Virus record (IMG/VR): IMGVR_UViG_3300049216_000568
Location: 1 to 39,733 of that record
DNA length: 39,733 nucleotides
DNA from: a virus
Strand: one strand, 5' to 3'
Below, one piece after another: positions 1 through 39,733 of the stretch (its first letter is position 1; every line of letters starts with the position of its first letter). The notes under the pieces were generated by a model that worked only from the letters and a program-made list of their open reading frames with translations, did not search any database and was not told the origin of the DNA. The position numbers and the translations under genes were made by a program.

Positions 1-9
1 ATGAGTGAA

Positions 10-51
10 CGCATCTTTTGCGTTGACACGCTTATTTATGCGGCCTATAAG
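10..51 (+). promoter_or_regulatory. Early promoter P1 with upstream AACGCAT box
   Basis: A near-consensus sigma70 promoter: -35 TTGACA at 23-28, a 17-nt spacer, and -10 TATAAG at 46-51. It lies just upstream of the coding start at 76, so an ATG at position 1 cannot be the start used from this promoter. Just upstream of the -35 is AACGCATC (from 9), the same box found at the other two early promoters, here preceded by GTG rather than GTTTA. Confidence 0.75.
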
Positions 52-75
52 ATGGGGCTTCTGAAAGGGCTCCTC

Positions 76-885
76 ATGGCTGACACAACGAAGATTGAAT
101 GGTGCGACAGCACCATAAACTGGTGGGAGGGCTGCACAGCCGTCTCTCCGGCCTGCGACCTCTGCTATGCGCGGACATTCGTGGAGGTGCGCTTTGGCCG
201 GGCGATTTTCGGCGGCCCCGGCAAGGGCATCGGAACGCGGCGGCGGACGAGCGAGGCCCTTTGGAAGAACCCTTACCGTTGGGAGCGGCAGGCCGCAGCC
301 ACGGGCGCCCGGCCCTTCATCTTCTCGTCCAGCCATTCGGATGTGTTCGACAATCACCCCGCCGTCACCGAATGGCGGAACGAGGCGTTCGAGGTCATGC
401 GGGAAACGCCCCACCTGATCTATCTGATGCTGACCAAGCGCCCGCAGAACATTGAGAAGATGGTGGCGGCCACGGGCAAGCCCTTGCCCCGGAATGTTGC
501 CCTTGGAACCTCCGCAGGCACGCAGGCGGAGTATGAGCGCAACGGGGCGCTCCTGACCCGCGCCAAGGCCCGGCTGGACCCTCAGTTCGTCTTCATCAGC
601 ATGGAGCCCATGCTTGGCCCGGTGGACCTGACGCGCCTCCCTAGCGTCGCCAAGCTGGACTGGATCATCGTGGGCGGCGAGACGGGCCACGGGGCACGCC
701 ACATGAAGCTGGAATGGGCGAGGGCGGTCAGGGACCAATGCCGGGAGCTTGGCCCGCTCTTCAACTTCAAGCAAACCGGCACCGCTCCGGCACCCGGCGC
801 CGTGGGAAAGCTTCAGCCCAACGGCCATACGCTGGACGGCGTGCAGCACTTCGGCAGGCCGCCCGTCCGGGCCATCGGGGCCTAA
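76..885 (+). CDS. Phage Gp37/Gp68 family protein (DUF5131), radical-SAM-like
   Basis: A 269-aa protein of the phage Gp37/Gp68 (DUF5131) family. These are common in phages and mobile elements of alphaproteobacteria, and their biochemical role is unknown. Visible signs are the N-terminal TKIEW-CD-TINWWEGC block and the cysteine cluster C-x6-C-x2-CYAR (about residues 20-32), which resembles an iron-sulfur or radical-SAM site, followed by the family's LMLTKRP block (about 115-121) and IVGGETG (about 197-203). Start 76 is chosen because it follows promoter P1 and has AAAGGG at 64-69 as ribosome binding site. It is the first gene of the + strand early module. The family call is firm; any enzymatic function is inference. 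Confidence 0.85.
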   Translation: MADTTKIEWCDSTINWWEGCTAVSPACDLCYARTFVEVRFGRAIFGGPGKGIGTRRRTSEALWKNPYRWERQAAATGARPFIFSSSHSDVFDNHPAVTEWRNEAFEVMRETPHLIYLMLTKRPQNIEKMVAATGKPLPRNVALGTSAGTQAEYERNGALLTRAKARLDPQFVFISMEPMLGPVDLTRLPSVAKLDWIIVGGETGHGARHMKLEWARAVRDQCRELGPLFNFKQTGTAPAPGAVGKLQPNGHTLDGVQHFGRPPVRAIGA

Positions 886-889
886 AGGT

Positions 890-957
890 GTTTAAACGCA
901 TCTTATTGGTTGACAGCCCTAAAATAGGTGGTATGTTGCATTCAATGTTTAAACGCA
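890..957 (+). promoter_or_regulatory. Early promoter P2 bracketed by two GTTTAAACGCA sites
   Basis: -35 TTGACA (910-915), a 16-nt spacer and -10 TATGTT (932-937). A perfect GTTTAAACGCA lies upstream (890-900) and another lies downstream (947-957), about 57 bp apart and in the same orientation. AACGCATC in the first copy is the conserved box seen upstream of P1 and P3. This is a typical operator arrangement for a repressor that binds both sides of a promoter. The bound protein is not known. Confidence 0.75.
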
Positions 958-978
958 CTGATGCAAAGGCACACTGAA

Positions 979-2532
979 ATGGCAACCGAACAGAACCGCG
1001 AAGCTTGGCTCAACGAAATGGCCGCCGCCATGGTGGCCGTGATCACCGCCGTCACTGACCTCAAGTTCCCACCCTTCCGGGTGAGCACCAGCTTCCCGTC
1101 CAAGGGTGGCGAGCTTGGCCACAAGAGCCGCGTCCGTGGCCAGTGCTGGGCGGCTGACGCTTCCGAAGATGGGCACGCGGAAATCTTCATCTCCCCGGTG
1201 GAGGAAGACCCCCGCGAAGTCGCTCAAATCCTCGCCCATGAACTGCTTCATGCGGCCCTGCCGGATGCAGCCCACGGCCACGCCTTCCAAACCGCCGCGC
1301 GCAAGATCGGCTTTGAGAAGCCCTTCACGCAAAGCGTCGCCACCGACGATTTCTGGTCTTGGGCGGACGATTTGCTGGCCCAACTCGGAGAATACCCCCA
1401 TGGGCGTTTAAACGCTCACAAGCATGTGGGCGCCAAGAAGAAGCAGACCACCCGCCTCCTGAAGATGACCTGTTCGGACTGCGGCTACACCGTCCGGGTG
1501 ACGGCCAAGTGGGTGAACGAAGTCGGCGCCCCGCACTGCCCGCTGCATGGCTCCATGGACGGCGAGGCTCCTGAAGAGCGCGACGAGGACGAGGATTTCG
1601 ACCCGACCCCCACGCCTCCCAAGGGTCGCAAGCCCTTGCCCAAGGAGAAGCCCGCGCCGCAAGCGCCGCCCGTGTTCAGCGAGCGTGCCCTGTGGACGGC
1701 CATCGAGCGGGTGATGAATGTGGCGGAAATCGGGGTTGCCAGCATCCGCATCCGCGCCCGCCGCTTCATCAGGGAAGACCTGTTCTTCCGCACGCCGGAG
1801 ATCGCCGCTGTGCCGGGCGTGACCCGCGCCAACTTCAACCGTGTGTTTGAGACCATGCGGAAGGCCGGTGCGGTTGAATATGAAACCCACAACATGGACT
1901 ACCGGGGCTGGTTTTGGGTGTCGCTCGATGAAGAGATCAAGGCGGAGCACCAAGAACGCCTCCGCCGCGCTGCCGAACAGGCCCGCGCGAAGGTTCGCCA
2001 GCCCGGTCGGATGTCCCAAGAGGATGTGGCCAAGATTGCCAAGCTTCAGGCCATGGCCGATGCCCCGTCAGCGGCCCCCAACGAGCGGGAGACGGCGGAG
2101 AAGGCCATCGCCCGGATCGTGGCCAAGTATGAGGCCAAGCCTGCCCCGGAGGCCCCCAAGGCCCCGGAGCCCGCCCCCAAGCCTGCCCCGAAAAAGGCCA
2201 CCCGGCGTGGTAACCTTAACACCAAGACCCTCTACACCATGACAGTGATCTTCAAGCGGGACTCGGCGGACGAGCTTCAGGAAATCCTCGCCAAGGCCCT
2301 CAACGACCCGTCCGTGGAAGCGTGGGGCATGGATGAGGCAGAGCCCACGGACGAGGTTTACACGGCGGACGAATATCTGGTGTGGACCACCAATGCCCAA
2401 GCCTACGCCATCATTGCTGGCCTCAAGGGCATGAGCCACGCCAACAGTGAGGGTGCGGTTGAGGCCCGTGAAATGGTCAGGGACGCTTACGGCAGGTGGC
2501 AAGACGAAGCCTCCATGGAAGGGGCTCATTAA
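979..2532 (+). CDS. SprT-like zinc metalloprotease with zinc ribbon and C-terminal domains
   Basis: A 517-aa multidomain protein. The N-terminal 150 residues carry a SprT-like metalloprotease core with an active-site HELLHA motif and a downstream His (HGHAF) as likely third zinc ligand. A zinc ribbon follows (CSDCG ... CPLH, about residues 170-205), as is usual in SprT/Spartan proteins. Then come a Pro/Lys-rich linker, a middle segment that looks like a winged-helix domain (about 230-320), a long charged Ala/Pro-rich linker, and a C-terminal domain of about 110 residues that I do not recognise. The start is set at 979 because promoter P2 initiates near 944; AAAGG at 965-969 is the ribosome binding site. 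Spartan-type enzymes degrade DNA-bound proteins; such a role here is inference. A GTTTAAAC at 1406 is read as Leu-Asn. Confidence 0.8.
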   Translation: MATEQNREAWLNEMAAAMVAVITAVTDLKFPPFRVSTSFPSKGGELGHKSRVRGQCWAADASEDGHAEIFISPVEEDPREVAQILAHELLHAALPDAAHGHAFQTAARKIGFEKPFTQSVATDDFWSWADDLLAQLGEYPHGRLNAHKHVGAKKKQTTRLLKMTCSDCGYTVRVTAKWVNEVGAPHCPLHGSMDGEAPEERDEDEDFDPTPTPPKGRKPLPKEKPAPQAPPVFSERALWTAIERVMNVAEIGVASIRIRARRFIREDLFFRTPEIAAVPGVTRANFNRVFETMRKAGAVEYETHNMDYRGWFWVSLDEEIKAEHQERLRRAAEQARAKVRQPGRMSQEDVAKIAKLQAMADAPSAAPNERETAEKAIARIVAKYEAKPAPEAPKAPEPAPKPAPKKATRRGNLNTKTLYTMTVIFKRDSADELQEILAKALNDPSVEAWGMDEAEPTDEVYTADEYLVWTTNAQAYAIIAGLKGMSHANSEGAVEAREMVRDAYGRWQDEASMEGAH

Positions 2533-2536
2533 ATCA

Positions 2537-2585
2537 ATGCGTCAACGCATTTATTGCTTGACGCATCTTATATCCCTGCTATGGT
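2537..2585 (+). promoter_or_regulatory. Early promoter P3 with ACGCAT dyad
   Basis: -35 TTGACG at 2558-2563, a 16-nt spacer and -10 TATGGT at 2580-2585. Directly upstream is the 14-bp dyad ATGCGT-CA-ACGCAT (2537-2550), a further form of the AACGCAT box seen at P1 and P2. A perfect GTTTAAACGCA lies 80 bp downstream (2664). It drives the membrane protein gene starting at 2696. Confidence 0.65.
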
Positions 2586-2589
2586 TCGG

Positions 2590-2655
2590 ATAGGTGCTGT
2601 CCTGCGGAGCTTTCTCCCCCGAGTTTCGGGGATCATTCCAAGGGCCAGCACCACC
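2590..2655 (+). other. Structured 5' leader
   Basis: Between P3 and the coding start is an untranslated leader of about 100 nt that can fold. The outer stem is GGTGCTG (2593-2599) with CAGCACC (2646-2652). Inside it is a perfect 6-bp hairpin CCCCGA-GTT-TCGGGG (2617-2631). No T-run follows, so it is not a terminator. A regulatory leader or stabilising structure is possible. Confidence 0.4.
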
Positions 2656-2695
2656 CTACAAGTGTTTAAACGCACCAGATGAATTGGAGGCCATG

Positions 2696-3067
2696 ATGTT
2701 CACGAAGAAGAATGCTTCGCCCATCCCGTTCATCGTGGTGGTCGCCGGGATGCTGTTCCTGACCGTGGCGGGTGTGCAGGGCATGACTGCCCAAGCCAAG
2801 GCTGATGCCGCCAGCCGCGCAGCGGACGCGGTGATGGCCAACTACCACGAGCCATACCGCGCACCCTCCCCCATCGTGGCCGACCCGGACCTCCCCATTG
2901 AGGGCATGAGCGTCCGCGAGCTTACGGAGACCTGTGAGCACGCCCACGCCAAGGCCGTCCAAGACACTTTCAACAACCGCGAGGATTACAACGGGGACGC
3001 TCAAATCTCGAACGAGACCTGTGAGACGGCCATTCAGTTGATCCGCGACAAGCAGGACGAACGCTGA
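2696..3067 (+). CDS. Single-pass membrane protein, unknown function
   Basis: A 123-aa protein with a short positively charged N-terminus and one hydrophobic stretch (about residues 10-30, IPFIVVVAGMLFLTVAGVQG). This is either an uncleaved signal anchor or a signal peptide. An acidic soluble domain with two cysteines follows (contexts TETCEHAH and SNETCETA). Two ATGs lie at 2693 and 2696; the second has the better distance (5 nt) from GGAGG at 2686-2690. The stop overlaps the next start. I do not recognise the family. It is probably an inner-membrane or periplasmic early phage protein. Confidence 0.7.
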   Translation: MFTKKNASPIPFIVVVAGMLFLTVAGVQGMTAQAKADAASRAADAVMANYHEPYRAPSPIVADPDLPIEGMSVRELTETCEHAHAKAVQDTFNNREDYNGDAQISNETCETAIQLIRDKQDER

Positions 3068-3225
3068 TGGCAAAGCCTTTCATGGACGGTCGCGAACGCG
3101 AACTGATGGAGCGGCTGAAGGCCAAGGGGTTCACCCCTGAACAGGTGAAGGATGCCTTGAGGGACATGGGCATCGACCCGGCGCTGGTGGAAGAAAAGCC
3201 GCAGCCTCCGAAGGACTCGCAATGA
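3067..3225 (+). CDS. Small helical protein, unknown function
   Basis: A 52-aa protein starting MAKPFMDGRERELMERL, translationally coupled on both sides: its ATG overlaps the preceding TGA, and its stop overlaps the next ATG (ATGA at 3222-3225). The sequence has a helix-turn look (ERLKAKGFTPEQVKDALRDMGID), similar in style to small UBA-like or three-helix folds, and a charged Pro-rich tail. The tight coupling and even codon use make it a real gene. No function can be assigned. Confidence 0.7.
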   Translation: MAKPFMDGRERELMERLKAKGFTPEQVKDALRDMGIDPALVEEKPQPPKDSQ

Positions 3226-3557
3226 TCGAAGAAATGGAGCGCGTCACTGCCGCGCTTGGCATTTTGGCAGGGCAAGCCAACGCGCGGGTGTCTCTGCGTC
3301 AGGCGGCGACCTTCGCCCTATTCGCCACGGCGGACCTGAAGAACAAGCCCCTGACCCTCACCGATGTTGAGGGTCTGCTTGGTCAGTTGGACCTTGGCCA
3401 CACCTACTCAACCCTTCTGATGCCGACCCGGCGAGCCAAGCAAAATCTCGGCTGGCTCCGCAAGGAATGCGACCGGGATGACGAGCGCCGGAACTACATC
3501 CGACTGACCAAGCGGGGCCGAAAGTTGGCCGAATCTTTGGTCGAAACTTTGCGTTAA
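3222..3557 (+). CDS. Winged-helix (MarR-like) DNA-binding protein
   Basis: A 111-aa protein with the layout of a small MarR-type winged helix. There are N-terminal helices, a recognition-type region (SLRQAATFALFATADLKNKPLTLTDVEGLLG), and a basic wing ending DERRNYIRLTKRGRKLAESL (about residues 86-106), where TKRGRKL is the typical end of a MarR wing. It overlaps the preceding gene by ATGA. It is the only clear transcription-factor-like protein in the early module and so a candidate for binding the dispersed GTTTAAAC sites, although no direct evidence links the two. Confidence 0.65.
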   Translation: MIEEMERVTAALGILAGQANARVSLRQAATFALFATADLKNKPLTLTDVEGLLGQLDLGHTYSTLLMPTRRAKQNLGWLRKECDRDDERRNYIRLTKRGRKLAESLVETLR

Positions 3558-3568
3558 GGTTAATCAAA

Positions 3569-3832
3569 ATGCGGATTTTCAGAGTGACCGAACTGGTCTG
3601 GCGTGCCCCGGAAGACCGCAACGATCTCCCATGGCGGGAGACAATTGAAATCAGGGTGTCAGGCGGAGACCCTGACGACCACATCCGTTCGATTTTGTTG
3701 GAGGAATACGGCTTCGAGGTCGTGTCATTCGACAAGGAGCGCATCACCCGCGCAACCCAAGCCGCCGACCAAGCACGGTGGCTGGACGGGGACACCTACG
3801 ATCTCCACCGTGTGGGCAAGCTGGTCCAATAG
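3569..3832 (+). CDS. Hypothetical early protein
   Basis: An 87-aa acidic protein starting MRIFRVTELVWRAPEDR. It lies 11 nt after the winged-helix gene, and TAAGGTTAAT at 3555-3564 serves as spacer and ribosome binding site. No membrane segment or known motif is seen. It belongs to the early + strand operon by spacing and direction. Confidence 0.6.
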   Translation: MRIFRVTELVWRAPEDRNDLPWRETIEIRVSGGDPDDHIRSILLEEYGFEVVSFDKERITRATQAADQARWLDGDTYDLHRVGKLVQ

Positions 3833-3895
3833 GTGACTTGGCCGTTTTGACCGCCTCTGTCATTGTCCTGACCTGAATTGGGGTCGGGTCGAGCG

Positions 3896-4252
3896 ATGAA
3901 AAACTTCCAAAAGCTCTATGGCGAAGGCTTCATCCCGCTGATTGTCCTGTTCTTCGCCGCGTTCCTGACGGTGCTGGTCGGGAGCATCGCGGGAGAGATC
4001 GTCGCATGGGTCTGGCGCCTGATGGGCAAAGACGACCACAACATGATGGAGAACACCGTCTTCATCGTCGCCCTTGTTCTCGGACCCTATTTCGTCGGCT
4101 ACTTGACGCAAATCGTCGGCGCCACAGCACAGGCTGAAATGATCAAGAAGGTCTACAACGCCGGGTTTGACCACGGGCAAAAGCAGGCGGGGAACCCGCT
4201 CGTGCCCTTCCCCGAAGTCCACCCCGAACTTAAAGACCTATTCGGGAAGTAG
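3896..4252 (+). CDS. Two-pass membrane protein, possibly holin-like
   Basis: A 118-aa protein with two hydrophobic segments (about residues 12-40 and 55-78) separated by a short charged loop (MGKDDHNMMENT), and a soluble C-terminus. The ATG at 3896 is preferred over an upstream TTG. It is the last + strand gene of the early module and meets the late - strand genes tail to tail, with only 2 nt between stop codons and no obvious terminator hairpin. The neighbouring convergent genes look lysis-related, so a holin or antiholin role is possible but unproven. Confidence 0.6.
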   Translation: MKNFQKLYGEGFIPLIVLFFAAFLTVLVGSIAGEIVAWVWRLMGKDDHNMMENTVFIVALVLGPYFVGYLTQIVGATAQAEMIKKVYNAGFDHGQKQAGNPLVPFPEVHPELKDLFGK

Positions 4253-4254
4253 CT

Positions 4255-4521
4255 TCAGGCCGTGGCGTTCGCCACAGGCTCAACCACCGCATTCGCCACC
4301 GGCGCTTTGATAGCGGTCACAGCGGCTTCAACAGCTTCGGCCACATTGTGGTCCTTGGTGAAGACGGCGACGGCGCCGACAAGGCCGGTGCCAACGGAGG
4401 CAATCATAAGCGCTTCGGCGGGGGCGATGGCCACGCCAGCGGCAGAGGCCAGACCGATGAGACCCATCCATGTGGAGCGTTCGGCAAGGCGTGCAAGAAT
4501 GTATTGGAAGATCGTGTCCAT
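4255..4521 (-). CDS. Putative phage holin
   Basis: An 88-aa protein of the small holin type seen in alphaproteobacterial phages: N-terminal MDTIFQYILARLAERSTWMGLI, two hydrophobic segments (about residues 17-34 and 38-54), then a charged short tail with Ala/Val-rich repeats. A good ribosome binding site (AGGAG) precedes the ATG, and a late-type motif CTAAATA lies 25 nt upstream. It is the last gene of the late transcription unit. No endolysin was found next to it or elsewhere in the window. Confidence 0.65.
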   Translation of the reverse strand: MDTIFQYILARLAERSTWMGLIGLASAAGVAIAPAEALMIASVGTGLVGAVAVFTKDHNVAEAVEAAVTAIKAPVANAVVEPVANATA

Positions 4522-4545
4522 GATGGGGCTCCTATTAAGTTGAGC

Positions 4546-4552
4546 TATTTAG
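4546..4552 (-). promoter_or_regulatory. T4-late-type promoter motif CTAAATA (holin)
   Basis: CTAAATA on the - strand, overlapping the stop codon of the upstream gene and 25 nt before the holin ATG at 4521. Confidence 0.5.
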
Positions 4553-4893
4553 TGGTGGTGGAAGTATCCCCACCACGCGCCCAACCCTGTGAAGACAGCC
4601 ACAGTGGTTCCACCAATCCAAGCAAAAGCTGCATCTGCACCGCTCTTCTTGCTCACTGCGATCTTGACTTCAGAGATCGCAGCACGGTTTTCAGCAATGA
4701 GTCCCTTATGGTCAGCGAGGATCGCCTTTTGGTCCGCAAGCTGGTCAGAAATATTGTCCACATGGACTTCAAGCAGTTGGGTGATGCCCGTCAACTGGCT
4801 GTTGATGGCGGCGCGCTGGTCCACGGACTCGTTCCTGTAGAGGTCTACCTTCTGCGAAAGCAGGGCGATGCTGGTTTCATTTTGCTCAGACAT
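4549..4893 (-). CDS. Coiled-coil membrane-anchored protein (lysis or spanin-like)
   Basis: A 114-aa protein with a long predicted coiled coil (about residues 8-80, repeated heptad-like LLSQKVDLYRNE and ISDQLADQKAILADHKG) and a single C-terminal membrane segment (AFAWIGGTTVAVFTGLGAWWGYF). This architecture is seen in hemolysin XhlA-type and some spanin-like phage lysis proteins. The ATG at 4893 is preferred over an upstream TTG because AGGGAGAA precedes it. It overlaps the AdoMet-decarboxylase-like gene by 8 nt, so the two are co-translated. The position next to the holin supports a lysis role. Confidence 0.6.
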   Translation of the reverse strand: MSEQNETSIALLSQKVDLYRNESVDQRAAINSQLTGITQLLEVHVDNISDQLADQKAILADHKGLIAENRAAISEVKIAVSKKSGADAAFAWIGGTTVAVFTGLGAWWGYFHHH

Positions 4894-5278
4894 GGCGCTG
4901 TTCTCCCTCTGCAATCAGGGTCAGGCCACCTTCACGATCCAAGAACTTCCACTCTACCTTAGAGGGTTTAAACACCTCCAACGCTTGGGAAATGATGTCA
5001 TTCGGGATGGCTGAACAGGAGTAGAGGTCGAATTGAACCACTGCCGGGGAACATTCGTCCCACGAATGTAGAATACAGTGGCTGGTCTCCAAAAGGGCAT
5101 CAGCGGTCAGGCCACGGTTACCCTCAATCGAGCAATAGCGTGCGCGGGGTTCCGCCAGTTCTTTCATGCTGATGTCCGCGATCAGCTTGGACATCCAAGC
5201 GCACACGGCTTCGCAATCGCCAGCCAGTGGCGGGTTCTGCACTTCAGCGCGGACGATCAGGTGTTCGTGCTTGAGCAT
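4886..5278 (-). CDS. S-adenosylmethionine decarboxylase-like protein
   Basis: A 130-aa protein resembling the short, prokaryotic-type AdoMet decarboxylases (SpeD/SpeH) found in some cyanophages. These enzymes self-cleave before a serine to form a pyruvoyl cofactor and make decarboxylated AdoMet for spermidine synthesis. All three key residues are visible: Ser66 within ETSH, His71 (ILHSW) and Cys88 (DLYSC), with the family's 5-residue Ser-to-His spacing. GNRGLT (53-58) precedes the cleavage site. It starts on the A shared with the preceding TGA (TGATG). Lying between a tail gene and lysis genes in a late operon is unusual for a polyamine enzyme. A GTTTAAAC at 4966 is read as Phe-Lys. Confidence 0.75.
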   Translation of the reverse strand: MLKHEHLIVRAEVQNPPLAGDCEAVCAWMSKLIADISMKELAEPRARYCSIEGNRGLTADALLETSHCILHSWDECSPAVVQFDLYSCSAIPNDIISQALEVFKPSKVEWKFLDREGGLTLIAEGEQRHV

Positions 5279-5583
5279 CAGACGACAGCCTTGACGATCA
5301 TCGTTGCGGATCGTGCGGCAGTCTCTTGAAGCTCCGTCGTCACCTGACAGGTGATCGTGTAGAGGGTGTCAGGCACGCCCCCGGACGACACGAACCCGAC
5401 CTGTGTTCCGTCAAGGCTGATGACCACGCCAGCGATATTCAGCGAGTTGATGTCAGGCGTGACGGTGGCGGAGACGATGGTCTCGGAGTCGGATTCGTCC
5501 AGCCATTGCGACCAGTCGAACACTTGGTTCAGTTGGTCATGCGGCGTGCATGGATCGAAGCGGTCAAGTTGCGGGTATGCCAT
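5278..5583 (-). CDS. Fiber-tail adaptor-like structural protein
   Basis: A 101-aa protein resembling the small phage fiber-tail adaptor family. It has an N-terminal acidic helix (FDPCTPHDQLNQVFDWSQWLDESD), then an Ig-like beta domain with SATVTPD, VVISLDGTQVGFVSSGGVPDTLYTITCQVTT and a C-terminal strand ending TMIVKAVV. Its place directly after the large tail fibre gene and the TGATG coupling to the next gene fit a tail-tip role. The family call is from pattern only. Confidence 0.6.
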   Translation of the reverse strand: MAYPQLDRFDPCTPHDQLNQVFDWSQWLDESDSETIVSATVTPDINSLNIAGVVISLDGTQVGFVSSGGVPDTLYTITCQVTTELQETAARSATMIVKAVV

Positions 5584-5595
5584 GGGTGAGGGTCC

Positions 5596-8500
5596 TTATT
5601 TGCTGACCGTCACGAGGCGAACTTCAGCACCAATATTTATCGTGCGCTTCTCAGCACGGACGACACTGGTCCGCACTTCAGCACCAACCGTGACGATGCG
5701 GTCGGAGAGGACGAAACCGTAGTTGCTGGAATAGCTTTCGACGCTTGGGAGCGGGAGCGTCGCAGCGACATTCGCACGGACGGCGCCGGTGTCCTGAACC
5801 GCCTCGATGTCCGCCAGAGGGCGAGGCAGGTTGGCATGGATCGCGATGGGCGTGGATTGAGCCAGTTCGACATCCACCACAGGGCGCCGAAGCGCTCCGC
5901 CGACCATGAACGGATCGGTCACGACAATGAGGCCGGTGAGGCGCGGGCGAGGCAGGGTCGCTGCGAGGCTGGACTGGCCCGCCACGCCTGCGTGGATCGC
6001 CGCAGACGGGCGCTTAAGGGTCGCGCCTACGCTGGCGAGCGTTTGCACTGAAGCCGCCACAGTGGCCACAGGACGCGCCAGAGAGGCAGCCGCAGCAACC
6101 CCCAAGAACGAGCGGCCTTGGATGTTTGCAGTCGGACGCGGGAGGGTGCCGCCAAGGTAGCCCGGATCGGTTGAAACGATGAAGGCCGCCACGACCGGGC
6201 GGTTGAGCGTCGCAGTCGCTGTAGCGTGTGCAGCCACGCCCACAGAAATGGCCGCCAGAGGGCGTGCGAGGGTGGCGCTGACGATGGAGCCGGAGAAGAT
6301 TCCAACCTGTCCCGTAGCCTGCGGACGAGCGAGCGTCGCACCAATAGATGCGGTGGTGTTCTCGGACGCTGTGACAGCCGCAGACGGCCTTGAGAGCGTC
6401 GCCGCCACAGTGGCGCCGGAGTTTTCAGTGGCGTGGATCGCCACAGTCGGACGCGGCAATGCACCACCGACCAAGAACGGATCGGTGACCACGATTTGCC
6501 CGGACGCTACAGGCTTAGGAAGCGTCGCGGAGATCGTGGCCGGGTTGGTCTCAAGCGCGGGGATCGTCGCAAACGGACGAGGCAGGGTCGCAGCGACAGA
6601 ACCCGTCTGCGTCGAACGCGCGCTGACAGCCACGGCGGGGCGAGCCAGCGTCGCTGCCACAGTCGCCATAGGCCCACTGGTGGCGGGGATCGCGGCCAAA
6701 GGCCGTGCAAGGGCTGCTGAAGCTTGTGCGGCAATGACAGTCGCCATGACCACAGCCACAGTCGGACGCGGGAGCGTGCCGCCAACATAGCCCGGATCGG
6801 TAGCAACCACCTGACCGACCATGGCCGGGCGCTTCAGCGTGGCGCTGATGGTCGCGCTGACACTTGCACCCACAGAGATCGCCGCAGACGGGCGAAGCAG
6901 GGTCGAAGCGACAGAGCCAGCCAGTGTGGCGCTTGCGTTGATCACAGCGGCTGGACGCTTCAGCGACGCGGCGACAGCGACGGTGTCCGTGATCTTGGCG
7001 GAGATCGTGGCCGCAGGGCGTGGGAGGGTGGCGGCCACAGTCGAAGCCGTGGTGGTCTTAGCGGAGATCGCCGCAGCGGGACGCTTCAGCGAAGTGTTTA
7101 AACTTGTAGGAGTGTTCGTGCTCGCCGGAATGGTGGCCACAGGGCGCCGGAGCGTCGCGGAAACCGTGACGGAGCCAGCCGAAGTGGCTGAAATAGCGAC
7201 GGTCGGGCGGGGAAGGGTGCCACCGATGTAGCCGGGATCGGTGGAAACGATCAGGCCGGTGGCGACCGGATGCTTCAGCGAGGCGGCGACAGTTGTGGTG
7301 GTTGTGGTGACGGCAGAGATCGCCGCCGCAGGACGCTTCAGCGTTGCCGCCACGGAGGCTGGCGTGGTGGACTTGGCAGAAACCGCAGCCACAGGACGCT
7401 TCAGCGTTGCAGCCACGGAAAGCGGAATGGCCATCGCGGCGGCCACAGCGGCGACCGGGCGTGGGAGTGTTCCGCCGATGTAGCCCGGATCGGTCGCGAC
7501 AATGAACGCAGCCGCCGCAGGACGCTTGAGCGAAGCGTTTAAACTTGAAGCTGTGGTCGTCTTGGCGGAGATCGCCGCCACAGGCCGTGGGAGAGCCTTC
7601 GAGATAAAGGCTGACGGGCCGGTCTTGGCGACGATGGCCCCGGTCGGGCGAGGCAGGGTCGCAGCAATGGTGGTTCCGCCGATTGCAGCGGCGGAGACAG
7701 CCGCAGACGGTCGGTTGAGGGTTGCGGCCACAGTGGCGTTGACGGTCGATTGGACAGCCGTGATTGAGGCCGTCAGCTTGTTGAGCGGAAGCGCACCGGA
7801 GACAGGGCCGGAGTTGGGGAATGCCGCCGTGGGTGGTGTAAACGCACTGGTGTAGCGGCCCACGCCCTTGGTGACGCGAATGTCGTCCAGCCAGCCTTTG
7901 TAATAGTCGATGGAGGCGAGCGAGTAATAGCCGCCCATGACCATCACATTGGAGAAGCCGGTCGGGTTCTGGTTGCACAGGTTGATGGACGCGGTCGAAG
8001 CGCCGGAGTGAACGAGCGATCCATCGGTGAAGTAATAGCCGGTGCCACTCGTGCGAGACACGGCCACATGGTGCCATGCACCGTCGTTTAGGTTCCCGGC
8101 TTGGGAAACACCGCTATCGAACAGGCCGCCGACCCAAAGATTGTTGCTGGTGTAATAGGAACCGTTGTCGAACTCGATACCGGCAGAGAAGATAACCGAA
8201 TAGGTGCCCTGCGTGCCGTTAGTCTTCATCCAGAATTCAAAGGTAAAGTCACCCGTTCCGAAGTTCAGACCAGTATTGGACGCAACCATGATCGCGCCAC
8301 CGTTGAACAACAGCGAGCCGGTGCCATACTTTGGCGAGGTTGTGCTGACGGCGGGCACAGTGCCAGCCGTCCCGAAGCTGTTTGGCACAGTCGCGTTGTC
8401 TGTATAGGTGGTCGAACCATTCGTCCCATCGCCATGCAGGAGCATGGTGACATTGGAGAAGTTGGAGTCGCCCCCGGACGGCGGTGAGCCGATGTATGCG

Positions 8501-10182
8501 TTGGTGTTCTGCGGTGCGACTGCAATGGCCGCAGCCGGGCGTGAAAGCGTGGCGCCAACCCGAACGCTGTTGGTAGACTTGGGGCGCGGAAGCGTGGCTG
8601 CGACGCTCGCCCCGATGCTCTGAACGGCAGAGACCGCCACGACAGGGCGCGGCAGGGTGACAGGCACGCTGGTCGTTGCACCCAAGAAGGAAGCCGTGGG
8701 CGGCGTGTAGCTCGCGCCGGTGTAGCGGGCCAAGCCAGCGGTGATCCGCAGTTCGTCAATCGAGCCTTGGAAGCGAGGCTCGGAGCCGTCGTTGGCGCCG
8801 ATGATGAACGGGCCAACATTGCCGTAGCTCGTGAGCGCGGTCTTGACGGTTCGCTGAACGCCGTTGGTGTAAAAAGTATAGGTCGTGCCACTGCGAACGA
8901 TTGCGACATGCTGCCAAGTATTCAGAACAAACTGTCCCGAAGAGCCCGCAGTGTAGGTGGTGCCGCCGACAAGGTCGCCGCCGCCTGCGGTGTCGATGAA
9001 CAAGCCGAACCATGTGCCAGAAGTGTTGATCGTGCCGTTTGTGCTTGAGGTCAGCGGGCCAGATGTAAACATCGCGTGGTTGGCGCTGGAATAAGAAGTC
9101 GGGTAGACCCAAGCTTCGATGGTGAAGTCACCCGTGCCAAAGTTGCTCGCGGCAGTCGGAAGCTGGACATAGCTGGTCGAGCCGTTGAAGGCGCCAGCGT
9201 TCCCGAACTTCGCCGGGGAAGAGCTTTGCGTCACATTGGACGAGATGACCGAATAGGCGTTCGGCCCGGAGTCCACGATGCTCGAACCATCGAAGTGAAG
9301 CAGGGCCGTGACCTTGCTCCAATTCGGGTCGCCAGTGACCGTGACAGTGTCGATGTGGGCGTTGATGACGACAGCCGCAGCGACCGCAGCGGCAGGGCGC
9401 TTGAGCGTGGCCGCCACGGTCGAAGTGATCGGTGGTGTGGTTTGAGAGGTCGCGACAGCGGCAGTCGGGCGGTGAAGCGTTGCGGCTACTGTAGAGTTTA
9501 AACGCTGTGAAGCGGCGACTGTAGCAGCCGGGCGCTTCAGCGAAGCGCCCACAGTCGAAGTGATTGTGACAACGGTCCTCGTGGCTGCGATTGCCGCCGT
9601 GGGGCGTGGCAGGATCGCAGCTACTGCCGCAGCGGGGACAGTCCAAGTGAAGCGAACCCAACCGTTCGCCCCCGATGTAGCGGCGGTTCCCGTTTGGCCA
9701 CCGGCGCCACCACCACCCGGCGACACGCCCGGCGAACCTACTGCCCCGCCCGCGCCGTTGCCATCGGTGTAGTTGACCTGCCAGCCAGACGCGCCGCCGT
9801 TCCCGCCAACGCCCCCGCCAGAGCCGCCTGCAACCCCATTGTAGCCACCACCGCCGCCCAAACCGCCAGAGCCGCCAGAGCCACCGTTAGCGCCGCCGTT
9901 CGCACCGGCTCCCGCAGTGAACGAGCCGCTTGTCGAACCCCAGAAGGTAGAATTGCCAGAGCCAGCCGCGCCGATATTGAAGGGATAGGAAGTGCCCCCT
10001 GTGACGGAATAGGTTTGAGCACTGTAGCCACCCCCGCCGCCACCCCCGCCCGGCCCCAATCCACCAGATGCACCACCGTTGCCACCCGGCCCGACCATCT
10101 CGACGAAAGCAGATGTAGCACCAGCGGGCGCCGTAACTGATTGCGCGCCAGTAGCCGTGAAAGTCTGCGTGATCGTGGACAT
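5596..10182 (-). CDS. Giant tail fibre with Gly-rich domain, two LamG-like domains and a long repeat array
   Basis: A 1528-aa tail fibre. The N-terminus (1-185) is extremely Gly-rich. It is followed by a few repeat units, a LamG/concanavalin-like domain (about 284-504, LLHFDG ... GTGDFTIEAWVYP), a second one (about 571-781, LLHGDG ... GTGDFTFEFWMKT), and then about 30 imperfect 20-residue repeats of the form VAATLxRPxAAISA (about 789-1474). A higher-order unit TDPxxxGGxLPRP recurs six times. The C-terminus is VGAEVRTSVVR. LamG domains bind surface glycans, so this is likely a receptor-binding protein. GTTTAAAC sites at 7096, 7537 and 9496 sit in repeat units and alter them (SLNTSLKRP, SLNASLKRP, RLNST). 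Confidence 0.85.
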   Translation of the reverse strand: MSTITQTFTATGAQSVTAPAGATSAFVEMVGPGGNGGASGGLGPGGGGGGGGYSAQTYSVTGGTSYPFNIGAAGSGNSTFWGSTSGSFTAGAGANGGANGGSGGSGGLGGGGGYNGVAGGSGGGVGGNGGASGWQVNYTDGNGAGGAVGSPGVSPGGGGAGGQTGTAATSGANGWVRFTWTVPAAAVAAILPRPTAAIAATRTVVTITSTVGASLKRPAATVAASQRLNSTVAATLHRPTAAVATSQTTPPITSTVAATLKRPAAAVAAAVVINAHIDTVTVTGDPNWSKVTALLHFDGSSIVDSGPNAYSVISSNVTQSSSPAKFGNAGAFNGSTSYVQLPTAASNFGTGDFTIEAWVYPTSYSSANHAMFTSGPLTSSTNGTINTSGTWFGLFIDTAGGGDLVGGTTYTAGSSGQFVLNTWQHVAIVRSGTTYTFYTNGVQRTVKTALTSYGNVGPFIIGANDGSEPRFQGSIDELRITAGLARYTGASYTPPTASFLGATTSVPVTLPRPVVAVSAVQSIGASVAATLPRPKSTNSVRVGATLSRPAAAIAVAPQNTNAYIGSPPSGGDSNFSNVTMLLHGDGTNGSTTYTDNATVPNSFGTAGTVPAVSTTSPKYGTGSLLFNGGAIMVASNTGLNFGTGDFTFEFWMKTNGTQGTYSVIFSAGIEFDNGSYYTSNNLWVGGLFDSGVSQAGNLNDGAWHHVAVSRTSGTGYYFTDGSLVHSGASTASINLCNQNPTGFSNVMVMGGYYSLASIDYYKGWLDDIRVTKGVGRYTSAFTPPTAAFPNSGPVSGALPLNKLTASITAVQSTVNATVAATLNRPSAAVSAAAIGGTTIAATLPRPTGAIVAKTGPSAFISKALPRPVAAISAKTTTASSLNASLKRPAAAAFIVATDPGYIGGTLPRPVAAVAAAMAIPLSVAATLKRPVAAVSAKSTTPASVAATLKRPAAAISAVTTTTTTVAASLKHPVATGLIVSTDPGYIGGTLPRPTVAISATSAGSVTVSATLRRPVATIPASTNTPTSLNTSLKRPAAAISAKTTTASTVAATLPRPAATISAKITDTVAVAASLKRPAAVINASATLAGSVASTLLRPSAAISVGASVSATISATLKRPAMVGQVVATDPGYVGGTLPRPTVAVVMATVIAAQASAALARPLAAIPATSGPMATVAATLARPAVAVSARSTQTGSVAATLPRPFATIPALETNPATISATLPKPVASGQIVVTDPFLVGGALPRPTVAIHATENSGATVAATLSRPSAAVTASENTTASIGATLARPQATGQVGIFSGSIVSATLARPLAAISVGVAAHATATATLNRPVVAAFIVSTDPGYLGGTLPRPTANIQGRSFLGVAAAASLARPVATVAASVQTLASVGATLKRPSAAIHAGVAGQSSLAATLPRPRLTGLIVVTDPFMVGGALRRPVVDVELAQSTPIAIHANLPRPLADIEAVQDTGAVRANVAATLPLPSVESYSSNYGFVLSDRIVTVGAEVRTSVVRAEKRTINIGAEVRLVTVSK
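5597..5603 (-). promoter_or_regulatory. Weak late-type motif GCAAATA
   Basis: GCAAATA on the - strand at the stop of the tail fibre gene, 13 nt before the ATG at 5583. It differs from the other motifs at the T/A position, so it is weaker. Confidence 0.25.
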
Positions 10183-10206
10183 GTATTGGGGGCTCCTGTA
10201 GCCCTG

Positions 10207-10222
10207 TATTTACCGTTTAAAC
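10207..10222 (-). promoter_or_regulatory. Late-type promoter GTAAATA abutting a GTTTAAAC site
   Basis: On the - strand, GTTTAAAC (10222-10215) is followed after a single G by GTAAATA (10213-10207), so the palindrome occupies the region just upstream of the -10 motif. CAGGAGC precedes the tail fibre ATG at 10182, 24 nt past the motif. A protein bound to the palindrome would overlap polymerase here. Confidence 0.6.
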
Positions 10223-10226
10223 GAAA

Positions 10227-10258
10227 AGAGCCCTCCCTGACTGAACAGGAAGGGCTCT
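10227..10258 (-). terminator. Rho-independent terminator
   Basis: AGAGCCCT (10227-10234) pairs with AGGGCTCT (10251-10258), extended by CCTG/CAGG. On the - strand the stem is followed by TTTTCG. It ends transcription from the decoration-like gene at 10310 and directly precedes the tail fibre promoter. Confidence 0.75.
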
Positions 10259-10273
10259 GGCTCGAAGGAATAT

Positions 10274-10292
10274 CCGGCCCTTTGCGGGCCGG
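10274..10292 (-). terminator. Hairpin upstream of the terminator
   Basis: A perfect 7-bp stem CCGGCCC/GGGCCGG (10274-10280 with 10286-10292) and a 5-nt loop. No T-run follows on the - strand. It is probably an auxiliary hairpin or RNA 3'-end stabiliser. Confidence 0.4.
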
Positions 10293-10309
10293 TCTCTACT
10301 TCGTTGTTC

Positions 10310-10702
10310 TTATTGTTCGGTCAGAACAATCGAGGACACCGAAACGGTGTTGCCCGAAGCGATGGAGGTGTTGGCGATGGTCACCGAAGCACCCGAAGTG
10401 GCGACATCGAAGTCCATGACAGCGGTCGTGCCGTCAGCCTTGAAAAGGCGAGCCCAACCCGCCGTGCCGGTGGCGACAGCCGTGCCGGAGGTCACAGCGT
10501 TGGCGGTCAGAACGCCACCAGTTGCGGTGCCGAACGGCGAACCACAGGTCAGCGTGACAAGCAGGGTGCCAGTAGCCGCAGTATCGGGCGTGGCAGGCTG
10601 AGTGCCGGAAAAGATTTCGAGCTTCGCGCCAGCACCAATGTCAGTGTTCAGCGAAGATGCGCGGTCGTTCTTGGCCAGCGCGGAAAGATTAACATAAGCG
10701 AT
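10310..10702 (-). CDS. Small phage structural protein (tail or head decoration-like), non-canonical start
   Basis: A reading frame of about 130 aa resembling a common small phage structural family: KLEIFSGTQPATPDTAATGTLLVTLT, then GGVLTANAVTSGTAVATGTAGWARLFKADG and a C-terminal beta region ending SSIVLTEQ. The family-like sequence continues upstream of the first in-frame GTG (10495) to IAYVNLSALAKNDRASSLN, but the frame there has no ATG, GTG or TTG before the TGA at 10714-10712. GAGGTG stands 5 nt before an ATC (10702-10700), the best apparent start. An ATG at 10707 is out of frame. Either an ATC start or a one-base indel is implied. A late motif at 10770-10764 supports a start near 10702. 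Confidence 0.55.
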   Translation of the reverse strand: MAYVNLSALAKNDRASSLNTDIGAGAKLEIFSGTQPATPDTAATGTLLVTLTCGSPFGTATGGVLTANAVTSGTAVATGTAGWARLFKADGTTAVMDFDVATSGASVTIANTSIASGNTVSVSSIVLTEQ

Positions 10703-10763
10703 GACATCACCTCAAAAGTTTATTGTTGATTGAAGGCTCTGTCTGTTAGAAGAGCTTTGGTCT

Positions 10764-10770
10764 TATTTAG
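10764..10770 (-). promoter_or_regulatory. T4-late-type promoter motif CTAAATA
   Basis: CTAAATA on the - strand in the context TTCGCTAAATAAG, about 60 nt before the likely start near 10702. It lies just upstream of the oppositely oriented HNH gene. Confidence 0.5.
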
Positions 10771-10783
10771 CGAAGTTGCCCGA

Positions 10784-11291
10784 ATGCCTGCGTGTAGAAC
10801 ATGTGATGTGCCGCTCGTTGTTGGCGACAACTGGAACCAGTCTTTTGCAAAGATTGGGAGCAAGCTTTGTCGCTCGTGCCTCAAGCTCAAAAATCAGGAA
10901 TATGCCAAGCGCGATCCTTCCAAGAGGACCGAAGTGAAGATGGCGTGGCGAGCGAACAACCTGACCAAAGCGCGGGAAAGCCAGCACCGCTATGGCAGCA
11001 AACCGGAAGTCAAATCTGCATCTTCCAAGAGGCAACTGGCGAGGGTGGCCAAGATCAAGCAAGCAAGCCACACCTGCATGGTCAGACCCGAAGGCAATCC
11101 AAGCCTTTTATGACATGGCGACGTTGCTTGAGAAACATAACCCCGGCGTGCAGTATCATGTGGACCACATCATCCCTATTCAAGGGAAATATGTCAGTGG
11201 TCTCCACACGCAGGACAACTTGCAGGTTCTTCGGCGGGACTACAGCTTGAAGAAGTTCAACAACCCCAACCCTTGGAGGGAATGCTCTTAG
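10784..11291 (+). pseudogene. HNH homing endonuclease, frameshifted
   Basis: A + strand gene inside the - strand late block. The first frame (10784-11113) encodes an N-terminal zinc-knuckle region, MPACRTCDVPL ... CRSCLKLKNQEY, and basic helices. The HNH nuclease core, YHVDHIIPIQGK ... GLHTQDNLQVL, is in another frame that ends at 11291. The switch point is a triple CAAG repeat (11056-11067); removing one copy joins the frames as KIKQATPAW. A 4-bp slippage duplication therefore inactivated the nuclease, unless a +1 frameshift rescues it. Without the shift the product is 110 aa and lacks the catalytic domain. Its stop overlaps that of the convergent fibre gene, which suggests a self-contained insertion between two structural genes. 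Confidence 0.75.
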
Positions 11292-12577
11292 AGCTTCATA
11301 ATGAAGCAGAGGGCGACATAAGGCGGGACGGTTGCCACGGTCACTGAGTGGATGTGGTCGCCGTCTTCGCTGATGCCGTGAGTGTGAGCCACCCCGCCGC
11401 CAGTGCTGGACGAAACACCGTTATCGGGCGGGGAAGTCGTCTCGAACTGGTTGATGGTGTCGGACGAGCCGCCGCCGCCGAAGCCGCCATTGCCACGAGC
11501 CAGATAGCTCCCCGGCGAAGGGGCGCCCGTGCTGTAGGGAGCTTCCGTTGTGCTGATCACATTGTGAGTGTGCGGAGCCAGTTCATCGACAGTAAGGGCG
11601 TGGCCTGAAGTCGCGCCGGTGTGTGCGTGGCCACCCGCAGTGTTGGTAGTGCCCGTGCTTGTCGCCGAACCACCAGTCAGAAGAGGGTTCACCGAACCGC
11701 CAGCACCATAGATGAACTTGTCGCGAAGGTCGGGGGTGCCGTTGGTGCCGTCGCAAAGGTGCCAAGCAGTCGGGATGTTCGAGACAACCCCGCTCCACAT
11801 GATGATACCGCCCGAAGGCGTGCCGCCGGTAGTCGTTGAGGACAGGTCCGCCAGCGTGGCGTAGTTGGCGAGATCGGTGGTCAGTTCAGCCTGTGTGACG
11901 AAGCTTGCCACCTGTTCTTGCGTCACGAATGATCCGAACTTGTCCGGGCCAAAGGGAGCGCCGTCCACCTTGGTAATCATGCCGCTGGTGATGGCCGTCG
12001 CCGTGTTCGGGATCGTGACCAGCCACAGTTGGGTGTAGCCGGGCGATGCAGCCGGAGGGCCAGCCGTGCCCGTGGGCGCCGGAGCGCCGGGAGTGGCTTG
12101 CAGGGAGACGGTTTGCTTGCGGGTTGTGTTCTGGCCCGCGCCGTTGTTGCCCTGACCACTGAAGGGTTGGGAAGGGTCTGCGGCGTTGTAATATTCGGGC
12201 GCTGTAGCGTCCGTGTCGAACTCTTGGAAGGCCGCCTCGATAGCCCACACGGTGGACTGGCCAGAGCCCGAAGGGGCGGTCAGCGTGAGCGTGGTGGAGG
12301 TGGACTTGATGCCGATCTTTTGGATGGCATCGGTTTGTGCGGAGATCGCGCCGAAGTTCGTGTCGTCAATGGCGCGATAGGAAGTGATCGAACCGGGAGC
12401 GACAGAAACGCTCATGCTCACCGGGTTGGTGGGCACACAGTTTAAACCACCTACGACTGTGGACTGGCCAAAGACGGACTGAAGGACAGCACCATCGTTG
12501 ACCATCGCCGCGACTTGAGCACGAAGGAAATCTGTGTCGAGCGCAATCTCGTCCGGGTAAACAATAGCACGATCCAA
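11288..12577 (-). CDS. Tail fibre with tail-collar domain
   Basis: A 429-aa tail fibre or collar protein. The N-terminal 200 residues resemble phage fibre attachment regions (MDRAIVYPDEIALDTDFLRAQ). A phage tail-collar domain follows (GGIIMWSG ... AWHLCDGTNGTPDLRDKFIYGAG, about 250-295). The C-terminus carries His-x-His pairs (GGHAHTG, PHTHN, HTHG, DHIHS), like metal-binding fibre tips such as T4 gp37. The predicted start is TTG (12577). A late motif CTAAATA lies 32 nt upstream. A GTTTAAAC at 12440 is read as Leu-Asn. It is likely a receptor-binding or short fibre. Confidence 0.8.
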   Translation of the reverse strand: MDRAIVYPDEIALDTDFLRAQVAAMVNDGAVLQSVFGQSTVVGGLNCVPTNPVSMSVSVAPGSITSYRAIDDTNFGAISAQTDAIQKIGIKSTSTTLTLTAPSGSGQSTVWAIEAAFQEFDTDATAPEYYNAADPSQPFSGQGNNGAGQNTTRKQTVSLQATPGAPAPTGTAGPPAASPGYTQLWLVTIPNTATAITSGMITKVDGAPFGPDKFGSFVTQEQVASFVTQAELTTDLANYATLADLSSTTTGGTPSGGIIMWSGVVSNIPTAWHLCDGTNGTPDLRDKFIYGAGGSVNPLLTGGSATSTGTTNTAGGHAHTGATSGHALTVDELAPHTHNVISTTEAPYSTGAPSPGSYLARGNGGFGGGGSSDTINQFETTSPPDNGVSSSTGGGVAHTHGISEDGDHIHSVTVATVPPYVALCFIMKL

Positions 12578-12609
12578 AGCAGAGTCACTTTCGCTGAAGG
12601 CTTAGCCCT

Positions 12610-12616
12610 TATTTAG
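12610..12616 (-). promoter_or_regulatory. T4-late-type promoter motif CTAAATA
   Basis: CTAAATA in the context CTCGCTAAATAAGG, between the lectin-like gene at 12646 and the TTG start of the collar fibre at 12577. Confidence 0.55.
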
Positions 12617-12645
12617 CGAGGTGCTGCTCTGAAGCCGCTGCTACC

Positions 12646-13818
12646 TTACGAGACTATAATCTCAACAAAACTGACGCGCTGAAGCGCGTTATCAGGGAAA
12701 GTCACAGTTGCATTCGACTGTGTGGCGGCATCTGCGTAAAGTCTGCTTCCCGCAACTACCGCACGACCGCTCACGGCATTCGTGTCCGATCCGAGCAAAG
12801 TCCAAGTCCCATCAATCGACGGAGCGCCCACAGGACGATGTGCGTCTTGGGCTGACGACATCACCAAGGCCAGCGAGTTGGCTACAGCCGTGTTGGCCAT
12901 GTTCTCCGTGAAGCTCACAGGAGCGTTGGGCGGGCTGGCCACCAGAACCTGAAGGTTCATCTGGCTGACGATCAGGTCCGGGTTTTCGCTCATCAGAACT
13001 TGCAACGAGTCCTGCGAGACCGTCACGATACCGTAGCCCTGCCCAAGGTAGTGCAGGCTGTTCAGTTCCGCCGCCGCACGGTCTGTGTTCGACAGCGCCG
13101 TGGGCCAGAACACCAGTTCGGTCAGCAAGCCCAAGAAGCCGATGACGGTGGTGTTGGCGGTCGTGCCAACGCTGGAATAATCGTTGTGGGTGACATCCGC
13201 AGTTTGCGCGGTGTCGAGCCACGGGGTCACCGTCACCGCATCCCCAAGGCTGTCATAGCCAGCCGCAGAAACCCAAGTCAGCATGTGAGGATCGCCGAAG
13301 GGAAGAAGAGTTGCGCTTGGGGTGTCGCTGTGGCCGGAACGCTGAAGATCGAGCGCTCCCGAAGGCGTTAGACCAAGGGACACGCCACCCGCACCACCGC
13401 TCTGGAAAATGCTCACATAGTTGCTGGTGTTGAAGACTTGGATCGGAGAAAGCACCGTGAACGGTTGGTTCGCAAAAGCGCTCGCCACGGTCAGATTGGT
13501 GTTGTTTTGAAAGTTAGCGCATGGCTCGCCAAGCATGGTCTGAAGCGTGCCGCCAAGAACCAGCGCCGGAGCGTAGGGGTAGGTGGTCTGCGTAGCGTTT
13601 AAACCACCACCCGACTGATCATACCAAATGGTGATCCGCGCATCGCCGCTACCGGCAAAAGTCATCAGGCTGGCAGTGTCGAGCACACCGCTGATGAAGC
13701 CGATGTCCTGTGTGGTCGTGCCATTCGAGACTTGGACAGCGTTCCCCGTATAGGCATCGTTCAGAAGACGAAGCCCATAGGCCATCAGGGGTGTTGGGGT
13801 GATGCCGAGGGTTGCCAT
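12646..13818 (-). CDS. Lectin-like tail protein (arabinofuranosidase B-like fold)
   Basis: A 390-aa protein whose first 250 residues resemble the catalytic or lectin-like module of arabinofuranosidase-B-type proteins often found in phage tails: AYGLRLLNDAYTGNAVQV, DIGFISGVLDTASLMTFAGSGDARITIWYDQSGGG. The C-terminal 100 residues form another beta-rich region. It starts immediately after the stop of the gene above it (TAAATG), so it is co-translated. A glycan-binding role in host attachment is likely. Enzymatic activity cannot be judged. A GTTTAAAC at 13597 is read as Leu-Asn. Confidence 0.6.
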   Translation of the reverse strand: MATLGITPTPLMAYGLRLLNDAYTGNAVQVSNGTTTQDIGFISGVLDTASLMTFAGSGDARITIWYDQSGGGLNATQTTYPYAPALVLGGTLQTMLGEPCANFQNNTNLTVASAFANQPFTVLSPIQVFNTSNYVSIFQSGGAGGVSLGLTPSGALDLQRSGHSDTPSATLLPFGDPHMLTWVSAAGYDSLGDAVTVTPWLDTAQTADVTHNDYSSVGTTANTTVIGFLGLLTELVFWPTALSNTDRAAAELNSLHYLGQGYGIVTVSQDSLQVLMSENPDLIVSQMNLQVLVASPPNAPVSFTENMANTAVANSLALVMSSAQDAHRPVGAPSIDGTWTLLGSDTNAVSGRAVVAGSRLYADAATQSNATVTFPDNALQRVSFVEIIVS

Positions 13819-14880
13819 TTAGCTCACGATCTTGAAGCCGATTTCGAGATTTGAGACAGCCGTGGCGGACCATCCGGCGCCCGTCGCCGGATCGTTAGTG
13901 AAGATGTCCGACAGGAACTCATAGGACTGGCTGATGCCGACCGGCGTGCCTGCCACCAAGGTTCCGCCGCTGTAGAGTTGTGACTCCACCACGCGGTTGC
14001 CGCTGATGTCCTTGCGGACAAGAAGGAAGGTCTTCACGGCACGGATGGTGGACGAGTCGAAGGTGTAGGGCGTGATGTTGTAGAGGTCGGAAGCGCCCAC
14101 CGTGGACGAGGACACGGTTGATGCGTCGCCGTCCGCAGAAACCTCGTTGATCATGGCGTAGTTCGAGGAACCCGACAGAGGCGTGAAGTTCTTTTGCGCT
14201 GTGTCCGCACTCGGATATTCGGTGATGATCCGGCTATCCCCCAGCGGAACGATGCCATCCGAGATGTAGAGGTCATCAAACTTCCACGGGCAGATGCCGA
14301 TGTAGGATGCACAGCCCCAAGTCACGGCGTTCGTTGTTCCGACATTTACATCCGAGCGGTTGAGGACTTGCGTGCCATTGATGTAAACTTGCAGCGTGCC
14401 GTTAGAAGTGGTGGTGCCCTTCTTCCAAACAACTTCAAAGTAATACCAAGCGTTGGTGTTCGGAGGCGACCAGAAGTCAATGGTCTGCGAGCCGTTAGAG
14501 TTTGGCGAGTTGGTGTAAGACCAATAGGAACCATCGCAATCATTGAAGTAGACGCGGTTGTCGATGCCATCGTAGACCACGGCAAACAGCGGGTTATTCC
14601 CCGCATCGTAAAGCTGAAGCATACAGGTGGACGCGGTGTGGTAGGGGTAGCCGCCCGCGCCGTTCAACTGTGCAGCCCAACCAACCGTCATCTGGCTATA
14701 GCCAGCGATGCCCGCTGGCATAGCCTTTTGCAGCGTGGGGGCGACCAAGCATTGGCCAACGCTGAAGCGCGTGTCGGTGCTGATCTGGTCCGCATTCGCA
14801 GAAGCGTAGGCACTGGCCAGCGAACCCGGACCAGAAACGCCGGAGAAAGAGTCAAAACCTTCACAGTGTAGAATAGCCAT
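13819..14880 (-). CDS. LamG-like phage tail protein
   Basis: A 353-aa protein with a concanavalin/LamG-like N-terminal half (MAILHCEGFDSF, AWYYFEVVWKKG, LQVYINGTQVL, FDDLYISDG) and a beta-rich C-terminal half typical of phage tail proteins (ADTAQKNFTPLSGSSN, VSADGDASTVSS, TFLLVRKDISGNR). A strong late motif CATAAATA lies 22 nt upstream and CGAGG precedes the ATG. With its neighbours it forms a group of four large putative surface-binding proteins. Confidence 0.65.
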   Translation of the reverse strand: MAILHCEGFDSFSGVSGPGSLASAYASANADQISTDTRFSVGQCLVAPTLQKAMPAGIAGYSQMTVGWAAQLNGAGGYPYHTASTCMLQLYDAGNNPLFAVVYDGIDNRVYFNDCDGSYWSYTNSPNSNGSQTIDFWSPPNTNAWYYFEVVWKKGTTTSNGTLQVYINGTQVLNRSDVNVGTTNAVTWGCASYIGICPWKFDDLYISDGIVPLGDSRIITEYPSADTAQKNFTPLSGSSNYAMINEVSADGDASTVSSSTVGASDLYNITPYTFDSSTIRAVKTFLLVRKDISGNRVVESQLYSGGTLVAGTPVGISQSYEFLSDIFTNDPATGAGWSATAVSNLEIGFKIVS

Positions 14881-14902
14881 ACGGTCCTCGAAATCTGCCC
14901 GT

Positions 14903-14910
14903 TATTTATG
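14903..14910 (-). promoter_or_regulatory. T4-late-type promoter motif CATAAATA
   Basis: CATAAATA on the - strand, 22 nt before the ATG at 14880, differing from the T4 late consensus TATAAATA by one base. It lies just after the stop of the baseplate gene at 14915. Confidence 0.65.
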
Positions 14911-14914
14911 GGCG

Positions 14915-16279
14915 TTACAGCGTGGGCGCGCTTACAAGGCCGTTGATCGTGAAGGTGGGCGGGGAGGTGGTCCAACTGGACGAAGCGCCTTGGACTTCCC
15001 ACACAGCCACGGCGCCGCCGCCCGTGACACCCGTAGGCGTGTAAACGGTCGCGCCGCTTGGGACGGGGCGGTAGCCAACCCACAGGTTGTCGGCGCCAGC
15101 TTCGGTGTGCAGTGTGACCCAACCGGACGAAGCGGTGATGGTGTTTGCACCGGAGACGCAGGCCACCAGAATGTTGCCGAGCGTGGGCGCGTGAGCCAGC
15201 GTGATGGTGGTCGCTTCAGTCGGGCTGAGGGCGCGCACTTGACCCTGCACCACGACCGGGATGACCATGTCCGCCGCGATGACGAAGGTGTATTGGCCAA
15301 GGGTATTGTTCGGGTCTGAAGTGACCCCCGTCGATGAAGTCGCCAGCGCTTCGATGAAGTAGGTGCCCGCCATCGTTGGCGTGCCGATGAAGCGGCCATC
15401 GGAGGTCAGCGTCATGCCGGGTGGCAGGCCGTAGGTTCCAGACGGGACGGACGAATAGGCGGGCTCCGCCGCCACGGTGATGGTGACGGTGTTCCCAAGC
15501 GAAGAGATCGCATGGACAGCCCAAGCGTCGGAGGTGATGTCGGTGTTCTGTGTGCCACTGAACTCGCGGTCATAGTCGATGGGGAAGTTGACCGTTTCGT
15601 CGCTGACCACGATGGGTTGGGAAGCGTCCAGACCGATCTTCAGCCAGCAAATGACACCCGCAGGGATGTTGCGGACAATCTGTGCCCGAACCTCATCTTC
15701 AGTGATCGCGCCTTGCAGCTTGGTCCTATCGCCCCAAGACATTTGACCCCACCCGCCGACATTCCAGCCCGTGCGGTTGGGTATGCCCGGACCCTTGGGC
15801 AGTTCGACATCCATGAAGAACTCATAGGGCCGCGACAGCGTGCCCCAACGGCTGCGGCCCCATGCGAAGGAGCCGTCAGAGTAGCCGCCGACATCGCGCA
15901 CATTGTTCGGCTCGAACACGGTGACGGTGGTGCCAGTCAGGGATTCGACGGCGTTGATAATGGCTTGGCGGGTTGCGCGCGGACGCAGGATTTCAGTCTT
16001 GATCCTCGCGCGGTAGCTGGTGTCAGTCTCCGCAGCGCGGCGTTTAAACAAGCCCTTGCCGAGGAAGTCGTCCGCCAGCATATCGAGGAACGCTCCTGAA
16101 GCTGTGGCAAGGCGAGCTTGTTGAGCGTCGAACAGAAGCTGGCTGAAGTTGTAGGCCGCAGGGTCGGCATAGGCCGCAAGCAAGGCTTTGACGACCGGGC
16201 CGTCAGGGTCGAACCAGCCTGACGGAAGGTTCTGCCAACCAAGCTCTTCGTAAAACTCCGCTGTGCCGAGCGTCGTCAT
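14915..16279 (-). CDS. Baseplate/tail protein I-like with Ig-like C-terminus
   Basis: A 454-aa protein. The N-terminal 220 residues have the pattern of gpI-type baseplate proteins (AYADPAAYNFSQLLFDAQQARLATASGAFLDMLADDFLG, then RARIKTEILRPRATRQAIINAVESLTG). The C-terminal half is beta-rich, with an Ig-like putative-domain segment (YDREFSGTQ ... GLPPGMTLTSDGRFIGTPTMAGTYFIEA). It follows the baseplate J gene with a 1-nt overlap, the usual J-I order. The added Ig-like domains suggest adhesion or fibre docking. A GTTTAAAC at 16042 is read as Phe-Lys. Confidence 0.7.
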   Translation of the reverse strand: MTTLGTAEFYEELGWQNLPSGWFDPDGPVVKALLAAYADPAAYNFSQLLFDAQQARLATASGAFLDMLADDFLGKGLFKRRAAETDTSYRARIKTEILRPRATRQAIINAVESLTGTTVTVFEPNNVRDVGGYSDGSFAWGRSRWGTLSRPYEFFMDVELPKGPGIPNRTGWNVGGWGQMSWGDRTKLQGAITEDEVRAQIVRNIPAGVICWLKIGLDASQPIVVSDETVNFPIDYDREFSGTQNTDITSDAWAVHAISSLGNTVTITVAAEPAYSSVPSGTYGLPPGMTLTSDGRFIGTPTMAGTYFIEALATSSTGVTSDPNNTLGQYTFVIAADMVIPVVVQGQVRALSPTEATTITLAHAPTLGNILVACVSGANTITASSGWVTLHTEAGADNLWVGYRPVPSGATVYTPTGVTGGGAVAVWEVQGASSSWTTSPPTFTINGLVSAPTL

Positions 16280-17409
16280 TAGCTCACCGTCACGGCAAAG
16301 GACTGGACGATGGTGGTGGGGTCGCCGCCCACATCAATGGTGCCGTCATTGACGGACAGCAATTCGATGTATTGAACACCTTCAACGAGTTGAGCCACTG
16401 ATCCGAGAACGGAATAACGCACGGCGTTCCCCACACCCAAGCCATTGATGTAGGACTGGACGGCGGAGATCACGGCAGGGATCACCACATTGATCTTGTC
16501 GTATCCCGGCTGCACCGTGATGCTCAAAGCGACGCTCACCGGCAGGATCGTGGCTGGCAACACGCCAAAGGTCACGGAGACCGGGCGAACTGCATCCACC
16601 GCCGTCTTGACGCTTTGGATCAAGGCGCTGTTCGGATCGGTCGAACCGGCGTTGTTGATGTAGGCGAGGAACGAGCCAGCCTGACCGGAGCCGGAGGCGT
16701 TCTTGTTCTCAACAATCTGGAAACTCACGCCGGGGTGGCTGGACTGGATTGCGTAGGCCACGGCGCCATTGGTCGCCAGCGAACGGTTGGAAATGTAGGT
16801 CGGGAAGCGTGCGACCACGGATTGGTCGCTTTCAGCGTCCGTGCCGCCCACCAGCGCCGCAGCGTTTGTCACGGAGTCCACGGCGGAAATGCTGGTCGCG
16901 AGAACGGAGATCACCCCGGCCTGCACATTGCCGACCGATCCGCCGACCGCTGCAACCACGCTCGCGTTCACCGACAGAGCATCGGCGGCGATGGTGTAGC
17001 CGTCAGCCACGGGGTCGAAGTTGGGGTTGGTGAGCGCCGGTGCGACCACTGTGAAGGTCTGGCTCATGTCCGTGCTCTTCACTTGCGCGCCGACCGGCAC
17101 GAGGGCCGCGAAGCCTGCGACCGCACGGCTGAAGGTGACCGTGCCTTGAGCGGGCACAGCGGCGTTGCGGCTCATGCCGTAGTCGTTGACGAAGGTGTCG
17201 ATGTCCGACCCGGTTGAGGTGGACAGGCGGGTCATCTTGGCCACTTGGGCGGCGATGAACTGGCCATGCACAGCGTTGTCAGCGCCTGCGTAAAGCAGGG
17301 CGAGGAAGGCGGAGCCGGGTGTCAGGTCCGTCAGGTCAGGGCATTCCGCTTGAGCGGCTGCGACCATGGCGGAGACAATAGTGGAGTAATCACGGAAAGT
17401 AAGTGCCAT
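16279..17409 (-). CDS. J: Baseplate assembly protein J
   Basis: A 376-aa protein with the baseplate J layout: N-terminal helix (TFRDYSTIVSAMVAAAQAECPDLTDLTPGSAFLALL), the LSTSTGSDIDTFVNDYGMSR block, a central beta region, GGTDAESDQSVVARFPTYI, and a C-terminal ferredoxin-like half (VSVTFGVLPATILPVSVALSITVQPGYD). It forms the baseplate wedge with the gp25-like and I-like proteins encoded beside it. Confidence 0.85.
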   Translation of the reverse strand: MALTFRDYSTIVSAMVAAAQAECPDLTDLTPGSAFLALLYAGADNAVHGQFIAAQVAKMTRLSTSTGSDIDTFVNDYGMSRNAAVPAQGTVTFSRAVAGFAALVPVGAQVKSTDMSQTFTVVAPALTNPNFDPVADGYTIAADALSVNASVVAAVGGSVGNVQAGVISVLATSISAVDSVTNAAALVGGTDAESDQSVVARFPTYISNRSLATNGAVAYAIQSSHPGVSFQIVENKNASGSGQAGSFLAYINNAGSTDPNSALIQSVKTAVDAVRPVSVTFGVLPATILPVSVALSITVQPGYDKINVVIPAVISAVQSYINGLGVGNAVRYSVLGSVAQLVEGVQYIELLSVNDGTIDVGGDPTTIVQSFAVTVS

Positions 17410-17412
17410 GGT

Positions 17413-17784
17413 TTAACCGATCTGAAGGGGGTCAAGTTCGTAAGTGATGCCAGTATCGGCATCGACATACCTGATGACGGCGTTCGTCTGACCGGTTACA
17501 CTGTCGGAAGTGATAGTAACTGTGGGCGGCGTAGTCTGATCAACAGACTCTTCGAGCCGCATTTGCGTCAGGAAAGTCGCCTGAATACGCGAGACATTGA
17601 TGACACTGCCCACCATTTCAGGGGCTCCCGCACCATAGTCAGTGTGGAAAGCGTCATCGAAGTTGCAGGTCATCAGGCGGCGACCAACCCGTTGCTGGCC
17701 AAGGTCCGTGCCCGCAGACAAAGACAAGCCGCCAGTAGGCGTAAGATTCAGGTCTTCGCCCCAAGTGTGTTCAAGATCAGCCAT
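17413..17784 (-). CDS. Baseplate wedge protein, gpW/gp25-like
   Basis: A 123-aa protein similar to the P2 gpW/T4 gp25 wedge component: DLNLTPTGGLSLSAGTDLGQQRVGRRLMT, DYGAGAPEMVG, with family length and place between V and J. A late motif CTAAATA ends exactly 6 nt before the ATG, and no Shine-Dalgarno-like stretch separates them. From its own promoter the mRNA would start at or next to the start codon. Confidence 0.75.
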   Translation of the reverse strand: MADLEHTWGEDLNLTPTGGLSLSAGTDLGQQRVGRRLMTCNFDDAFHTDYGAGAPEMVGSVINVSRIQATFLTQMRLEESVDQTTPPTVTITSDSVTGQTNAVIRYVDADTGITYELDPLQIG

Positions 17785-17790
17785 CGGCTA

Positions 17791-17797
17791 TATTTAG
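17791..17797 (-). promoter_or_regulatory. T4-late-type promoter CTAAATA, start codon at expected +1
   Basis: CTAAATA on the - strand. The A of the ATG at 17784 is the seventh base after the motif, where T4 late transcription would begin. Confidence 0.6.
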
Positions 17798-17805
17798 CGG
17801 ATGGG

Positions 17806-18408
17806 TCAGTCTTGGACGGTTGGAGGTGCCGTGTTGCTTGAACCTGAAGTCACGCCCGCATGGACATGCGAGTTGTGATGCTGACGAAGATCGTCCAGCG
17901 TATTGTGGAAGTCTTTGACTTGCTGTTCAGCGGTGATGTTTTGCTGACCAAGGATGTCTTCCGAGACCGTCAGCTTGCCTTCGATCTCCATGTCCGCTTT
18001 CACATAGAGCTTGCCCGGCGAGGTCCGAAGCTGGCCACCGTCCCAAACGATGGCGACTTCACCCGGCTTCAGGGGCTCCGCCCCGCCGCCAATCGTTGAG
18101 CCAACGGGCGGCACGGAATGGACTTTGTTGAAGGCCAGACCGATGACGACATAGTTCTGTGCTGACCCTTCCTGCGGGGCGACAAACGCCATCTGTCCGG
18201 GGGTCGGAGCCCACCAGAAACCGGTCGTGCCAGTGTTCCCGCAGAGGATTTGAATCCAGCCGGTGTCGATGGCTTCCGGCTGAATGGAGACCTTCGCCAT
18301 GTGGGTGGTCGCGTCGTAGCTCGTGACGATGCCCCAACGCGGTTGTGCGAGGTAGTTGCCCTGCATCGCGGTGCGCGCGAGGACGGAGTTGAACAGTTGA
18401 TCCATCAT
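17806..18408 (-). CDS. V: Baseplate spike protein V
   Basis: A 200-aa protein with the gpV layout: N-terminal OB-fold (YLAQPRWGIVTSYDATTHMAKVSIQPE, TPGQMAFVAPQEGSAQNYVVIGL), a beta-helical spike (GKLYVKADMEIEGKLTVSEDILGQQNITAEQQVKD) and the apex motif HHNSHVHAG, whose His-x-His residues bind an iron ion at the tip in P2-type spikes. It overlaps the D-like hub gene by ATGA. It pierces the outer membrane during injection. Confidence 0.85.
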   Translation of the reverse strand: MMDQLFNSVLARTAMQGNYLAQPRWGIVTSYDATTHMAKVSIQPEAIDTGWIQILCGNTGTTGFWWAPTPGQMAFVAPQEGSAQNYVVIGLAFNKVHSVPPVGSTIGGGAEPLKPGEVAIVWDGGQLRTSPGKLYVKADMEIEGKLTVSEDILGQQNITAEQQVKDFHNTLDDLRQHHNSHVHAGVTSGSSNTAPPTVQD

Positions 18409-19457
18409 GCACCCACCGTCCCGTCAGGGTGGTTCTTGGCGCCGATGGACATGCTGAAGCCGTCTTCAAAGTCGTATTCAAGCTCGACGGCTTCGATGAT
18501 GTAGGTCTGGCTGGCGACCCCGTTTAAACCCTGAATGACCAAGGGTGTGCGAGGGTCCAGTGTTAGGTCGCCGGGGCACTGAACATCAATCTTGTATTCG
18601 TGCTTAGTGATTTGATCCAACTCCGCTTCAGCGTGTTGTTTCAGAACCTCAAGCTTAACACCCGGCAAGTAGCGGATGTATTCCGTGCCATCCTTAGTCT
18701 TTTTGCCAGCCGTGTAATGGCGAGCGGCGAAGTAGCCAGCATCCCAAGAATAGTAGGTGACAGAAATGTCCTTCGCCAAGGCGAGGTTGTGCTCCACGGA
18801 GAGCCCGGTGATGGTGGAAGCGTTTGCACGGCTTGCCCCACCCTTGGAGGTCGCAGGCTGGTAGACCAGCACACGAGGGGCGGCAGTGGTCGGATCGACG
18901 GCCTTCTTGAAATGCAGTGTCCCGTTTGAGCACCACAGGTCGAAGTTCTCCCGCGTGGCCAGCATGACCATGAAGTCCCAAAGGGTCTTCGCGGTGCTGA
19001 ACTGGCCAAGGTGGATCGTGATGTGGTCCGCGTCATAGTATTTGCCGACAACCGTTGAGGTCTTGTCCACATCAGGGATGAAGCCAAACTGGTTGGCGAA
19101 CATCGTGACAATCTCGGAGGAAGTCCGGTTCGAGTATGCCAGCAAGGTCTTCGCATCCATGAAGACCTTTGACTCATCACGCCCATGCACTTCGATGCAC
19201 ATGTCAGTGAAGTTGACGCGCACGCCGTCGATGTATCCCTTGAGGATACTTACGCCGGTCTCCGACTGAAACTCGACTTTGATCTCAAGTTGGGTGAGCC
19301 ACCAGTTGTAGTTCCGCAGCGGGTCAACATTGATCGGGAAGGTGGCCTCGAAAGTGTCCGCCTTCAGATGGTTGTTGCGGTGGATGGTGATCTTCTCAAT
19401 GCCGGGAACCGCCGTTCCAGCCACCAAAAACTTGGGGCGAGGTTTGCGAACGGTCAT
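18405..19457 (-). CDS. D: Baseplate hub / late control protein D-like
   Basis: A 350-aa protein with the P2 gpD/T4 gp27-type hub pattern: FEATFPINVDPLRNYNWWLTQLEIKVEF, ILKGYIDGVRVNFTDMCIEVHGRDESKVFMDAK, FDLWCSNGTLHFKK, and a C-terminal region ending LEYDFEDGFSMSIGAK. It sits between X and V genes as in P2-like baseplates, with 4-nt overlaps on both sides. The name late control refers to P2; nothing here indicates a regulatory role. A GTTTAAAC at 18522 is read as Leu-Asn. Confidence 0.8.
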   Translation of the reverse strand: MTVRKPRPKFLVAGTAVPGIEKITIHRNNHLKADTFEATFPINVDPLRNYNWWLTQLEIKVEFQSETGVSILKGYIDGVRVNFTDMCIEVHGRDESKVFMDAKTLLAYSNRTSSEIVTMFANQFGFIPDVDKTSTVVGKYYDADHITIHLGQFSTAKTLWDFMVMLATRENFDLWCSNGTLHFKKAVDPTTAAPRVLVYQPATSKGGASRANASTITGLSVEHNLALAKDISVTYYSWDAGYFAARHYTAGKKTKDGTEYIRYLPGVKLEVLKQHAEAELDQITKHEYKIDVQCPGDLTLDPRTPLVIQGLNGVASQTYIIEAVELEYDFEDGFSMSIGAKNHPDGTVGA

Positions 19458-19636
19458 TCAGGCACCCCGCTTGGGGCGGTGGGGTCCACCGTGGGCAAGG
19501 ACAGTGTGACGGTTCCGCTGATGATGGGGTTGTAGAGCCCGTTCAGTTGGGCGATCCGCACCCATTGGGTGGCATCGTTCAGGTATTCGGCGGCGACACG
19601 CTGAAGGGTGGTAGCGCTCACGATGATGGTCTTCAT
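19454..19636 (-). CDS. X: Tail protein X-like (LysM)
   Basis: A 60-aa protein with a LysM-like fold typical of gpX tail proteins: LQRVAAEYLNDATQWVRIAQLNGLYNPIISGTVTLSLP. The ATG at 19636 shares its A with the stop of the upstream gene and is preferred over the TTG at 19639. It is probably part of the baseplate hub. Confidence 0.75.
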   Translation of the reverse strand: MKTIIVSATTLQRVAAEYLNDATQWVRIAQLNGLYNPIISGTVTLSLPTVDPTAPSGVPE

Positions 19637-20490
19637 CAAAAAAGTCCCCCCGTCTGAATGTTGTTGATCGCGCGCCCAACGAGGGCTGCGGCGGGGCCGA
19701 TTTGGGTGAGGTTGCCAAGCTGGTCGTTGGCGTTGTTGAGGGTCGCCAAGAGTTGGGTCGTGGTCTGGCCCGGCGCCCCAATGTCGCCAAGCGAGGACAG
19801 AGCGTCGTTGCCCTGCGTGGTGGCGAACTCAAGCTGCGACTGTGCGCTGATCAGCCGGTTCAGGACCACCTGACCTTGTGGCCCGGCCATGCTCGAAAGC
19901 TGACGCAAGATGAGCCCAAGCTGTGCCAAGGCGCTCTGAGTGCTTGCCAGAGCCGGTGGGAGGACGACCGTCGCCGCGCTGATCGCGTCAACGCTCACCG
20001 ATTGCAGAAGCGTGGGCTTGGGCGTGATCGCCGTGGCGACATCAAGGATTTCGCACGAGACGGTGTATTCGATCTCGCTGGCGTTCTTGTAGACGAATGT
20101 GGCTTCGTCGATCACCACATTGATGTTGAACGCACCCCACAGGAGCGCCTGCACATCACCGCTCACCCGCATCTGTTCCAAGGTCTGAGCACGCGCTGTA
20201 GCATCAGAAGAAAGAAACAGCCCCGTCCAAGAGACGGCGTTGGGGTCATCGCCCATCGCGTCAATCTGGCGAGCGCCACCGATCATCTTGTGGATTTTCA
20301 GGGACTGCTTGCCGCCATAGGTGATCTGGCTCGGCACATCAAAGCTGTCGAAGAACAGGTTCCCAAGGCTGACGGGGCCACCCGAGGAGAACGCGGACGC
20401 GGCGGCGGGCTGCGGAACAGCCGTCGAGGTGGAGGACACGGCAAGTGTTGGCGATGCCGTCCCCGACAGAATGGAAAGAGTGTCAGGCAT
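19636..20490 (-). CDS. Baseplate/tail protein U-like
   Basis: A 284-aa protein. After a low-complexity N-terminus it carries the gpU or DNA-circularisation-type pattern LGNLFFDSFDVPSQITYGGKQSLKIHKMIGGARQIDAMGDDPNAVSWTGLF, AQTLEQMRVSGDVQALLWG. A helical C-terminal half follows (QSALAQLGLILRQLSSM). It sits between tape measure and X as expected for a hub-tape-measure adaptor. A late motif CTAAATA ends 6 nt before its ATG. Confidence 0.7.
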   Translation of the reverse strand: MPDTLSILSGTASPTLAVSSTSTAVPQPAAASAFSSGGPVSLGNLFFDSFDVPSQITYGGKQSLKIHKMIGGARQIDAMGDDPNAVSWTGLFLSSDATARAQTLEQMRVSGDVQALLWGAFNINVVIDEATFVYKNASEIEYTVSCEILDVATAITPKPTLLQSVSVDAISAATVVLPPALASTQSALAQLGLILRQLSSMAGPQGQVVLNRLISAQSQLEFATTQGNDALSSLGDIGAPGQTTTQLLATLNNANDQLGNLTQIGPAAALVGRAINNIQTGGLF

Positions 20491-20496
20491 GACCAG

Positions 20497-20503
20497 TATT
20501 TAG
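20497..20503 (-). promoter_or_regulatory. T4-late-type promoter CTAAATA, start codon at expected +1
   Basis: CTAAATA in the context GCCCCTAAATACTGG, with the ATG at 20490 exactly 7 nt on, the same geometry as at 17784 and 35712. Confidence 0.6.
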
Positions 20504-20513
20504 GGGCCAGCCC

Positions 20514-22535
20514 TTATCCCATGTGCGGAACAGCCGAAGGCGTGAAGCCCTGACGGTTGGTGTGGACATTGCCGCCAGTCTGCGGACGGTTGGCGGCCTT
20601 GACGATTGTCTTCACCGTCTCCTTGGCGACGGTTTTGCCGTCAATCTTGGACTCGTGGTTCACCGTCACATGCACCGTGCTCGAAGGAGGAATGGGCGCC
20701 GCAGCCGGGTGGTCACCCTGACCCAAGTGCGTGATGCCGTTCCAGATTTGCGACGGAAGCTTGTGAAGCTCGTCAGAGATCGCAGAGCCGATCTTGGAGA
20801 AGGCATCGGGGATCGCGGTCTTCACCTTGTCCCACAGCCCGACCACGCCGGTCCCGATCCAACCAGCCAGCTTGGTGATGCCGCCCCAGATGTCGCGCCA
20901 CTTCAGGAGAAGGACATCGAAAACCACTACGGCGGCGGCCACACCGGCAACTATGGCCAATGGGAGGCCAACAAAGGCGGCGACGGCAAGAACCGCCGCT
21001 CCCCCGACTATAACTCCGAATGCTGTCAGGCCAGCGGCAACCTGCATCAAGACAATACCGATGGTTCGTCCAATTAGCGGATGTGCGCGGAAGAATGAGC
21101 CAACATTGTCGAGAGCGCCTGTCAGCCACTTCAGGGCAGGAATGATGACCGGCACAGCGTTTACCGCCAGCGAAGTGATCATGTTGTGCCAAGCCACCTT
21201 GAGGTTATCCATGTTCACCTTGGCAGATTTGTCCTGTGCGTCCTGATACGGGTCTTTCTTATCCGCCGCGTCCACATTGGCGCGCTCTTTCTTGATCACC
21301 GCCATGTTGCGAATGATCTCGGCAATGACAGCCGAAGCGTTGCGGTTGAACTTAGCGTGCTGGACCCAAGAGATTTCAGAGTCGGTGTCGGTGATGCCCT
21401 TGGCTGCGAGCTTGGGAAGAAGGACATTCTTCACCCACGACACAGGGTCGCTCTTCAGTTGGGACTCGCCGGAGATCGCGCCGTCCTCGAACTTGAACTG
21501 CTTTGGGAAGTCTCCTGCACCACCCCCAGAACGCCGGTGGCGGCCATGGGCGACCCCTGAGGAGTAGTCGTCGCCGAAGGCTGCGGAACCTCTGTAGCGG
21601 CCTCCTGCGGAGCCGTGGCCGATGCCTGTGGCGATGCCGTGGACCTTGGACATGTCGAGCAAGCCCATGTCACGGAGTGAGGTCGCGGTGACGCGGTTCA
21701 ACTGGCCAGAGATGAGGCCCATGTTGAGTGTAGCAAGCTGTGTGCCGGTCACGCCGCCGCCTTGGGCGCCGATCAGACCGACCATGTTCTTGAAGCCCTC
21801 TTCGGAGAGGTTGCCAGCCGCTGTCTTACCTGTGCTGGCGAACTGACGAAGCTGTTCACCATCCACTCGGCCACGGGTGGCGAACTCGATGGCGCGGTTC
21901 AGGTTCTGACGCGCCAAGAACCCGTGAGCGTCAAACTCGTTGTCGCCGTTGGCATCCTTTAGGAAGTTGCCGCGTGCGTCCTTCTTGTAGGACACGCCCA
22001 TCATTTCGATGGCGCGGTTGCCTTCGTGAAGATCGTTCTCCGCGTCTTCGGTAGAACCGCCACGCAGCACCTTCAGGCTGATGATGTTCCGCATGGTGTC
22101 TTCCAACACCGTGCGCTTGTCAGAGCCCTTTTCATAAATGTGCTCGAACGAGCCGAACAGTGCGCGAAGGTCACCGATGGCCTTGAGATTATCTGAGACA
22201 AGCGTCCCCTGAACGGACTTGGTCACCATCCACGCTTGCTGTGTCGCCTTGGCGACATCGAGCGGCGAGCTACCACCGCCAGCCAGCGTGATTTGCTGGC
22301 GGATCAACTCATCCTGTGCGTGGACCAGACCGTCGAGCGCCTTGAGCGCAATGCCAGCGCCCGCAAATGCGCCAGCCGCCACGCCGACCTTACCAAGGGC
22401 GGTCAGCTTGCCTTGAGTATCGAGGATTTTGACATTGAGCCCGTTGAGAGACTTCATCAGGCCGTTGATAACGCCTACAGCGTTGCCACCAGCGGTGATG
22501 TCCACCAAAATCTTGAATACTTTAGAACCAGCCAT
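20514..22535 (-). CDS. Tail tape measure protein
   Basis: A 673-aa protein: an N-terminal helical region (VGVINGLMKSLNGLNVKIL, KVGVAAGAFAGAGIALKALDGL), a Gly/Ser-rich basic region (HGSAGGRYRGSAAFGDDYS), then strongly hydrophobic segments (about 495-575, IGIVLMQVAAGLTAFGVIVGGAAVLAVAAFVGLPLAIVAG) typical of tape measures that insert into the host membrane. At about 0.15 nm per residue it predicts a tail of roughly 100 nm. It lies after the frameshifted chaperone and one small gene, as in other contractile-tail phages. Confidence 0.85.
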   Translation of the reverse strand: MAGSKVFKILVDITAGGNAVGVINGLMKSLNGLNVKILDTQGKLTALGKVGVAAGAFAGAGIALKALDGLVHAQDELIRQQITLAGGGSSPLDVAKATQQAWMVTKSVQGTLVSDNLKAIGDLRALFGSFEHIYEKGSDKRTVLEDTMRNIISLKVLRGGSTEDAENDLHEGNRAIEMMGVSYKKDARGNFLKDANGDNEFDAHGFLARQNLNRAIEFATRGRVDGEQLRQFASTGKTAAGNLSEEGFKNMVGLIGAQGGGVTGTQLATLNMGLISGQLNRVTATSLRDMGLLDMSKVHGIATGIGHGSAGGRYRGSAAFGDDYSSGVAHGRHRRSGGGAGDFPKQFKFEDGAISGESQLKSDPVSWVKNVLLPKLAAKGITDTDSEISWVQHAKFNRNASAVIAEIIRNMAVIKKERANVDAADKKDPYQDAQDKSAKVNMDNLKVAWHNMITSLAVNAVPVIIPALKWLTGALDNVGSFFRAHPLIGRTIGIVLMQVAAGLTAFGVIVGGAAVLAVAAFVGLPLAIVAGVAAAVVVFDVLLLKWRDIWGGITKLAGWIGTGVVGLWDKVKTAIPDAFSKIGSAISDELHKLPSQIWNGITHLGQGDHPAAAPIPPSSTVHVTVNHESKIDGKTVAKETVKTIVKAANRPQTGGNVHTNRQGFTPSAVPHMG

Positions 22536-22538
22536 GGC

Positions 22539-22982
22539 TTAACCCCCAAACAGTTTAAACAGGTGGTCGCCAATAATGTCCGCCACTTCGTCCGCAGTGT
22601 TGAACGCAGCGCTGGCCAAGACCGGGCGCGGCGGAATCTTTGAAGTGCCAAGCTCTTGATAGAGCATCACCTCATCTTCGGACCCCACATAGGCGTGGTG
22701 CCCGTCAACCTCGATGTCGATGCTATCCCGAAGCTTGCCGTCACGGAGCAAGGGCTCGTTCGGGGCATACCCAAGCTTGGCGCGGGTGTCCTGTGTGGCC
22801 TCTGCCAACTGTGGCCAAGCCGGGTTCGGACCCGCTTGGTCCTGATAGTGCCCGAAGTAGCTCTTCGCTTCCTTCTGGACATGCTTCGCAGCCAAGGTAA
22901 GGACTTCTTTACGGCCTTCCTCTTCGCTTGCAACAACGGTCGCCAGCACTGCAAGTAATTCGGCGATACCGTTAGAAGCCAT
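22539..22982 (-). CDS. HK97-gp10/virion morphogenesis-like tail protein
   Basis: A 147-aa protein with a helical N-terminus (EEEGRKEVLTLAAKHVQKEAKSYFG) and the pattern PLLRDGKLRDSIDIEVDGHHAYVGSEDEVMLYQELGTSKIPPRPVLASAAF, typical of HK97-gp10 or P2 gpS-type tail completion proteins. Its ATG shares an A with the stop of the -1 frame of the chaperone. It lies between chaperone and tape measure, an unusual place for this family. A GTTTAAAC at 22553 is read as Phe-Lys. Confidence 0.65.
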   Translation of the reverse strand: MASNGIAELLAVLATVVASEEEGRKEVLTLAAKHVQKEAKSYFGHYQDQAGPNPAWPQLAEATQDTRAKLGYAPNEPLLRDGKLRDSIDIEVDGHHAYVGSEDEVMLYQELGTSKIPPRPVLASAAFNTADEVADIIGDHLFKLFGG

Positions 22983-23544
22983 CAGGACTTGTCCTTAAAT
23001 CTCATCGTCTCAAAGTTAAACTCTCGGTCATCCACTACTTCGGAGAACAACAGAAACCACATCATTCGCTGTGTTTGCGTCATCTTCCTTGCTTCTTCCC
23101 ACGGGCACCCCTTCGAGACTATGTAAGCAAAGGCTCGAAAGTCGGGGTGCCTTACGAGTTTTTTAGTGCCCCAAGGCCCTCCTCAGACTCGGCAGTCTTC
23201 GCCGTCTGAAGATGGATCAAGTGTGTGCGGAGAGCCTGATAACCGGTCGTTCCGACGCGACGGATCGCGGAGCGGATGTGTGTCAGGTTGGCAGGGAACG
23301 GGTAGGGATTGCCGTCGATCTCGCGCACGCACGAGCAAATCATGGCCATCTCCATGTAGCTGCCGTTGTTGGTGGCTTCAGAGCCAGCCGCCAACATCAG
23401 GTCGCCAGTCTCAAGCAAGTCGCACTCGCGCCAGACATAAGTCCGACCGTCATCATCAGTGATCGTGAAGGACAGGTCGGGGGTCGGAGCCTTGACGGCT
23501 TTGGCGGCGGGCGCTTTGCGCTTCGTATCAGTAAGTTCGGGCAT
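22982..23544 (-). CDS. Tail assembly chaperone, long frameshift product
   Basis: A fusion of about 187 aa made by -1 ribosomal frameshifting. The 0 frame (130 aa) contains SFTITDDDGRTYVWRECDLLETGDLMLAAG. At A AAA AAC (23164-23158) a -1 slip continues into an open frame reading KLVRHPDFRAFAYIVSKG, then CPWEEARKMTQTQRMMWF and the end RFKDKS, stopping at 22982-22984. The -1 part has no start of its own and carries a typical chaperone C-terminal pattern. Both G-like and GT-like proteins coat the tape measure during tail assembly. Confidence 0.75.
23152..23544 (-). CDS. Tail assembly chaperone, short product
   Basis: The unshifted product, 130 aa, stopping at TAA 23152-23154 just after the slippery site. 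It binds the tape measure before tube polymerisation in related phages. Its leader comes from a late promoter in the loop of an upstream terminator, and AAAGGA precedes the ATG. Confidence 0.8.
   Translation of the reverse strand: MPELTDTKRKAPAAKAVKAPTPDLSFTITDDDGRTYVWRECDLLETGDLMLAAGSEATNNGSYMEMAMICSCVREIDGNPYPFPANLTHIRSAIRRVGTTGYQALRTHLIHLQTAKTAESEEGLGALKNS
23158..23164 (-). promoter_or_regulatory. -1 frameshift slippery heptamer AAAAAAC
   Basis: A perfect X-XXY-YYZ site: in the 0 frame the codons are CTA AAA AAC, followed two codons later by the stop. It permits a -1 slip into the T-like frame. Confidence 0.75.
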
Positions 23545-23568
23545 GGAATCCTTTGGTGGAAATAAAAA

Positions 23569-23628
23569 GGGCGCGGAGTGCGGCCCTAACAGCCATATTT
23601 AGCCGTCTGGACCTCTCACTCCGCGCCC
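23569..23628 (-). terminator. Terminator whose loop contains a late promoter
   Basis: GGGCGCGGAGTG (23569-23580) and CACTCCGCGCCC (23617-23628) form a perfect 12-bp stem. On the - strand TTTTTATTT follows. The 36-nt loop contains CTAAATA at 23602-23596. RNA arriving from the tube gene can form the terminator; RNA started in the loop lacks the 5' arm and cannot. Confidence 0.7.
23596..23602 (-). promoter_or_regulatory. T4-late-type promoter motif CTAAATA (chaperone)
   Basis: In the context ACGGCTAAATATGG, 51 nt before the chaperone ATG at 23544 and inside the terminator loop. A perfect GTCGTTTAAACGAC dyad lies about 50 bp upstream (23651-23664). Confidence 0.6.
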
Positions 23629-23675
23629 AACTCCCACCAAGGAGAGTAGCGTCGTTTAAACGACTACTTCACTAA

Positions 23676-24119
23676 TTAAACCACGAATCTTTGGGTTGCC
23701 TTAAAACTGACTTTTAGCTTGACATCCTTGTCAGCCGCCCAATCACCGCTGTCGTCATACTTGAAAGCACAGTTGGTGAACTTGAGCATGGTTTGAGTGC
23801 CATCCTTCTCGGACACATAAGCATAGACGGTGCCGTTGTTGTATTTGCCGAGTTGAATCCAGTTGGACTCAATGGTGCCGAACATGCGGTCGATGTTGGC
23901 GTCCTTACGAGAAAGCTCGATGGTGCCATCCCAACCCTTGGGAAGTTCGGCGTGGATCGTGTTGCCGTCGAGACGGTCAACAGTAATCGAGGCGTAAACC
24001 GCCTTGCCCGTGAACATCAGGATGTTCGAGATGTCAACACTCGTGCCGTCAGGAGCAACCCACTTGAGTTGAATGTCGCGGCCAGTATTGAAGGTGAATT
24101 GGTCTTGCGTGATCGACAT
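23676..24119 (-). CDS. Tail tube protein
   Basis: A 147-aa protein placed directly after the sheath gene. Its beta-rich sequence and length fit the contractile-tail tube family: TFNTGRDIQLKWVAPDGTSVDISNILMF, IESNWIQLGKYNNGTVYAYVSEKDGTQ, VKLKVSFKATQRFVV. It forms the inner tube around the tape measure. Transcription likely ends in the terminator at 23569-23628. Confidence 0.75.
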   Translation of the reverse strand: MSITQDQFTFNTGRDIQLKWVAPDGTSVDISNILMFTGKAVYASITVDRLDGNTIHAELPKGWDGTIELSRKDANIDRMFGTIESNWIQLGKYNNGTVYAYVSEKDGTQTMLKFTNCAFKYDDSGDWAADKDVKLKVSFKATQRFVV

Positions 24120-24136
24120 GTTCTTGTGCCCCCTTA

Positions 24137-25645
24137 TTATTGAGCGTTTTGGGCGTTGATCGTGACACCGGCGCCGCCTTCAACTCCGATTACGAAGTCG
24201 CGGACGATGCCTTGGAAGCGGCACTGAACAGCGGCGGTCAGGAGACCAAGCGAGGTCTGCGACTGCGGGTTGTTGAACTTGTCGCACTGCACCGTGTAGG
24301 GCACGGAGCCGTCCTCTTGGACCGCCAGCACGCCTTCGGAGAGAAGGTTGCCCAGAGCGTTGTCCAGCGTGGTCGTGACATCGAGGAAGAGACCGTTGTT
24401 GATCTTTTCGCCGACATACTGGCCCATGCCGCTGTTGAAGGTGGACAGAAGCAAGTTCTCCATCCGGGTGTAGGTTTCGTCCTGAACACCAGCTTCCGAA
24501 GAAGCGTTGATGCCGAGACGGACACCCCAAATGGCACCGCGCGGTTGCGGGTTGGTCAGCACATCAATGCCAGCGAGACCAAGCTCAAGAAGCTCTGCGT
24601 CGCTGTAGGTGCCAACCGTGCCGGAGCCGGGGGCGCCGACGCGCTGCGAGCCAACCACGCCGAAGATCGGCTTGTTGAGCGAGGAATCAGAAGCCGTCAG
24701 GTTCTGCATACGACCAGCGACGAAGCCTTGCGGGCTGATCATGCGCGTGCCGTTGGACGGGTCGTTGAAGTAGACCCAATCGCCCAACATGATCTTGATG
24801 TTGGTGTCGTCTGCACCAGCCGTTTGCTTGGCAGTGATCGCGTCAGAAATCGCCTGACCAGCCGGGCCAACTGCGATCATCAGAACATTGTTCGCCTCGC
24901 CGTAGGCGATTTGCGTGGTGTAGGTGGTGGAGTCGTCGCAATCGCACAGGACACCGATGGAAGCCTGCGTGTTTTGAGCCGCCCACATGCCCGTGCGGGT
25001 CGAAGAGTCGCCCACAAGGTCCGTGCTCACAACGCCAGCGCCGTCCGTGCCACCAACGAGGGTGACGGAGAAGCCAGCCGCCAGAGCGGTTGCAGTCGGG
25101 TCACCAGAGGTGACAACGATGAGATTAGAAGGACGGGCCGCGACGGCTGCGGCGAAATCGGCGCCGAAGGTGGCAATCGCAATATTGTCATAGGCTTCAA
25201 TGGTCGTGCCCATGGTGACCGTGACGCGGAAGGTTGCCGCTTTGGAGCCGGTGCCCACCGCGATCACGATGTTGTTGCCAGCCGTCCCGCTGTATTTCGC
25301 CGTTGCGGTGAAGACGGTCTTCGGAGTGCCGGAGCCGGTCGTCACAGCCTTGGTGGCTGCGGTGTCGGTTCCGTCCGTGACGCGGATGCAGATGAAGTCG
25401 TTGGCGCCCTGAAGGACCGCTGCGGCGACATGGGAGCCCATGTCGAACTTGCGGGCTTGGATCGCACCAAAGACCTTGGAGTAGGAGGTCATGTCGCTGA
25501 CAGCGACGGGAGCGTTGACCGGGCCGAACGCAGCCGTCCCGACATAGAACGCGATGTTGGTCGGCGCTTCATTGAGCGTCACGACTGACGGCGAAACCTT
25601 CACTACATTGAGGGAAGGCACGATGGTCGGGGTGTTAACGGCCAT
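24137..25645 (-). CDS. Tail sheath protein
   Basis: A 502-aa sheath protein. The N-terminus has NEAPTNIAFYVGTAAFGPVNAPVAVSDMTSYSKVFG and VAAAVLQGANDFICIRVTDGT, typical of the family. The C-terminal third has the conserved sheath pattern GLAGIDVLTNPQPRGAIWGVRLGINA and ENLLLSTFNSGMGQYVG. It is followed by the tube gene with 17 nt between. It proves a contractile (myovirus) tail. Confidence 0.9.
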   Translation of the reverse strand: MAVNTPTIVPSLNVVKVSPSVVTLNEAPTNIAFYVGTAAFGPVNAPVAVSDMTSYSKVFGAIQARKFDMGSHVAAAVLQGANDFICIRVTDGTDTAATKAVTTGSGTPKTVFTATAKYSGTAGNNIVIAVGTGSKAATFRVTVTMGTTIEAYDNIAIATFGADFAAAVAARPSNLIVVTSGDPTATALAAGFSVTLVGGTDGAGVVSTDLVGDSSTRTGMWAAQNTQASIGVLCDCDDSTTYTTQIAYGEANNVLMIAVGPAGQAISDAITAKQTAGADDTNIKIMLGDWVYFNDPSNGTRMISPQGFVAGRMQNLTASDSSLNKPIFGVVGSQRVGAPGSGTVGTYSDAELLELGLAGIDVLTNPQPRGAIWGVRLGINASSEAGVQDETYTRMENLLLSTFNSGMGQYVGEKINNGLFLDVTTTLDNALGNLLSEGVLAVQEDGSVPYTVQCDKFNNPQSQTSLGLLTAAVQCRFQGIVRDFVIGVEGGAGVTINAQNAQ

Positions 25646-25866
25646 TACTGAGAATCCTTTACAGTCGGTGCTTCTTGGGTGAGCGGAGCCTTGGGTTCCG
25701 GGGCGGCCTTGGGGGCCTCCGGTCCATTGACTGGCACCACGAAAGCCCTGTAAGACCGCAGCACAGCCGCGACTTCTTCAGCATTTGTAATGTGGTCGCC
25801 CGGCCTGTATTTAGCGAAGGCTGATATTACGACGGCTTGAAGCATTGCTTTCTTATCCTTGTCCAT
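25645..25866 (-). CDS. Small structural-region protein, unknown
   Basis: A 73-aa protein: basic N-terminus (MDKDKKAMLQAVVISAFAKYRPGDHI), then a Pro/Ala-rich tail (GPEAPKAAPEPKAPLTQEAPTVKDSQ). It overlaps the upstream gene by 14 nt and ends at the A of the sheath start. A late motif lies 42 nt upstream of its ATG, within the 3' end of the preceding gene. Function is unknown; a small connector or tail-assembly protein is possible. Confidence 0.6.
   Translation of the reverse strand: MDKDKKAMLQAVVISAFAKYRPGDHITNAEEVAAVLRSYRAFVVPVNGPEAPKAAPEPKAPLTQEAPTVKDSQ
25808..25814 (-). promoter_or_regulatory. Late-type motif CTAAATA inside a gene, before the sheath
   Basis: In the context TTCGCTAAATACAGG, within codons of the 73-aa gene and about 160 nt before the sheath ATG. 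It closely matches intergenic copies, so it may be a sheath promoter, but it could be coincidental coding sequence. Confidence 0.4.
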
Positions 25867-26716
25867 GGATCGTCAAGTCAAAGCTCGCAGACCACTCCGG
25901 TATCTCTGTATTTACACTTGGGAACAGGACGATTGGTGCAGAGTTAATCTTGATCGTGGGGTATTCGATTTCATAGCGCTCAACGCGCTTCCACACCCCG
26001 ACCTTCTCAGTCTGGTCATCAATCCACACGCCCCGGTATTGCGGGATGTTGGAGATAGAGCCGTCCGTGAAGTAAATCGCGCGAGTGTCCGCAAGCATTT
26101 CAGAGATTGCAGAGCCCACGACATCGCGAACCCAAGGATTGGGAGCCCAAACCGTGATTTGGTATGCTTGGATTTGGCGGCGAGTTTCTTTGTATTGAAG
26201 CTGGTCAGCCACCACTTGGCCGAACACCGGCGAGCCGGGGACGGTGAGCACGGCATCCGAAGAGGTGGCCCCGTCAATCTTGGCCGCCAGCGCCGCAGCG
26301 ATGCCCGCGAGGGTGTCCGTGTTTAAACAGCGATAGGCGTATCCGGCGCCGTTGAAGTAGACCCCCACCACTTGGCCAGCCCCAACCACACCGCCAATGG
26401 TGACAGTCGAGCCGGAGGCTGTGGCTGTGACGGTCGGGTCGATTGCGGGGAGGTCACGCCACTCATATTGGAAACGAGTGGTCAGCCGGGTCATGCCGGG
26501 GACAGGGAACACCGTGATGTTGCACAGGTGCGGGTTCTCAAGATCGGCATCGAACTCGTCACCGACAGGGTAGCCACGGTCCACCTTCACGGAGATCGCG
26601 GAATCCGTGAGCAAGGGCGTGGTGAAAGCGGTGTTTTCGTCCCAAGCATTGCCTTGGGCGAGAGTGTCACCAATGAGTTGGACAAGCGAGATTTCGCAAG
26701 AGGAAGAGTCAGCCAT
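25853..26716 (-). CDS. Phage structural protein (head-tail region), unknown
   Basis: A 287-aa protein between the connector genes and the sheath. N-terminal residues (CEISLVQLIGDTLAQGNAWDENTAFTTPLLTDSAISV) and a middle beta domain (VTATASGSTVTIGGVVGAGQVVGVYFNGAGYAY) are separated from a helical C-terminal part by YKETRRQIQAYQITVWAPNPWVRDVVGSAISEML. A tail-terminator or neck role fits the position. No family is recognised with certainty. A GTTTAAAC at 26321 is read as Leu-Asn. Confidence 0.6.
   Translation of the reverse strand: MADSSSCEISLVQLIGDTLAQGNAWDENTAFTTPLLTDSAISVKVDRGYPVGDEFDADLENPHLCNITVFPVPGMTRLTTRFQYEWRDLPAIDPTVTATASGSTVTIGGVVGAGQVVGVYFNGAGYAYRCLNTDTLAGIAAALAAKIDGATSSDAVLTVPGSPVFGQVVADQLQYKETRRQIQAYQITVWAPNPWVRDVVGSAISEMLADTRAIYFTDGSISNIPQYRGVWIDDQTEKVGVWKRVERYEIEYPTIKINSAPIVLFPSVNTEIPEWSASFDLTIHGQG
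25909..25915 (-). promoter_or_regulatory. Late-type motif GTAAATA
   Basis: In the context AAGTGTAAATACAG, 42 nt before the ATG at 25866 and inside the end of the upstream gene. Confidence 0.45.
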
Positions 26717-26719
26717 AGG

Positions 26720-27373
26720 TTACGCCTCGCTGTAAGTTGCGGTGCAGCGATAACCAAGTTCGGTAAGTTCGATGGAACTTAAGATGTAGCGGTCATCGTT
26801 CTCGTCAAACAAGACATCGTTAGTCTTGAACGAGACATTCGGGATTACGGGGATGAGGCAGGAATACCAAGGCTGGCGGGTGTCTTCAGGCAAGTTCAAC
26901 TGAGACTTTTCGCCTTTAGTCCCCTGCAACATGCTGATCGGCCATTGCAGAGCGAGGGGAGCGCCCTTGCCAGCGTTGGCGGTGTTCCCGCTGTATTTGT
27001 AGGGGCTCTGGTAGTCCTTGGCCGGGCGGTAGAAATCGACCGTCTTGTTGCAGCGCACCATCATCGGCGGCACGAGCGACTGAAGGCTGGCCAGATAATA
27101 GATGGCGCCGTCTTCAGTGATGAAGATGTCGCCTTCAATGTTGTTCGTTGCGTTGAAGCCGCCATACCAGACCGGCTTGGCGAAGGTGTTCACCAGCACG
27201 GTGCTGAAGTCGGGCTTGGGGTCGAAGCGCACGAGAATGTCGTCCGCCACATTGAGCGGCGTGATCGGGTTATTGGCCGTGGTGGGGCGGTAGACCGTGG
27301 TCAGAACGCCAAGGTCCGTGCCGATCTTCCCATAACCGGCGTAAAGCTTCGCCTGTGCGGCGGCACGGTTCAT
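26720..27373 (-). CDS. Phage structural protein (connector region), unknown
   Basis: A 217-aa protein beginning MNRAAAQAKLYAGYGKIGTDLG. The ATG at 27373 follows directly after a GTTTAAAC site that also holds the stop codon of the upstream gene. The sequence is beta-rich with MMVRCNKTVDFYRPAKDY and a C-terminal NDVLFDENDDRYILSSIELTELGYRCTATYSE, similar in style to minor head-tail or tail-completion proteins. Exact role is unknown. Confidence 0.6.
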   Translation of the reverse strand: MNRAAAQAKLYAGYGKIGTDLGVLTTVYRPTTANNPITPLNVADDILVRFDPKPDFSTVLVNTFAKPVWYGGFNATNNIEGDIFITEDGAIYYLASLQSLVPPMMVRCNKTVDFYRPAKDYQSPYKYSGNTANAGKGAPLALQWPISMLQGTKGEKSQLNLPEDTRQPWYSCLIPVIPNVSFKTNDVLFDENDDRYILSSIELTELGYRCTATYSEA

Positions 27374-27375
27374 GT

Positions 27376-27771
27376 TTAAACAGCCCGCATCCGCGAGCCG
27401 CCAACCTTCAGGCCGGGGCCGAAGGGCAGGCCAAGGAAGTTGCAAAGCTCGACGCGCGCCCAAGTGTAGAGACGGACACGATCAGCCAGTTCAGTCTTGT
27501 TGCGGCTGATGACGGCGACGGTATCTTCGTCAAGGTTGTCGGTGACACCAAAGATCGCCGCTTCAAACGCCACGAGGCGTGGGAGGTGAATCTTGGTGAT
27601 GTCCGCAAACTCTTCGACGGTCATCGTGTTGAAGCGATATTCCATCACGCCGTAGTGCTCGAAATAGCGAAAGCCATTCCAGCCGCCATCGGGAGCCCCA
27701 CCGTAAGCCGGGTAGCCCATGTATTTGCGAAGGGCGACCTTCTGAGTATCGGTGAGAACTGCAATGGTCAT
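27376..27771 (-). CDS. Head-tail connector-region protein, unknown
   Basis: A 131-aa protein starting MTIAVLTDTQKVALRKYMGYPAYG. The ATG at 27771 is chosen rather than one at 27795 because CATAAATA is at 27803-27796 and CGGAG precedes 27771. A helical protein of this size directly after the capsid gene often acts as head completion or connector. Its stop codon TAA lies inside a GTTTAAAC site (27374-27381). Confidence 0.6.
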   Translation of the reverse strand: MTIAVLTDTQKVALRKYMGYPAYGGAPDGGWNGFRYFEHYGVMEYRFNTMTVEEFADITKIHLPRLVAFEAAIFGVTDNLDEDTVAVISRNKTELADRVRLYTWARVELCNFLGLPFGPGLKVGGSRMRAV

Positions 27772-27795
27772 AATGGGCTCCGGCTGCTTGCCCAT

Positions 27796-27803
27796 TATTT
27801 ATG
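27796..27803 (-). promoter_or_regulatory. T4-late-type promoter motif CATAAATA
   Basis: CATAAATA on the - strand, 24 nt before the ATG at 27771. Confidence 0.65.
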
Positions 27804-27836
27804 GAGCCGACCCCAACGCTGCGTTATACTGCTTGA

Positions 27837-28268
27837 ATGAGTGCTCCAAGATCAGGTTATAGTGGCGTTAGCTTTAACAAGCATAACAAAGTGTATCACG
27901 CCTACATCATGCACGAAGGCAAGCGGCTGACGCTTGGCTACTTCCAAGAGATTGACGCAGCCATTCAAGCGCGCCGGAAGGCTGAGAACGGGGACTTCAA
28001 CATTCCTGAAACCCGCAAGCGGCGAACCAGTGAGGAAATGCGAGCCCTCGCCCTCAAGCCCAAGGCTCCGCCCGTGGACCCCAACGCCATCAAGGTCATC
28101 CCCGGCATGGAGATGCCCAAGATCGGTGTCTCGCTGCACAAGCATGGTGACGAGTGGGTGGCTGTGAATATGGACGAGCGCTCCATCGCCGGGCGCTACA
28201 CGGACTTCTATGAAGCCCTTGAGAAAACCGGCCTGTGCTGGCCTCACAGCACTTGCGAACACCGCTAA
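27837..28268 (+). CDS. Double AP2-domain protein without nuclease domain
   Basis: A 143-aa protein on the + strand inside the late - strand block. Residues 6-45 (SGYSGVSFNKHNKVYHAYIM, then LGYFQEIDAAIQARRKAE) form an AP2-type DNA-binding domain of the kind found in homing endonucleases. Residues 95-133 (KIGVSLHKHGDEWVAVNMDE, then AGRYTDFYEALE) look like a second one. No HNH or GIY-YIG motif is seen. It may be a remnant of a mobile endonuclease or a DNA-binding protein derived from one. It sits between the capsid and connector genes, a common site for selfish genes. Confidence 0.65.
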   Translation: MSAPRSGYSGVSFNKHNKVYHAYIMHEGKRLTLGYFQEIDAAIQARRKAENGDFNIPETRKRRTSEEMRALALKPKAPPVDPNAIKVIPGMEMPKIGVSLHKHGDEWVAVNMDERSIAGRYTDFYEALEKTGLCWPHSTCEHR

Positions 28269-28273
28269 CGAAA

Positions 28274-28301
28274 GAAGCCCGCCTCTTTCGAGACGGGCTT
28301 C
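28274..28301 (-). terminator. Rho-independent terminator after the capsid gene
   Basis: GAAGCCCG (28274-28281) pairs with CGGGCTTC (28294-28301). On the - strand TTTCG follows. A GTTTAAAC (28307-28314) lies between the capsid stop and the stem. The hairpin could also end transcription of the + strand AP2 gene. Confidence 0.7.
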
Positions 28302-28325
28302 AAATCGTTTAAACGACTATCAGTC

Positions 28326-29543
28326 TTAGGCGGACTGAAGGATCGCTGCACGCTTGAGAGCGGCGTTGGTCGCGGACGGCAGGACCGTCGCATTCGTCCC
28401 GGTGTCGGTCGGGGCAACGAAGCCGCCGATGTAGCACCAAGTCTGGGTGACCCACTGTTGCAGCGCGTCGAGTTGGCCGCGAGTGATGTGCGCGATGTCT
28501 TCCGCCATCGTAATCATCTCGCTGGATTCACCAGTTGCAGCGGCGTAGCCGTTGTTGGTGTAAACGCCTTCGACCAGCGCGCCTTGACCGACCAAGATAG
28601 CCTGACGCACGGCGCCATTCTTCACGGTCTGGTTGGTGCGGATGAGCTTCACGCCCAGCAGTTCGGCGATGATACCGTCCTTGTATTCCGGCGAGTCCTT
28701 TTGGCCACGCAGGAAGTTCTGGAACATCGTGTCGCTGTAGAGGCCGGTGGCCTGAACGGGGTCGATGTAGAGGTTGTAGGAACCACCGATGGTCGGAACA
28801 TTGTTCGACTCAAGCTGTGCCTTCTGATCAAGGATCATCTGTGCGGTCAGCTTGCCGGTGGTCGCCTCGAACGCCGCAGCGGTCGATGCCACAACGGCCT
28901 TGCCAGCCACGACATCGCCCGCAGTCGGGGTGGCCGACAGGGTGAGCGTGCCCGACTTACCGAAGGGGTAAACCGAAGCATTGGTGCCGTCGAAAGCGAC
29001 GGACGACACGGTGTAGGGGTTGCCGTTGATGGTGACGGTCATGCCAGCCGTGAAGCCGCGTGCGTCATCAACCGGAACAGCCGCGCCGGTGCCGCCGCCC
29101 TTGGTCACGGTGTTACCCGCGCTGTAGGCAGTGAACAGGGCGTTGCGCGCCAGAGTGTCGATGGAGCGAGTTGCTTGCTCCGCGAGGTTCATGGCGTTCT
29201 TCATGAAGGTGGATTCGATGGCGAGGCCGTCGAGCACGACATTGGTCTGAGCCATGTCGGCATACATCGCCACGGTCAGGTCATACTGTTCGACGCTGAA
29301 GTCAGAGGCCGTCAGGCCGGAGGTCAGGTCGTTTGCAGCACCGGCGGAAATCGCCGTGATCATCGCGGGACGCAGACCAGCGCGGGTCTTGCGGACGAGT
29401 TCACCAACCTTGTTGGGGAACATTTCGCGGTCAGCAACGGCACGGTAGCCGAGCTTGGCGACAAGAGCTTCTTGCCAAGCGCGTTCCAGATAGTTGCCTT
29501 GGATGATGGCCTGAAGGCCGGAAGGCAGAGTATTGAGAGTCAT
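28326..29543 (-). CDS. Major capsid protein (N4-gp56-like family)
   Basis: A 405-aa capsid protein resembling the N4-gp56 family: LERAWQEALVAKLGYRAVADREMFPNKVGELVRKTRAG, SDFSVEQYDLTVAMYADMAQTNVVLDGLAIESTFMKNAMNLAEQATRSIDTLARNALF, and a C-terminal IPTIGGSYNLYIDP-like and MFQNFLRGQKDSPEYKDGIIAELLGVKLIRTNQ region. It lies after portal and scaffold genes. A terminator follows it, allowing separate high expression. Confidence 0.85.
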   Translation of the reverse strand: MTLNTLPSGLQAIIQGNYLERAWQEALVAKLGYRAVADREMFPNKVGELVRKTRAGLRPAMITAISAGAANDLTSGLTASDFSVEQYDLTVAMYADMAQTNVVLDGLAIESTFMKNAMNLAEQATRSIDTLARNALFTAYSAGNTVTKGGGTGAAVPVDDARGFTAGMTVTINGNPYTVSSVAFDGTNASVYPFGKSGTLTLSATPTAGDVVAGKAVVASTAAAFEATTGKLTAQMILDQKAQLESNNVPTIGGSYNLYIDPVQATGLYSDTMFQNFLRGQKDSPEYKDGIIAELLGVKLIRTNQTVKNGAVRQAILVGQGALVEGVYTNNGYAAATGESSEMITMAEDIAHITRGQLDALQQWVTQTWCYIGGFVAPTDTGTNATVLPSATNAALKRAAILQSA

Positions 29544-29577
29544 TGGGGAAATACCTTAAAAGAATAGAGTTGAGCAG

Positions 29578-30114
29578 TTAGATGCCCAGCCTCTTCTTTT
29601 CGGCAGCCCACGCTTCGGCACTAAGATCACTTGCGGAGTTAGACGTGGGGTCAGTCTTCGGAGGTGCTTTAAATGTAGATGCGGTCGCTACCGAAGAGCC
29701 GAAGAGGTGTGGCTTCTTGGTTTTGAACGACTCGATTGCTTCGGCTGCATTCTTGATCTTGCCATTCTCGTCGTATTCGAGAGTGGACTGGTCCAAGAGC
29801 GAAAGATCATCCGGGTCCGTAATCCCGGCCTTGACAGCGATTGCTTCAAGACGGGCGAGCGCGATTTCTTTCTGTGCGGCCAGCTTTGCTTCCGACTTCG
29901 CCTCTGCGACTGCCGATGCCAGCTTTTCAGCGTGAGTCTTCTCAATGTTCCGAAGAGCGTCCCGCGCTTCCAACTCCTTGAGCCGGTAAGCCTGAGCTTC
30001 CTTTCGGTGCTTCCTGACCGCCTCTAATTGGCGTTCTGTCAGGGCAAGATCGGAGTCAGTTTCGGTATCAACAACCAGAGTATTGGTCGTGTCTTCAGTG
30101 TCTTGAGTATTCAT
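29578..30114 (-). CDS. Capsid scaffolding protein
   Basis: A 178-aa, highly charged helical protein of scaffold type: a long predicted coiled coil (ALTERQLEAVRKHRKEAQAYRLKELEARDALRNIEKTHAEKLASAVAEAKSEAKL), the DPDDLSLLD ... YDENGKIKNAAEAIESFKTKKPHLFG block typical of phage scaffolds, a Ser/Pro/Thr-rich linker and a basic C-terminal helix (SAEAWAAEKKRLGI) that usually binds the capsid protein. It lies directly upstream of the capsid gene. Confidence 0.8.
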   Translation of the reverse strand: MNTQDTEDTTNTLVVDTETDSDLALTERQLEAVRKHRKEAQAYRLKELEARDALRNIEKTHAEKLASAVAEAKSEAKLAAQKEIALARLEAIAVKAGITDPDDLSLLDQSTLEYDENGKIKNAAEAIESFKTKKPHLFGSSVATASTFKAPPKTDPTSNSASDLSAEAWAAEKKRLGI

Positions 30115-30203
30115 GGGCCTCTGCCTGCTACGACTGGCCTCTGCCAGAAGTTAAAGTTGCAGAAAGACTTCCGGCCTCTGCCGTATAGTCTTTCATTCGC
30201 AGG

Positions 30204-30210
30204 TATTTAG
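30204..30210 (-). promoter_or_regulatory. T4-late-type promoter motif CTAAATA (scaffold/capsid)
   Basis: In the context AAACTAAATACC, 89 nt before the scaffold ATG. A GTTTAAAC (30243-30250) lies about 33 bp upstream. Confidence 0.55.
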
Positions 30211-30244
30211 TTTGGGCGACCCAAGCAGGTGCGGCGACCGTTGT

Positions 30245-31813
30245 TTAAACGGCCTCCGTCACCTTATCTTGTTCAGTGACTTGCACTGCCGCAGCGGCCA
30301 AAGCCTCTGCACGGGCATCTGCTTCCGCAATGTCCTTGGCGATGGCAGTCAGTTCGGCTTCGCAATCTTCGATGCCGAACGCTGCGGCGATGTTCGCCAC
30401 GGCCTTGTCACGGCTCAAGATCATGCCGTTGATGGCCTGAACCATCGTCTGGACCATCGCGAGACGGTCCTTCTCAGTCGGGGCATACCAAGCGCCCCAA
30501 GTCAGAGAGAGGTCATCGGTCGCGCCGATCTCCTTGGGCACGATCTTGCCGTTGATCCGCACGCCGCCGCGCTTGATCAGCTTCAGGACCATCTTCAGGA
30601 GGTTCAGGAGACCGTGGTCGCCGTAGACCGTGCGAAGCTCTTCAGCACGGTTGATCAGGCTGTTGTTCAGCGCCTTAAGGCTGTCAGTGCCACCGTGGCT
30701 GACTTGCTTGTCACGGCTCACACGGTCGCCATGGAGGATTTCAAGCAGACCGTCGCGGAGTTGGCCGCAGACCTCGATGACGATTTTCGCACCATCGCCG
30801 CTGATCTCAAGGAACTCAGCATCGCCGTCAGCGTCGATGGTCAGCATCTGGCTGGCGCCGGTGACCACAGCACTCCCGCCGCTTTCGAGCGGGGTCTCAA
30901 TCACCCCATCAACGCCCATGACGGACGGCGCCGCAGGCTCTTTGATCAAGAGTGTCGGGTCAGCGACATAGCGAAGCTGGCGTGCGGCCTGCGACCACAG
31001 GAAGTCGATGGCGATGGCGGTCTCAATGCCCCGTTGGAAGGTGCTTTCACCATCCGGGTGGTCATCGTCGCCGTTGAGGTTCTTCAGCCAGACCCATGGG
31101 CAGAAGCCCAGCGAGTGCGGAACGGTGCGCTCGGTGTCCAGAACAGGTTTAAACCCATCCTTGGCCATATCCTCGCGCGTGTAGGGGATGAACCAGTTCT
31201 CGCCGGTCTCGTCCCAAATGCGTTGGAAGAAGAAATCTTCTCTCGGACGGTCTCTGGCGATTGAGTAGTTGTAGGGGTCAGCGGCAAGCACTTCGCCCTT
31301 CACCAGATAGCGTTCGATGACCCCATCAAGCTGGTCGGGTTCGTCCGCATTGAAGATCGGGGTCAGGAAGACGGTGTCGAACACCTTGAAGTGTATGCGA
31401 CCGTTCTTGGACAGGTGCAGGCGGATCGCCACGGAGCCGATGGAGCCACGGACGACAGCGCGCCGCATGATCATGGGCAGGTTGGATTCCTTGATCGCCT
31501 GCTTCAGCCACTGGCGGGTTTCTGCATTTTGAGACTCAAGCTCTGGCCAGCGCCCGTCGCCGAACAGCATTGCCGCTTGGTCGTCCACAACGGCACGAAG
31601 AACACCGGTGCCCAAAGTAATGTTGGGCGCGCGGTCAAGCAGTTCGATGTAGTTTGTCGGTGAGGACTTCTCTTGGTCGAACGAGAACTTCTGGAACTGG
31701 TAAAGCTCATCATCAAGGGCGGCACGCCGCACCGAAAGCGTGAAAGCCCGGTTGTTGTAAGCCGGGAAGTCTTTCAGCGTCGGGTAGTTGGCTGTGATCT
31801 TCTTGAGACTCAT
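30245..31813 (-). CDS. Portal protein
   Basis: A 522-aa protein placed between the terminase and scaffold genes. Features are TNYIELLDRAPNITLGTGVLRAVVDDQAAMLFGDG, the stem-type helices TFQRGIETAIAIDFLWSQAARQLRYVADPTLLIKEP, and a long C-terminal helix region. The ATG at 31813 with AGGGGCAG before it is preferred over the TTG at 31834. It forms the dodecameric DNA channel. Its stop codon TAA lies inside a GTTTAAAC site (30243-30250), and another site (31147) is read as Phe-Lys. Confidence 0.8.
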   Translation of the reverse strand: MSLKKITANYPTLKDFPAYNNRAFTLSVRRAALDDELYQFQKFSFDQEKSSPTNYIELLDRAPNITLGTGVLRAVVDDQAAMLFGDGRWPELESQNAETRQWLKQAIKESNLPMIMRRAVVRGSIGSVAIRLHLSKNGRIHFKVFDTVFLTPIFNADEPDQLDGVIERYLVKGEVLAADPYNYSIARDRPREDFFFQRIWDETGENWFIPYTREDMAKDGFKPVLDTERTVPHSLGFCPWVWLKNLNGDDDHPDGESTFQRGIETAIAIDFLWSQAARQLRYVADPTLLIKEPAAPSVMGVDGVIETPLESGGSAVVTGASQMLTIDADGDAEFLEISGDGAKIVIEVCGQLRDGLLEILHGDRVSRDKQVSHGGTDSLKALNNSLINRAEELRTVYGDHGLLNLLKMVLKLIKRGGVRINGKIVPKEIGATDDLSLTWGAWYAPTEKDRLAMVQTMVQAINGMILSRDKAVANIAAAFGIEDCEAELTAIAKDIAEADARAEALAAAAVQVTEQDKVTEAV

Positions 31814-31901
31814 GTGATGTTCTGCCCCTATCAAGCGTGTAAGGGTGGGAGAACAGTCAGCAAATGTTGCCCACGCTCGTCACAGATTACCCTTTGGCCT
31901 G

Positions 31902-31908
31902 TATTTAG
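31902..31908 (-). promoter_or_regulatory. T4-late-type promoter motif CTAAATA (portal)
   Basis: In the context ATCCCTAAATACAGG, 88 nt before the portal ATG and just inside the end of the leader region. Confidence 0.55.
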
Positions 31909-31921
31909 GGATGGCTCCCGT

Positions 31922-32194
31922 TTACTTGGCTGCTTGGCGTTGCCATTGAGCAACCGTGAAATCGGAGCACGAAAACTGGTCGTTGAGCTTGTCAGCGAGC
32001 AACTGTGCGAAGCCGGGGTTGGGGAAGCCCGTCCTGCAATAGACCCGCTTGCCCTCGTCCGTGTATGCCGGAGCATCAAGCAGATTGAAGGGCTCACCCT
32101 TGTAGAGGACGATGAAGAAGCCCTTGGAACTAATGATCTTCCGGCAGGTATTTGGGCCGGTGATCTTGGACAGGAGAGTTACAGGAAGTGCCAT
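31922..32194 (-). CDS. Small protein with RTxFP motif, paralog of the 32814-33107 product
   Basis: A 90-aa protein containing FFIVLYKGEPFNL, then RVYCRTGFPNPGFAQLLADKLNDQF and SDFTVAQWQ. The same order of blocks is seen in the 97-aa protein encoded at 32814-33107 (VFSVYCNGVPMNM, YMRTTFPSKGHALRLAKMLND, VYTVHQM), so the two are duplicates of one small domain. The ATG at 32194 is chosen; an upstream ATG at 32224 is possible. A TTAAATA motif ends 4 nt before 32194. The function is unknown. Confidence 0.6.
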   Translation of the reverse strand: MALPVTLLSKITGPNTCRKIISSKGFFIVLYKGEPFNLLDAPAYTDEGKRVYCRTGFPNPGFAQLLADKLNDQFSCSDFTVAQWQRQAAK

Positions 32195-32198
32195 CCTG

Positions 32199-32205
32199 TA
32201 TTTAA
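32199..32205 (-). promoter_or_regulatory. Late-type motif TTAAATA
   Basis: In the context GGATTAAATACAGG, overlapping the upstream stop codon and 4 nt before the ATG at 32194. Confidence 0.4.
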
Positions 32206-32465
32206 TCCGTGATGAAGTAATCACTCCAACGAAGCTTGAAGTAGACTAAGTCGGAGTCGTGCGTGAAAGTCACGAACAACGCCCACATGAGAGTGATGCT
32301 GGTTGGACCAATAATCTGAGCAATGGAAGGCGGGTTTTTGATCTTGTATTCGACCATAACCGGCTGAGTGAAGTAAGGGCCTCTCATATTGGCTTTGAGC
32401 CAAGCTTCGACTTCATCGCGGTTTGGTGGAAGTAAGCAAATCCGCCCGGCAACATAGCTGGTCAT
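32202..32465 (-). CDS. Hypothetical small protein
   Basis: An 87-aa product starting MTSYVAGRICLLPPNRDEVEAWLKANMRGPYF and containing a hydrophobic stretch (IIGPTSITLMWALFVTF), probably buried rather than membrane. The start at 32465 lies after the stop of the previous gene; an earlier ATG at 32522 would overlap that gene. Function is unknown. Confidence 0.5.
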   Translation of the reverse strand: MTSYVAGRICLLPPNRDEVEAWLKANMRGPYFTQPVMVEYKIKNPPSIAQIIGPTSITLMWALFVTFTHDSDLVYFKLRWSDYFITD

Positions 32466-32478
32466 CAGGTCACGGGGC

Positions 32479-32817
32479 TCACTCGCCAGCCCAGAAAAGG
32501 CGGAACAAGGTCTTCCGCTCATCGGACGCTGTGAGCGCCTTCAGCACGAACGCCGCCCATTCCGGCTCGCAAGCGTTGTTCAGGATCACCACCGGCACAT
32601 TACGGTGCTCGACACGGTGAGCGAGATCGTTGGCGAACCATAGGAAGCCTTCAGTCTGTTTGATCAGGCGGAAGAACTCCGGCCCGTAGACGATCACGCC
32701 AGACGGGCGATAGCCCGCTAAGCCACCGCCGAAGACCGTGCGGTAATCGTCCTCGCCAACATCACTCTGCGGGTGCAGGGCGCTTGGTTGGCAGATGTGG
32801 AGAAGGCCATCGCTCAC
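32479..32817 (-). CDS. Hypothetical protein, GTG start
   Basis: A 112-aa product starting at GTG 32817, coupled to the preceding gene by GTGA with GGAGG five bases upstream. It contains PSGVIVYGPEFFRLIKQTEGFLWFANDLAHRVEHRNVPVVILNNACEPEWAAFVLKAL, an alpha-beta pattern. No family is recognised. Upstream in-frame sequence looks non-genic and overlaps the neighbour. Confidence 0.55.
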   Translation of the reverse strand: MSDGLLHICQPSALHPQSDVGEDDYRTVFGGGLAGYRPSGVIVYGPEFFRLIKQTEGFLWFANDLAHRVEHRNVPVVILNNACEPEWAAFVLKALTASDERKTLFRLFWAGE

Positions 32818-33107
32818 TTCGCCTCCACCGGCTTGTGCAGCCGCATCTGGTGGACCGTGTAAACGCATCCGCGCGTCGAACCGTCGTTGAGCATCTTCGC
32901 CAGCCGCAGGGCGTGGCCCTTGCTTGGGAAGGTGGTCCGCATGTAGGTCGATGAGCCAGACTTGTTGACCACCTTCCGCATGTTCATCGGCACACCGTTG
33001 CAATAGACGGAGAACACGCCGGGCGCCGACAGGACCTCCATCAGGTGCTCCGCATCCAAATGGATGGTGTCAAAGGTGTCGGGGAGTTGCTTAGCCACGG
33101 CTCCCAC
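32814..33107 (-). CDS. Small RTxFP-motif protein
   Basis: A protein of up to 97 aa (GTG at 33107; a GTG at 33098 is an alternative) with VFSVYCNGVPMNMRKVVNKSGSSTYMRTTFPSKGHALRLAKMLNDG. It is paralogous to the product at 31922-32194, and the YMRTTFP block also recurs in the gp55-like sigma protein (YTRTTFP). It overlaps the upstream gene. Function is unknown; the shared block suggests a small domain used in several proteins of this cluster. A degenerate GTGTAAACGCATC lies at 32857. Confidence 0.6.
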   Translation of the reverse strand: MGAVAKQLPDTFDTIHLDAEHLMEVLSAPGVFSVYCNGVPMNMRKVVNKSGSSTYMRTTFPSKGHALRLAKMLNDGSTRGCVYTVHQMRLHKPVEAK

Positions 33108-33366
33108 CCCGGATCACTTGTGCAAGCCCGTTCACGGCGCCGGTGAGCCTCTTCAGGGTCCACACCACCACGCCGGAGCGCTTGGGCTCATCGACTGAAA
33201 CGAGCGTAGGCGAACCCAAAAAAGGCCGGGGGCCTTCCTTAAAATCTGCAAGGCTCGTGCGGACGGTGGGGTTGCTCATCAAAGCGCGAACAGTCGCGCC
33301 AGAAACGGGAAGCTCTTCACCGCCAATGAGCGTAAGAACTACAGTATTGCTTGTGTTGTTTTCCAT
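33091..33366 (-). CDS. Hypothetical small protein
   Basis: A 91-aa protein starting MENNTSNTVVLTLIGGEELPVSGATVRALM, basic towards the C-terminus (LKRLTGAVNGLAQVIRGGSRG). GGTGA precedes the ATG. It lies 38 nt after the sigma gene and before the RTxFP gene. No recognised domain. Confidence 0.55.
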   Translation of the reverse strand: MENNTSNTVVLTLIGGEELPVSGATVRALMSNPTVRTSLADFKEGPRPFLGSPTLVSVDEPKRSGVVVWTLKRLTGAVNGLAQVIRGGSRG

Positions 33367-33404
33367 TCACCAATAATAACAGAAGCAGTAAAGCTCCGTC
33401 ATTA

Positions 33405-34277
33405 TTAAAGTTTCTTGGACATCGCCGCGCGTTGTGCCAGCATATCATCAGTCTGGCGGGTATAGGACGGCGTGGCTCCCGCCATGATCAGAAGGTCGTC
33501 TCTGATCTTCTGGCCCTTGTTCTCCGTCGCCAACACCCTTCTGAAGCAGTTGGTGATGGTCGCGGTGTAGAACGCGAAAGGGTTGTCCGACTTGGACTCG
33601 TCAAACTGAAGCCCGACCTGTGCCAGTTGCAGCAAAGATGAGGACTGCATCTCGTCATTGTAGGTGTAGCCACGCCAGTTGCCCCGGCGCCCATAGCGCT
33701 CCACCAAAAGCACGAACATCCGGCCCAACTTCTCCGTCATCCTGCCGTGATCCATGGAGAAATGGCCGTTGTCGAAGCCACCGATCCAATGCGAGCGCAA
33801 AACCTCCTGAACGCCCTCCGAGGTCAGGATGAAGTGCTTGTAGGGCGGGAAGGTCGTCCGGGTGTAGCTCTGATCGGTCAACCGGCTCTTGCGAACCCGG
33901 TCAGGGTCCAGCGGAATGTGCTCATAAGTCATAACCCGGACCACGATGGACTCCGGCTTGATGTCCTCAAGCGGAATATTGGGCTTCCCGCGAGGCTTTG
34001 ACTTCTTGATCCGCGCCTCTTCGATCAATTCAGGGGTGATCATCGCCGCCGCCGTCTGCGTGGCGAGCCAATCCTCCATCGAGCCCTTGAACCCATCCTC
34101 CACCGCCAGCTTGTAGTCCGCCTTGGTGTGCTTTGGGCTGATGATCAGGTCATATTCAGCGTGCCAAGGCTCAAGATATGAGTTAAAAGTGTTCTTGGAC
34201 TTCGTAAGCTCTTGCAACAATGAAGCATTGCTTAAGTATTTGGCCGGTTTTGGCTTGGGGACATAAGTGGAAGGCAT
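33405..34277 (-). CDS. T4 gp55-like late-transcription sigma factor, with a large insertion
   Basis: A 290-aa protein. The N-terminus (KPAKYLSNASLLQELTKSK, about 12-29) and the core (about 180-264: GRMFVLLVERYGRRGNWRGY, NDEMQSSSLLQLAQVGLQFD, NPFAFYTATITNCFRRVLAT) match the layout of T4 gp55, the sigma-70-family factor for late promoters: NNKELLQ at the N-terminus and GYTxxWKQEM ... FDETKYKNPHAY ... ACFNAF in the core. T4 gp55 is about 185 aa; here about 140 residues are inserted between the two parts. The insertion includes VRVMTYEHIPLDPDRVRKSRLTDQ and the YTRTTFP block shared with a nearby small protein. No clear clamp-binding tail is seen. The ATG at 34277 is preferred over a GTG just upstream. 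Confidence 0.75.
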   Translation of the reverse strand: MPSTYVPKPKPAKYLSNASLLQELTKSKNTFNSYLEPWHAEYDLIISPKHTKADYKLAVEDGFKGSMEDWLATQTAAAMITPELIEEARIKKSKPRGKPNIPLEDIKPESIVVRVMTYEHIPLDPDRVRKSRLTDQSYTRTTFPPYKHFILTSEGVQEVLRSHWIGGFDNGHFSMDHGRMTEKLGRMFVLLVERYGRRGNWRGYTYNDEMQSSSLLQLAQVGLQFDESKSDNPFAFYTATITNCFRRVLATENKGQKIRDDLLIMAGATPSYTRQTDDMLAQRAAMSKKL

Positions 34278-34285
34278 CACCTATA

Positions 34286-34705
34286 TTAGGTAATAACGGC
34301 AGTATTCGCAATATTATCGGCAACATGCTTACAAGGTCTGCCAGTCTTCTTCTTCGCAGGCAGACCAGCGGCAACCCTCGCCGCCTCTAACGCCTCACGG
34401 CGCTCACGGCGCTGCAAAGCAATCCGTTCGGCATTCTGGTGGTAAAGGGCACGCCTGCGCGTGCGGAGCATCGCGGCGTTCTTCTGATACCACCGCTTCC
34501 GCGTGGCTTTTTGTCCAGCGGTCCTCTGATGCTTGGCGGCAATCTCCTTCGCACGCTCCGGGTTCTCCGCACGGAACTTGGCGTGTGCCAGCCGCGCATA
34601 TTCGCGGTAGCAAACGACGCACCGGTGATCGGAGTGCTTCTCACGAGGCCAGTTCACACCGCTCTCAAGCGGTGTGTCGCACTTGATGCAGAACTTGGTG
34701 GTCAT
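34286..34705 (-). CDS. Zinc-knuckle basic protein related to the HNH N-terminus
   Basis: A 139-aa, very basic protein. The N-terminus has FCIKCDTPLESGVNWPREKHSDHRCVVCYREYARLAHAKFRAENPERAKE, a C-x2-C ... C-x2-C knuckle followed by a long Arg/Lys/Ala-rich helix. The same pattern, ACRTCDVPLVVGDNWNQS ... LCRSCLKLKNQEYAKRDPSKRT, opens the frameshifted HNH gene at 10784. No HNH motif is present here. It is likely a nucleic-acid-binding protein derived from a homing endonuclease. It starts on the TGA of the preceding gene (ATGA-type overlap). Confidence 0.6.
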   Translation of the reverse strand: MTTKFCIKCDTPLESGVNWPREKHSDHRCVVCYREYARLAHAKFRAENPERAKEIAAKHQRTAGQKATRKRWYQKNAAMLRTRRRALYHQNAERIALQRRERREALEAARVAAGLPAKKKTGRPCKHVADNIANTAVIT

Positions 34706-34914
34706 CTCGCGCCACCGTCTTCCGACGACTTTCCGCGCGCCTTGTCACGGCGCAGTTCCCCGAATGTCTTCTTCGGTGGTGCGTAAGAGATAGTAGCGTT
34801 GCTGATCCGTTTGGGGTCGCGCTCCCGAGCGCGGCGATTGCAGTCTTCGCAACGCGCATCAAAGATTGACCAGTGCGGATCATTCTCTGCGGAAATACAG
34901 TCGTTACAGGTCAT
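34702..34914 (-). CDS. Small zinc-knuckle protein
   Basis: A 70-aa protein starting MTCNDCISAENDPHWSIFDARCEDCNRRARERDPKRI, with C-x2-C and C-x2-C pairs likely binding zinc and a charged basic tail. The ATG at 34914 overlaps the previous stop. It is one of a run of four coupled small genes. The function is unknown. Confidence 0.55.
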   Translation of the reverse strand: MTCNDCISAENDPHWSIFDARCEDCNRRARERDPKRISNATISYAPPKKTFGELRRDKARGKSSEDGGAR

Positions 34915-35132
34915 TGTGATCCACCGTCTTCCGACGATCCGCGCGCCCTCCGGCTTTGAGCGGTTGAGCGATTGTTCCTCGCACTGGCTACGCCGATGGG
35001 CTTCCCATCTTCCGAAACGAAGACAAGATCGTGGACTAAGCCACAATCGCAGCACCGCCAGCGTGTGATCACGCCGCTTTCGACTTCAAAGCCTTCGCCG
35101 TCGTAGCGTTGGACATATTTCGCGCGGGTCAT
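34911..35132 (-). CDS. Small Cys-containing protein
   Basis: A 73-aa protein with RWRCCDCGLVHDLVF, a half zinc-ribbon, and an RxRGSSEDGG-type tail similar to that of the next gene (SSEDGG). It is coupled by 4-nt overlaps on both sides. Unknown function. Confidence 0.5.
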   Translation of the reverse strand: MTRAKYVQRYDGEGFEVESGVITRWRCCDCGLVHDLVFVSEDGKPIGVASARNNRSTAQSRRARGSSEDGGSQ

Positions 35133-35506
35133 TGGTCGTCACCACGGTTGGGCGCGGACGGTTCAGAGAGTTCGGCGAGGGCGCGCTTTGCGCGTGGTTG
35201 ATCCCACTTGCCAGCGTTGGCAAAGAAATAAGTGCCGCTTCCGTCTTCGGACTCTCGATAGTCAGGATGTGACTGATCGAACTCCATGTAGAAGCGTTCG
35301 CCATACCATTGGTCGAACCATTCGGAGACGGTCGCGGCAAGCTTGTCGATGTGGATTTCACCCTTGATAGAGACATAGGGGAAATCGAGGCTATCCGGGT
35401 CATCATCCGGCTCAATCAAAACAAGGCGACACATGTTGTCGCGTTGGGCGTTCAAAGCGTCCAAGAGCATGGCGCGGACGGAGGCGAGATCGGGGGCGCC
35501 GGTCAT
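35129..35506 (-). CDS. Hypothetical acidic protein
   Basis: A 125-aa, acidic protein: MTGAPDLASVRAMLLDALNAQRDNMCRLVLIEPDDDPDSLDFPYVSIKGEIHIDKLAATVSEWFDQWYGERF. It is coupled to its neighbours by 4-nt overlaps. No domain recognised. Confidence 0.55.
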   Translation of the reverse strand: MTGAPDLASVRAMLLDALNAQRDNMCRLVLIEPDDDPDSLDFPYVSIKGEIHIDKLAATVSEWFDQWYGERFYMEFDQSHPDYRESEDGSGTYFFANAGKWDQPRAKRALAELSEPSAPNRGDDQ

Positions 35507-35712
35507 TGGCCACCCGCAGACTTCGCCTGCCTGAACGCCGTCTCAGCCGACCTCACAGCCTGTTCAAGTTCAATGAAGGTCTGGTCATCAGTCGGGAGCT
35601 TCGTCCCGCGCTGGTGAACCGTCTGGTTGAAGGCCATGAAATTGGCCCTCGCCGTGATCAAAGCACCTTCAAGAACTTCAAGAGGCGTAAGAGGAATATT
35701 CGGAGTTGTCAT
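35503..35712 (-). CDS. Small helical protein with start codon at the late-promoter +1
   Basis: A 69-aa helical protein: MTTPNIPLTPLEVLEGALITARANFMAFNQTVHQRG ... FIELEQAVRSAETAFRQAKSAGGQ. CATAAATA ends exactly 6 nt before its ATG, so the A of the ATG is at the expected transcription start. It is the first gene of a coupled string running toward the sigma gene. The function is unknown. Confidence 0.6.
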   Translation of the reverse strand: MTTPNIPLTPLEVLEGALITARANFMAFNQTVHQRGTKLPTDDQTFIELEQAVRSAETAFRQAKSAGGQ

Positions 35713-35718
35713 GAATAC

Positions 35719-35726
35719 TATTTATG
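35719..35726 (-). promoter_or_regulatory. T4-late-type promoter CATAAATA, start codon at expected +1
   Basis: CATAAATA on the - strand, one base different from the T4 consensus, with the ATG at 35712 exactly 7 nt on. Confidence 0.65.
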
Positions 35727-35742
35727 CTGTCAGGGGCTTGTA

Positions 35743-36246
35743 TTAAGTCTGTCTGGCGAACTCGCCATAGTATTTCGCAGCCGCCGCCAAGTATGCCGCG
35801 CCAGCTTCTTCAGGCGTATCAAAACGACCAAGAACGCTTTTGGGGTGGCCCGGACCAGCCTGAAGCTGTGCCACATACCGTGTGCGACCATCCTTCAAAC
35901 GACGCACAGTCACGCCCTTCAAGCCCGTTGTGCTGTCTCTACGAAGCTTGCTGTTGCCCATTCTTTGGCTGTCAGTGGCAGGGCGAAGATTGGACAGACG
36001 GTTGTCGGCACGGTTGCCGTTAGTGTGGTTCAAATCGTAAGGAGGCCAGACACCATGCGTGTAGAGCCACGCCAGACGGTGAGCGGAATACTGCCCACCA
36101 AGCACCCGAATCCACACATAGCCCGTGTTGCGAACCGTCCCGGCAGTGTCGCCAGCACGAGCACGCCCCATAGAGACGCGCCAAGTGAATAAGCCAGTTT
36201 CAGCCGAATATTCTAAAATATTTTTGAGTTGCTGTTGAGAGATCAT
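35743..36246 (-). CDS. HNH homing endonuclease with AP2 domain
   Basis: A 167-aa protein with the classic phage HNH/AP2 layout. HRLAWLYTHGVWPPYDLNHTNGNRADNRLSNLRPAT (about residues 60-95) is the HNH_3 core, and TGLKGVTVRRLKDGRTRYVAQ ... SVLGRFDTPEEAGAAYLAAAAKYYGEFAR (about 110-165) is the AP2 DNA-binding domain. The usual Asp of the DH-x-NG motif is Asn here (LNHTNG), which may lower activity. GGAA precedes the ATG at 36246. It is probably a selfish element next to the terminase genes. Confidence 0.85.
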   Translation of the reverse strand: MISQQQLKNILEYSAETGLFTWRVSMGRARAGDTAGTVRNTGYVWIRVLGGQYSAHRLAWLYTHGVWPPYDLNHTNGNRADNRLSNLRPATDSQRMGNSKLRRDSTTGLKGVTVRRLKDGRTRYVAQLQAGPGHPKSVLGRFDTPEEAGAAYLAAAAKYYGEFARQT

Positions 36247-36281
36247 AGTTCCAAAATACTTCAGAGACGAAGTATTTGTCA

Positions 36282-36437
36282 CTATTCATCGAGAAGGCGC
36301 TTGCGGACTTCGATCTTGTCGCGGCGGCGGTAAACCTTCCAGAACTGTTTCTTCTGCTTTTTCTTCGGAGGTCCGCAACACTCGCACCACAGTTTGTAGC
36401 AGGAGAAATATATTGAATATTTGCCGCGACTGTTCAT
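36282..36437 (-). CDS. 51-aa Cys-rich basic protein
   Basis: A short gene encoding 51 aa: MNSRGKYSIYFSCYKLWCEC, then CGPPKKKQKKQFW and a basic helix ending KRLLDE. Cysteines in FSC, WCECC may bind metal; the tail is Lys/Arg-rich. CTAAATA ends 5 nt before its ATG, so it has its own late-type promoter. The stop at 36282 is followed by the HNH gene. The function is unknown, but motif, start and uninterrupted frame support a real gene. Confidence 0.5.
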   Translation of the reverse strand: MNSRGKYSIYFSCYKLWCECCGPPKKKQKKQFWKVYRRRDKIEVRKRLLDE

Positions 36438-36442
36438 GCCAA

Positions 36443-36449
36443 TATTTAG
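36443..36449 (-). promoter_or_regulatory. T4-late-type promoter motif CTAAATA (51-aa gene)
   Basis: In the context GCCCCTAAATATTGG, 5 nt before the ATG at 36437. Confidence 0.5.
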
Positions 36450-37104
36450 GGGCTGTCCGGGGGCGGGCAGTAAATCAAATATTTGGTGGATATTTTAGAG
36501 ATGGTGGCGCGGGCGACGGCGCGATCCGTCCAAAAACCCCTTGGGGGTCTGTTAAGGTTAACGGATGGTTAGGGTTACCTGCCATTAACCATCTACGCGA
36601 CTGTCTCGGCACGGTTTTTGATTCCGACCGCCCAAAACAGGGTCAGGATGGTCAGAAACCATTCGCACCAGAGTTGGGCAGAAAGCCGTTTAAACTCAAT
36701 GGAATGCTTGATGAACAGGTGGGAACCCGTTTTGATTGGGTTTTGATTGTCTGAGGCCATGTTTTAGGCTTGGGTAGCGTGTTCGAGGCCGCCGCACAGC
36801 ATCTTAAAGATGGATGCTGGTGAGCGCTCCCCCTACGCTGCATCGAGCCCTGTTTGGCACGCACATCTCTGGCACAGTGCTCATAAAGCATTGAAAACAT
36901 TGGTGTTGATGGCGGGAAACGGGCCATTTGAAGCTTTATGCGGTAATGGGATACCGTTTGCGAGCCCTTGGTTAACGGTCAGGTAAGGTTAATCGACCGT
37001 TAAGGTTAATGCAAGGCCAAAAGTGACGGTGCGTCAACTTTGTGAATTCGGCTTAGTAGTTTTCCGTAGCTTTGGCGCTATCCATTGGGACCTTGGGTAA
37101 AGAA
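36450..37104 (-). other. Non-coding stretch of 650 bp with small repeats
   Basis: I see no convincing gene. The stretch holds TAAGGTTAA repeats at 36553, 36984 and 37001 (a fourth is at 3555), an inverted repeat GATGGTTA/TAACCATC (36564-36571 with 36586-36593), and a GTTTAAAC at 36688. Open frames here lack a good ribosome binding site and known motifs. A regulatory or replication-related role is possible. Confidence 0.4.
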
Positions 37105-37132
37105 GCCCACCGATGATCCGTCACCGGTGGGC
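37105..37132 (-). terminator. Rho-independent terminator after the large terminase
   Basis: GCCCACCG (37105-37112) pairs with CGGTGGGC (37125-37132). On the - strand TTCTTT follows. It ends the terminase transcript about 85 nt after the stop codon. Confidence 0.65.
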
Positions 37133-37212
37133 CAAAAGTCTTTTAAACTGCATGATCATGGCCCTCTCACAAGCTACATGCAGTCAGTTCATTTGCCTCT
37201 AACCGGCGACAG

Positions 37213-37219
37213 TATTTAC
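37213..37219 (-). promoter_or_regulatory. Late-type motif GTAAATA at the terminase stop
   Basis: In the context AACGGTAAATACTG, overlapping the TAA of the large terminase. The only thing downstream before the terminator is about 80 nt of non-coding sequence, so it would make a short RNA. Confidence 0.35.
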
Positions 37220-38682
37220 CGTTGGTTCAACGATCCACGACTCCATCGTGTCTTCACCCTGATCTTGTTCAGTTCGATCAACGATCCGAACGCCCTGCTT
37301 GAAGCATCCACTTGGTCATCGTGCTTCAAGTTGGGGAAGCCCTTCAGTTCGTCGCGGTATTCCTTGTTCCAAGCGCCTTCCACGAGCTTCACATTGCCAG
37401 CGCCCACCTGTGCCGCATACGGCTTGGCACGGTCGGTCTTTGAACCGCTTTCCGGGGAATGCTCGACAATGAAGCCAGCCAGCGCCAGTGACAGGTCTTT
37501 GGCTTGCCAGATGCCAGCCTGACCCGGATCGCGTGGGAAGGCTATGATGGTGCCAAGGCCATCGTTGTGCGCGGTGTTGATGACCAGTTGGCGAACTTCG
37601 GTCGGATCGCCTTTGAGCCTGATGACATCTTCCACGACAAACTCACCAGACGGCAGGCGAGCCATAAGCACGCCAACGGTGTAGTCGGAGCCGAACTTCT
37701 TGGTGGCTGCAAAGTCCCATGCACGCACACGCTTGATCGGCGTGGGGCACGCCGGGATGGGCTTGATGAGATCGGGTTTAAACAGGATGCCGCCAGCGGG
37801 GAGCGGGTTGGCCTGATAGAGGGCTTGGAAGTGCGCTTCTGAGCCTTTGCGCTTGTTGTCGATGAAGCTTTGGTCGTGATACTTCGGCCAAAGCAGGGTG
37901 CCACTATTGGCCTTGCGTCCCAAGCCATACGGGAACTCCGGTTCGTCGTAGTCGTGCTCCCACACCGCAGGCATGGACAGGAAGAACCATTCGTCTCCAC
38001 CGGGTTTGGCGGCTTCGTCTCTGATCTTTCCGAGAAGGTCTGACTGGTGCCATCGGGTGCCGATCACTACCATCCGACTGTCGGGGGTCATGCGGCCTTT
38101 CAGGTCCACATCGAACCAGTCCCAAGTCTTGTTCTGCATCAACTCCGAGTAAGCGTCGTCAATACCGCCTACAGCGTCGTCCACGACCGCAAGATCACAA
38201 CGGAAGCCTTGGATGGCTGTGCCGGTTGAGGCGGCAAGCAGGGATGATCCGTTGGAGCACGCCCACATCTCCTTGCTGTCGTTGACGGGTGCGTTGCCAA
38301 GCTCCCGCGAGTAGGCGCGCACCAGCGTTTGGATGTCGTTGCTGTGTCGCAGCGACAGGTTCTTGGACGAAGACGAGACGATGACATTTGTCTTCGGATA
38401 CTTGGACATGAACTGTGCGGGGAATATCTTCGCCGCGTAGGTGCTCTTGGCGCTACCGGGTGGGAACTCAAGCCCAAGGTTCTTGATCCTGCCTTCGGCA
38501 ACCTCGTTCAGCCAATAAAGGATGATCCTGTGGTGTGCCGCTGGCGTTGGGTCTTCATGTGGCTTGACGAAATCCTTGGAGACATTTTCGGCCCAATACT
38601 CAAGTTCATCGGACATTCGCTCCGTGTGGAGTAGTTCTTCAAGGAGGGCCTTCTTCTTACTCTGTTGATTGTTCAGGCTCAT
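37216..38682 (-). CDS. terL: Terminase large subunit
   Basis: A 488-aa packaging ATPase and nuclease. Walker A is FPPGSAKST (about residues 73-81). The Walker B region LAVVDDAVGG (about 164-173) has the catalytic acid. The RNase-H-like nuclease follows: AWDFAATKKFGSDYTVGVLMAR (about 340) and KHDDQVDASSRAF (about 460), holding the acidic metal ligands. The ATG at 38682 overlaps the small subunit gene by 26 nt and is preferred over a TTG upstream. A GTTTAAAC at 37776 is read as Phe-Lys. Confidence 0.9.
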   Translation of the reverse strand: MSLNNQQSKKKALLEELLHTERMSDELEYWAENVSKDFVKPHEDPTPAAHHRIILYWLNEVAEGRIKNLGLEFPPGSAKSTYAAKIFPAQFMSKYPKTNVIVSSSSKNLSLRHSNDIQTLVRAYSRELGNAPVNDSKEMWACSNGSSLLAASTGTAIQGFRCDLAVVDDAVGGIDDAYSELMQNKTWDWFDVDLKGRMTPDSRMVVIGTRWHQSDLLGKIRDEAAKPGGDEWFFLSMPAVWEHDYDEPEFPYGLGRKANSGTLLWPKYHDQSFIDNKRKGSEAHFQALYQANPLPAGGILFKPDLIKPIPACPTPIKRVRAWDFAATKKFGSDYTVGVLMARLPSGEFVVEDVIRLKGDPTEVRQLVINTAHNDGLGTIIAFPRDPGQAGIWQAKDLSLALAGFIVEHSPESGSKTDRAKPYAAQVGAGNVKLVEGAWNKEYRDELKGFPNLKHDDQVDASSRAFGSLIELNKIRVKTRWSRGSLNQR

Positions 38683-39031
38683 TCTTACTTCGCAAGTCCG
38701 CAAGTTGTGCGAGGATTTGCGCTTTCGTCAGGGTTTGGGGCTTCTCCACATCAGCGTTGGTCTGAACGATGTTCTGAAGGCGTGGGTGAATGAAGGACGC
38801 AGCCGCTTGAGCGTGCTTGGCCGCCATCTCAAGTCCAGCCTCAGTCCCTTTGGCGAGGTTGGCTTTCATGGCAAGTAGAAGGACATCCAATGGTGTCATG
38901 CTGTTGACATCGTCATTGAACAGCAAGGACAGCTTGTGTTGGTTTGCTTCCAACTGTGCGGCTGCGTCTTCTTTTTGCTTGCTCGATCCCGGTTTGCGGC
39001 CCGATCCGGGGCGATAGCCACCTCGTGCCAT
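38657..39031 (-). CDS. terS: Terminase small subunit
   Basis: A 124-aa protein: MARGGYRPGSGRKPGSSKQKEDAAAQLEANQHKLSLLFNDD, a DNA-binding-like basic Gly/Arg N-terminus seen in small terminases and related DUF5681 proteins, then helices MTPLDVLLLAMKANLAK and AAKHAQAAASFIHPRLQ. The ATG at 39031 is chosen over a GTG at 39046; GGAG lies 9 nt upstream. A GTTTAAAC site (39034-39041) sits between that ribosome binding site and the start codon. Confidence 0.8.
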   Translation of the reverse strand: MARGGYRPGSGRKPGSSKQKEDAAAQLEANQHKLSLLFNDDVNSMTPLDVLLLAMKANLAKGTEAGLEMAAKHAQAAASFIHPRLQNIVQTNADVEKPQTLTKAQILAQLADLRSKNEPEQSTE

Positions 39032-39033
39032 GT

Positions 39034-39082
39034 GTTTAAACTCCACTATGGTTGTCGAGCTATTTATGGGGAGAGTTTAAAC
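39034..39082 (-). promoter_or_regulatory. Terminase promoter CATAAATA bracketed by two GTTTAAAC sites
   Basis: A late-type -10 motif CATAAATA (39061-39068) lies between GTTTAAAC sites at 39034-39041 and 39075-39082, 41 bp centre to centre, similar to early promoter P2. The first site also covers the small terminase's translation initiation region. Confidence 0.65.
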
Positions 39083-39166
39083 GCAGAACGCCGCCCCACT
39101 TTTCAGCGAGGCGGCGAACCACAAGCAACACATTTCAGGAGAATCGGATAACCACACCCGACAAGT

Positions 39167-39174
39167 TATTTATA
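39167..39174 (-). promoter_or_regulatory. Perfect T4 late -10 motif TATAAATA
   Basis: TATAAATA on the - strand in an AT-rich non-coding region about 140 nt upstream of the terminase small-subunit start. No other gene lies between, so it is probably a second terminase promoter. Confidence 0.55.
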
Positions 39175-39226
39175 ATTCAAGTAGAGCAAGGGTGCAATAT
39201 TGGCAAATGGCCCTAAAATACCGCCC

Positions 39227-39428
39227 GACCTCGTCCAGACCTCGTCCAGCTTGTTTTTCTATTGTCCAAAACTATTCCCTTATATATAAAAGATTTATTC
39301 TCTCTCTCTATACGCAGTAGTTTTCAACTGGACGAGGCTGACGAGGTTTTTGGGCTTGGCGAAAAACACATATGGGAGGGGGAGGCTTAATCCTACAGAG
39401 TTTAAACCCCCGTCAGCCTCGTCCAGTT
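39227..39428. repeat. CTCGTCCAG repeats and 18-bp inverted repeat in an AT-rich region
   Basis: GACCTCGTCCAG occurs in tandem near 39227 and 39238. AACTGGACGAGGCTGACG (39326-39343) is matched exactly in reverse by CGTCAGCCTCGTCCAGTT (39411-39428). Between them are AT-rich tracts (TATATATAAAAG) and CTCT repeats, and a GTTTAAAC at 39400. The look is of an origin, a partition or a regulatory site. No confident gene is found in 39083-39603. Confidence 0.5.
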
Positions 39429-39603
39429 TGCTTAAATCTGGTCAACTAAAAAGATATTGCGAAAGGTTCGAGCCATATGAGACAACAGGTGTAGACATTC
39501 TCGAAGACCAAGTTCGAGGGATGCAGAATAGAATAATATTGCGATTGCGTTTAAACGACCTTATATTCGGGTTGTGTCGTGGTCATAGCGATATGCTTTC
39601 GGT

Positions 39604-39733
39604 CTGTAAGAGTCCGTTTGGAAAATCAGGGATGGGTGGTTCGGCGTAGCAGATTGGCGCCCATGGCGACGAGGATCATGGCCTCGGAGACATCGAGGCG
39701 GGCCTCGTAGTCGCGCACGAGGCGACGCCAGCG
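39604..39733 (-). mobile_element. Right-edge IS5-family insertion sequence, 3' end
   Basis: The end of an insertion sequence running off the window. The transposase reads toward the phage. AGAGTCCGTTTGGAAAA (from about 39609) looks like a terminal inverted repeat. The exact boundary and target duplication cannot be fixed because the other end is missing. Confidence 0.6.
39626..39733 (-). CDS. IS5-family transposase, C-terminal fragment
   Basis: The last 35 codons of a transposase, open at the window edge: RWRRLVRDYEARLDVSEAMI, then LVAMGANLLRRTTHP and a stop. This is the typical C-terminal helix and Arg-rich end of IS5/IS427-type transposases (WRRLxRDYExR, SEAMI, LLRR). The rest is outside the window. 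Confidence 0.75.
   Translation of the reverse strand, partial: RWRRLVRDYEARLDVSEAMILVAMGANLLRRTTHP

Follow-up and report, generated by a model that had tools for sequence, protein, structure and literature searches.

A late promoter motif at the apex of a predicted terminator hairpin between the tail tube and tail assembly chaperone genes of an uncultured phage

The window analysed here, i.e., the whole stretch of 39,733 nucleotides, is a 39.7-kb fragment of an uncultured phage, and its virus record (IMGVR_UViG_3300049216_000568) carries no completeness estimate. The GC content of the window is 59%, and the minus strand holds nearly all of the genes assigned. On this strand, the sheath gene is followed by the tube gene, a 131-bp gap, the chaperone gene, a gene for a tail-completion-like protein, and the tape measure gene. 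The genes referred to below are as follows:

33405–34280, minus strand: T4 gp55-type late sigma factor, 291 aa (phrog_12791, 3.6e-71; phrog_234, 3.5e-19)
24137–25645, minus strand: sheath gene
23676–24119, minus strand: tail tube gene, 147 aa, after the sheath gene (phrog_12993, 8e-27; predicted fold)
23152–23544, minus strand: tail assembly chaperone, first ORF, 130 aa (phrog_20383; −1 slip site at its end)
22982–23164, minus strand: −1 frameshift site A AAA AAC (23158–23164) and −1 frame extension of the chaperone (translation; homologous extension in relatives)
22539–22982, minus strand: tail-completion-like protein
20514–22535, minus strand: tape measure

Neither the tube nor the chaperone was named by Pfam or NCBIfam; therefore, the former was named by its fold and the latter by its frameshift. 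The AlphaFold model of the tube protein (29 homologues, pLDDT 82) matches the contractile tail tubes of diffocin, PVC, AFP and phage Pa193 in the PDB. The A AAA AAC slip site lies just ahead of the chaperone stop codon, and both the site and the −1 extension are kept in about 30 relatives. An earlier sequence-only reading had placed a tube gene upstream and a tail chaperone downstream of the element described below, and the tail-tube fold and the conserved −1 frameshift site bear out both assignments. In its conserved A AAA AAC/G slip site and −1 extension, the downstream gene resembles the tail assembly chaperone pair of the lambda G/GT type, whereas it belongs here to a contractile-tail phage and is separated from the tube gene by a hairpin.

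The 131-bp gap and its borders contain the following elements:

23645–23668, minus strand: further hairpin in the 3′UTR of the tube gene, around the palindrome TCGTTTAAACGA (fold)
23630–23643, minus strand: 5′ arm of the outer stem, TCCTTGGTGGGAGT, complementary to the chaperone Shine–Dalgarno region (fold, duplex energy)
23617–23628, minus strand: 5′ arm of the terminator stem, GGGCGCGGAGTG as read on the gene strand (inverted repeat and fold)
23582–23613, minus strand: paired interior of the hairpin, 5 bp and 8 bp, with an apical loop at 23596–23599 (fold)
23596–23602, minus strand: late promoter core CTAAATA at the hairpin apex, predicted start at about 23590 (motif counts; spacing in T4 and Aeh1)
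23569–23580, minus strand: 3′ arm of the terminator stem, CACTCCGCGCCC as read on the gene strand (inverted repeat and fold)
23560–23568, minus strand: terminator U-tract TTTTTATTT, adjoining the 3′ arm
23549–23563, minus strand: 3′ arm of the outer stem, with the chaperone Shine–Dalgarno sequence AAGGA at 23549–23553 (fold, duplex energy)

The inner arms, GGGCGCGGAGTG (23569–23580) and CACTCCGCGCCC (23617–23628), form a perfect 12-bp inverted repeat with 36 nt between them. Ten of the 12 bp are GC, and along the minus (gene) strand TTTTTATTT comes directly after the 3′ arm, so that a GC-rich stem and an immediate U-tract are found together on the transcribed strand. Because the U-tract adjoins the 3′ arm on the gene strand, the terminator is one-directional and correctly oriented; the plus-strand fold was set aside, as the U-tract is absent on that strand. 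The 36-nt spacing proposed by the sequence-only reading was retained, but the interior proved not to be an open loop: on the gene strand, 23609–23613 pair with 23582–23586 (5 bp) and 23600–23607 pair with 23588–23595 (8 bp), leaving a 4-nt apical loop. The whole RNA is a near-continuous 25-bp hairpin (12 + 5 + 8 bp) with a predicted energy of −45.8 kcal/mol, compared to a shuffle mean of −22.4 (z −7.9; 0 of 200 shuffles). Judged from the fold and the U-tract, this is a strong intrinsic terminator that follows the tube gene and faces the right way, and in this respect the perfect 12-bp stem with its T-run and the terminator proposed earlier were upheld.

Other strong terminators were found after the major capsid gene (28301–28274) and before the large tail gene (10258–10227), with loops of 4 and 6 nt, and compared with them, the large interior of the hairpin in the tube–chaperone gap is unusual. 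Like other intrinsic terminators that follow major structural genes, including that of the capsid gene here, it combines a GC-rich stem with a U-tract behind a strongly expressed gene; it differs in its loop, the usual ones being 3–8 nt long and without a promoter. A search of Rfam gave no match. An origin of the hairpin from a repeat was rejected, as the window has no second exact copy of the arms and no more near matches than chance would give. The sequence TAGTCGTTTAAACGA lies shortly before the terminators in the 3′UTRs of both the tube gene (23654–23661) and the major capsid gene (28307–28314); a scan for it returned unrelated contigs only.

The apex of the hairpin carries CTAAATA on the minus strand, as the sequence-only reading had noticed between the arms. 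The window has 21 copies of TAAATA on the minus (gene) strand and none on the plus strand, against about 0.6–0.7 expected per strand (~30-fold over expectation), and most of them lie just ahead of gene starts. These 21 sites include 10 of CTAAATA, all on the minus strand and against 0.5 expected in the window, and seven of ATAAATA. Late promoters of T4 have TATAAATA at −13 to −6, and the CTAAATA late promoters of the T4-like phage Aeh1 begin at −12 and are predicted at −12 to −6 (PMC1524935). Hence a −10 element resembling TATAAATA recurs upstream of late genes on the late strand of the window, and the gene at 33405–34280 encodes a gp55-type sigma that is ~40% identical to those of Phosso, Atu_ph07 and PA5oct. 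No genes for gp33 and gp45 were identified in the window, itself a genome fragment. Given a genuine late-promoter family and a late sigma of the matching kind encoded by the phage itself, the apex CTAAATA can be called a late promoter with near certainty, as had been proposed, and from the promoter spacing in T4 and Aeh1 its start is predicted near 23590, just beyond the apex. Leaderless mRNAs are predicted at three late promoters of the minus strand (17784, 20490 and 35712), with ATG exactly 6 nt after TAAATA.

The core motif is the same as in the Aeh1 late promoters (PMC1524935), whereas the virion genes here match small contractile-tailed phages and not T4. A test for membership in Straboviridae by T4-type virion genes was negative for the window; matches of 27–48% link its sheath, tube, capsid, portal and baseplate genes to small contractile-tailed phages, and the late sigma alone belongs to the T4/jumbo-phage type. 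The late sigma (33405–34280) and its promoters thus appear to drive a virion set (5596–31834) akin to that of small contractile-tailed phages, e.g., Komagataeibacter phiKX1. An assembly chimera of the sigma and virion genes is unlikely, because the late-promoter motif is present through both parts. The window would show T4-type late transcription running the virion gene set of a quite different type of phage.

RNA started at about 23590 would have a leader of ~46 nt that keeps the 3′ half of the hairpin, while the 5′ half is wholly absent; this agrees with, and extends, the suggestion that RNA started between the arms lacks the 5′ arm. The arrangement is that of T4 gene e, where the promoter lies within the hairpin and the late RNA is without the 5′ strand. 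In T4, the ribosome sites of e, soc, 49 and I-TevI are concealed in long transcripts; those from the gene e late promoters, without the 5′ strand, are well translated (PMC3014915). Pairing across the predicted start was −33 kcal/mol at the apex promoter, the strongest of the 21 promoter sites and a value reached at 0.03% of window positions. As a positive control, the same pairing energy was calculated for 31 TATAAATA sites of T4. The two gene e promoters ranked first (−14.9 and −14.2), followed by the sites 45638 and 138946, which adjoin the intron endonuclease genes I-TevII and I-TevIII; thus, −33 in the phage described here compares with −14.9 at the best T4 site. None of the T4 sites displayed has a terminator U-tract of this kind.

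Two other late promoters of the window lie between complementary arms. The promoter at 12610–12616 (minus strand) lies inside a long hairpin at about 12555–12640 that has no U-tract; the downstream gene, which is tail fibre-like, has its TTG start covered by the 3′ arm, and the pairing energy across the predicted start of this promoter is −19.6 kcal/mol (0.4% of positions). The ATAAATA promoter at 39061–39067 (minus strand) lies between the arms GTTTAAACTC (39075–39082) and GAGTTTAAAC (39034–39041), the latter adjoining the start of the gene at 38657–39046, and the GTTTAAACTC/GAGTTTAAAC stem was not favoured by RNA folding.

Outside the inner hairpin, TCCTTGGTGGGAGT is complementary to the region of the chaperone Shine–Dalgarno sequence, and the two form an outer stem of 14 bp with one bulge (duplex energy −18.5 kcal/mol, equalled by 4 of 5000 shuffles). 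Elsewhere on the minus strand of the phage, no stretch gave so strong a duplex. As in the gene e type of control, the Shine–Dalgarno sequence is predicted to be paired only in the long RNA, its AAGGA with a UCCUU in the outer arm. Unpairing it is predicted to cost ~5.2 kcal/mol in the long RNA and ~2.7 in the late RNA, a modest difference. The outer stem can form only in RNA that is already past the terminator. The earlier reading, in which the element acted on transcription only, overlooked this stem, which would add a second, translational layer on the read-through RNA.

The likeness to T4 e, soc, 49 and I-TevI (PMC3014915) therefore comprises a gp55-type late promoter inside a hairpin, an upstream long RNA that would sequester the Shine–Dalgarno sequence, and a late RNA in which it would be free. 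In contrast, the T4 hairpin affects translation only, whereas the inner hairpin and U-tract should here terminate transcription, and the upstream gene is a late structural gene here and part of an early or middle unit in T4. No precedent for a start within a hairpin combined with a terminator was found, the T4 cases included.

From the stem, U-tract, motif, outer complementarity and gene order, which are directly visible in the sequence, we infer termination, initiation, read-through and a translational effect as follows. Polymerase coming from the tube gene would make the full hairpin and stop at the U-tract. Later in infection, polymerase with the gp55-type sigma would start at the apex CTAAATA, at about 23590; since only the 3′ half of the hairpin is present in this RNA, it would escape full termination and serve the chaperone, perhaps along with the genes that follow. 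Any upstream RNA leaking through would fold the 14-bp outer stem and, because this covers the chaperone Shine–Dalgarno sequence, would be poorly translated. The output of the chaperone would then be set mainly by its own promoter, apart from that of the strongly expressed tube. The element is probably a nested terminator and late promoter that insulates the chaperone from the tube. A more specific reading, which we put forward tentatively, is a two-layer switch within one imperfect palindrome of ~95 nt (23549–23643), where the inner hairpin terminates, the outer stem hides the ribosome site, and the apex promoter yields the only RNA free of both. If so, every chaperone transcript would depend on the late sigma, whatever the upstream traffic. 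Such an element would fuse an intrinsic terminator and a T4-type late-promoter hairpin into a compact insulator that allows two late-operon neighbours to be made at different levels, and as a small part it would be of use in genetic circuits. Overall, the features reported by the sequence-only reading were confirmed with the corrections given above, and its interpretation is partly supported, as a single case.

The main doubt concerns full read-through, because RNA started at the apex can itself fold into a 7-bp hairpin (5-nt loop; −9.9 kcal/mol; z −2.2) that immediately precedes the same U-tract and is present for every start from 23588 to 23595. Read-through of this RNA may be partial, and if the small hairpin is effective, early termination would reduce the chaperone still more. 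Taken to its end, this describes a leaky promoter–terminator, or attenuator, in which a fraction of the apex-started RNA stops ~25–30 nt after its start, and the chaperone is kept low by premature termination together with insulation. We regard this as rather unlikely: the bulged hairpin is less stable than the main stem, and any RNA keeping the GC-rich 3′ arm may fold similarly (29 of 1000 shuffles were as good). An ordinary terminator followed by a promoter, the two working independently and overlapping merely since the 131-bp gap is short, would give the nesting no regulatory role. Once both signals must fit the gap, the motif would fall in the loop roughly one time in four by our estimate, so the overlap by itself is only mildly improbable; moreover, the same phage has a terminator (10258–10227) and a late promoter (10212) in tandem and not nested, and a census that covered 50 kb of T4 together with 80 late-sigma and 46 sheath loci turned up no GC-rich nested terminator–promoter, only weak hits at about the control-motif rate or below. 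A bare overlap, however, needs neither the paired loop interior with the promoter at its very apex nor the separate outer stem on the Shine–Dalgarno sequence, and this explanation is considered unlikely.

The length of the stem (~25 bp, or 39 with the outer stem) exceeds the needs of termination, and T7 places promoters near RNase III hairpins. Both points would suit a hairpin that is mainly a 3′-end stabiliser or RNase III site of the tube mRNA, or a cruciform DNA element, rather than a terminator. The clean U-tract right after the stem, on the gene strand only, and the lack of further exact copies of the arms make this highly improbable. Least credible is a chance occurrence of CTAAATA in the loop: the flanks of the motif do resemble those of the other sites weakly (19% of random positions score as high), but the motif occurs at about 30 times its expected frequency and on one strand only, and the chaperone gene would otherwise be promoterless behind a strong terminator.

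In the collections searched, neither the hairpin DNA nor the capsid, tube and chaperone proteins led to a near relative; covariation support is therefore absent for both the hairpin and the outer stem. Distant structural relatives are 26–39% identical in the tube and 38–49% in the sheath, and the sheath relatives are without this promoter family; no matching sheath or tube was found in the late-sigma relatives searched. In about 12 relatives, the tube and chaperone genes are separated by a gap of at least 40 bp, and three of these (L030, L033 and L044) have a plain, unrelated terminator there, an observation slightly in favour of a general requirement to keep the tube and chaperone genes apart.

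Among the 8-mers of the window, the palindrome GTTTAAAC is over-represented far more than any other (26 occurrences in 39.7 kb, ~0.8 expected); neither the sheath relatives nor the contig of a close late-sigma relative contain it. The palindrome is found in coding and non-coding DNA, e.g., at 897, 4973, 10222, 23661, 28314 and 39556, and it accounts for 26 of the 28 TTTAAA hexamers.
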